A stretch of 36,104 nucleotides of DNA from a virus. The notes under the pieces were generated by a model that saw only the letters and a program-made list of their open reading frames with translations, made no database searches and was not told where the DNA came from. The position numbers and the translations under genes were made by a program. The DNA lies in the IMG/VR virus record IMGVR_UViG_3300038701_000890, positions 1 through 36,104 of that record. One strand, written 5' to 3'. This document shows, one piece after another, positions 1 to 36,104 of the stretch. How positions within the stretch are numbered: position 1 is the stretch's first letter; each line of letters opens with the position of its first letter.

Positions 1-126
1 TAGGCGTGTCGGCTAGTCTAGCCTCTATAAACAAACCAGTCTCATCGCTGTAGGCATCAACGACCGTCCCTAGGACGTGCTCACTATCACTCACATGAGT
101 ATCAAGTAAAGGTATGCCACCGTCTT
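1..126. repeat. Left copy of 126-bp terminal direct repeat (contig overlap)
   Basis: Positions 1-126 are identical base for base to 35977-36102; the match stops because the last two bases of the window (36103-36104) differ from 127-128. The repeat lies inside the prohead protease gene and joining the ends restores one uninterrupted reading frame. This is what an assembler leaves at the ends of a circular contig. A true short terminal repeat is less likely because it would cut an essential gene. Confidence 0.93.
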
Positions 127-274
127 TAATTTTCTTTATGGCGCCCTCAAAGGCTCCCTTAGCGAATATATCACCGTGAGCATCAGGCGGGCCGCCGTAT
201 GTAGCTGCGTAGCCGTGTAGGACACGCTCTTGTGGACGTAGATCTATGTCTACTTGTACACTTTTTGTTTCCAT
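1..274 (-). CDS. Prohead (HK97-type) maturation protease, N-terminal part (cut by window start)
   Basis: Reading leftwards from an ATG at 274-272 the frame begins METKSVQVDIDL and continues through GYAATYGGPPDAHGDIFAKG and LLDTHVSDSEHVLG, the N-terminal signature of HK97-family (U35-type) prohead serine proteases. These cleave scaffold or delta domains off the capsid protein during head maturation. The His of LLDTHV is in the place expected for the catalytic His. A GAGAGGA ribosome-binding site lies about ten bases upstream. The frame runs off position 1 and continues at 35976, so this piece and 35591-36104 are one gene of 219 codons. It follows the HAD gene after a 132-base gap and precedes the capsid gene. 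Confidence 0.9.
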   Translation of the reverse strand, partial: METKSVQVDIDLRPQERVLHGYAATYGGPPDAHGDIFAKGAFEGAIKKIKDGGIPLLDTHVSDSEHVLGTVVDAYSDETGLFIEARLADTP

Positions 275-374
275 TATTGTAAATCCTCTCTTAACCAAGA
301 TACTGTTAACATTACATTTATTTTGACTTATAAACACATAAAACAAACAATAGAGCTCTTAAACAAAAATTATC

Positions 375-404
375 TTGACAAGCTTATTCGAAATGTGTTA
401 TAAT
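375..404 (+). promoter_or_regulatory. Consensus sigma70-type promoter, pointing right (antisense to HAD and portal)
   Basis: TTGACA at 375-380, an 18-base spacer and TATAAT at 399-404 give perfect -35 and -10 hexamers on the + strand. Transcription would start near 411 and run antisense to the HAD gene and portal gene. An ATCTTCGAT sequence at 437-445 and a GTATCTTCGATAC at 552-564, both downstream, resemble the repeated element of the 12.7-13.0 kb hub. No convincing + strand gene follows until 3047. Confidence 0.6.
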
Positions 405-406
405 TA

Positions 407-1015
407 CTAGTATAAGAAGGAAGGAAGGGAAGGCCCATCTTCGATGATATATTCCGTAGGAATAAACAAAGGAAAACAACAAAGAGCAAGATCTTCATAC
501 ATTTTAGTAGCATATATTCCTGCTTCCTTAAGAGCCATTATTCCTTTATCCGTATCTTCGATACCTATTATATTAGTTAATTCTCCATACTTATTACTTA
601 TTATTTGTTTAGCTTTATTATAACCATCTGGCGATGGCTTAGCTTCTTCATAATCTTCTCTAGTAAGAATAACAGAGGCATCCCCAAGTATAGGGATATC
701 TTCTAATATTCTGTTTACTTCTACTCTAGGAGAATTAGTAACAATGGCCGTAGGTATATTATTATCTAAACAATAATGAAAAACATAAAAAGGATACTCA
801 AATATACATAGGTCCGTTACATCTAGTAGGTCCATATATATTTTATGTTTCTTTTGTTTGTTTTCTTCTGAAATAAAGAAGAATGGATTGTTTATCTGAG
901 TAATATACTCATCATAAGAAATATCAAAGCCAGTAGCTAAAACATAAGCCTCATGATGAAGTTCCTGGTTATCTAGAAGTGTGCCGTCTAAATCAAAGAA
1001 TACAGCATCTATCAT
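407..1015 (-). CDS. HAD-superfamily phosphatase (subfamily IA-like), candidate Kdo-8-phosphate phosphatase
   Basis: A 202-residue protein with the four HAD motifs in order: FFDLDGTLLD near the N-terminus (nucleophile and acid/base Asp), IVTNSPR, a Lys in EAKPSPDGY, and GIEDTDKGI as the Mg-binding motif. A C1-type helical cap lies between motifs I and II, so it resembles beta-phosphoglucomutase-like IA enzymes rather than the capless E. coli KdsC. I chose the ATG at 1015 because it overlaps the portal stop as ATGA; an upstream start at 1042 is possible. The gene is strikingly AT-rich: by hand the lines at 541-600 and 841-900 are 27% and 25% G+C, against 45% at 1141-1200 in portal. That suggests recent acquisition. 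A role in the Kdo pathway is inference from the kdsA and kdsB genes elsewhere; other sugar phosphates or nucleotides are possible substrates. Confidence 0.82.
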   Translation of the reverse strand: MIDAVFFDLDGTLLDNQELHHEAYVLATGFDISYDEYITQINNPFFFISEENKQKKHKIYMDLLDVTDLCIFEYPFYVFHYCLDNNIPTAIVTNSPRVEVNRILEDIPILGDASVILTREDYEEAKPSPDGYNKAKQIISNKYGELTNIIGIEDTDKGIMALKEAGIYATKMYEDLALCCFPLFIPTEYIIEDGPSLPSFLY

Positions 1016-2994
1016 AGTACAGTCCTTGGTGCTATTGTACATCTACAGCCTGGATGACAGGGTGGGTAAGATATCTCACCGTAGTCTACGTTTAGAGGCC
1101 GTGTAGTGCCCTCTGGCTGGTAGTTATCATTCTTACTTACAAAGTTATCCTCAACTGATATAACCTTACCATCGAGCCCCTGACAGTACGGACATGCATC
1201 CGAAGAAGCTACCCACTCAATCCCTTGTACACCCTCTGCTTTATATACGGCCTTAGAGCCCGCATTAGCTGCACGGATTGTTTCTGTTTGAGCTATAAGC
1301 CTAGCGCGGTTAGTTGCTACCGTTCCTACAAAAGCATCCTTTAATTCAGTGACTAAACGTGACCTATCCCATCCCTCATCAAATGACCGCTCTAGGGCCT
1401 TAGATACGGCCTGTACGCTCGTCTTTGAGAAAGAGGCTGCAAACTTATACTGCTCCTCTCTAATGAAGGCCAGCGTAGCTGCATTGGTTATGTCGAACTT
1501 AGTCCCAATCGTAAGAGCTGCCTGCTCACCTGCCATCTCTAAAAGACCTGACATAATGGGCGCTATAGATGCTGCCGCTGCTGCCGTCCACTCACGCTCT
1601 AGTCTCTCGAACTGTGACTGTATGGCCGCTATCTGCTCGCTGCTGAGTTCCTTTGTTTCTGTTTCTAATATCTTGTTTAAGGCCTTGCCTTGTTGTTTTA
1701 ATTCTTTCTTAGTCCAATGCTCAAATCTGTCGTAATATACATCAGCTGAACGGACCGTCCCTAGTGTTTGTTTTAGTAGATCTAAATCTCTACTCTTCTT
1801 CTTTAAGTCTATATCTACGACGGTTGAGACGTCTTCATCAGATTCTGCTTCTAAGGCATCGTCCGCGGCTTCAAGCCCTACTTCTGCCCTCGCCTCGTCT
1901 ATGGTCAATAAACCCGACTGGAAGCCAGCTATGGCGTTCTCAAAGCGTGTCTGCCTTCTGTTGATGAAGGCCGGTACATTGGATAGATCAAAAACAAAAG
2001 AACCACCCATTGGATTTAAGTCCTTGTCTCCCTCAATCTTAGAAAGGAAGCGGCGGTGTAGGGCGCTAATCGTCTCATCCCAGAAGGATAGGCGGGCCTC
2101 GTTGTAGTTGGAGTATGTAGCATGCTCTAGACCTGACTTAGCTCCCACTAGAATAGGGGGCACGCCTAGAGTCATGAGGATCCTTGTTTCACTGATACCG
2201 CGTAGGTCAATGAAGGCTAGTGACTGCATATCCATTGATAGTTGTTGGAACTCCGTAGAGCCCTCTAGCACGGCTATCTCGCCTCTGCTGTTGCCACCGT
2301 AGGTTTGCTTCCACTGCTCACGTATACGCTTTCTAGCCTCTGCTGATAGAGGCTCAGGGATACTCAGAATACCTGCAGGCACTCCGCCGTTCTGTAGCAT
2401 AGCTTTTGAGTAGTCAGTTGCGTCGTTGTCTGTAGCTATCTGCCGTAAACAAGCACGTAGTGGTGACTGGCCGTAGTAATCGTTGGTAGGATTAGGGAAC
2501 TTAAAATGTATAAGGTCCTCTCTAGCAATCCTATGTGTTTGACCGTCTAGATCATAAATATAATGAGAAACATAATGTTCTTGACTAGGCACTATCCTTA
2601 TACGATCAGGCCTCAGGGGCCATATCTCTAGGACCCTACCGCGGCCGTTCTTTAGTTTCATCCAATAACAGTTACCTGATAGATAAAGATGATTGACCGT
2701 CGTCTCTAGTAGCTCATACCCAGATAGATGGGCATTAGGGCGCTCTAGTAGGCGGACCGTGTCTGTGTCGTCTATTGTGTTACCGTCGTCGTCTACGGCC
2801 ATCAGTGGTGGCTCAGCAAACGATGTAGCTATCTCTTGGATACCAGCATACACGACCTCATTACGGCCGTATGCGTATGCGCCATTCGTTAGAAAGCTAT
2901 CTACTGGGTATTGAGGCTGTCCTGACTTATAAGCGGATACACCAGTCTCAAAACCCTTGGTGAATAATGTTTTTAGTTTAGAAAATATTCCCAT
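1012..2994 (-). CDS. Portal protein fused to a MuF-type head morphogenesis domain
   Basis: The 660-residue product starts like HK97-family portals (GRNEVVYAGIQEIATSFAEP, later PNPTNDYYGQSPLRACLRQI and LRGISETRILMTLGVPPILV) and would form the dodecameric DNA gate at the head vertex. HK97-like portals are usually about 400 residues. The extra 250 residues end in a MuF-type domain: ARLIAQTETIRAANAG, then DACPYCQGLDG and CHPGCRC with paired Cys, as in phage Mu gpF and SPP1 gp7 homologues that enter the head with or on the portal. An Ala-rich coiled-coil-like linker joins them. It lies after TerL with an opposite-strand cassette between, and its stop overlaps the HAD start. Start at ATG 2994; the upstream SD (CAGGG) is weak. 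Confidence 0.92.
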   Translation of the reverse strand: MGIFSKLKTLFTKGFETGVSAYKSGQPQYPVDSFLTNGAYAYGRNEVVYAGIQEIATSFAEPPLMAVDDDGNTIDDTDTVRLLERPNAHLSGYELLETTVNHLYLSGNCYWMKLKNGRGRVLEIWPLRPDRIRIVPSQEHYVSHYIYDLDGQTHRIAREDLIHFKFPNPTNDYYGQSPLRACLRQIATDNDATDYSKAMLQNGGVPAGILSIPEPLSAEARKRIREQWKQTYGGNSRGEIAVLEGSTEFQQLSMDMQSLAFIDLRGISETRILMTLGVPPILVGAKSGLEHATYSNYNEARLSFWDETISALHRRFLSKIEGDKDLNPMGGSFVFDLSNVPAFINRRQTRFENAIAGFQSGLLTIDEARAEVGLEAADDALEAESDEDVSTVVDIDLKKKSRDLDLLKQTLGTVRSADVYYDRFEHWTKKELKQQGKALNKILETETKELSSEQIAAIQSQFERLEREWTAAAAASIAPIMSGLLEMAGEQAALTIGTKFDITNAATLAFIREEQYKFAASFSKTSVQAVSKALERSFDEGWDRSRLVTELKDAFVGTVATNRARLIAQTETIRAANAGSKAVYKAEGVQGIEWVASSDACPYCQGLDGKVISVEDNFVSKNDNYQPEGTTRPLNVDYGEISYPPCHPGCRCTIAPRTVL

Positions 2995-3046
2995 AAAAAA
3001 CCCTGGTGTGTTAGTATATAAGAAAGGCCCCTATAGGAGGTACCCA

Positions 3047-3376
3047 ATGTTTAAAAATATGTTAATAGACGCTATGACTCTAAGTAACTATTTCAGAGAT
3101 GAAAGACTTGATGGCCCTACAGAGATGCTACTTGATCTGTTCTTAGCAGAGGACCAAGCTGGCAAGGGCGATATCGAGAAGATCGAAGAGTTATATGACT
3201 TATTGTTTATTCTTCTTGACGATGTAAGAGATAAACGATATAATCTAGATTTTAGTAAGGCTATTAAAGGTAAGACGGCCATACCTGAAAAAGTATTTCA
3301 GGCCCTTGTTCGACTGTCCTTTAACTGTTCACGTATCCTTGCTGTTTATAATACTCCAGGAGAGAGCCATGTATAG
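3047..3376 (+). CDS. Hypothetical protein of opposite-strand cassette, gene 1 (109 aa)
   Basis: ATG at 3047 is preceded by a strong AGGAGG (3035-3040), so translation on the + strand is likely even though the surrounding late operon runs the other way. The protein (MFKNMLIDAMTLSNYFRDER...) is acidic, largely helical by composition, soluble, with no membrane segment, and resembles nothing I recognise. It overlaps the next + gene by eight bases, so the two form a mini-operon. The line 3181-3240 is 30% G+C by hand count, lower than terminase or portal. Its place between terminase and portal, backwards, is typical of a moron (an added gene with its own promoter). Function unknown. Confidence 0.7.
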   Translation: MFKNMLIDAMTLSNYFRDERLDGPTEMLLDLFLAEDQAGKGDIEKIEELYDLLFILLDDVRDKRYNLDFSKAIKGKTAIPEKVFQALVRLSFNCSRILAVYNTPGESHV

Positions 3377-3659
3377 TCAATTAGTAGAAAACTGTATAGT
3401 TGCAGGTTATTATTTAAATGATGAGGAGCTTATCCGTTTGGGAAGCACCCTATCACGTAATCCAGATAAAGAAGATATACAAGATCTATTCTTCTTAGCA
3501 ATGAAACATTCAAATGACATATACGGTTCATGGGAGTCTATTATCATGGACCGTAATGCCTCTATACAAAACGGTACACCGCCTGATATTGCTCTGGCCG
3601 TCGGTACCGTCCTTATTATTAGTGAAGCCTACTTGAAAAAGGCCTTTACAGAAAACTGA
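3369..3659 (+). CDS. Hypothetical protein of opposite-strand cassette, gene 2 (96 aa)
   Basis: The start ATG at 3369 follows CCAGGAGAGAGCC, a good ribosome-binding site inside the end of the previous gene, indicating translational coupling. The 96-residue protein (MYSQLVENCIVAGYYLNDEE...) is acidic and helical with no transmembrane segment. Both cassette proteins are of similar size and helical type, but I cannot show that they are related. The last 14 bases overlap the 3' end of the large terminase gene on the other strand. I see no terminator hairpin after it, so transcripts would run antisense into terminase. Function unknown. Confidence 0.68.
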   Translation: MYSQLVENCIVAGYYLNDEELIRLGSTLSRNPDKEDIQDLFFLAMKHSNDIYGSWESIIMDRNASIQNGTPPDIALAVGTVLIISEAYLKKAFTEN

Positions 3660-4968
3660 TGCCACTGCCCGTACTTCCTGATAATTCAGTCAAAGCCCAA
3701 ACCAAAGCGTCTAGGCGGTCAGGGCTGCCGTCATATGAGTCAGGTGAAAACGAACACATCTGATCTTCTAATTTAGTAAATATACCTACATGAGAAACCT
3801 TAGCCTGCTCATATAAGGCGCTTATGGGCTCAGCCCGTACTCTTTTACCTCTAGTGGCCCTCACTCCTTTGAAGGGCACTCCTTTCCTTACAGTCCGTAG
3901 AGTATGCTCTACCATATCTCCACCTTGGTTGACCTCGGCCACTATCCTGTCTGCTTTCCATTCATCATATAACTTAACTGCCACCCTAGCCCACTCATCG
4001 GGCGTGTAGCGGCCTGATAGGTCGTCTAGTATGTAATAGTGCCCTGCCTCGTCTGCAGCTGCCACTATAATTCCTGTTTCATCCGCAGCCTCTCCACTTG
4101 TGACCGCTGGGTCAATGCCTACAACTATTCGGCTGTAGTCAATGGATGCTTCTGCTTTTATTCTTTGGCCGTCAATCATCGAGGGCTGCCACAGAGCGTC
4201 TGGGTTGTCCTCTAGTAATTCACCGTATAGTTCCTGCCTACCTAGCCTTGTGCCTTCATAGCGCGCCTCTACGGCCGTCAAGAAGCTTTCTGCTAGGTTA
4301 TCCTTGTTGTCGTAAGTAGAGCCCCGTGTGATCGTCGTACGTGGGTCCTGTATAAGTGCACTCATCAGCTTTCTAGGCTTTGGTGTAGTAGTTATGATTA
4401 CCTGTGGTTTAGGCCCTAAACGAAGACCAAAACAAAGCATATCCCATGTGTCTTGATCGTATTCCCAAGAGGAGAGCTCATCACACCAAGCAAAGGTATG
4501 CTGCGGTCCCCTGAGGCGGTCTGGCTTCTCAGCGCTGTAGGCTGTGATGACTGCCCCATTCTCAAAGCTTATGCGGCGCTTGGAGGGCTCGTACGTGCAC
4601 TCTATGCGTCTGCGGTGTGCACATGCCATTATGCCGCTCTCACCCTCTATCATAACGTCTCTGGCGTCTGCAGAGGTGGGAGCCACTAGAGCTATGCGTG
4701 CTTCTTTCTTTAATTCCATTACATGATCGAGCGTCGTCTCCGCCCCTACGCGGGTCTTACCGAAACCCCTACCGGCCAGTATAAGCCAGTAGACGTCCCA
4801 GTCTTCGGGAGCCAGTTGGTTAGGCCGTGCAAGGAATTCCCATGAGGCGGCCAGCACTCTGCGCTCTTTCTTGTTTAGCAGAAGATACAGATCCCTCTGA
4901 GTACATAAAGGTACGGAATCCCATATCTTTCTAAACTTTCTAAGTGATCGTGTATCATAATCTGGCAT
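3646..4968 (-). CDS. Terminase large subunit (packaging ATPase-nuclease)
   Basis: The 440-residue protein has the two-domain layout of large terminases. The ATPase shows a Walker A-like LAGRGFGKTRVGAE (residues about 67-80), Walker B FAWCDELSSW and a TTTPKP coupling motif. The C-terminal RNase H-like nuclease shows VVGIDPAVTSGEAADETG with its first metal-binding Asp and a final DRLDALVWALTEL. It drives DNA into the prohead through the portal and cuts the concatemer. The sequence style is the terminase_6/GTA-like group. It begins two bases after KdsB ends. The TerS-like gene lies over 5 kb upstream in the same leftward operon, with fibre and glycosylation genes between. Confidence 0.95.
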   Translation of the reverse strand: MPDYDTRSLRKFRKIWDSVPLCTQRDLYLLLNKKERRVLAASWEFLARPNQLAPEDWDVYWLILAGRGFGKTRVGAETTLDHVMELKKEARIALVAPTSADARDVMIEGESGIMACAHRRRIECTYEPSKRRISFENGAVITAYSAEKPDRLRGPQHTFAWCDELSSWEYDQDTWDMLCFGLRLGPKPQVIITTTPKPRKLMSALIQDPRTTITRGSTYDNKDNLAESFLTAVEARYEGTRLGRQELYGELLEDNPDALWQPSMIDGQRIKAEASIDYSRIVVGIDPAVTSGEAADETGIIVAAADEAGHYYILDDLSGRYTPDEWARVAVKLYDEWKADRIVAEVNQGGDMVEHTLRTVRKGVPFKGVRATRGKRVRAEPISALYEQAKVSHVGIFTKLEDQMCSFSPDSYDGSPDRLDALVWALTELSGSTGSGISFL

Positions 4969-4970
4969 AT

Positions 4971-5708
4971 TTATCCTAATAAATCTATAGAGGCCCTGTC
5001 GAAGTCAGCCTCGGTGTTTATAGCTATTGGGTTGTGGTCCGTAAACAATACAACCGCAGCCTTGTAGGGCCCGTCTATGACGCCCATGTATTCATTGTTT
5101 CTAAGTGCACAGCGTGGGTCCTCTTGCTCTGCACAGTACTTAGTAAGTGCTTCGCGGTCCCATACGGCCACCCCTAGATGCTCGTATATAACTTCCTTCG
5201 TAGGCTCGTCCGTCTGTAAACGAATAAGGTCCCGCAGGAAGCCGTCCTCTCCAAAAATAGCCTGGACGGTCGAGTTAGGTGACGGCCTGAATCCAGGCTC
5301 CCGCTGTATTACAGCCAATACGAGGTCCAACTCAGCGGCCTGTATAAATAGATTAACCATATCATCAATAAGAAGAGGTGGTATATTGACTTCATCGGAC
5401 TGTACATTCACGATTATGTTGTATTGATTTAACTCTATATTGTTTTCAACCGTGTGATTGACTCTGATCGTACCATTGCGTATCTTAGATGGTGTGCGGT
5501 ATACTGCTGGACAAAACGAAGAAGCTACGTCATGCATCTGCCTCGTGTCGTCTGCCGCTATGACGACCTCATCGAGCGTCTTGGCCTTCTTTGCGCGGTC
5601 GTATGTGTGCTGCAGTACAGGCTTACCTTTAATCTTTCTGGCTAGCTTTCCTGGTGCTCTTTCACTTGCCATTCTTGCGGGCAGTACCCCTAGAACTTTC
5701 TTTATCAT
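4971..5708 (-). CDS. kdsB: CMP-Kdo synthetase (3-deoxy-manno-octulosonate cytidylyltransferase)
   Basis: This 245-residue protein (E. coli KdsB is 248) would couple CTP and Kdo to CMP-Kdo. Family motifs visible are VLPARMASERAPGK near residues 9-21 (nucleotide-binding PAR-S-R-PGK), IKGKPVLQHTYDRA at 26-39, VVIAADD at 48-54 and NVQSDEVNIPP at 101-111, where the usual NVQGDEP has Gly to Ser and Pro to Val changes but keeps the metal-binding Asp105. The C-terminal NTEADFDRA matches the end of the family. Its start (MIKKVLG, with AGGAAG upstream) lies inside the end of the Maf gene, overlapping 47 bases, so the two are translationally linked. Base composition matches its neighbours, unlike the HAD gene. 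Related acylneuraminate cytidylyltransferases are the main alternative; motifs favour KdsB. Confidence 0.88.
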   Translation of the reverse strand: MIKKVLGVLPARMASERAPGKLARKIKGKPVLQHTYDRAKKAKTLDEVVIAADDTRQMHDVASSFCPAVYRTPSKIRNGTIRVNHTVENNIELNQYNIIVNVQSDEVNIPPLLIDDMVNLFIQAAELDLVLAVIQREPGFRPSPNSTVQAIFGEDGFLRDLIRLQTDEPTKEVIYEHLGVAVWDREALTKYCAEQEDPRCALRNNEYMGVIDGPYKAAVVLFTDHNPIAINTEADFDRASIDLLG

Positions 5709-7077
5709 ACTGACTTCCTGTTTTTACCTTGTTTTTGCCTATATCATTAAGTGGACAGCCGTGCAGTCCTACTTTTGAGTCTCCTGGGAAATGCTCTCCC
5801 TTGAGGGCCTGCTGTATTGTTTCTATTGAGGTCCGTATAACTTCTCTAATTAAAGAATAATTATAAGTGCCCGTACGCCAGTATTGATATTCCTGTATAT
5901 CATCATATTGTTTAACTAGATATACATATGCTGGGTTCGTGTCGAGGTCAGGGGCCGTGAGATCCTCTGCTGCCCTCTCTAGGTGTGTAATGAACTCACA
6001 GAGCTTAGCTTTGACGTTACGGACGTAAGGCTTCAGGATGTCTGGGTTGCCGTGGTGAGGCTTCTTAAACAAAACAGAAAGATCAACATGCTTCGTATTA
6101 GGTATATTAAGCCCCTCACTTGCGTTGTATGCGCGGTAGCCGTGCTCTTTGATCTTACCTCCCAGGTACTCGCCCTCTAGGATCCAGTTACCTTTTGTTT
6201 TCTTGTCCCCGTACTCTTCATAATGAAAAGCACTGGCCGTCATGTCCAGATCTCCTGCGTAGGTCTCCCCTTTGTCACCAAAACAAAGATCAACGCCAAT
6301 TAAGTATATGTCCGTGGCTCCCATGTATTTAAACAGGTTGATTGCCCAGGTGCTTACGCCTACGGGGCCCTCGTCTACGGTCACTATGTCGTTCCCTTCT
6401 ATGAATTGCCCTATCTTCATACAGTTGAGGCCCTGTGCAGCTATTAGAGGTCCCGTCCACATGTCATAGCAAGTAGGGTTAAGACTATTAGAAGCCAGTA
6501 GAGGTACGTCATTGTAATCGATATCCTTAAATCGTTCTATCTCTTGGTCGAATGGGTCTACGGCTAAACAAAGATCAGGCCGTATGCCGTTGTTGTGTAG
6601 GACCGTGATCCCTGTGCCACCAGTTACGATGAAGGCATGGCCACCCTCGCTTATGGTGCGTATTTTCTCTATATCTCTCTGGGTAGAGGGCCCTGCTCCT
6701 ACGAATAGAACGGGAGTGCCCTTCAGAGCTCCAGAAAGGGCCCTAAAATCGTATAACTCACGGTCACTGCACATGTTATACCAGTAGGTGTGTAGCGCGC
6801 TGTGTAGGGGCTGTAAGAAGCCTGATCCACGGCGGTTGAGTTTAAGGGTCGTACTAATATGATTAAACAAAGCCTCTCGCTGACTCTCAGTTCCAACGCA
6901 GTCGTGTATTCTTATCTCTAGTTTGCCAGGTGCCCCTATGAAAGGGAAGGTGGCGTAGGTTAGCTCGTCGTAGGTAAGTTCCTCTAGTCTAAAGGTGTTG
7001 GTTACTATTCTATAGTGTTCAGGCTTCGGGTCTGCAAACACGTGCATCTGCCAAGGCATTCTGTTTAATTTACTCAT
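5662..7077 (-). CDS. Maf-family (DUF115, MptE-like) glycosyltransferase
   Basis: The 471-residue protein carries the motility-associated-factor core: PVLFVGAGPS (residues 122-131), a GIRPDLCLAVDP segment (164-175) and GPVGVSTWAINLFKYMGATD followed by IYLIGVDLCFGD (237-268), matching the Gly-rich and G.DLA-type motifs of Maf proteins. Maf enzymes have a sialyltransferase-like fold and move CMP-activated nonulosonic acids (pseudaminic, legionaminic, and reportedly Kdo or Neu5Ac) onto Ser/Thr of flagellin. The DUF115 domain is also often labelled 6-hydroxymethylpterin pyrophosphokinase MptE-like, a less fitting role here. It starts by a TAATG overlap with the 50-residue upstream gene and its end overlaps kdsB, so donor-sugar activation and transfer are co-translated. 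The target is unknown; neighbouring Ser/Thr-rich fibre proteins are candidates. Confidence 0.8.
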   Translation of the reverse strand: MSKLNRMPWQMHVFADPKPEHYRIVTNTFRLEELTYDELTYATFPFIGAPGKLEIRIHDCVGTESQREALFNHISTTLKLNRRGSGFLQPLHSALHTYWYNMCSDRELYDFRALSGALKGTPVLFVGAGPSTQRDIEKIRTISEGGHAFIVTGGTGITVLHNNGIRPDLCLAVDPFDQEIERFKDIDYNDVPLLASNSLNPTCYDMWTGPLIAAQGLNCMKIGQFIEGNDIVTVDEGPVGVSTWAINLFKYMGATDIYLIGVDLCFGDKGETYAGDLDMTASAFHYEEYGDKKTKGNWILEGEYLGGKIKEHGYRAYNASEGLNIPNTKHVDLSVLFKKPHHGNPDILKPYVRNVKAKLCEFITHLERAAEDLTAPDLDTNPAYVYLVKQYDDIQEYQYWRTGTYNYSLIREVIRTSIETIQQALKGEHFPGDSKVGLHGCPLNDIGKNKVKTGSQYDKESSRGTARKNGK

Positions 7078-7229
7078 TACTCTCCCTTAAATAGATTCTC
7101 GAACTTAGTTTGGTACTCTTTGCATACTTCATCAATCTTCTCTATCATCTCCTTCCTCATCAGAAGGCACTCTTGTTCGAAGTTGACGGCCTTTCTTGGC
7201 CTGTGTTGTTTCTTCTTAAAGGGCCACAT
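7077..7229 (-). CDS. Small basic hypothetical protein (50 aa)
   Basis: A short frame from ATG 7229 encodes MWPFKKKQHRPRKAVNFEQE and then a charged helical stretch ending NLFKGE. The start overlaps the end of the 83-residue gene by 14 bases, a GGGAAAGAG purine stretch lies just upstream, and its stop overlaps the Maf ATG as TAATG. It exactly fills a gap that would otherwise be empty in a tightly packed operon. The Lys/Arg-rich N-terminus followed by an acidic/basic helix suggests nucleic-acid or membrane-surface contact or a small assembly factor. I do not recognise a family. Confidence 0.6.
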   Translation of the reverse strand: MWPFKKKQHRPRKAVNFEQECLLMRKEMIEKIDEVCKEYQTKFENLFKGE

Positions 7230-7467
7230 CTCTTTCCCAATCCTCTCTGTTTTGTAAACGTAGACCCCGTATCTCCAGGCTCTGACGTAAATTAGTGGAT
7301 GCTATCTTGTGACAGCTTATAGTGTTATCTTCGTAGAGGTTGGCCTGTAGTTCACACCATCCCCAAGCTACGTGCTCATCTGTTTCTATGTTGTAGACCT
7401 TGCAGGCCTCTTGAATATCCAGGGGCTCTGGCACGTCATCCGTGAAAACATACATAAAATACTTCAT
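7216..7467 (-). CDS. Hypothetical protein (83 aa)
   Basis: The product begins MKYFMYVFTDDVPEPLDIQE and is acidic, with no signal peptide or membrane segment. Its ATG overlaps the stop of the LamG-like gene by four bases and its end overlaps the 50-residue gene, so it is translated as part of this fibre-to-glycosyltransferase block. I recognise no domain. Given its place it may be a chaperone or accessory factor for the fibre proteins, but that is only inference from position. Confidence 0.65.
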   Translation of the reverse strand: MKYFMYVFTDDVPEPLDIQEACKVYNIETDEHVAWGWCELQANLYEDNTISCHKIASTNLRQSLEIRGLRLQNREDWERDVAL

Positions 7468-8261
7468 AATCCATACTTACCTAGAAGGTAGTCCTCTACA
7501 TCGGTTAAGTCTGAGCCAGTTAAAACAGAATCATAAACAAGAACTTCAGCGAGGTCTCCATCAAAGAAGAAGCCTCCACTGTACTCGCCTTGGTTTCCTA
7601 CTGCAAACTTATAGGAGGTGCCCTCTATGGCGTTGTAGTTAGAGCTTGTGGCACTCTCTGTTTGATCTGCTCCGTTTAGTTTCATATTGAACTGCGTATC
7701 TCCGTTAGAGTATGTAGCTGCTAAACAATAAAAAGTAGAATTTGAGAGGGTCGTGCTGTTCTGTGTTATTATTCTTACTGTACCACTTGTACTATAGGAG
7801 CGGCCCTCTATGAGGTTCTGGCTTCCAAAGAAGTCAGGTACGCCGATTCCCCAGCCTCTCAGTGCGTTACTTGCACTCTGCCCCATTAGTAGGCCTGCTG
7901 CGCTAGATACGTCGTCCGTGTTGAATACAGCATAAACAGTGACACTGGAAGGCTTTGCTTCAGCTGAGGCGGTGACCAGTCTGTCATTGACTCCGTCAAA
8001 GCGTACAACGGGCTCTCCGTTAATGATGCCCGTCTTGTATACGGGCCGTGCAGTTGATGTGTTAGCCACATCCCCTCTGCTGTCGTTACCTTCGTTACTC
8101 CAGGTACTCACTGCGTCTCCGTCTGTAAGTGATAGGCTGTCTGCTTTGAACCAGTACATTAAACCAGATAAAGAAGTAGGATCAAAGCCCCCTCCTCCAC
8201 CGCCTTCCTCTGCTGGTGGCTTGCTTCCAGCCAGTATGCCCTGTTGTAAGAAAAACTTCAT
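7464..8261 (-). CDS. LamG/concanavalin-like domain tail or fibre protein (265 aa)
   Basis: After a short N-terminus (MKFFLQQGILAGSKPPAEE) and a run of glycines, the protein shows a beta-sandwich pattern typical of LamG-type lectin modules on phage fibres: LSGLMYWFKADSLSLTDGD, VVRFDGVNDRLVT, a middle strand-rich core, then FFFDGDLAEVLVYDSVLTG and the YLLGKYGL ending common to this group. Such modules bind glycans or other domains at the tail tip or head surface. It shares the poly-Gly linker with the 514-residue protein immediately upstream (three bases apart), suggesting the two attach to the same structure. It is rich in Ser and Thr. Adhesion or decoration role is inferred from fold and context. 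Confidence 0.75.
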   Translation of the reverse strand: MKFFLQQGILAGSKPPAEEGGGGGGFDPTSLSGLMYWFKADSLSLTDGDAVSTWSNEGNDSRGDVANTSTARPVYKTGIINGEPVVRFDGVNDRLVTASAEAKPSSVTVYAVFNTDDVSSAAGLLMGQSASNALRGWGIGVPDFFGSQNLIEGRSYSTSGTVRIITQNSTTLSNSTFYCLAATYSNGDTQFNMKLNGADQTESATSSNYNAIEGTSYKFAVGNQGEYSGGFFFDGDLAEVLVYDSVLTGSDLTDVEDYLLGKYGL

Positions 8262-8264
8262 AGA

Positions 8265-9809
8265 TTAAGCGTCCGTTGCTGCGTCTGTTGTTATAGTTAG
8301 TTTTACACCGATAAGTTTAGCGTCAACCCCTAGGCTGTCTGCGCTTACGTCGCGGTATACTTGAAACACAACCCAATCTTCAGCTGCTGGTGAGCCACCT
8401 ACCGTCATAGCGCTTGTGGCTGCGGTCGTGTGCTGGTCCTCTGCTGTGATTAGCGTATCGGTCACCGTCTGTGCCGTGCCGAAGGCCGTGTCTATTGCAT
8501 CGTCATTAGATAGTGCGATGGCCTGTATTCCCCAGGTCACCGTGCCTGAGCCACTGGCTGCCGTCCATATAAAGGATGCCGTGATGGTGCCCTCATTCCA
8601 AGACTTGGGCATCTGTAGATGGAACTGTACGAACTCATCTGCTGCCGTGTCGAAGTCTTTGGTCTGTAGCATTATCTTGTTTGTCGTCGTCTCTGACGTC
8701 CCGTCTGCTGCTCCGGCCGTTGTTCTGCTTATCATGCCGTAGGCCGGTATCCACATCGTGTGTGTGCCTATAGACGGTGCCGCTGCCCACTTGACGCCCT
8801 CGGTCTGTCCGCTGTCTGCTGTTAGAAGGAAGTCGTTGGTGCCTGCTGTCAGGGCTACCCAATCTGAACCGTCATAAACAAGAAGATCACCCGTGCTGGG
8901 CGTTATGCCTGCTATATCAGCGAGGTATGCGTTGAAGGCCTGTACGTCACTGCCTACCGCCACTCCAAGTGCCGTGCGTGCTGCTGAGGCTGTGGTTGAC
9001 CCTGTGCCGCCCTCTGTAAGGGGAAGGGCCGTGTCTAGGGTAAGGGATGTGAAGTCTGCTGCGCCGTCACTGTCTATGCTGGCTACTGCCACGTCTCCAC
9101 TGTCGTAGATGTTGACCGTCTCTGTGCCTGCGGCGTCTCCTAGTATTATGTTTAAGCTGCCGTCGCTGTGCAGGTCGATGTCTGCAGCAGAAACAGAAAG
9201 AATTTGATTACCATTAACATCTAAGTCACCGCCAAGCTGTGGCGATGTGTCGTCTACTACGTCGCTGCTTCCGCCGCCGCCTCCTGTGGCCGTCAGGTCT
9301 ATCCAAGTGCTGCCGTCGTAGTACTCGACCGTGCTGTCGTCTGTATTCTTTCTTAGGTCACCCTCTATTGGTGTGCCTGGTCTCTGTGCCTCTGTACCGC
9401 CCGGTATGTTGATACCCTCTGTGCCTGGAAGCTGTGCGTTGTCTGAGAGGCCTATAGTTGGATTACCTGAGGTGCCGTCGCCGTTAGCTACGTCAACCTC
9501 TCCTGCCGTCCCTGTGACGGTCCTGGCTGCTGCCGTGCCACTGCCTGTGCGTGTGACTAGGCCCGTGGTAGCTAGGTCAGCTACTGCGTCTAAGTCGCCG
9601 TCTAGTGTGAAGTCTATCTCGTTGTCGCCGTCGTCTTCTGCGACCGTCAGGCCCGTGCTCTGGCTCTTCAGGCTGTTGAACTGAAGCTGTACCCCTGATT
9701 TTGTCTCGTATACACCAGCCCCTGTCCCTAGGTTGGTGGCGGTGTTTGTTTCACCGTCTCCTCCGCCCCCTCCGCCAGAAGCAGGTAATAAGCTGGTAAG
9801 TAATGACAT
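8265..9809 (-). CDS. Ser/Thr/Gly/Asp-rich fibre-like protein (514 aa)
   Basis: The protein opens MSLLTSLLPASGGGGGGDGE, the same Gly-rich start as its neighbour, and is unusually rich in Thr, Ser, Ala, Gly and Asp with hardly any Cys, His or Trp. Repetitive beta-structured pieces (PQLGGDLDVNGNQIL, TALPLTEGGTGSTTASAA) are those seen in phage tail-fibre shafts, and GDLRKNTDDSTVEYYDGSTW is a common fibre insert. The C-terminal 170 residues form a different, globular-looking domain. It follows the 119-residue decoration-like gene and precedes the LamG-like gene and the Maf/KdsB genes. As a long Ser/Thr-rich surface protein near the transferase it is a plausible glycosylation substrate; that is inference. 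Confidence 0.75.
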   Translation of the reverse strand: MSLLTSLLPASGGGGGGDGETNTATNLGTGAGVYETKSGVQLQFNSLKSQSTGLTVAEDDGDNEIDFTLDGDLDAVADLATTGLVTRTGSGTAAARTVTGTAGEVDVANGDGTSGNPTIGLSDNAQLPGTEGINIPGGTEAQRPGTPIEGDLRKNTDDSTVEYYDGSTWIDLTATGGGGGSSDVVDDTSPQLGGDLDVNGNQILSVSAADIDLHSDGSLNIILGDAAGTETVNIYDSGDVAVASIDSDGAADFTSLTLDTALPLTEGGTGSTTASAARTALGVAVGSDVQAFNAYLADIAGITPSTGDLLVYDGSDWVALTAGTNDFLLTADSGQTEGVKWAAAPSIGTHTMWIPAYGMISRTTAGAADGTSETTTNKIMLQTKDFDTAADEFVQFHLQMPKSWNEGTITASFIWTAASGSGTVTWGIQAIALSNDDAIDTAFGTAQTVTDTLITAEDQHTTAATSAMTVGGSPAAEDWVVFQVYRDVSADSLGVDAKLIGVKLTITTDAATDA

Positions 9810-9843
9810 AGTTTATCCTCAGTCGTTGTGCAGCCTCGTGCTG

Positions 9844-10203
9844 CTAGTTTAATACTCTTATGGCTAGTTGGATCGTGCGCTCTGCTGCCTCACTGCCGTC
9901 ACTGACGAGCTTGATGTAGCGTACGCATGCAAAGTCACTGGGGACTAGTGCAACGAACCTGTTAGCGCTTATGGTCATCGTAAGGGCACTTCCTGCGGTG
10001 TCGTAGATGTCGAAGAAGTTGGTGCCGTCTAAGCTGCCTTGAAATGTTAGGTTGCTTCCAGTCATTGAAGAAGGAAACAGAATACCAACTAAGTTAGTGC
10101 CACCTAAGTTAGCGGCTGTGCTTGTTGACTCTCCTGATTCGATGGTGACGGCCGTGCCCATAACTGAGATGGGTAGGCGGTCCTTGCGTTCTGTGTTGGC
10201 CAT
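9844..10203 (-). CDS. Small beta-rich virion-decoration-like protein (119 aa)
   Basis: The 119-residue product (MANTERKDRLPISVMGTAVT) has a strand-rich pattern with GSLDGTNFFDIYD and CVRYIKLVSDGS. The same arrangement, a dipping ...S.D...F..... segment followed by a RYI(K/R) strand, is present in the 153-residue gene downstream of the capsid (33938-34399). Both look like galactose-binding or Ig-like beta-sandwiches used as head or tail decorations. It begins at the stop of the TerS-like gene and sits upstream of the fibre gene. A structural role is likely; the exact place on the virion is unknown. Confidence 0.65.
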   Translation of the reverse strand: MANTERKDRLPISVMGTAVTIESGESTSTAANLGGTNLVGILFPSSMTGSNLTFQGSLDGTNFFDIYDTAGSALTMTISANRFVALVPSDFACVRYIKLVSDGSEAAERTIQLAIRVLN

Positions 10204-10643
10204 TACTCTTCGTCCTCGCCTTTCAGTTTGTAATTGATGAACTTCTTCTCGAACTTGGAAACAAGAACATCAATGACGTCTTCGTCTGCCGTGTGTGATA
10301 CTTTGCCCGTCATGTTGATCTCTAGGGGTCCGTTGCCGTAGCCTCTGATGCGCCCTATGCTCTTTAGGTATTCAAGCAGGGCCTGTAGGCTCTCCTTGTC
10401 GTGTATGTGCTCTTGGAGCTTAGCCTCTGCCTTGTCGAGGGCCCTCTCTCTGATCTCTTCCCGTGCTGCTTTTAGTTCAGGGTCACGTGATAGAAGTGTG
10501 CGTAGGGTGCCTGATGCGTACCCAAGTATCTTTGCTGTTTTAGCGACACTTCCGTCTGTGGCCTGTAATACCTCTATGATTCTCTCGTTAGAAGCCTTAC
10601 GGCCTGGGGAAGGATCACCGAAGTTCTTGCCTTTGACTGTCAT
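10203..10643 (-). CDS. Putative terminase small subunit / HTH DNA-binding protein
   Basis: I place the start at ATG 10643, which follows AAGGAG, giving 146 residues beginning MTVKGKNFGDPSPGRKASNE. An upstream start at 10685 would overlap the ribonucleotide reductase and lacks such a site. Residues about 17-50 form a helix-turn-helix like those of small terminases and sporadic HTH proteins (ERIIEVLQATDGSVAKTAKI then LGYASGTLRTLLSRDPEL). A helical middle (EIRERALDKAEAKLQEHIHD) could form the oligomerisation core, and the acidic C-terminus KLKGEDEE is typical of segments that contact TerL. It would recognise packaging sites. It is over 5 kb from TerL in the same operon, so a transcription-factor role cannot be excluded. 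Confidence 0.62.
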   Translation of the reverse strand: MTVKGKNFGDPSPGRKASNERIIEVLQATDGSVAKTAKILGYASGTLRTLLSRDPELKAAREEIRERALDKAEAKLQEHIHDKESLQALLEYLKSIGRIRGYGNGPLEINMTGKVSHTADEDVIDVLVSKFEKKFINYKLKGEDEE

Positions 10644-10654
10644 GGCCGGTCTCC

Positions 10655-12640
10655 TTATCTTACGGGGCAAGCACCGCCTTGGCACTCATCCTCTAGGTTA
10701 TCATCTACTATAACTCCCAGGTCATCAAAGGACACTGGCTGTAGACGCTGTACGTACTCTTCGTACTCTTCTTGTGTTTTTACTTCTTGTGGTAGGTAAG
10801 CATAGCCTAGATCCTCTGCCGTCTTTGTGGGGTCATTACGAAACAAGAAAGAAACAGCAACATATGTGTTCCAATTCTCTAGTAGCCAGTCTATGATCTC
10901 TTCCTTTTCTTTGGGATCGTAAGAAACAGTGATAGATACGTTCTGGTCGCACCAGTGGTCCATGTAGAGTTTGTAGCGCTCTAGCTGGTCAATGGCCGTC
11001 TCGGTGTTTACTTCCACTATACGGTCGCCTACCTTCTTCTGTGTGAAAGGTACGCCGTCGTATTTAACAGGAAAACAAATAATAACAGACTCAGGCTCGA
11101 AGGGCTTCTCCATTACCCGGTAGCCTGCTGCTCTGAAGCGTTCAACCATTGGGTCGTGCTTGCTGTATGTTATATTATTAAAAATATACTTACCTAGTGG
11201 AGTGTGTATACCCTCCGGTACTTCGCCCCTCTCTTCGTCACCCATGATCTTACTGAGGGTGCCACTTGGCTTTATGGTCGTCACGTTCTTAGGCTTGGGT
11301 GCCCCTAGCTCATTCGCCATGGAGTAGGCCCCTGCTATGGCCGTGCTTCTCATTCGTCTAAGTGTGTAGGCCGTCATGTCCGGCCTGGACGCTATGCCTG
11401 TCAGTCCTACTCCGCAGAGCCGTAGGTAGTCATTGTTTAAGTGCCAGGCTTCCTGCAGTATCTCGTCCTTTAGAAACACACAAGTCTGACGGTAGTTCAT
11501 TCGTGCTGCTAGGTGCAGTGCTCGGTAGAGGGCCTCGGTGCTTCCTTTGAAAGCTACAAGGTTGATCTCTGTGAGGTTACAGAAGCTCTTGTCTCCAAGT
11601 AGTATCTCTGCGCATGGGTTGAAGCCTTTAAACCAAGGAGCACGCTGTAGGGCGCTCTCTGCATTCACGAAGCCAGGCTCTGATCCACCGCTCTCTATCA
11701 TCAATGAGAATAGCTCGGCTAGTTGTTCGCGGGTTGGCTTGCTATTGAAAACAAGAGAATTATTACTCTGCTGGCGGTGCTCGTTGCCGTGTAGCCAGAA
11801 GTCTTTCTTTGCTACTGCGAACTCTCTCCACTCGTCCTTGCCGTACTCGAATAAACAAATCTCAGCTGAGCGTCTGGAGCTTAGGACGGTGCCTAGTAGG
11901 TTGATGATGTCAAGGATGTCCATGCGGGTCAGTAGTTGGTCTGATCGATTAGAGAGGATGTCAGCTATCTTGGTGAAGGCTGCAGCTATCTGCTCATCTC
12001 CTGAGCTTATCCATCCGTATCCTTTCAGCCGTGTGCCTGCTGGGCGTATCTGTGTGAAGTCTAGGATTAGGCGGTCTACGTTGTACTTGCCTGCTAGTAG
12101 CTTGCCTATGGCCCGTGCCCATGCCTTTGCGCTGTCTCCAACTGTTAGGTGCCATGTGCCGTCTTCGACCGTCTCTATGTTGTCTTCGTGGCCTCCGCCG
12201 TCTGTGCGTGTAGAGCGTCTAACTTCTATGTCTTTGATGGGCTTCCTGAATCCAGTGAGTGTGCCAGTGATTGGTGCGAAGCCTACTCCACATCCTTGCA
12301 ATAGGAGCCACAGTACGTCGACTACGTCGTATACACTGCGTACTTCAAGGAAGGAGCAATTGAACATTGAGCTCTCTCTTGTCTGTGCTATACCTGTTCC
12401 GCCTAGGAAAAGGGTGCGCCCCGCTGGGAGGATATGGCGGGACGCTATGAGGTTGCGTAGTTCTTCTAGCTCTGCAAGTTGCGCTGTATTTAACTCTTTA
12501 CCCTGTGCTCGCTCCCATAACCAACGCTGATGCTGTATTACTCGGTTCACTACATCGTTCCAGTTCTCAGGTAGACCGTCTTCTTTGATTCTATGGTAGG
12601 TGCGGTATGCTGTTGCTTGTGCTCTAATTGTAGGTTTCAT
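10655..12640 (-). CDS. nrdJ: Class II (adenosylcobalamin-dependent) ribonucleotide reductase, monomeric type
   Basis: The 661-residue enzyme would reduce ribonucleotides to deoxyribonucleotides using vitamin B12. Visible features are SRHILPAGRTLFLGG, Cys95 in SMFNCSF, LLLQGCGVGFAPI, the active-site loop FNPCAEILLGD with its conserved Cys and Glu, a later KPSGTLSKIMGDEERG, and a C-terminal ECQGGACPVR with the thioredoxin-reducible Cys pair (653, 658). The length and lack of an R2 partner fit the monomeric class II type found in many aquatic phages. It is the first gene of the leftward structural operon, nearest the regulatory hub, so it is likely transcribed early in that unit. Dependence on host cobalamin follows from the class. 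Confidence 0.93.
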   Translation of the reverse strand: MKPTIRAQATAYRTYHRIKEDGLPENWNDVVNRVIQHQRWLWERAQGKELNTAQLAELEELRNLIASRHILPAGRTLFLGGTGIAQTRESSMFNCSFLEVRSVYDVVDVLWLLLQGCGVGFAPITGTLTGFRKPIKDIEVRRSTRTDGGGHEDNIETVEDGTWHLTVGDSAKAWARAIGKLLAGKYNVDRLILDFTQIRPAGTRLKGYGWISSGDEQIAAAFTKIADILSNRSDQLLTRMDILDIINLLGTVLSSRRSAEICLFEYGKDEWREFAVAKKDFWLHGNEHRQQSNNSLVFNSKPTREQLAELFSLMIESGGSEPGFVNAESALQRAPWFKGFNPCAEILLGDKSFCNLTEINLVAFKGSTEALYRALHLAARMNYRQTCVFLKDEILQEAWHLNNDYLRLCGVGLTGIASRPDMTAYTLRRMRSTAIAGAYSMANELGAPKPKNVTTIKPSGTLSKIMGDEERGEVPEGIHTPLGKYIFNNITYSKHDPMVERFRAAGYRVMEKPFEPESVIICFPVKYDGVPFTQKKVGDRIVEVNTETAIDQLERYKLYMDHWCDQNVSITVSYDPKEKEEIIDWLLENWNTYVAVSFLFRNDPTKTAEDLGYAYLPQEVKTQEEYEEYVQRLQPVSFDDLGVIVDDNLEDECQGGACPVR

Positions 12641-12677
12641 ATGTCATCTCCATTGTATCTTATGGTCTCTTCACTTA

Positions 12678-12708
12678 TAGTACGCTCATTTACTACCAAA
12701 GTAGCTCA
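12678..12708 (-). promoter_or_regulatory. Element A: TGAGCTACTTT-N13-CGTACTA, possible promoter of the leftward operon
   Basis: Read leftwards, TGAGCTACTTT (12708-12698) is followed after 13 bases by CGTACTA (12684-12678). The same two blocks recur at 12996-13025. The element lies about 40 bases before the nrdJ start, the right distance for a promoter, and its two-block form could suit an ECF-type sigma factor such as the one encoded at 21197. Confidence 0.4.
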
Positions 12709-12756
12709 TATATTTACTCTTTATATATAATTAATATAAGTATCTAGCTTGTATAG

Positions 12757-12960
12757 ATATCTTCGATATAGCCGCCGTATAGATATCTTCGATATGTTTT
12801 CTCTTATGTATTTGTATCTTCGATACTCTCCAATATCTTCGATATATTTTTCTTTATTCTCTTATGTATAGATATCTTCGATATGTTTTAATATCTTCGA
12901 TATATGCTTAGGTATTTATTTCTGTATTCATATTTTTTATATCATTCATATCTTCGATAT
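12757..12960. repeat. Array of seven TATCTTCGATA elements (iteron or operator cluster)
   Basis: The 13-base element ATATCTTCGATAT, an inverted repeat with ATATC and GATAT arms around TTC, begins at 12757, 12783, 12833, 12872, 12891 and 12948; a variant GTATCTTCGATAC with compensating end changes begins at 12814. The 11-base core is invariant in all seven. Start-to-start spacings are 26, 31, 19, 39, 19 and 57, so they are not a simple tandem repeat. Compensated arms suggest binding by a dimeric regulator or initiator. Confidence 0.88.
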
Positions 12961-12995
12961 AGGGGATATTTCTAATATACAAGGGCTTCTATCAT

Positions 12996-13025
12996 TAGTA
13001 CGACCAAAATTTCAAAAGTAGCTCA
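12996..13025 (-). promoter_or_regulatory. Element B: second copy of TGAGCTACTTT-N12-CGTACTA
   Basis: Read leftwards, TGAGCTACTTT (13025-13015) is followed by CGTACTA (13002-12996), with ACCAAA in common with element A beside it. A and B flank the seven-copy array in the same orientation. On the opposite strand TGAGCTA at 13055-13061 and CGTACAG at 13075-13081 form a partial third copy facing right, with a shorter 13-base gap between TGAGCTA and CGTAC (16-17 in A and B). Confidence 0.4.
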
Positions 13026-13186
13026 CTTTTTTTAGATAATTTTATATTAAGAGCTGAGCTATTGTTTTATTGGCCGTACAGGGCTTATTTAAACAAAAAT
13101 TAATATAAGGAAATAGCACTTTAGGTAAAGTGGATTTAAAGGTTGTACCAGGAAACATATAAAGAAAACAAATAAAACAAAAAGGT

Positions 13187-13195
13187 TGTGGATAA
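13187..13195 (-). promoter_or_regulatory. Perfect DnaA box
   Basis: TGTGGATAA on the + strand is the reverse complement of TTATCCACA, the consensus bacterial DnaA box. It is embedded in the AT-rich hub just before the purine-rich tract and the first replication genes, which favours the hub as a host DnaA-assisted origin. A single box could be chance. Confidence 0.5.
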
Positions 13196-13357
13196 AACAG
13201 AGAAGGAATAAAATAAAGAAAGAGAGGAAAAGAGAAAGAGGTAGGGGCCCCGTGCTTAAAGTTTTTGTTTATAGTATACTGGCCTTCGAATCCTTCTTGT
13301 TTATTAAAGAGCCAGGCACCCGGAAGGTTTGCCAGGAATATAAAAAAGAGGTTCAAC

Positions 13358-13429
13358 ATGTTTGTTTATCTTATAGTGGCCGTAACTTTATTTGAGATTA
13401 TGCTACACTTTATGGAAGGAGGAAAATAG
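13358..13429 (+). CDS. Very small membrane peptide (23 aa)
   Basis: ATG at 13358 follows AAAAAAGAGG and encodes MFVYLIVAVTLFEIMLHFME followed by GGK. Nearly the whole peptide is one hydrophobic helix. It ends one base before the next start and so opens the rightward operon. Similar leader-like membrane peptides are common in phage early regions. Function unknown; the good ribosome-binding site and tight spacing are the support. Confidence 0.5.
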   Translation: MFVYLIVAVTLFEIMLHFMEGGK

Positions 13430-13430
13430 A

Positions 13431-13562
13431 ATGAATAATGATTGGTTTATTTGTTTACTCGAAGAAGGAGAGCCTGAGTACCAAAGATATAATTTAGAAC
13501 AAAGAATAAAGCTAGTGGCCAAGAGGGCCCTTATAAAGACGAGGTTGTTTAATGTATCCTGA
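13431..13562 (+). CDS. Small hypothetical early protein (43 aa)
   Basis: The frame begins ATGAATAATGATTGG after GGAAGGAGG, the strongest ribosome-binding site in the area. The product (MNNDWFICLLEEGEPEYQRY then a basic C-terminus KLVAKRALIKTRLF) is amphipathic with an acidic front and a basic tail. It overlaps the following gene by 11 bases. Small early phage proteins of this kind often act on host enzymes; I do not recognise it. Confidence 0.55.
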   Translation: MNNDWFICLLEEGEPEYQRYNLEQRIKLVAKRALIKTRLFNVS

Positions 13563-13698
13563 TTTTTATTGTTTTGATCTGTTTTCCTTCGACTGGACGG
13601 ACGAGGAAATAGAGAAGATATTAGCGGCACAGGAAGAAGCAGCAGAGACTGAAAGACTTTTCATTGAGGAGATAAATAATGAAGAAGATCACGTATAA
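13552..13698 (+). CDS. Small acidic hypothetical protein (48 aa)
   Basis: From ATG 13552 the frame gives MYPDFYCFDLFSFDWTDEEI and then a strongly acidic helix rich in Glu (AAQEEAAETERLFIEEINNEED). It overlaps the exonuclease start by 20 bases and carries that gene's GAGGAG ribosome-binding site. The acidity would suit a DNA mimic or an inhibitor of a basic host protein, which is only a suggestion. No family recognised. Confidence 0.5.
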   Translation: MYPDFYCFDLFSFDWTDEEIEKILAAQEEAAETERLFIEEINNEEDHV

Positions 13699-14410
13699 CG
13701 CCCAGGGGCAGAAGCTAGAGTTCGATGAGGCTCTACATAAGTACACACACGACGGAGAGGTTCTTGAATCCGTCACACAGGCCCTGGGACGCCTCTTCCT
13801 GCCCTTCGACGAGTACCGCATGTCTAAGAGGGCAGCGAACCGTAGACGGACGTCACAGCGCACTATACTGCGTGAATGGGAGAGGGCTAGAGACACTGCT
13901 TGTGACTTCGGTACGGCCGTCCACCTACATGCAGAGACATACATCCGTGACGGCGTCCGTACTAAGCCAGCTAACGCCATCTACGAGCAGACCTTCAAGA
14001 CGGCCCGCAGTGTTTGCGATGCCTTACTTGTTACTCATGATTTTGTAGAGGCAGAGAAGATGGTCTTTTCTCCTAAATATAAAATAGCAGGTACGCTTGA
14101 CTTGATCCTACGTAATAAAGAGACGGGCAAGATTGTACTTGTAGATTGGAAAACAAATAAAGAGCTCACCAAGGACCCTACTCATTACAACAAGCCAGGT
14201 CTGGGTCCTTTCAAGGAGATTCTTGATTCTAAATATAATAAGTACTGCCTACAGCTCAATATATACCGCCGTATTATGGAAGAGGAGAATTACTTTGACG
14301 AGGAAATAGGCGATATGATTATAATACATTTAAGAGACGGCACGGTCAAGACCTTCACGGTCCCTGACCACTCTGAACTAATAGATAAATTTATGAGGGA
14401 GAGATTATGA
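13679..14410 (+). CDS. RecB/Cas4-like PD-(D/E)XK exonuclease
   Basis: The 243-residue protein has the motif series of the phage PD-(D/E)XK exonuclease group: FGTAVHLHAE (residues 77-86), an acidic E in VEAEKMV (123-129), AGTLDLIL with the metal-binding Asp141, VDWKTNKE with Asp156 and Lys158, and a later YCLQLNIYRRI (QxxxY motif). These enzymes process DNA ends for recombination-dependent replication or degrade host DNA. It opens the replication block and its stop overlaps the primase-helicase start by four bases. I see no partner annealase; the SSB-like protein could serve. The start at 13679 has GAGGAG eight bases upstream. Confidence 0.85.
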   Translation: MKKITYNAQGQKLEFDEALHKYTHDGEVLESVTQALGRLFLPFDEYRMSKRAANRRRTSQRTILREWERARDTACDFGTAVHLHAETYIRDGVRTKPANAIYEQTFKTARSVCDALLVTHDFVEAEKMVFSPKYKIAGTLDLILRNKETGKIVLVDWKTNKELTKDPTHYNKPGLGPFKEILDSKYNKYCLQLNIYRRIMEEENYFDEEIGDMIIIHLRDGTVKTFTVPDHSELIDKFMRERL

Positions 14411-16026
14411 CGACCCACCTATCATGTGATGAGTGTGGAAGCAGCGATGCATTGACCGACTACGAGGACGGTGCTTACTGCTTCTCATGTAAGACCAAGT
14501 TCACATCAGACGGCACAATCAACGTGAAGGCCCCTAGCAGCCCCTCTGTTGCGTTAAAGGACCACCCTGGTGTAAAGTGTCAGGGTATACCCGATAGACG
14601 CATCAGCGAGGCTGTATGTAGCTTCTACGGCATACGGTCTACAATAGTCAATGGTAGGGAGATCCAACGGCACTATCCAGTGTACAAGAAGGGATCTCTC
14701 ACAGGCTATAAGACACGCACACTGCCAAAGGACTTCAGCAAGGACCACCGCGGTGACACCAAGGGCCCTATTCAGTTGTTTGGGCAGCACCTATTCAACT
14801 CAGGGCCTGTGATCCTAGTTACGGCAGGCGAAGAGGACGCCATGGCTGCACACGAGATCACCAAGTTCAAAAGTAAGACGGGGCGCGGCTATCCAGCCGT
14901 CTCCCTGCCTAATGGATGCAATATCAAGGCACTTAAAGAGAATCTTCAGTGGTTCAGTGGTTTTGATAAAATAATATTATGTTTAGATCAAGAAGAAGAT
15001 AAGGATCTTAAAGATGCAGAAGAATTCTCCAGAATCTTTCCTCCCGGAAAGTGCTTTATTGCCAGATTTAGCGAAAATGATGTCTCAGATATGTGCAGAT
15101 CAGGGAAGTTTTCAGAATTTTACTCCTCGCTCTTCCAAGCAAAGCCATTTAAACCGGCTGGTATTATTAGGTGCTCCGATACCTGGGGAGAGTGGCTACG
15201 ACGCGATGAATACGAATCTGTGGTATTTCCGAGAGGGTGGGGGCTTGAACCTTACGGTGACATACTACGACTAGGCAGCCTGATCACTCTAGGTGCGGGC
15301 ACGGGCGTCGGTAAGACGACCCTGTTTAAAGAGCTAGAGTATCAAGTATTCTCTCAGTCTGACTACAACGTCGGCATAATTCACTTAGAGGAGCCCGTAT
15401 GTGACACAGTAGGAGGCCTGCTGTCTATACATATGGAAGCAAGACTAGGAGATAAAGACTGTAAGATCCCTATGGCAGACCAGCGTAAAGCCTGGGAAGA
15501 AGTATTTGCCTCTGATCGTTTTGTTTTAGACCAAGCATTTGGTCACCTAGAACCCGACGGCCTCCTAGATAAGATACGCTACATGGCACACGCTGGTGGC
15601 TGTAAGTTTATTTTTATTGATCATTTATCTGCACTAACTAGTCTCTACGGCAGTGACCGTGGCGGCTCTAAGATAGAGAAAACAGAACAACTTGTGACGT
15701 CACTCCAGATGCTTACACAAGAACTAAGTATATGTATAGTAATGGCAGCTCACGTACGTAAAAGAGACGACAAGTCTACAAGCTACGAGAACGGCGCTAT
15801 AGCTAACTTAGACAGCCTTTCTGGCTCTGCCTCTATAAAGAACTACTCTGACGCAGTAATGGTCATACAGCGCGACCAGAGGGTCCCTGACAGCCCTCTA
15901 GTTCTACATGTAATTAAGAATAGACTGACTGGCAAATTAGGCCCGTCGAATAAGTTGACGTTTAATTCAGAGAAATGTAGAATACAAGAATATAAGGAAG
16001 TAGCAGTAGGTGGAGACTTGTTATGA
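14407..16026 (+). CDS. Bifunctional DNA primase-helicase (T7 gp4-like)
   Basis: The 539-residue protein combines the three parts of T7 gp4-type replicative enzymes. A zinc finger uses Cys7, Cys10, Cys25 and Cys28 (SCDECGS and YCFSCKTKF). A TOPRIM primase core contains VILVTAGEEDAMAAHEI and IILCLDQEEDKD. The DnaB-type helicase has Walker A GAGTGVGKTTLFKE, Walker B FIFIDHLSAL and a later ENGAIANLDSLSGSASIKNY with a conserved SGS turn. It would unwind the fork and prime lagging-strand synthesis for the polymerase encoded next. Start and stop overlap both neighbours by four bases (ATGA type), so it is translated with exonuclease and polymerase as a set. Confidence 0.93.
   Translation: MTTHLSCDECGSSDALTDYEDGAYCFSCKTKFTSDGTINVKAPSSPSVALKDHPGVKCQGIPDRRISEAVCSFYGIRSTIVNGREIQRHYPVYKKGSLTGYKTRTLPKDFSKDHRGDTKGPIQLFGQHLFNSGPVILVTAGEEDAMAAHEITKFKSKTGRGYPAVSLPNGCNIKALKENLQWFSGFDKIILCLDQEEDKDLKDAEEFSRIFPPGKCFIARFSENDVSDMCRSGKFSEFYSSLFQAKPFKPAGIIRCSDTWGEWLRRDEYESVVFPRGWGLEPYGDILRLGSLITLGAGTGVGKTTLFKELEYQVFSQSDYNVGIIHLEEPVCDTVGGLLSIHMEARLGDKDCKIPMADQRKAWEEVFASDRFVLDQAFGHLEPDGLLDKIRYMAHAGGCKFIFIDHLSALTSLYGSDRGGSKIEKTEQLVTSLQMLTQELSICIVMAAHVRKRDDKSTSYENGAIANLDSLSGSASIKNYSDAVMVIQRDQRVPDSPLVLHVIKNRLTGKLGPSNKLTFNSEKCRIQEYKEVAVGGDLL
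15955..15983 (+). promoter_or_regulatory. Possible sigma70 promoter upstream of DNA polymerase
   Basis: TTGACG, 17 bases, TAGAAT matches the sigma70 consensus in five of six bases at each hexamer. It sits in the end of the primase-helicase gene about 40 bases before the polymerase ATG, so it could give extra transcription of the polymerase and downstream genes. Lies within coding sequence, so chance is possible. Confidence 0.35.
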
Positions 16027-17759
16027 AAATAGTTATAGACTTTGAAACAACAGACTGGGGTATACAGGATGGCATAGGCAGTGGCTGGGCCTTTGGTGCA
16101 GTTCAAGTACTTGGATGTGGCATCAAGGTCGAAGACGGCCCTACTGAGTATGTCACGGACCTCGCCAAGGTTGTAGACGTATGTAGCCAAGCAGATACAA
16201 TTATAGCTCACAACGCCCAGTACGAAGCTGGAATTCTTTGTTTCCTAGGCGTAGACATTAGTCGTAAGCAGTTCTTTTGCACAAAGATAGGCGCTAAATT
16301 AGAAGATAATGATTTATTTGATTATTCTCTTGACACACTTGCAATTACTAGATATAATGAAGGAAAGGAGACAAACAGATTGATAGAGGTAGGAGCCCAG
16401 ATCGGTCTGTATACTCTTCCAGAGAACTATCTTGAGGATGGAAAGAAGATGAATACTCTTCGTAATAAGTGTAAGAAAATAGCGATGCATAACTTAGATG
16501 CAATACAGGAAGCCAGCCCTGTTGTAGCTGAGTACTGTATCCAAGACGTAGATCTAACTGCAAGACTACACGCTGACCTCCTTAAGACAGTAGGAGAGGC
16601 GGTATACGCCCACTATTGTAAGCTAATCAATGTAGTAACGGCCATGAGAGCCAAAGGCATCAGAGTAGATATCAAAAAGACGTATGAGGTGCGCTCAGAG
16701 CTTAAAAAGGCCCTACGCTCCGCTGAACGTGATCTATGGTGCCTATACGGTCATTTTAATTATAACTCCCCCGTACAGGTAAAGAAGTGGGCTAAAGAGC
16801 ACCTTCAGTTGTCCGGTATAAAGGATGATGAGGGTAAAGAGTCATTCGGTAAGGAATTTATAGAGAAAAATGAAGATGTACTAGGAGTTAGGCTTCTAGG
16901 AGAGTGTAAAAAGCTCTCTAAACTAGAGTCCTTCTGTAAAACAGTAATTGAACACGAGAAGAATGGCCGAGTACACCCCGAATTAAATATTATGCAAGCC
17001 CGTACAGGGCGCTTCAGCTGTACGTCCCCCAACGTACAACAAATTCCAGGTCGTGATAAGATCTGGGCCCCAAAACTCCGCTCTTTATTTTTGCCAGAAG
17101 AGGGAGAAGAGTGGTATAGTTTGGACTTTAGTAGCCAAGAACCCCGACTACAAGTTCACTATGCCGAAGCCATAGGAAGTGTTTCAGGCAAGGAGTTAGC
17201 TCAGACCTACCGCCTTGACCCTAGAAACGACATATACACCACCGTTTGTGAAGAAGTAAAACGACTCTCTGGAGTTGAAATGACACGCTCACAAAGCAAA
17301 GTGATGACCCTGGCACTTTCCTATGGCATGGGTGCTGATAAAGGAGCTAAGGCCCTTGGCGTATCTGTACGAGAGTACAATAAAATCAAGAAGGCTTACT
17401 TTCAAGGGGCCTCTTACTTAAAAGAACTTAACCAATACTGTCAAAACAAGATGACAGAGAGGGGCTACATATTCACACTGGGCCGTAGAAAGATACAGAC
17501 GACCCCAGGGAAGGAATATAAAGCACTCAACGGCCTTATACAGGGTTCAGCCTTCGACCAGACGGCAGAGGCTCTTATACAGGCTTACGATGCGGGACTG
17601 CTTCCCCTAACGACCATCCACGATGAGATTGCCCTCTCTTCTGGAGACATCAAAGAAGCAGAGAAATTACAAGAAATTATGCAAACATGCATGAAACTTA
17701 GCGTCCCAAGTGTCGCTGATATAAACAAAGGCCCCAACTGGGGCGAAGCTAAAGGCTAG
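16023..17759 (+). CDS. polA-like: Family A DNA polymerase with 3'-5' exonuclease domain
   Basis: The 578-residue polymerase is the phage replicase. The N-terminal proofreading domain has VIDFETTDWG (Asp6, Glu8), TIIAHNAQYEAG and VAEYCIQDVD, the Exo I-III motifs, apparently intact. The polymerase domain has motif A YSLDFSSQEPRLQ (Asp368; Phe and Gln-Glu-Pro-Arg variant common in phages), motif B RSQSKVMTLALSYGMG (Lys426, Tyr434) and motif C TIHDEIAL (His533, Asp534). The residue equivalent to E. coli Phe762 is Leu430. There is no 5'-3' exonuclease domain. It overlaps the primase-helicase stop by four bases and is followed ten bases later by the SSB-like gene, giving a compact replisome operon. 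Confidence 0.95.
   Translation: MKIVIDFETTDWGIQDGIGSGWAFGAVQVLGCGIKVEDGPTEYVTDLAKVVDVCSQADTIIAHNAQYEAGILCFLGVDISRKQFFCTKIGAKLEDNDLFDYSLDTLAITRYNEGKETNRLIEVGAQIGLYTLPENYLEDGKKMNTLRNKCKKIAMHNLDAIQEASPVVAEYCIQDVDLTARLHADLLKTVGEAVYAHYCKLINVVTAMRAKGIRVDIKKTYEVRSELKKALRSAERDLWCLYGHFNYNSPVQVKKWAKEHLQLSGIKDDEGKESFGKEFIEKNEDVLGVRLLGECKKLSKLESFCKTVIEHEKNGRVHPELNIMQARTGRFSCTSPNVQQIPGRDKIWAPKLRSLFLPEEGEEWYSLDFSSQEPRLQVHYAEAIGSVSGKELAQTYRLDPRNDIYTTVCEEVKRLSGVEMTRSQSKVMTLALSYGMGADKGAKALGVSVREYNKIKKAYFQGASYLKELNQYCQNKMTERGYIFTLGRRKIQTTPGKEYKALNGLIQGSAFDQTAEALIQAYDAGLLPLTTIHDEIALSSGDIKEAEKLQEIMQTCMKLSVPSVADINKGPNWGEAKG
16330..16358 (+). promoter_or_regulatory. Perfect-consensus sigma70-type sequence inside the polymerase gene
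   Basis: TTGACA, exactly 17 bases, TATAAT. All twelve consensus bases and the ideal spacing are present, in the sense direction about 310 bases into the polymerase frame, encoding parts of LDTLAITRYN. If used, it would give a transcript lacking the polymerase start and serving SSB onward. Being in coding sequence, its use is uncertain. Confidence 0.45.
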
Positions 17760-17768
17760 GAGGATATT

Positions 17769-18341
17769 ATGGCACTTAAAGGTATTACAGCAGGTGGTGG
17801 ATCAGCACCGTCAAAGTTTGAACCATTAACTAAAGGCGTACACGCCGCACGTCTCGTCCGTATCATTGATTTAGGTATGCAAAGAGATGAATATCAGGGA
17901 GAAGTAAAAGAAAGACATAAGTTATTCCTTACATTCTCAGTACCTGGTGAAACAGTAAAAATAGATGGCAAAGACAAGCCTAAGTATGTTTCTATAGAGA
18001 CGACGGCCTCTTTCCATGAGAAGGCTAAGCTTACGGCCCTGGTCACGGCCCTAGATCCTACACTAGATCTAGATGCTACACTAGACATTACTAGCTTGCT
18101 GGGTAAGGGCGTACAGCTCAACATAGGCCATACTGCAGGCGGTAACGCTAAGGTCACCACGGCCATCCCACTGTCTAAAGGACAGACGGTCGAGGACATG
18201 GGAGAGCCCCTAGAGGCCTTCGACTTCGACAACCCTGATAAAGCTATGTTTGATACTTTCCCTAAGTTCATTCAAGAGCGTATCCAAGAAGCACTAGACT
18301 TTAAAGGATTCGGCAGTACGGTCCTACCTGAGGTCATGTGA
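17769..18341 (+). CDS. Putative single-stranded DNA-binding protein of phage type
   Basis: The 190-residue protein starts MALKGITAGGGSAPSKFEPL after AGGAGG and continues with a pattern (GVHAARLVRIIDLGMQRDEY, then KPKYVSIETTASFHEKAKLT) shared with phage proteins annotated as ssDNA-binding or DNA-stabilising, which fold as an OB-like barrel. The C-terminus contains FPKFIQERIQEALDFKGFGS, another feature of the group. It directly follows the polymerase, the usual place for such a gene. It would coat single strands at the fork and assist the exonuclease. Identification is by pattern memory rather than catalytic motif. Confidence 0.7.
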   Translation: MALKGITAGGGSAPSKFEPLTKGVHAARLVRIIDLGMQRDEYQGEVKERHKLFLTFSVPGETVKIDGKDKPKYVSIETTASFHEKAKLTALVTALDPTLDLDATLDITSLLGKGVQLNIGHTAGGNAKVTTAIPLSKGQTVEDMGEPLEAFDFDNPDKAMFDTFPKFIQERIQEALDFKGFGSTVLPEVM

Positions 18342-18691
18342 GTAGAAGGGAAGCAAATCGACGGTATGAAAAGACCAAGAAAGGCTTCCTCATGAGGGCG
18401 TACCGCAATATGATCTGCCGTGTAGATGGCACACATCACGAGCGGTCCGTCTCTTGCTATGGCCAAGAGCTCCTCCCTAAAGAGGAATTCTATGAGTGGT
18501 CCCTAAATAACCCCGACTTTCACGACCTCTTTGAGGAGTGGGAGCGGGCAGGGTACGAGAGGAGGCTTTCTCCCTCAGTAAACAGAATAGATCCTAGGTT
18601 TGGATACTATTTATTAAATATGCAGTGGGTCACCCTAGGTGAGGGGTCCCGAAGGCACGTACAATATAGATATCGAGGGAAGATAGTATAA
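18338..18691 (+). CDS. HNH-endonuclease-like small protein
   Basis: The 117-residue protein starts with GTG overlapping the SSB-like stop (GTGA). Its second half has SVNRIDPRFGYYLLNMQWVT, close to the ...(V/I)DRI....GY...N.QW(V/L)T block at the core of phage HNH/AP2-type and homing-endonuclease relatives. The first half (basic, RREANRRYEKTKKGFLMRAY) suits DNA binding, and CRVDGTHHE gives a possible His pair. A classical D/E-H-N...H triad is not clear, so it may be a degenerate or variant nuclease. It lies compactly within the replication operon rather than interrupting a gene, so it is probably not a freshly inserted homing element. Confidence 0.6.
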   Translation: MSRREANRRYEKTKKGFLMRAYRNMICRVDGTHHERSVSCYGQELLPKEEFYEWSLNNPDFHDLFEEWERAGYERRLSPSVNRIDPRFGYYLLNMQWVTLGEGSRRHVQYRYRGKIV

Positions 18692-19407
18692 TGATAGAAC
18701 AAGAAGCAAAAGAAAGGGTCCTAGTCATATCGGACATACAGTGTCCTTTTCATCATGAAGATACGATGGCGTTCTTAAAGGCCGTAAAGAAACAATACAA
18801 GCCAACGACCGTCGTCAATATTGGTGACCTAGTTGATAATTATTGTTTATCTGCTTGGACAAAGGATCCAGATGCAATAAGCGCTAATGATGAGATTACA
18901 CAGATGAGGGCCTTCATAAAGGAATACAATAAAGTCTTCCCTAAGGGCGTAATGCTAGAGAGCAACCACAATCTTAGACTAGAACGCGCTGCTGTGAGGG
19001 CTGGCATACCTAGACACTTCCTGAAAGACGAGCATGCATGGAGTGGCCTAGCTAAAGGATGGGAACTTACTGATGAGGTCGTAATTGACGGCGTCGCTTA
19101 TATGCACGGTGATCAACAAGGAGCTGGCGGTCAGAATGCTGCTCTTAATAGAGTTAAGCTTAGAGGGCGCTCGGTAGTTGCCGGACACCTTCATACTCAG
19201 TCTTGTATTGTTTACCACGCCACGAAAGAGGCGCTAATGTTTGGAATGCAGGTTGGTTGCTTAATTGACCATAAGGCCCTTGCATTCGCATACTGCAAAA
19301 ATGCACTAAAGAAACCAATATTAAGTGTAGGTATCGTGGACAAAGGCGTCCCTCAGATTATACCTATGTTATTAGATGAAGAAGGTCGATGGACTGGGAG
19401 GTTATAA
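18691..19407 (+). CDS. Calcineurin-like metallophosphoesterase
   Basis: The 238-residue protein shows the metallophosphoesterase motif series: VISDIQCPFHH (residues 12-22), VNIGDLVDN (42-50), ESNHN (90-94, the GNHD/E position with Asn and His), MHGDQQG (138-144) and VAGHLHTQ (163-170) with the two final His ligands. The first motif reads D-x-Q where most families have D-x-H. This variant occurs in phage members, and two-metal chemistry should remain possible. Substrate is unknown: DNA ends, nucleotides or a protein. Start overlaps the previous stop (TAATG) and its own stop overlaps the MazG-like start the same way. Confidence 0.8.
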   Translation: MIEQEAKERVLVISDIQCPFHHEDTMAFLKAVKKQYKPTTVVNIGDLVDNYCLSAWTKDPDAISANDEITQMRAFIKEYNKVFPKGVMLESNHNLRLERAAVRAGIPRHFLKDEHAWSGLAKGWELTDEVVIDGVAYMHGDQQGAGGQNAALNRVKLRGRSVVAGHLHTQSCIVYHATKEALMFGMQVGCLIDHKALAFAYCKNALKKPILSVGIVDKGVPQIIPMLLDEEGRWTGRL

Positions 19408-19724
19408 TGGATCTAAATAAACTAGCAGCAGAGCTGCACATGGTAAGTAAAGCAAACGGCCACTGGGCCAAGGGCAAGTATCCTGACCTAGGCACGGCCG
19501 TAACACTGGCTATAGGTGACCTAGCTGAGATAATTAAAAGAGATCAGAAGGGCGTAAAAGAGCAAGTATCTGATAATGTATCCTGTATTAACCATTTTGA
19601 AGAGAAACTAGCTGACGCAGTTATACGTTGTTTAGATATAGCAGCTGCCTATAAACTAGATATAGAAATGGCCGTCAAAAGCAAGGCCCTCTTAAACAAA
19701 GCGAGGATCCCACATAGTGAGTAG
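19407..19724 (+). CDS. MazG-like nucleotide pyrophosphohydrolase-type protein
   Basis: I place the start at ATG 19407, which has GGGAGG six bases upstream and overlaps the previous stop, giving 105 residues. The pattern AKGKYPDLGTAVTLAIGDLA then HFEEKLADAVIRCLDIAAAY and LDIEMAVKSKALLNKARIPH matches the all-alpha NTP pyrophosphatase (MazG-like) layout, with helices carrying E..LADAVIR.LD and the ...K...N..R.PH ending. The first acidic metal-binding helix (usually E..E) reads GDLAEIIKR and is weaker than normal, so activity could be reduced. Such proteins cleave dNTPs or alarmones; in phages they are thought to adjust host (p)ppGpp or nucleotide pools. Confidence 0.65.
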   Translation: MDLNKLAAELHMVSKANGHWAKGKYPDLGTAVTLAIGDLAEIIKRDQKGVKEQVSDNVSCINHFEEKLADAVIRCLDIAAAYKLDIEMAVKSKALLNKARIPHSE

Positions 19725-20508
19725 TTTAACATTTATCATAGGCCCCTGTGCTATAGTTGATGTAGAGACCTCTGTTTTAGAGGCCCTGGCCATCAAGGAA
19801 GTACAGAAGATGGTAGAAGAGCAGTCTGGTGAGAAGATTGATATTATTTTTAAATCATCGTTCAATAAAGCTCAGCGTACACAAGGCGCCAGTTACCACG
19901 GAACGGGCGTACATGCTGGACTAGCTGCACTTCAAGCAGTTAAGGACATGACAGGCTTCCGGGTTACCAGTGACGTCCATAGCGTACAGGAGATAGAGGA
20001 AGCGGCTAACGTACTTGATCTTATTCAAATTCCTCATCAATTATGTAATTATACTGAAATACTAGAGGCAGCGGCCCTGACTGGGCTACCTATCTCAGTT
20101 AAGAAAGGCACCTTTACAAGTGTCAAAACAATGGAGGCAACGGTAGCCAAGATTAAGAATATCAACCCAGATGCAGAGATCATAATCATGGAGCGCGGCA
20201 ATATCTTTGGATATGACAAGGTAGTCGTTGATATACTGAATGTAGCTAGATTAAAGGAGATACCTGGTGTGTTTGTAGGTATTGATGCTACACACCCAGC
20301 ACAGGATCGCTCTCTAGCCCCTATACTTGCCATGTGTGGCGTTTCTGCTGGTGCAGACGTAGTCTTCCTTGAGTCCTGCTTGGACCCAACACAGGCGCCC
20401 TGTGACGGCCACTGTATGCCTTATACACAGGACCTTCCAACCATAGTAGCTAAGTGTATGCTTATAGAGATCACTAGACAGCTAGGGGAGGACGCGTGCG
20501 AATTATAG
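19717..20508 (+). CDS. kdsA: Kdo-8-phosphate synthase (metal-dependent type)
   Basis: This 263-residue enzyme would condense phosphoenolpyruvate with arabinose 5-phosphate to Kdo-8-phosphate. Family motifs are IIGPCAIVD, FKSSFNKAQRT, VTSDVHS, IQIPHQLCNYTEIL, VKKGTF, IMERGNIFGYDKVVVDI, GIDATHPAQ and FLESCLDPTQAPCDG. The four metal ligands of the metal-dependent class, Cys11, His193, Glu219 and Asp230, are all in place (in Aquifex KdsA, Cys11, His185, Glu222, Asp233), so this is not the metal-free E. coli kind. GTG start at 19717, GAGG ten bases before. It sits in the replication operon, far from kdsB and Maf, overlapping both neighbours by a few bases. G+C (43% in 20041-20100) is like its surroundings. 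Confidence 0.93.
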   Translation: MSSLTFIIGPCAIVDVETSVLEALAIKEVQKMVEEQSGEKIDIIFKSSFNKAQRTQGASYHGTGVHAGLAALQAVKDMTGFRVTSDVHSVQEIEEAANVLDLIQIPHQLCNYTEILEAAALTGLPISVKKGTFTSVKTMEATVAKIKNINPDAEIIIMERGNIFGYDKVVVDILNVARLKEIPGVFVGIDATHPAQDRSLAPILAMCGVSAGADVVFLESCLDPTQAPCDGHCMPYTQDLPTIVAKCMLIEITRQLGEDACEL

Positions 20509-21014
20509 CCATAGACCCAGGTATTAATGAGACCTCGTATATCATAATGGATCCCGGTCCTAAAATAATAGGTGGGGCCCTCATTAAGAATCCTTATCGC
20601 TCTACGGGTAAAGTAGCACGACTAGAGAAAGCACAAGCAATGGCCCTGGCTCTTGAGAGGGAGCTAGTGCGGTTAAACAAAGTAGAACTGGCAATCATCG
20701 AGGCGTCTACAGGAAGCCACGGAGGGCGCTGTAACGTCAATACAATGTGCAGGCTGGCCATCATAAGCGGCGTAGCTTACGGGGCCTGCAATGCAGCAGA
20801 GAAGATCTTCGTACCGCCTCCTACATGGAAGAAGGTACAGGATAAGTATAAGAATCACGACTTGTACTTAGAGCCACTGACTAAGGCTCAACGGCGCTCA
20901 CTAGAGATAAAGCTAGCTAGGGTGCCTAAATCAAAACAACATAATCTTATAGACGCCTACTGTATGGCGCTGTGGGGACAGGAGATTTATATAAATGAAG
21001 ACATTAATAATTAA
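20496..21014 (+). CDS. RuvC-like Holliday junction resolvase / RNase H-fold nuclease
   Basis: The 172-residue protein starts with GTG at 20496 behind AGGGGAGG and reads MRIIAIDPGINETSYIIMD, the first strand of RuvC with catalytic Asp7. VELAIIEAS supplies the second acid (Glu69) and NLIDAYCMALWG the late Asp (153), after an upstream His. Spacing is that of RuvC-type resolvases. It would cut branched replication and recombination intermediates so that terminase can package linear DNA. The 13-base overlap with kdsA shows co-translation. Distinction from RuvC-fold homologues used in transcription (A22-like) rests on the intact acids. Confidence 0.82.
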   Translation: MRIIAIDPGINETSYIIMDPGPKIIGGALIKNPYRSTGKVARLEKAQAMALALERELVRLNKVELAIIEASTGSHGGRCNVNTMCRLAIISGVAYGACNAAEKIFVPPPTWKKVQDKYKNHDLYLEPLTKAQRRSLEIKLARVPKSKQHNLIDAYCMALWGQEIYINEDINN

Positions 21015-21192
21015 CATGCTTATGTCATTGGCCGTAACTATCTTAAACAACAAGACAGTACACAATGAGATCCGTAAACTAGCTAAGCGTACTGATAATG
21101 AGTACGATGATGCAGGCGTAGAAGCAATCATTGCCTTGTTTGGCCGTATTGCAACACTGCTTGGTAAGAAAAACAAAGAAACTGGAGGATAG
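20995..21192 (+). CDS. Small hypothetical protein upstream of the sigma factor (65 aa)
   Basis: The frame overlaps the RuvC-like gene by 20 bases and follows a GGACAGGAG site. The product MKTLIINMLMSLAVTILNNK has a hydrophobic N-terminal helix followed by a mixed-charge helix (EIRKLAKRTDNEYDDAGVEA) and a second hydrophobic patch IIALFGRIATLLGKKN. This could be a peripheral membrane or helix-bundle protein. It ends five bases before the sigma-factor GTG and carries its ribosome-binding site. A regulatory link to the sigma factor is conceivable from position only. Confidence 0.6.
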   Translation: MKTLIINMLMSLAVTILNNKTVHNEIRKLAKRTDNEYDDAGVEAIIALFGRIATLLGKKNKETGG

Positions 21193-21196
21193 GGCC

Positions 21197-21676
21197 GTGC
21201 AAGATCTTATACAGAAATACTACCCACAACTATATCGCTACTGTCAACAACACACCACCAACCACCAAGACTGTCAAGATCTTCTTCAAATCTCTGCTTG
21301 TAAAATGGTAGAGAAGGCGCATCAATTCGACGAAGCTCGGGGGTTCCTCCCCTGGGCTAAGGTGGTTATATACCGCTGTTTCGTTGATGAGTGGCGTAAA
21401 GAGCAGAGGAAGATACAGACGACCGAGTTAGAAGAAGAGATCACTGAAGACTACCTACCCGCACCGAGCATCGTACGTGATGTACTTGTTTCTATGGGTA
21501 AAGAGCACCGCTACCTCCTAGCTGCCCTGTATATGCATGGCATGACTCAAAAGGAGCTAGCAGAAGAATTAGGCGTGTCTGTCTCCTATATAAAAAGACA
21601 CGTAGATAAAGCAAAGAAGTCATTTACGAGGTACTATGATGAATATAATCACGCTATTGGCGAGTCCTATTGTTGA
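21197..21676 (+). CDS. ECF-like RNA polymerase sigma factor
   Basis: The best start is GTG 21197, seven bases after GGAGGA, giving 159 residues (VQDLIQKYYPQLYRYCQQHT). Region 2 is seen as NHQDCQDLLQISACKMVEKA, then RGFLPWAKVVIYRCFVDEWR leading to KEQRK, the helix that reads the -10 element. Region 4 is LLAALYMHGMTQKELAEELG and VSVSYIKRHVDKAKKSFTRY, a helix-turn-helix for the -35. There is no region 1 or 3, so it belongs with ECF types. It probably redirects host polymerase to phage promoters, likely those of the structural operon; candidate sites are elements A and B in the hub. No obvious anti-sigma. Confidence 0.88.
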   Translation: MQDLIQKYYPQLYRYCQQHTTNHQDCQDLLQISACKMVEKAHQFDEARGFLPWAKVVIYRCFVDEWRKEQRKIQTTELEEEITEDYLPAPSIVRDVLVSMGKEHRYLLAALYMHGMTQKELAEELGVSVSYIKRHVDKAKKSFTRYYDEYNHAIGESYC

Positions 21677-21884
21677 TGGAGTGCTAAAGGGGCTCAAAGA
21701 GATGAGCGCCATGAAGCAATTCGAACGAATGCAGGGAGAGATCCTTGAGGGTTGGACCTATAAGATTAAAGTAGAAGTAGAGAGGGCAATGAAGAAGAAT
21801 AACTGCCCCGTAGCGGCCTATAATGACGTAATGAAGGCCATAGAGGAGGTGATAGAAAGAGAATTCGATACAACTAAACTTTAG
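21639..21884 (+). CDS. Small hypothetical protein overlapping the sigma gene (81 aa)
   Basis: Two ATGs (21636 and 21639) occur together; the second lies seven bases from ACGAGG and is the better start. The protein MNIITLLASPIVDGVLKGLK has an amphipathic or hydrophobic start and then a charged helical body (MSAMKQFERMQGEILEGWTY, VERAMKKNN). Its first 38 bases overlap the end of the sigma-factor gene, so its translation depends on it. Such coupling is seen for sigma and anti-sigma pairs, but nothing in the sequence identifies one here. It ends three bases before a consensus promoter. Confidence 0.6.
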   Translation: MNIITLLASPIVDGVLKGLKEMSAMKQFERMQGEILEGWTYKIKVEVERAMKKNNCPVAAYNDVMKAIEEVIEREFDTTKL

Positions 21885-21887
21885 GGG

Positions 21888-21916
21888 TTGACTCGGTATT
21901 GTTTTATTTATATAAT
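21888..21916 (+). promoter_or_regulatory. Sigma70-type promoter for the small membrane-protein block
   Basis: TTGACT at 21888-21893, exactly 17 bases, TATAAT at 21911-21916. It lies in a true intergenic gap (21885-21953), unlike most other matches, with a start expected near 21923 and the ribosome-binding site GGGAGGA at 21943-21949. It should drive the membrane-protein, DUF1937 and DUF5664 genes independently of the upstream operon. Confidence 0.75.
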
Positions 21917-21953
21917 AAAGTTATACACCAAAGACAACCATCGGGAGGATGTC

Positions 21954-22244
21954 ATGTTAGAAGGAATATTCTTCACTATCTTTTGTTTAATTATCACAAT
22001 GCCTTTAATTTGGCCTATGATGTTTTACTACTTCTGGAAGTATTACAAGCGTAGACTAGATATGGCTGAAGTAAACAATAATGAAGAACTACTTAAAGAC
22101 TTAAAAACAAGAAGACGTAAGTATTCATTCAGATCTGCCCTTCTTATTTGTTTAGTAATCATAGCACCTGGGGCTATTAGTATAGCCACTTCAGTAGACG
22201 AGACGGCCCCTGTAGTTGTCGAGGAGGTTGCAGATGAAGCTTAA
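21954..22244 (+). CDS. Two-transmembrane hypothetical protein (96 aa)
   Basis: The start ATG 21954 follows GGGAGGA. The protein has a first membrane helix at residues about 5-28 (FFTIFCLIITMPLIWPMMFY), a basic, charged middle (WKYYKRRLDM and KTRRRKYSF), a second helix at about 63-80 (ALLICLVIIAPGAISIA) and an acidic tail EEVADEA. The positive loop would be cytoplasmic, with both ends outside. Size and topology would fit a holin or a superinfection-exclusion protein, but there is no neighbouring endolysin to support lysis. It is the first gene behind the promoter at 21888. No family recognised. Confidence 0.65.
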   Translation: MLEGIFFTIFCLIITMPLIWPMMFYYFWKYYKRRLDMAEVNNNEELLKDLKTRRRKYSFRSALLICLVIIAPGAISIATSVDETAPVVVEEVADEA

Positions 22245-22308
22245 GGCCTTTGCAGTCGTCGGATGCTTTGTACTTTTCTTAGAATCAATATTAATAGGTA
22301 TTATATAA
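22234..22308 (+). CDS. Very small membrane peptide (24 aa)
   Basis: ATG 22234 follows GAGGAGG and encodes MKLKAFAVVGCFVLFLESIL followed by IGII, two lysines and then one hydrophobic helix. It overlaps the preceding gene's end by 11 bases and its TAA overlaps the next ATG (TAATG). The strong ribosome-binding site and perfect packing make a real gene likely. Function unknown; it may be part of a membrane complex with its neighbours. Confidence 0.5.
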   Translation: MKLKAFAVVGCFVLFLESILIGII

Positions 22309-22481
22309 TGCATATATTTATAGTCGTAGCACTAGCCGTATTTACTCTTAATACATGTACCGTACAGAGGGCATCTATAGAGGACGGATACAAAATACAA
22401 GCAGAAGAAGATTATGGCAATCTTTATAACATACAGGAGGATACAGATGGAGAAACTAATCTACCTAGCGAGTCCTTATAG
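22308..22481 (+). CDS. Small exported or lipoprotein-like protein (57 aa)
   Basis: The start at 22308 (TAATG overlap) gives MHIFIVVALAVFTLNTCTVQ, a short hydrophobic signal-like segment ending in Cys17 after Leu-Asn-Thr, an imperfect lipobox (Thr before the Cys is unusual). The rest is hydrophilic and acidic. Short Cys-ending signal peptides with a small outer part recall outer-membrane spanins (Rz1-like) of Gram-negative phages, but the mature part is acidic rather than proline-rich and the partner inner-membrane spanin is not obvious. The C-terminus overlaps the DUF1937 gene by 35 bases. Confidence 0.5.
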   Translation: MHIFIVVALAVFTLNTCTVQRASIEDGYKIQAEEDYGNLYNIQEDTDGETNLPSESL

Positions 22482-22836
22482 CCATCCAAACAAAGAAGTT
22501 ATGGAGGACCGCTTCAAGAAGGTGACCTACGTAAGTGGTATGCTTATGCGTACCGGCACCGTTAACTTCTCCCCCATCACGCAGTCACACGAGCAGTGTA
22601 AGCTCGTCAACCTGCCGACTGACTGGGAGTTCTGGCAGACGGCCGATGAGGCCATACTGAACGTCTGTGACGAGCTATGGATACTTTGTATACCGGGCTG
22701 GAAAGAGAGCCTAGGTGTACAGGCTGAAACTAAATATGCCAAGGCACAAAAAAAGCCCGTACACTACGTCCAATTAGACGGTGACACGGGCTCAGTCTTT
22801 ATTCTAGAAGAGGAAGAAGCATATGGGCGCTTTTAA
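22447..22836 (+). CDS. DUF1937-type nucleoside 2-deoxyribosyltransferase-like protein
   Basis: I set the start at ATG 22447, six bases behind AGGAGG, giving 129 residues. The signature IYLASPYSHPNKEVMEDRF, then FSPITQSHEQC, LPTDWEFWQTADEAIL and CDELWILCIPGWKESLGV is that of DUF1937, a Rossmann-like family near nucleoside 2-deoxyribosyltransferases, in which the late Trp-Lys-Glu-Ser region takes the place of the catalytic Glu. Proteins of this group occur next to nucleotide-metabolism genes in phages. It may recycle or hydrolyse deoxynucleosides. It overlaps the next gene by 14 bases. Enzyme activity has to be inferred from the fold. Confidence 0.8.
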   Translation: MEKLIYLASPYSHPNKEVMEDRFKKVTYVSGMLMRTGTVNFSPITQSHEQCKLVNLPTDWEFWQTADEAILNVCDELWILCIPGWKESLGVQAETKYAKAQKKPVHYVQLDGDTGSVFILEEEEAYGRF

Positions 22837-23146
22837 GGACGACAAACATAAAACAAGTATATCTCTAGTTCCTGGGGAGGTGATAGAAGAAATAGCAAGA
22901 GTTATGGAGTTTGGTTCCAGAAAATACTCTCCACACGGATGGAGAGAAGGGATGGACCATTCTAGATTGATAGACGCAGCCCTTAGACATATTTACCGAT
23001 ATATGAGGGGCGTAGACAAGGATGAAGAGTCAGGGCACTCACATATATCTCATGCTGCCACTAATCTTATGTTTCTTGTTTACTACCTACAGCACGATCT
23101 CGGTAAAGACGACCGATACACTTCAGAAGATAAATTGGAGGATTGA
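22823..23146 (+). CDS. DUF5664-type dATP/dGTP diphosphohydrolase-like protein
   Basis: The 107-residue protein is the last of the rightward operon. The pattern DDKHKTSISLVPGEVIEEIA, GSRKYSPHGWREGMDHSRL, ALRHIYRYMRGVDKDEESG and SHISHAATNLMFLVYY is the DUF5664 family (named dATP/dGTP diphosphohydrolase N-terminal domain), an all-alpha hydrolase related to MazG. The His/Glu/Asp cluster (RH, DEESG, HISH) could bind metals. In Z-genome phages related enzymes remove dATP or dGTP, but I see no PurZ gene here, so ordinary pool control is likelier. Its 3' end overlaps the convergent XhlA-like gene by 24 bases. Confidence 0.75.
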   Translation: MGAFKDDKHKTSISLVPGEVIEEIARVMEFGSRKYSPHGWREGMDHSRLIDAALRHIYRYMRGVDKDEESGHSHISHAATNLMFLVYYLQHDLGKDDRYTSEDKLED

Positions 23147-23353
23147 TACGACGACACCAGCACCTATAGCTAGCATCCCCAACATCTTAAGGGCACCTTC
23201 AACATGCCCAACATGTACTTTAATTGGTTTCAACTCTTGTCTCAATAACTCTAAGTTATCTTCGGCGGCCTCAGTTCTGCGCATATGCTCCCTGAGGTCG
23301 CCTTTTATTTCTAGTATTTCTTCAAATATGCGTAGTAACTTTTCATCATCCAT
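23123..23353 (-). CDS. XhlA-like coiled-coil membrane protein (76 aa)
   Basis: The 76-residue protein has a long amphipathic helix (ILEIKGDLREHMRRTEAAED) followed by a single C-terminal transmembrane segment LKMLGMLAIGAGVVVSILQF ending IF. This is the arrangement of XhlA/holin-associated proteins, the small lysis accessory proteins of many phages. It is the last gene of the leftward structural operon, right after the fibre gene and tail genes, a usual place for lysis or tail-linked membrane proteins. No endolysin is beside it. Its 3' end overlaps the rightward operon's last gene. Confidence 0.65.
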   Translation of the reverse strand: MDDEKLLRIFEEILEIKGDLREHMRRTEAAEDNLELLRQELKPIKVHVGHVEGALKMLGMLAIGAGVVVSILQFIF

Positions 23354-24429
23354 TACGCCTCCAATGTATATTTAGTAGTGATGATAATCCACCGTCCATC
23401 ACCGTTAGTAAAGTCTCCCTCTCTTACGTCCCTTCCGTCTACACCACTATAAATAGTGACTCCTTGGCTACCGCCCGTATGGTTCCCTAGAAACCCAACG
23501 TAGCTCTCTCCATTTCCATTCTTAACAGTCATACTAGCTACCAACATTCTCTCATAGAAATTAGATGAGAAGAATAAGCCAGCTGACGGCGCCATTGGTA
23601 AGTAGAGCGTCAATGCTCCTGTACCTACTCCGTCTGTACCGCCATCACCGTTTAGGTAGTAGTGTACTTCTATTTCACCCTCTCTTGTTATTCTATATCT
23701 ACAGTTATTATCATTAAAGGCCGGGGTCGTACCTGGTGAACTAATGAAAGTCCCACTAGCAGCGCCGTGATGCCCTGGATTACCTGTAAATATTCTGTTT
23801 ATCTGATACGCGCCTATGCCATCACCTATACCTAGGGTCGTGACCGTCCAATCATCTGAAGCACTCATTGTCATCCTTAAAGAACCTACACAAGTACAAG
23901 GATTAAGGTCGTATACTGTTTCATCTATATTATCAAACGAAAATAGAGCACTGTCTACATCAGCTACGGCATCGTCAGGTGCACCTATCTGTGCAGCAGT
24001 AGGGCTGAGTGTCTTGTTTGGCGTACGGCCAATCATAAACTGTACAGCATCCATATCATCATTACAGACCCCATATATAAAGAATGGGACGTCATTAGAG
24101 GCTGCCACGCCTGTGGTAAAGCCAAATCGATTACCTACTATATCAGAGGAGCCAGCGTCGTCTACGAAAGACTGGTTGGCCTCTACGCTTATATACTTGA
24201 TGTATCCATAATTGTCTGGATCTACGAAGCGTACGAAGCCTGGGTTAGACGCGGAGAGGTCATCTCCCTGTGCGTCATGTATTGTAAAGGTCCCCGTACC
24301 GCTGTCGTATGAGCACCCCAGGTTTACGAAGGGTGCCCCGTTGGCAGCAATAGAGGCGTCTATGTTTGCTTTATAAGTAGCTGCATCTTGTGTAGTATAG
24401 TTTGGCGCTACAAACTCTGGGTTACTCAT
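23353..24429 (-). CDS. Putative tail fibre / receptor-binding protein (358 aa)
   Basis: The 358-residue protein starts MSNPEFVAPNYTTQDAATYK, a helical attachment end (ANIDASIAANG) often found in front of phage fibre proteins, followed by a beta-rich, Gly/Asn/Thr/Asp-rich body (TFTIHDAQGDDLSASNPGFV) with short turns and few charges. It is three bases after the tip protein, as receptor-binding proteins are in lambda-like and GTA-like tails. A GNHTGGSQGVTIYSG stretch near the end resembles carbohydrate-contacting loops but this is weak. Host recognition is inferred from position; the exact family is not known to me. Confidence 0.7.
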   Translation of the reverse strand: MSNPEFVAPNYTTQDAATYKANIDASIAANGAPFVNLGCSYDSGTGTFTIHDAQGDDLSASNPGFVRFVDPDNYGYIKYISVEANQSFVDDAGSSDIVGNRFGFTTGVAASNDVPFFIYGVCNDDMDAVQFMIGRTPNKTLSPTAAQIGAPDDAVADVDSALFSFDNIDETVYDLNPCTCVGSLRMTMSASDDWTVTTLGIGDGIGAYQINRIFTGNPGHHGAASGTFISSPGTTPAFNDNNCRYRITREGEIEVHYYLNGDGGTDGVGTGALTLYLPMAPSAGLFFSSNFYERMLVASMTVKNGNGESYVGFLGNHTGGSQGVTIYSGVDGRDVREGDFTNGDGRWIIITTKYTLEA

Positions 24430-24432
24430 TGT

Positions 24433-27400
24433 TTAAACTCCTGTTGCGGTCCAGGATACGGCGCCCGTCACGCCAGTTCCTGATGTATTATATAAATTAA
24501 TATCAAAGCCAGTAGTAGAAACATTGTCAACTACAGCTATGGTGGCGCTACCTGACTGTGGAGTCACTTGCACCCTTGGTGTGTTATGGAAAGCTTGGTC
24601 AAACGTGATGGTCGTACCAGAGGACCCTACTGCTTGAGATGAGGCACTCTCTGTGCGGTCCTCTCTATCTACGTAGAACTCTAAGTCTGTTATCACATAA
24701 TTACCTTTAGTATAGTCTGCCCGTATACGGCCCTGGAACTTCCGTGCGGTCTTCTCACCTACGGTCCATGGGTTAAACGAATCAATAGAATAAGACATGC
24801 CACGCAGTATAGGGAGGCCCGTGCCCGTATCGAAGGTTACTTTATGTTTTATATACCTTGCACTGATACGGCCCGTGTTCCACTCTTCAAAGCCCGTGTA
24901 GCTGTCTGCTGACTTTCTATAGTCTATAGAGGTCGTGTGCGTCGTAGCTCCCGTCTCTCCAGGGGCAAGGACGACCGTCTCATCTATAGTAAAGGTCATC
25001 GTGCGGTCTGCACTGACATCTATCTCTTCTGCCTCATAGGAGCAGGTGTCGTATGGATTAGGCACTACTACGTCGAATGTACTCCAACTATCGTCAGACC
25101 CCAAGTTCTGTGACTGAGGTATTACGTTACCGCGGTAGTCGAGTATCATGTTTGTTGTAGTTCCTGCCGTAGACACGCTATTTACTGGATCTAAGGAGAT
25201 GCCCTCCTCTTGACCGTCTAGTATATAGCTAAGCTCAAATACAGGATCAGCTTCGCCTTCTGACACGCCTGGACCCAACTTACTCTCTATGACGCCCACG
25301 ACCCTGACCTTGTCATCAAACCCAAGGTCTATCTCTTCTGTGGTATACGTCCCTAGATCCTTAGGATTAGGTACAAACAAATCAAAAGTACTAAAGTCAT
25401 ACTCATCTGCCGTCTTCTTGTCCTGTGCAGTGAGGACGCCCGTGTAGTGGCGTACCATATTAACCAGGGTGCCTCCACTGAAGTCCGTGTTCAGCAGTGA
25501 GTCAATTATTGTGTTTGGATTAGTTATAAGCTCCGTAGCTTTAGAGGCACTCACGCTGTAGTTGCCCGTGTTATCTATTGATTTAATGAAGAAATCCCAC
25601 TCACCAGGAGGGACCGTCGTGGTCGTCTCTGTAGAGCTCTTCTTCGCTTTAACCAGTGGCGTGGCGCCCTCCCAGTTACTGCTACCTTGAGGCCCGTAGC
25701 GCACCTCATAACCCTGTAGGTCGAGGTCAGCAACAAGTGGCCATGAGAAGGTTACATTGTTTCCGTTTTGGTTGACTATAAGATACCCTACATCCTCAGG
25801 TGGCTCAGCTTTAGCTTCCAACAGTACGCCGCCTATCTCCGTCCAGGGGCTCTTGGTGCCAGCCTGATTAACGAATCTAGTACGTATACTATATGTTGCA
25901 TTGTCTTGACTTCCAAACCAATTAAACGTAGAGGCTCCACCGTCTAGGCGCGCTATCTCTACCCACTGATTAATAGGCACCGAGGACGTCAGCTGCCCTG
26001 CAGGGGCCGTGGTCATCTTGGCCTGTAGTTCGACACGTCCACCGTTTACAACGAAACTATCAGAGGAGGCCGTCCAGTTAATCCTGGCGTAGGGCGTAGC
26101 TGTGCCGTCTGCACGTATATAAATATAATCATCACCTGACAGCCAAGTCAGGCCCGTAGGTTTACGCAGTAGAAACGGGTTAGGTAGGGACGTCTGTGAT
26201 GCCCTCTCTACGGCCGTCTCTTCAGTAGACCAGCTCCATACAGATGAGTCCGTCTCCGCTAGCTCCAGCCCAACCTCAGGCCGTATGGCGCCTCCGTCGT
26301 CACTTACCAGTGCAAAGCTCCACTCAACCACTTCGAAGGTCTTAGAGGACCAGCCAAAGCGATCGTAGGATAGGTATATGGTGTCTCCTACTTGAATATC
26401 AAAGGCCGTCATCTTACAGCGTAACTTACACCGTATCTGCCTTCTGTTTCTTTCTAATAATATCTTAGCCAGTCTCTGTGCACCTGCTGGGCTCTGAGTG
26501 AAGGGGAACTCAGCATCGTAGGTGAGCTCATCTCCGCCGTCCTCTGTGACGTAGGTGGAGTTGGTCACTACAGGGAAGTCTACGGGCTGGTAGTTATCCA
26601 GTGGGTCCGTAAACACACCCTTTACGGTGTTGAATAGATCCTTCCTAGAGGTCCGCGTCTGTACGGACATAGTAGATATTATATCATCTTCGTTTAAAGT
26701 TAGGGTAGGAGAGCGGTACTCACCTGCGTATGTCTTAAATGAACCATTCTGATAAACAAGAGTACCTGACATTGCTGACAGTATATACTCTATGTTTTGT
26801 TTTGGTATATTAGCCGTGTCCACTACGCCCGCTGCAGGATACCGCAGTTCAGAGGCGTTAGTGGAGTACATCTCTGCCCTACTTAGACCAACTACACTTC
26901 GACCGTCAGACTGTGTCATTTCGATCGTATAGTAAGTATAAGAAGTACTATTAGCAAACGTATAAACCTTCTCTGTGTTTACATCCCAGGAAACATTCAA
27001 GTCCTCTACAAGGAGGGTGCCGTTAGCGGCGAAGTAGCCAGTTACATAAAGAGGAGAAACATTATGACCGTATATACGTACGTTTTTAGGGGCATTACGG
27101 GTCGTTCCATTTTCGTGTACCGGAGGTTTAACTATAATCTGGTTTATGGCCTTGCCGCCGCTGTACTCAAATGTAACTGCACCGAGGTCATTGTAGAGGG
27201 TCTCATTGCGGCCCAGCCACTCTGTGCCATCGTGCGTGTCCACTAGAGAGTGGGGCGTAAGGTCGTCCTCTGAAGGAGAGGATAGGAGGTTAGTTGGATA
27301 CTCGGGGACGTAGTAGGACGTCACGCTGACCGTCTCTTCACAGACATTAGCTGCTGCATTGAAGGTCGTGTCATCTAGCTCAGCTGAGGGCACCTTAAGT

Positions 27401-28125
27401 CCGTATGTACTGTCTGAAAGGTAGTCACGTAGAACCAGGGAAGCGTTGGTGCTGTAGCCCGTAGTTGCCGTACGTGGGTCGTATAGTTTCTTTCCTTTAC
27501 AGATGGCCGATACGTTAGGTATGCCGTTCTGCCACAGGCCGTCCTGCCACCCTAGTTTAATATATAAATAAGAATTACCTCTAAGGCGGTGGTTGGTTGA
27601 CCACAGGTTACCGTTCTCAGAAACAAGATCAGGATCAGCACTCTGGCCGTCTCCGCCTAGGTGTTTCTTTATACGGATAAGGGGCGTGTCATCATCTTTA
27701 TCAAAGTAGCGGTCGTCCGTGGTGTTTCCGTCATCGTCTAGAAGAATAAGAGAATCATCAAAGAAAATATGGTCAATAGACTCTATCTCATGACAGGACA
27801 GTATGACCACCATATGTAGCCACTTATTGTTATCTGTTGTGTTTATAAACGCTATAGGCCCGGAGACTCGGTTGGTGCCGTACACCACCTTACCTGGAGG
27901 AGTGGCTTGCCGGACCATCGTAGAGAGCCCTCCCGCTGTAGACTTAAAGTCATTAGATTTCTTAGACTGGCCTAGAAACTGAGACGCTGCACCGACTACG
28001 GCCGTGGTGATGAACGAGACCGCTAGGGAGCCCCAGCTGATTGCTGAGAGTGTACCGGCCGCTATGGCTGTTGCCGCTGCCGTACCTAGTGTACTGGCCG
28101 CTGCTGCTACTAAAACTGCAGGCAT
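24433..28125 (-). CDS. Tail tip / host specificity protein J-like (TipJ), with fibronectin type III region
   Basis: At about 1230 residues this is the largest gene. I prefer ATG 28125 (TAATG overlap with the upstream stop, GGAGGG eight bases before) over 28140. A hydrophobic Ala-rich start (VLVAAAASTLGTAAATAIAA) is typical of tip proteins. TipJ-type blocks are KVVYGTNRVSGPIAFINT, HEIESIDHIFFDDS and SYLYIKLGWQDG, then YDPRTATTGYSTNASLVLRD. A central discoidin-like stretch and fibronectin III-like modules (ADLDLQGYEVRYGPQGSSNW) follow, ending in a beta-rich C-terminus. It closes the tail tube and carries receptor-binding parts. The order TMP, Dit-like, DUF2163-like, DUF6950, J is a GTA/lambda-like tip module. 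Confidence 0.88.
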   Translation of the reverse strand: MPAVLVAAAASTLGTAAATAIAAGTLSAISWGSLAVSFITTAVVGAASQFLGQSKKSNDFKSTAGGLSTMVRQATPPGKVVYGTNRVSGPIAFINTTDNNKWLHMVVILSCHEIESIDHIFFDDSLILLDDDGNTTDDRYFDKDDDTPLIRIKKHLGGDGQSADPDLVSENGNLWSTNHRLRGNSYLYIKLGWQDGLWQNGIPNVSAICKGKKLYDPRTATTGYSTNASLVLRDYLSDSTYGLKVPSAELDDTTFNAAANVCEETVSVTSYYVPEYPTNLLSSPSEDDLTPHSLVDTHDGTEWLGRNETLYNDLGAVTFEYSGGKAINQIIVKPPVHENGTTRNAPKNVRIYGHNVSPLYVTGYFAANGTLLVEDLNVSWDVNTEKVYTFANSTSYTYYTIEMTQSDGRSVVGLSRAEMYSTNASELRYPAAGVVDTANIPKQNIEYILSAMSGTLVYQNGSFKTYAGEYRSPTLTLNEDDIISTMSVQTRTSRKDLFNTVKGVFTDPLDNYQPVDFPVVTNSTYVTEDGGDELTYDAEFPFTQSPAGAQRLAKILLERNRRQIRCKLRCKMTAFDIQVGDTIYLSYDRFGWSSKTFEVVEWSFALVSDDGGAIRPEVGLELAETDSSVWSWSTEETAVERASQTSLPNPFLLRKPTGLTWLSGDDYIYIRADGTATPYARINWTASSDSFVVNGGRVELQAKMTTAPAGQLTSSVPINQWVEIARLDGGASTFNWFGSQDNATYSIRTRFVNQAGTKSPWTEIGGVLLEAKAEPPEDVGYLIVNQNGNNVTFSWPLVADLDLQGYEVRYGPQGSSNWEGATPLVKAKKSSTETTTTVPPGEWDFFIKSIDNTGNYSVSASKATELITNPNTIIDSLLNTDFSGGTLVNMVRHYTGVLTAQDKKTADEYDFSTFDLFVPNPKDLGTYTTEEIDLGFDDKVRVVGVIESKLGPGVSEGEADPVFELSYILDGQEEGISLDPVNSVSTAGTTTNMILDYRGNVIPQSQNLGSDDSWSTFDVVVPNPYDTCSYEAEEIDVSADRTMTFTIDETVVLAPGETGATTHTTSIDYRKSADSYTGFEEWNTGRISARYIKHKVTFDTGTGLPILRGMSYSIDSFNPWTVGEKTARKFQGRIRADYTKGNYVITDLEFYVDREDRTESASSQAVGSSGTTITFDQAFHNTPRVQVTPQSGSATIAVVDNVSTTGFDINLYNTSGTGVTGAVSWTATGV

Positions 28126-28553
28126 TAGGGTGCCCTCCATGCTCCTAGGACGCAGTCGGTTGGTAGGGCCACTACGCCCGTCTCTGACTTAATCCATACT
28201 TTATTACTATAATATATTCCAAGGGCCTCCCCCTGATCGGTGTCAGCACAAACAAGATCTCCACTCTGTAGGTGGGTGACAGGCACGGCCGTGAAGTTAG
28301 CCTCTTCTGTTTCTTTCTGTGTGACTTTCAATAGGGCCCCGTCTATTTGCTTCTTACGGCCCGCCCTCTTTAAGAGGAGTACATATGCATACTCTTTGGT
28401 GGTATACCGCCCCCTGAAGAAGTGCATAAGATCTACGCCCGTTATCTCCAGGATTAAATTGCAGGCAAACAAACAACAATCACACGACCCCCATTGGAAT
28501 GGTACATTAGAGTGTCCCTGTATATAGTTGGCTATGTGTGTTTTCTTATCCAT
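28125..28553 (-). CDS. DUF6950 (NlpC/P60-like) tail-associated protein
   Basis: The 142-residue protein shows VPFQWGSCDCCLFACNLILE near residues 18-37, the Trp-Gly-x-x-Asp-Cys-(C)-x-Phe active-site-like segment of the DUF6950 family, followed by RGRYTTKEYAYVLL. It lies where GTA and lambda-like tails have their NlpC/P60 peptidase (between the hub protein and tip protein). Members are thought to cleave or bind peptidoglycan in the tail tip during DNA entry. A Cys at the reactive place plus a His in THLQSGDLVCAD favours catalysis. It overlaps the tip protein gene start by three bases and follows the hub gene directly. Confidence 0.78.
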   Translation of the reverse strand: MDKKTHIANYIQGHSNVPFQWGSCDCCLFACNLILEITGVDLMHFFRGRYTTKEYAYVLLLKRAGRKKQIDGALLKVTQKETEEANFTAVPVTHLQSGDLVCADTDQGEALGIYYSNKVWIKSETGVVALPTDCVLGAWRAP

Positions 28554-29114
28554 TTAGTTCTTGCCCCAATTGATTGATTTGTTTTGTAGTGTAGCTATAT
28601 ATTCTAGCCCCTTGTCTCCACTGAATCGGGAGCGTTGGAACTGATCCGTGTGTCTAACCTCATTTGCCCGTGTGAGCTCTATAAGGCGGTTCTCTGCCGT
28701 TAAAGTGATGGTGCTGGTGTCTCCACCCTCTTGTATGCCAGGGACGTCCATAAGGCCACTAAATAGCTTGTACGGGTCTGTTACTATACTGCCACTTGAA
28801 TCAAGGGCCCCTATCCATAGGGATACCTCATTACCTTGCCTGCCGTCTGCAAGCATCAAAGAAACAAGAGAGCTAGGCACGCCTGTGAGTGTGAAGGACA
28901 TGCCATTGGCCCTCACCTCCCTGGACTCAGAGATTGCAGAGAAGCCCCCTAGGTGGCCTATACCGCTCCAGGTTTGGCTGTCCCATGTTATATCTTCATA
29001 GCCCGTCCATAGGCGTGTAATGCCACTATCCCATACTGTCTTAAAGAAAAAGACAAGTATCATCTCTGTGCCGTCGAACTGTGTCTTTAAGTTAGCTGGG
29101 GTGGATCTACTCAT
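28554..29114 (-). CDS. DUF2163-like baseplate hub protein
   Basis: The 186-residue product begins MSRSTPANLKTQFDGTEMIL and has the beta-rich RLWTGYEDITWDSQTWSGIG pattern, then SFTLTGVPSSLVSLML and LFSGLMDVPGIQ..., matching the DUF2163/GTA hub family that forms the central tip. The Dit-like gene ends one base before it begins and DUF6950 follows directly, so gene order supports the call. It would join the tail tube to the tip protein. The length is shorter than GTA hub proteins (around 300 residues), and an expected C-terminal section is missing, suggesting a minimal version. Confidence 0.72.
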   Translation of the reverse strand: MSRSTPANLKTQFDGTEMILVFFFKTVWDSGITRLWTGYEDITWDSQTWSGIGHLGGFSAISESREVRANGMSFTLTGVPSSLVSLMLADGRQGNEVSLWIGALDSSGSIVTDPYKLFSGLMDVPGIQEGGDTSTITLTAENRLIELTRANEVRHTDQFQRSRFSGDKGLEYIATLQNKSINWGKN

Positions 29115-29722
29115 TAAATAGCCTCTACTGCTTGTATTGTGATACCGTAGTGACGTAGGTCATTCACGGACCAGTTAATTTGATTTGTTTTAAGTCTCCA
29201 CAAGGAGGTGGTGCTTCCAGTTGTGATTGATGCGTTGTCAGAGGGAGCTGCCCTGAGTGTGGGGAAGATCTCTAGGGTAGCATTGCCGCTGCCGTCACTG
29301 TCTGCGTCCTGTGTGACCTTGTATGCATAGTTTCCTATTTGTATCCAATCACCTGCTTTAAGTATGCCAGTGACGCCCGTAGACCAGCCATCTGTAAGGA
29401 GGGTCCGTCCTGTTTGTCCTGCACCCTTAACTACGGGCGTGCCTGTAGCTGTACCGCGCGGTGTGGTGCCGTCTGGGTCGCCTAGAGTGAAGGTACCTCG
29501 TGGACCGTTAAGCCCACAGAGGAAACCAATAAACTGTTCTGCATCTGCCCTCTCCATTGGAGGAAGCTCTATATCTATTTCCCACCAGGAACCTGGGTGC
29601 TCGTAGACTTGCATAGCGCCCGTGAAGGGAGACTTGCTTGTAGCTACGATCGTCTTGGCGGTCCATGTTATGTTTCTAATAGGGACGGCCGAGGGGAAAG
29701 ATAAAGGATAACTTAGTGCCAT
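29114..29722 (-). CDS. Distal tail (Dit-like / DUF2460-type) protein
   Basis: The 202-residue protein (MALSYPLSFPSAVPIRNITW) continues with EHPGSWWEIDIELPPMERAD and GLNGPRGTFTLGDPDGTTPR, the repeating beta-structured pattern of distal-tail proteins that cap the end of the tail tube and start tip assembly. It lies directly after the tape measure, the usual place for Dit. A middle insertion (ADSDGSGNATLEIFPTLRAA) looks like the tail-tube-like strand pair. It overlaps the next gene by one base. The exact family name (DUF2460 versus siphovirus Dit) is uncertain. Confidence 0.72.
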   Translation of the reverse strand: MALSYPLSFPSAVPIRNITWTAKTIVATSKSPFTGAMQVYEHPGSWWEIDIELPPMERADAEQFIGFLCGLNGPRGTFTLGDPDGTTPRGTATGTPVVKGAGQTGRTLLTDGWSTGVTGILKAGDWIQIGNYAYKVTQDADSDGSGNATLEIFPTLRAAPSDNASITTGSTTSLWRLKTNQINWSVNDLRHYGITIQAVEAI

Positions 29723-31509
29723 TATAGACCGCCTTTTCGTTGTTGAGCCTCTCTAACTCCACTTACCGCTGACTGCTGAATCAGTGGCATGTGAGCCATT
29801 AGCTGCTCTTTGAAGACGCGCTGAGCGTCTGGGTTTACACTTATGTTTTGTACGACCGTTACTCCACCGCCGCTGCCTAGGGTGTCATTGTTTACGACCG
29901 TCCCTGCTCTGCCCGGTATGAATAGTTCTGGTCCTCTTTCACCCACTAGGTGTGGCTTGTTTATAGGGCCACCCAGGGCCTTACCTGGTACGCCTAGGAA
30001 GCCTGAAAGCATTCCACCGAACTTATCTCCTACGGCACCCATTACGGGGCTTAGAAAGGATCCCAGGGCCCCGCCCCCTATGTCTCCTCCAAGGGAGCTG
30101 CCTAGGTTAGAGAATGCCTGACCCATTGAGTTCTGTATACTAGTTCCTAGGTTCTCAAACGTAGAACTTACCTTAGCCGTGGCCTTCTCAGCAGGCTTAA
30201 CCATAACCCTCTCTAGGCGTTCAAACTCTACTTTTACTGTATCTACTACAGCGGGTGCCGACTGCGTCGCGACACGCTCTTTGAGTTCGTCAAAGTACTG
30301 GGACACTTTATTAACAGCTTTCTTTACGGGCTCGGTTACGGCTTTTTCTACTTTAGCAAATCCCTTCTTTACTTTATCTACCATCTTAGGTATGGTTTCT
30401 TTTCCTACCACTTTATCATACATTTTGGAAAAGAAGTCAGTGACGGTCTTAACTTTATTTATTACGTTGTCTATTACGGGCCCTAGTTTGTCCCATAGCC
30501 ATGTCTTTACGGCCTCGTAAACATCCTGACATATTAGACTTATATACTCCCATTTCTGCCATGCTACAAACGCACCTGCAACTAATCCAGATACGGCAAT
30601 AAGAGGCGTACTAAGAGCTCCTATGGCCAGTGCCAGAGGTCCCGCCGCTGCTGCGACTACACCAAACACAAGAGCCGCTTCCTGCATCGAAGGAGGAAGA
30701 CCCGTGAAGAGCTGTAGTCCTTGAGTTAGTGCTGAAATTAAAGGAGTAAGTACTGGCAGTATATCTTGCCCGATGATGATCTGTAGATCACTGAATGCAC
30801 CAGACAGGGCCTTCATCTGATTGGAGGAGCTACCTGCTGTGGCCGCTGCATTGCCTTGCATTTGTGCTGTTTTAGAGAGCAGTGCTTGATAGGTGGCCAT
30901 TGCTCTAGTGGCAGAGTCCATCTGCGCTACGCTGCCCTCGTATCCCATATTAACTGCAGCTTGAGCAACTTCTACAGCGGAAAGTGATAGGCCAATACCC
31001 TTGAGCGCTTCATTTTCGCCTAACAGAGCGCTTCGGAAGGCGGCCGTTGCCCTCTCATCGGATACATTGTTAAAGGAGGCCGTATCCAAGGCCAGTTGTG
31101 TCATACTCTTTGATAGTTGAGTGGCTGACTCTGCCGTCAGTCCTGCACTGATCAATAGTGACTGCGTGTCCGTAGCGGCTGACCGTATGGCGTTACTAGA
31201 GCGCCCTACTGCAGCTGCCGTCGCATCTGCCCAGGCCCGTACCGACTCTGCTGAATTACCAAAAACAATACCTAGCTTGTCTTCCATCTCTTCTGCATCT
31301 GCTGCGGCCTTAACTGCAGACTTACCAAACAGAACTAGGGGAGCCGTAACCGCTGCACTCAGGCCAATGCCAATGCTCCTCATTGATGATTGCATCTTCT
31401 TCACGGAAGACGAGACGGTAGCTTTTGCTTTGTTTAGGTCACTTCTCAGCTTATCGGTCGTAGCCCGTACCGATACCTGTGCTTCTCCTAACTGACTAGA
31501 GAATGTCAT
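29722..31509 (-). CDS. Tape measure protein
   Basis: The 595-residue protein has the classical layout: an N-terminal coiled section (QVSVRATTDKLRSDLNKAKA), a conserved phage_tail-like part (AEEMEDKLGIVFGNSAESVR), a hydrophobic stretch at about residues 277-316 and a helical, Lys-rich region (WLWDKLGPVIDNVINKVKTV). The C-terminal section is Gly-rich (SSLGGDIGGGALGSFLSPV) with GGPINKPHLVGERGPELFIP, a signature of tape-measure C-termini. It sets tail length; at roughly 1.5 angstrom per residue a tail of about 90 nm would be expected. Start ATG overlaps the chaperone extension stop as ATGA. Confidence 0.9.
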   Translation of the reverse strand: MTFSSQLGEAQVSVRATTDKLRSDLNKAKATVSSSVKKMQSSMRSIGIGLSAAVTAPLVLFGKSAVKAAADAEEMEDKLGIVFGNSAESVRAWADATAAAVGRSSNAIRSAATDTQSLLISAGLTAESATQLSKSMTQLALDTASFNNVSDERATAAFRSALLGENEALKGIGLSLSAVEVAQAAVNMGYEGSVAQMDSATRAMATYQALLSKTAQMQGNAAATAGSSSNQMKALSGAFSDLQIIIGQDILPVLTPLISALTQGLQLFTGLPPSMQEAALVFGVVAAAAGPLALAIGALSTPLIAVSGLVAGAFVAWQKWEYISLICQDVYEAVKTWLWDKLGPVIDNVINKVKTVTDFFSKMYDKVVGKETIPKMVDKVKKGFAKVEKAVTEPVKKAVNKVSQYFDELKERVATQSAPAVVDTVKVEFERLERVMVKPAEKATAKVSSTFENLGTSIQNSMGQAFSNLGSSLGGDIGGGALGSFLSPVMGAVGDKFGGMLSGFLGVPGKALGGPINKPHLVGERGPELFIPGRAGTVVNNDTLGSGGGVTVVQNISVNPDAQRVFKEQLMAHMPLIQQSAVSGVREAQQRKGGL

Positions 31510-31790
31510 GTCTTAGCCTTCCTTTTCTTAGGCAGCGTATCTAACCACTGCTTTGTTTCTTCTTTCTTCTTTGGAGTCTCATGTTTAATAAGTATGGACT
31601 TCAATTCAGGGAATTTCTTAGGGTTGTGGTATCCCACTGCCGTAAGGTGAGCCGTCCACCAACTCTCTGCCATACCTTGATTTATTCTAGACTCGTAGCC
31701 AGTTAAGTACTGACAAAACTCATAATAAGTAAGAGACCATAATTCATCAGGGGTAAGGCTGAGGACGCCCAGGCCCGTGGAAACAATCAT
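31506..31790 (-). CDS. Tail assembly chaperone, frameshift extension (T part of the G-GT pair)
   Basis: The 94-codon frame begins in the track-like ATG at 31790 but has no ribosome-binding site there. Read from the -1 shift at 31829 it supplies 107 residues (VDGNEDAADLDWDMIVSTGL then GVLSLTPDELWSLTYYEFCQ), giving a 207-residue fusion with the upstream protein. This is like lambda gpG-gpGT, where the extension contacts the tape measure. It lies directly before the tape measure and overlaps its start. Family is DUF-type TAC of GTA-like phages; independent translation cannot be excluded. Confidence 0.82.
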   Translation of the reverse strand: MIVSTGLGVLSLTPDELWSLTYYEFCQYLTGYESRINQGMAESWWTAHLTAVGYHNPKKFPELKSILIKHETPKKKEETKQWLDTLPKKRKAKT

Positions 31791-31825
31791 GTCCCAGTCC
31801 AGGTCCGCTGCGTCCTCATTCCCGT

Positions 31826-32128
31826 CTACTTTTTTGGATTAGGACCAGCTAGGGCCAGTGTGATGCACTCACCGAGTTTGGTGGTCACTTCCTGTATACA
31901 TAAATCCATGTCACCTATCTTCTTTAGTGGGATGGTCTTCCCTGCAGCTAAATATAAAAGATGAATAAGAACCTTTACGTCCATCTGATCTAGGCGGCTC
32001 AGTATCTCCATAAGAGGGGCGCCCTCGAAGGCCTCCTGCAGCTCTGCGAATGCATTGAGTGTAAGTTTGAGTTGTAATGTTTTACCGTCGATGTCTATCT
32101 CGACCTCGCCTCTGTGTTTGTTTGCCAT
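31826..32128 (-). CDS. Tail assembly chaperone (GTA gp10-like), zero-frame product
   Basis: The 100-residue product (MANKHRGEVEIDIDGKTLQL) continues KLTLNAFAELQEAFEGAPLM, the layout of the GTA gp10/TAC family that guides tape-measure folding and tube assembly. It ends ...AGPNPKK then TAG; the last codons form the slippery sequence, so a fraction of ribosomes should continue in the -1 frame. Start has AGGA eight bases upstream (AAAGGATACAGGACAATG). It follows the major tail protein as expected. Confidence 0.85.
   Translation of the reverse strand: MANKHRGEVEIDIDGKTLQLKLTLNAFAELQEAFEGAPLMEILSRLDQMDVKVLIHLLYLAAGKTIPLKKIGDMDLCIQEVTTKLGECITLALAGPNPKK
31829..31835 (-). promoter_or_regulatory. Programmed -1 ribosomal frameshift site (A_AAA_AAG)
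   Basis: On the coding strand the zero frame reads CCA AAA AAG TAG; A_AAA_AAG is the classic slippery heptamer of E. coli dnaX. After slipping the next codon is GTA, and the open -1 frame leads without stop into the downstream ORF. The zero-frame stop comes immediately after the heptamer. No strong stem-loop is evident just downstream by eye. Confidence 0.88.
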
Positions 32129-32146
32129 TGTCCTGTATCCTTTTTA

Positions 32147-32533
32147 TTATAGTCCTGATGACCACGTTCCTGAGATCTGAAACGAAGCACTGATAGCAGC
32201 TACGTCCATATCTGGGTGTGATCTGTTTAATGATGTAACGAAGGCAGTCGCCGATGCTACAAACGTATCATTACGGTAGCGCATTAGAGTGACGGACGTC
32301 TGAGCTTCCATAGCTGCAGATAGGTCATCCCATGCTGAGTCTCCGTTTACATACAGGCCGTCTAAATCGACCGTGTGGTTAGTGCGTCCTGCGATGAAGG
32401 TCGCCTCTGCGTCGCCTTTTGCTGACGTCTCTATTACGGACATCTCTGCGTTAAGACTTACGTTTCTCTCGCCAGCTACTTGGTTTGCACCTACGTAGAT
32501 GACTACATCATCACCGTTTTCTCCTGAAGCCAT
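32147..32533 (-). CDS. Major tail (tube) protein
   Basis: The 128-residue protein (MASGENGDDVVIYVGANQVA) has the beta-rich pattern of TP901-1/GTA-type major tail proteins: an early VAGERNVSLNAEMSVIETSA, FIAGRTNHTVDLDGLYVNGD and the closing ISASFQISGTWSSGL. It polymerises into the tail tube. It is shorter than lambda gpV and close to the GTA major tail protein in size. Neighbours are DUF3168 upstream and the chaperone downstream, the normal order. Start preceded by AAGGAG at about eight bases. Confidence 0.88.
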   Translation of the reverse strand: MASGENGDDVVIYVGANQVAGERNVSLNAEMSVIETSAKGDAEATFIAGRTNHTVDLDGLYVNGDSAWDDLSAAMEAQTSVTLMRYRNDTFVASATAFVTSLNRSHPDMDVAAISASFQISGTWSSGL

Positions 32534-32543
32534 GTTATTCTCC

Positions 32544-32942
32544 TTATGCTAAAGTGAAGGTTACTGATAATACGGCCATCTTGGAGTGTATGTCATACTC
32601 CCCTTGGATTGGGCCTGTTACTTCGGTTACTATATTTGTCCAGCCACTAACCGTAATGGTCTGTCTATGAAACACAGTACGTACATACTCAGCCAGCACC
32701 GCTGGGTCTGATTTAACGCTTGTGATTACTGATATATCTACTGAGATAGTTCGGACCCTGCCCGTCTTTGTGTCTCCGTTTCTGTCTGCTACGACCTCGT
32801 ACGCTATACACGGCACTTCCATGTCTTTTGGTACGAAGAAGCCATCTACGATAGCATAGCCGCCCCTGTAGGCAGCGACCGCGCCAGTCACGTCTGAACT
32901 CGCTACTAGAGCGTCGTATATTCCCTGCCTAAGTGCATCCAT
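32544..32942 (-). CDS. Tail terminator / completion protein (DUF3168)
   Basis: The 132-residue product (MDALRQGIYDALVASSDVTG then VPCIAYEVVADRNGDTKTGR) has the DUF3168 pattern, with a helical N-terminus followed by a mixed sheet and a C-terminal strand ending HSKMAVLSVTFTLA. These ring proteins end the tail tube and connect it to the head. It overlaps the HK97 gp10-like gene by one base and precedes the major tail gene, exactly the order in HK97 and GTAs. Confidence 0.85.
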   Translation of the reverse strand: MDALRQGIYDALVASSDVTGAVAAYRGGYAIVDGFFVPKDMEVPCIAYEVVADRNGDTKTGRVRTISVDISVITSVKSDPAVLAEYVRTVFHRQTITVSGWTNIVTEVTGPIQGEYDIHSKMAVLSVTFTLA

Positions 32943-33316
32943 TATCCAAACATCCTTGATATATTAATTACATTGTTTTTTATTGTAGGGCTAAGGAAGG
33001 GCCGTGTTGTGCCGTCCCGTATGCCGTCTTTCTCTAGTAGGGGCGCATACCTATTTGCAGGCCCTCTACGGACTCCGAGGTAGCCGATGACATCAAAGCC
33101 CCTGGTCTCTACAACAGAGCCTACAGAGGCCCTCAGTGTGCCTGTACGGACACGCGGTGGCTCGCCCGGTCTAGAGGGGCTGCTGCCTGTTATGTTTCCC
33201 TTACTCACGAGCCTCTTGGCGTAGCGCTCTAGCATATGGACGACCTCAATCATCTTCTTACGTAGGTGCTCTTTCAGTGCTCGTTTAAAGCGTTCCTCGT
33301 GCCATTCTATTTTCAT
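32942..33316 (-). CDS. HK97 gp10-like head-tail joining protein
   Basis: The 124-residue protein starts MKIEWHEERFKRALKEHLRK, a basic helix, followed by SPSRPGEPPRVRTGTLRASV, the P.R.G..P...TG.LR.S block of the HK97 gp10 family, then GYLGVRRGPANRYAPLLEKD and a RPFLSPT ending. These proteins sit at the neck between connector and tail terminator. Overlaps the connector gene by four bases. Confidence 0.88.
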   Translation of the reverse strand: MKIEWHEERFKRALKEHLRKKMIEVVHMLERYAKRLVSKGNITGSSPSRPGEPPRVRTGTLRASVGSVVETRGFDVIGYLGVRRGPANRYAPLLEKDGIRDGTTRPFLSPTIKNNVINISRMFG

Positions 33317-33879
33317 ATAGCTATCCTTCTATAAGGGGCTAGCCTAAACAGATTACTAGATGTCAGTTTGAGGTCGTGGTCAGCTTCCTTGACTTCTACG
33401 TGATCGGGTTGCGTCCATCGGCCCTTGTTGTTTGAGTTAGGTATTAGTTTTAAATTACGGTCTATCATGTCGTAGGCCACCCATTTGACGGCCTCTGGTA
33501 CGGCAGCGAAGCCTGTATGGTAGGTTACTCTGTATCTTCTACGCCCAGCACCCCAGGTGTACAGTCCATTAAGTCCTGAGTCTTTGAGGTAAATCATACC
33601 TTCAGAAGGGTAATAATCATAAGAGGAAGAGGAGACCGTAGAATCATCCGTTGTATCTTTGATGAGCGTGATGCTAATTATAGGAGATCTTGGAACAATC
33701 AAGTACTCATGGCCGCCGTCTACGTATTCAGTAGTTGCTGTGCTTTCGAAGTATGTGTTGCAATAACTCTCTATTGTTTCGGAAACAAGAGTGATAAGTT
33801 CAGCGATGAGGTCGTCGTGTGTCGATCCTGTAAGTCCAAGGTACGTCTTGACTTCGGCTGTTGTTACTAAGGCTGTCAT
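33313..33879 (-). CDS. Head-tail connector (HK97 gp6-like adaptor)
   Basis: The 188-residue protein has the gp6-like start MTALVTTAEVKTYLGLTGST followed by a helix ETIESYCNTYFE and then DGGHEYLIVPRSPIISITLI and TYHTGFAAVPEAVKWVAYDM, hallmarks of the HK97 gp6/gp15 adaptors that bind below the portal. It is the first gene after the head genes and a hairpin, with the gp10-like and DUF3168 genes next. Start at 33879. Confidence 0.85.
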   Translation of the reverse strand: MTALVTTAEVKTYLGLTGSTHDDLIAELITLVSETIESYCNTYFESTATTEYVDGGHEYLIVPRSPIISITLIKDTTDDSTVSSSSYDYYPSEGMIYLKDSGLNGLYTWGAGRRRYRVTYHTGFAAVPEAVKWVAYDMIDRNLKLIPNSNNKGRWTQPDHVEVKEADHDLKLTSSNLFRLAPYRRIAI

Positions 33880-33909
33880 AAGAATATCCTATATAAATAA
33901 ATTGATAAA

Positions 33910-33929
33910 GGCCCCCGCAAAGGAGGGCC
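33910..33929 (-). terminator. Hairpin downstream of the decoration gene (possible attenuator)
   Basis: On the minus strand GGCCCTCC, loop TTTGC, GGGGGCC can pair as a seven-base-pair GC stem with one bulged T, followed by TTTATCAATTTATTT. It is in the only real gap between head and connector genes. The interrupted T tract suggests partial termination, lowering expression of connector and tail genes relative to capsid and decoration protein. Confidence 0.55.
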
Positions 33930-33937
33930 GGGATGGT

Positions 33938-34399
33938 TTAAGCCATTAGGTTTGCACCTAGGTGACGTGGGTGTCCACGAAGGATGATACCGCCGTAGAT
34001 AGCTCCTGTGCTAGCACTTGTTACAGTAGCAGCAATTCGGATGTAACGCTGGTTTCCAGTGTACCCAACGATATAAGCTTGATCGTCATCAGTTGCACCG
34101 TCGATTACGACGTTACCAGATGCGTTGATCGCTCCAATGTTAGCATTGAAAACAAGATCAGCTGCTGCAACGTCTGTGAACGTTGAGTTGTCTGCTGACT
34201 CTTCTAGGTGAATAGTGTGTGTACCATCTGTCCATGCATCAGCATCGATTAACATGACGGCACTTTCGTAGTTTTTAAGGTCAGCTGCTGCTCCATTTCC
34301 AGAGGCTGTCTTGGCCCCTACGTCTATGGATTTTACAGGCTGATCTTCACCAGTCGCAGTTCTCTGCGCTAGTAAGTTTTTAAGATCTCTCTTAGCCAT
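33938..34399 (-). CDS. Head decoration-like protein (153 aa)
   Basis: The 153-residue product (MAKRDLKNLLAQRTATGEDQ) has a short helical start, then SIDVGAKTASGNGAAADLKN and a beta-sandwich-like region with THTIHLEESADNSTFTDVAA and GYTGNQRYIRIAATVTSAST. Its fold pattern and size resemble head-surface proteins found directly after the capsid gene in many marine phages, and it shares the ...ADNSTF... RYIRI layout with the 119-residue protein at 9844. It is 15 bases after the capsid, in front of the hairpin, and so should be highly expressed. Decoration role is inferred. Confidence 0.72.
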   Translation of the reverse strand: MAKRDLKNLLAQRTATGEDQPVKSIDVGAKTASGNGAAADLKNYESAVMLIDADAWTDGTHTIHLEESADNSTFTDVAAADLVFNANIGAINASGNVVIDGATDDDQAYIVGYTGNQRYIRIAATVTSASTGAIYGGIILRGHPRHLGANLMA

Positions 34400-34413
34400 T
34401 TTATATACTCCTC

Positions 34414-35601
34414 TTAGTTACGGTTGTAACGGATAAATGCTTCTTGTACTGTTGGTGCACTGTCAACACGCATTGACATGATGAAACCAATCTTACCTTC
34501 GTCTGCATAACGCTCATCTAAACGCTTAACAGTAACGCCACGGCGCTCTACAATCCAATAGTGCTTCATGTCGCCGAATACGAATGCGCAATCGCCGTCA
34601 GCGGCTGGGGCAGTCATTCTTTCAACTTCTACTAAAGGATATCCATTTAGCATTAGAGGCTGTCCAGCCATTAGGTTTGTTCTGAATAGTGGTCTGCTCT
34701 CACCGTCTAGAAGCTTGTTTACTTCTTCTACTTGATCACGGCTCATGATGTAAGCACCAGCTCTGCGGTACTGCAACTTAAGCTTAGTAGGGGCTTCAAG
34801 GATAGACACTGTGTTAATGTTTGTAGCAGAGGAAGTGAGGTCCTGTGCAGTTAGGTTAGCGTTTAGTAGACCTAGGCCTTCGTCAACACCTGTTCCGTTG
34901 ATGATGTCATCTTCTAGCTCTTCAGCAAAACGAGAAGCAAAGTGATCAACTAGGTGGCCCTCGATGTCAAAGTCGCTGTCTTCTAGTAGCTCTTCTGGGA
35001 TCTTAAACAAGATAGCCTTTTTGTGAGGCACGAACTGCTGCTTACCAAATGCGTTGGTGATAGCTAGCTCACTCAATGTATCGCCTTCACCTACATTAGA
35101 AATAGTTCCTGTGAACTCAAATGTTGGGAAAGGAATAGAGCCCTTGTTTGTAGGCACTACAGTCGCCATGTTACGTAGCTGAAGGATATCATCCAATTGC
35201 TCGATTAAACGATTCTGTAGCTCTCCGTGGACGAATACGCCACCGTCTGCGTCATTAGCAGACCCTAGAGACTTACGCTCTTCTGCTGTAAGGGCTGACT
35301 TACCTTGGCGTAGGTATGTACCTATTGCCTTCTTCTGTACATCTTCGGTCATCGAAACTTCCTCTTCTTTGTTTGTACTTACTGGTACTCTGTTTGTTAC
35401 TGTTTGTTCTAGCTTAGCGGCCTTTGCCTCTAATTCTAGTTGAGCTTCTGCTTGCTGTGTGTACTCTTCTGCTTTCACAAAAAGGTCCTCAATTTGTGAC
35501 ATTGTCTCAGGTGAGAGCCCACTTTCTCTATGCTTAGCAAGGAGCTCCTTTCCAGCTTCTAGAGCTGCATCTGCTTGATCGAAAAGATTCTTACTTTCCA
35601 T
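34414..35601 (-). CDS. Major capsid protein (HK97 fold)
   Basis: The 395-residue protein begins MESKNLFDQADAALEAGKEL and has about 100 residues of coiled-coil delta domain (QQAEAQLELEAKAAKLEQTV) before the conserved HK97 region: TYLRQGKSALTAEERKSLGS, ANDADGGVFVHGELQNRLIE, then VPTNKGSIPFPTFEFTG and AILFKIPEELLEDSDFDIEG for the E-loop and P-domain. SRDQVEEVNKLLDGESRPL and the closing RYADEGKIGFIMSMRVDSAP are typical of the family. The protease gene overlaps its start by 11 bases and would trim the delta domain. AAGGAG lies about ten bases before the ATG. Confidence 0.95.
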   Translation of the reverse strand: MESKNLFDQADAALEAGKELLAKHRESGLSPETMSQIEDLFVKAEEYTQQAEAQLELEAKAAKLEQTVTNRVPVSTNKEEEVSMTEDVQKKAIGTYLRQGKSALTAEERKSLGSANDADGGVFVHGELQNRLIEQLDDILQLRNMATVVPTNKGSIPFPTFEFTGTISNVGEGDTLSELAITNAFGKQQFVPHKKAILFKIPEELLEDSDFDIEGHLVDHFASRFAEELEDDIINGTGVDEGLGLLNANLTAQDLTSSATNINTVSILEAPTKLKLQYRRAGAYIMSRDQVEEVNKLLDGESRPLFRTNLMAGQPLMLNGYPLVEVERMTAPAADGDCAFVFGDMKHYWIVERRGVTVKRLDERYADEGKIGFIMSMRVDSAPTVQEAFIRYNRN

Positions 35602-36104
35602 TATATTTTCTCCTTGTTTGTTTAATAGACATACCTAATAGGTCTGCCCTTTTTTCGAGGATAGTTACTTCCTCGTCTGTTGGAAGTGCGCTCTCTGTAG
35701 GCTGCTCCTGCTCAACAACTTCTTCTACTTGCTTCTCACAAGTACAAGGGTTGCAGTCACAAGCACCTCTAGCTTCACCGTCCGATTTAACTGATAATAT
35801 TTCTGCCCTGTCATTAGCAGGGATAGGAACTACTGATACTTCAACCATGTCAACATCAGTAATAACTCTAACTTCTTGACCGTCGTAGCGGTCGTATCTC
35901 ATGTCTTTAATATAAAAACCAACACTCATCTTCTTGATGTGGCCCTGCATGAGCTTCTGACGGATCTCTTCGACTTTAGGCGTGTCGGCTAGTCTAGCCT
36001 CTATAAACAAACCAGTCTCATCGCTGTAGGCATCAACGACCGTCCCTAGGACGTGCTCACTATCACTCACATGAGTATCAAGTAAAGGTATGCCACCGTC
36101 TTCC
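35591..36104 (-). CDS. Prohead maturation protease, C-terminal part (cut by window end)
   Basis: This is the rest of the gene that starts at 274. After the shared HVSDSEHVLGTVVDAYSDET segment come LMQGHIKKMSVGFYIKDMRY, where Met-Ser-Val-Gly-Phe carries the catalytic Ser of this protease family, and DVDMVEVSVVPIPANDRAEI, the other conserved C-terminal block. The tail (ACDCNPCTCEKQ) has four Cys and ends in acidic and basic residues, longer than the minimal protease. The apparent start at 36070 is internal. The stop overlaps the capsid ATG by 11 bases, so both are co-translated. Confidence 0.92.
   Translation of the reverse strand, partial: EDGGIPLLDTHVSDSEHVLGTVVDAYSDETGLFIEARLADTPKVEEIRQKLMQGHIKKMSVGFYIKDMRYDRYDGQEVRVITDVDMVEVSVVPIPANDRAEILSVKSDGEARGACDCNPCTCEKQVEEVVEQEQPTESALPTDEEVTILEKRADLLGMSIKQTRRKYNGK
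35977..36102. repeat. Right copy of the 126-bp terminal direct repeat
   Basis: Identical to 1-126. The final two bases of the window, 36103-36104, are CC where the left copy has TA, probably assembly end error. Removing one copy gives a circular length of 35,976 bp. Confidence 0.93.

Follow-up and report, generated by a model that had tools for sequence, protein, structure and literature searches.

An overlapping kdsB and Maf-like gene pair in a siphovirus genome that may activate a Kdo-like sugar and transfer it to protein

The window, meaning the whole stretch of 36,104 nucleotides analyzed here, is an essentially complete 36 kb bacterial virus genome, because bases 1-126 recur at 35977-36102 as a 126-bp terminal repeat. 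Its predicted gene content, which includes tail fibre J, a tape measure, a portal and a major head protein, is that of a siphovirus. On the minus strand, a fibre-like gene, a LamG gene, an 83-aa gene, a DUF115 gene, kdsB, terL and a portal gene follow one another in that order. The features that matter for the interpretation are as follows.

8265..9809, minus strand: fibre-like protein of 514 aa, Ser/Thr 22%, matching phrog_697 and tail-fibre phrogs; candidate acceptor
7464..8261, minus strand: LamG/ConA-like protein of 265 aa, Ser/Thr 20%, matching Laminin_G_3 (5.6e-12) and phrog_10356, a virion structural protein; candidate acceptor
7216..7467, minus strand: 83-aa protein between the LamG and DUF115 genes, unmatched by any family of Pfam, PHROGs and NCBIfam
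5662..7077, minus strand: short Maf-like (DUF115/PF01973) predicted transferase of 471 aa; candidate CMP-ulosonate transferase
5662..5708, minus strand: overlap of the kdsB and DUF115 genes, 47 bases, from the open reading frame coordinates
4971..5708, minus strand: divergent KdsB-family cytidylyltransferase of 245 aa, with a CMP-activated Kdo-like sugar as its putative product
3646..4968, minus strand: TerL (PF03237/PF17289, phrog_979), whose start lies 2 nt past the kdsB stop
1012..2994, minus strand: portal protein with a MuF-like C-terminal part (phrog_2662, 2.3e-105), downstream in the same direction
407..1042, minus strand: HAD hydrolase similar to beta-phosphoglucomutase, with no support for a role in a Kdo route
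19717..20508, plus strand: divergent KdsA-like 3-deoxy-ulosonate-phosphate synthase of 263 aa (DAHP_synth_1, 3.8e-39)

The reading frame coordinates and domain matches bear out the arrangement described in the first-pass annotation, in which kdsB and the DUF115 gene overlap, fibre-like genes come before them and TerL comes after. An overlap of this kind may couple the translation of the two genes. Each start codon has a ribosome-binding-like sequence ahead of it, which for the kdsB ATG is AGGAAG, and the pair equals terL in GC3 (0.49-0.50 and 0.48). Both genes therefore appear to be genuine and resident in this genome. Between terL and the portal gene (2957-3659), two plausible plus-strand open reading frames run against the operon direction, and a strong promoter-like site lies at 3216. 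If the record were circular, the minus-strand order would continue as portal, HAD, protease and major head protein. The HAD gene, at the AT-rich GC3 of 0.24 versus about 0.45 elsewhere, lies between the portal and, in that circular arrangement, the protease, which suggests a recent gain.

Membership of the DUF115 protein in PF01973 is clear (3.5e-25, 89.2 bits against a Pfam cut-off of 34.6), but this family spans both MptE and Maf and its name alone therefore decides nothing. When the single sequence was compared with solved structures using phmmer, the best match was the Magnetospirillum Maf 5mu5 (2.6e-9), and MptE was not matched at E values up to 10. A Maf-only HMM scores the protein at 125 bits. 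Of the 35 positions that at least 75% of Mafs conserve, 21 are identical in it and 7 others fall in gaps of the window row, and in a 30-row alignment the invariant columns besides the initiator Met are all kept (G129, P130, S131, L160, V241, G261, D263 and G322). The AlphaFold model (mean pLDDT 64, with a core at 85-94 and poor ends) matched Maf 5mu5 at 1.3e-12 and MptE at 6.5e-6 in Foldseek. In the VIA comparison, Maf reached a Z of 24.2 over 346 residues (model 30..434) versus 13.2 over 192 residues for MptE, and the Cst-I/CstII (GT42) sialyltransferases reached a Z near 10. Maf sequences were present in the alignment behind this model, which is thus not independent evidence, whereas the single-sequence structure match is.

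Comparison of 5662-7077 therefore places Maf above MptE by sequence, profile and fold, and the protein does not group with MptE. A pterin diphosphokinase of the MptE type (8sd5) has in its favor the common PF01973 domain, which is all that it shares with the window protein, and its place as the second-best fold match. We reject this assignment as extremely improbable, given that its sequence, profile and fold-length matches are far weaker than those of Maf and that no pterin gene was recognized among the proteins scanned in this genome. Judged on sequence and model together, the DUF115 product is predicted to be a divergent Maf-like protein. The protein lacks a large part of the Maf N-terminal domain, the GxGxGYH motif included (a gap in the window row of the 30-row alignment A4), which is why "Maf-like" rather than a standard Maf is the appropriate name. 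With the Maf flagellin glycosyltransferases (5mu5 and the Clostridium botulinum enzyme) it shares catalytic-domain sequence and fold, conserved motifs and a helical C-terminal part. It differs from these proteins of about 550-760 aa in its length of 471 aa, in being encoded by a phage beside kdsB and terL, and in having an acceptor that is only a candidate. Because the BFVD library already includes MptE-like phage proteins, the mere presence of DUF115 in a phage is no novelty.

One possible target for such an enzyme would be host flagellin, whose modification could, for example, shut out rival flagellotropic phages. Flagellin is the known substrate of Maf and, to our knowledge, every characterized Maf enzyme acts on it. 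The bacterial relatives also fit this role: 29 bacterial loci from a genome-collection scan carry DUF115, their proteins are full-length Maf-type (550-760 aa, except for one shorter open reading frame), and a cytidylyltransferase lies near some of them. Even so, modification of flagellin seems very unlikely given that much of the Maf N-terminal domain is missing from the window protein, that its cellular relatives in phylum-wide searches are only about 30% identical over the catalytic domain, and that the gene sits among late structural genes. Some Pseudomonadota (L091, L093-L096) have open frames of about 1200 codons with this DUF115 domain, which are much larger than Maf.

The kdsB product matches CTP_transf_3 (PF02348) at 8.4e-23 and is fitted best by the KdsB subfamily models of NCBIfam (PRK05450, 121 bits, under every curated cut-off), and all 13 of its structure matches at E<=0.001 are CMP-Kdo synthetases. 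In a tree, a 100/100 split separates KdsB proteins, the window protein among them, from the cytidylyltransferases near bacterial Maf genes; the branch of the window protein is long, at 2.51 changes per column, and exactly where it attaches is uncertain. These comparisons point to a divergent member of the KdsB family. The CTP-loop Pro/Arg/Arg/Lys, His177 and Glu206 are retained. The Mg-A ligands D95 and D219 of Aquifex KdsB are strictly conserved (PMC3149649); the window protein keeps the first as Asp105 but has Asn231 (codon at about 5016-5018) in place of Asp219. It also carries Glu16 for Thr14, QSDEV for QGDEP and NNEYMG for SLEQLR, so that only the Glu of the LEQ(L/N)R motif survives. The Asn in place of the Mg-ligand Asp recurs in most of the phage KdsB proteins aligned (L021, L022, L024-L028, L030, L032, L035 and L036), and it is thus a recurrent feature rather than a local defect.

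The gene called KdsA in the first-pass annotation does encode a member of the KDO8P synthase family, but a divergent one. KDO8P synthase is its best NCBIfam family, with scores below the cut-offs (194 bits versus 242, and 188 versus 314). The metal ligands Cys, His, Glu and Asp are kept, whereas KANR has become KAQR, LCRQTD has become LCNYTE with loss of its Arg, and the loop after DATH is shortened. The KAQR and LCNYTE changes are unlike other phage KdsA proteins aligned. The lost Arg is presumably the substrate-binding R106 of structure 1t8x, an entry whose title names an R106G mutant of KDO8P synthase.

A self-contained route to Kdo, as had been proposed for this genome, does not hold. The HAD gene exists, but as a candidate KdsC it was rejected: it is beta-phosphoglucomutase-like with other HAD matches, and no KdsC model is among them. 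Neither KdsC nor KdsD (SIS) was recognized among the proteins scanned of this genome. The host would therefore have to provide both arabinose 5-phosphate and the phosphatase. The identification of the sugar as Kdo is likewise weakened by the deviation of both KdsA and KdsB at substrate or metal positions, and on account of this divergence we call the sugar "Kdo-like". Whether it is strictly Kdo is an even call. It is possible, though rather doubtful, that KdsA and KdsB have diverged together to make another 3-deoxy-ulosonic acid, which the Maf-like protein would then transfer, a reading compatible with our preferred explanation except for the sugar. At motif and metal positions both enzymes depart from the forms found in cells and in other phages, and the KdsB branch is very long, as such a sugar would lead one to expect. 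On the other hand, fast phage evolution alone could produce changes of this kind, and the family profiles still favor KDO8P synthase and CMP-Kdo synthetase over their relatives.

Other phages offer a useful comparison. An alignment scan found KdsB in 19 viral contigs, many of which also have KdsA. PF01973 occurs in only 1 of these 19, as a weak match within a record of 429 kb, and the jumbo phage LR756500 holds the corresponding weak match. A 114-aa cupin is common to 10 of the viral KdsB contigs, and a JmjC/cupin protein is present in 6. In four contigs (L025, L026, L030 and L035), kdsA and kdsB are adjoined by a further family, one member of which matches Pfam GT29 at 0.0013. The model of this family (mean pLDDT 63) was built from phage sequences only, with no sialyltransferases in the alignment, and its top 23 structure matches are sialyltransferases only, with Z up to 10.9. 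The family profile has no structure match by sequence, and the GT29-like assignment consequently depends on the fold search and the one weak Pfam match. LR756500 has kdsA, kdsB and a relative of this family.

Going by sequences and predicted folds, phage kds genes appear to be accompanied by CMP-sugar-transferase folds in two or more different transferase settings. By analogy, the GT29-like pairing would link phage kds genes indirectly to CMP-sugar transfer and so lend support to activation and transfer in the window. These cassettes (L025, L030, L035 and others) resemble the window in combining Kdo-type sugar genes with a sialyltransferase-fold protein, and they differ in having a GT29-like rather than a Maf-like transferase, kdsA and kdsB close together, and the 114-aa cupin. 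The recurrent set of JmjC/cupin, 114-aa cupin, kdsB, kdsA, phrog_28018-type and GT29-like proteins (L025:3066-7187, L030:4643-9467 and L035:4649-9485) is possibly a second phage Kdo-transfer system.

Several further observations were made in these contigs. In LR756500.1 (L011:10969-13934), kdsA and kdsB are lined up with what looks by eye like a KdsD-type SIS protein, the GT29-like protein is nearby and the weak DUF115 match is at 212.6 kb. Placement of kdsB among packaging genes also recurs: one unrelated phage contig has the order terL-kdsB-portal with overlapping genes (L022:604-4249), and L024 has kdsB upstream of terL. Oxygenases of the 2OG-Fe(II)/JmjC type are repeatedly found near phage kds genes (L024:3-689, L032:7808-8371, L034:6695-7381, L036:6981-8720 and L017:6983-9083), and a hydroxylate-then-glycosylate order is conceivable. 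Records of kdsB and kdsA from Acinetobacter "phages" lie among the chromosomal genes lpxK, msbA and holB and were discarded as phage evidence; "Acinetobacter phage MD-2021a" (L016, CAKLQH020000011.1), with the host chromosomal genes msbA, lpxK, kdsB and holB, is likely host contamination.

The kdsB and DUF115 pair is ordinary by its parts and unusual by its combination. It was found in no other phage examined, so conserved linkage is not established. No phage relative with this DUF115 was recovered by tblastn against phages (E up to 10), nor by exact-peptide scans, alignment scans or a portal scan, and the TerL relatives L002-L010, most of which are short fragments, have neither gene. The open-access literature yielded no description of a phage DUF115-kdsB system. 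This isolation, together with the position of kdsA 14 kb from kdsB on the opposite strand, is what would be expected if the neighbors were unrelated morons, with the DUF115 protein in some other role and kdsB and kdsA boosting the Kdo supply of the host. Nevertheless, chance proximity is decidedly unlikely in view of the gene overlap, the juxtaposition of a CMP-sugar maker with a CMP-sugar transferase fold, and the recurrence of kds genes with a sialyltransferase-fold protein in other phages.

The most satisfactory account of these observations begins with the joining of phosphoenolpyruvate by KdsA to a host aldose phosphate, which would be arabinose 5-phosphate if the product is Kdo. After a host phosphatase had removed the phosphate, the phage KdsB would link CMP to the free acid, and the Maf-like protein, co-expressed from the overlapping gene, would transfer the activated sugar in the cytoplasm to Ser/Thr residues of protein being made at the same time. 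The most probable acceptors would be the Ser/Thr-rich fibre or LamG proteins of the phage itself, whose genes lie a short way upstream. The mature virion would then carry the sugar, and its adsorption or masking could change. The expectation that some Maf enzymes accept CMP-Kdo has proved correct, in that the C. botulinum Maf adds Kdo to Ser/Thr of flagellin in E. coli, at +220 Da per site (PMC11339370).

The steps of this account differ in strength. Activation and transfer of a CMP-ulosonic acid is probable; that the transfer is to a virion protein falls a little short of an even chance. Ser plus Thr make up 0.222 of the fibre protein and 20% of the LamG protein, where the mean is 0.129. Other tail proteins have just as much, however, and a high content of these residues is a common property of tail proteins, so that the choice of the fibre and LamG proteins as acceptors is a guess from position. 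Precedent for virion glycosylation comes from the mycobacteriophages Che8 and Rita, whose capsid proteins, according to PMC11256854, carry sugar that is linked to glycosyltransferases encoded by the phages; these differ from the window in that no report of a CMP-activated ulosonic acid or Maf-like enzyme was found for them.

The sugar might instead be placed on a host surface glycan such as LPS or capsule, thereby remodeling the cell surface to block superinfection. Glycans are the acceptors of the sialyltransferases that share the fold, and kds genes in viruses are usually taken to be LPS genes (PMC5332604, PMC9529941). We regard this outcome as unlikely, because the transferase is nearest to Maf, a protein O-glycosyltransferase, and not to any known Kdo transferase. 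Furthermore, no WaaA-, KpsC/KpsS- or WbbB-like protein or glycan assembly gene was present among the proteins scanned, and the packaging-operon position suggests late expression. The proteins scanned from this complete genome also yielded no other sugar transferase. The explanation we prefer, though held tentatively and at slightly less than even confidence, is that the phage makes a CMP-activated Kdo-like sugar and that its Maf-like protein transfers this sugar onto protein, most plausibly its own fibre or LamG proteins.

A broader and somewhat unlikely proposition is that phages have independently built CMP-ulosonate protein-modification systems from a Kdo-type synthase, a KdsB with the Asp-to-Asn change and a transferase drawn from different families, Maf-like in this genome and GT29-like in others. 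In the window, such a system would sit among the packaging genes and coat virion proteins as they are made, using an ulosonic acid other than Kdo. If the activity proposed for the window pair is real, it would also provide a compact Maf for protein glyco-engineering. Although an LPS role is the routine label for kds genes in viruses, the alternative raised by this locus is that some of them may serve to decorate proteins, perhaps those of the virion.
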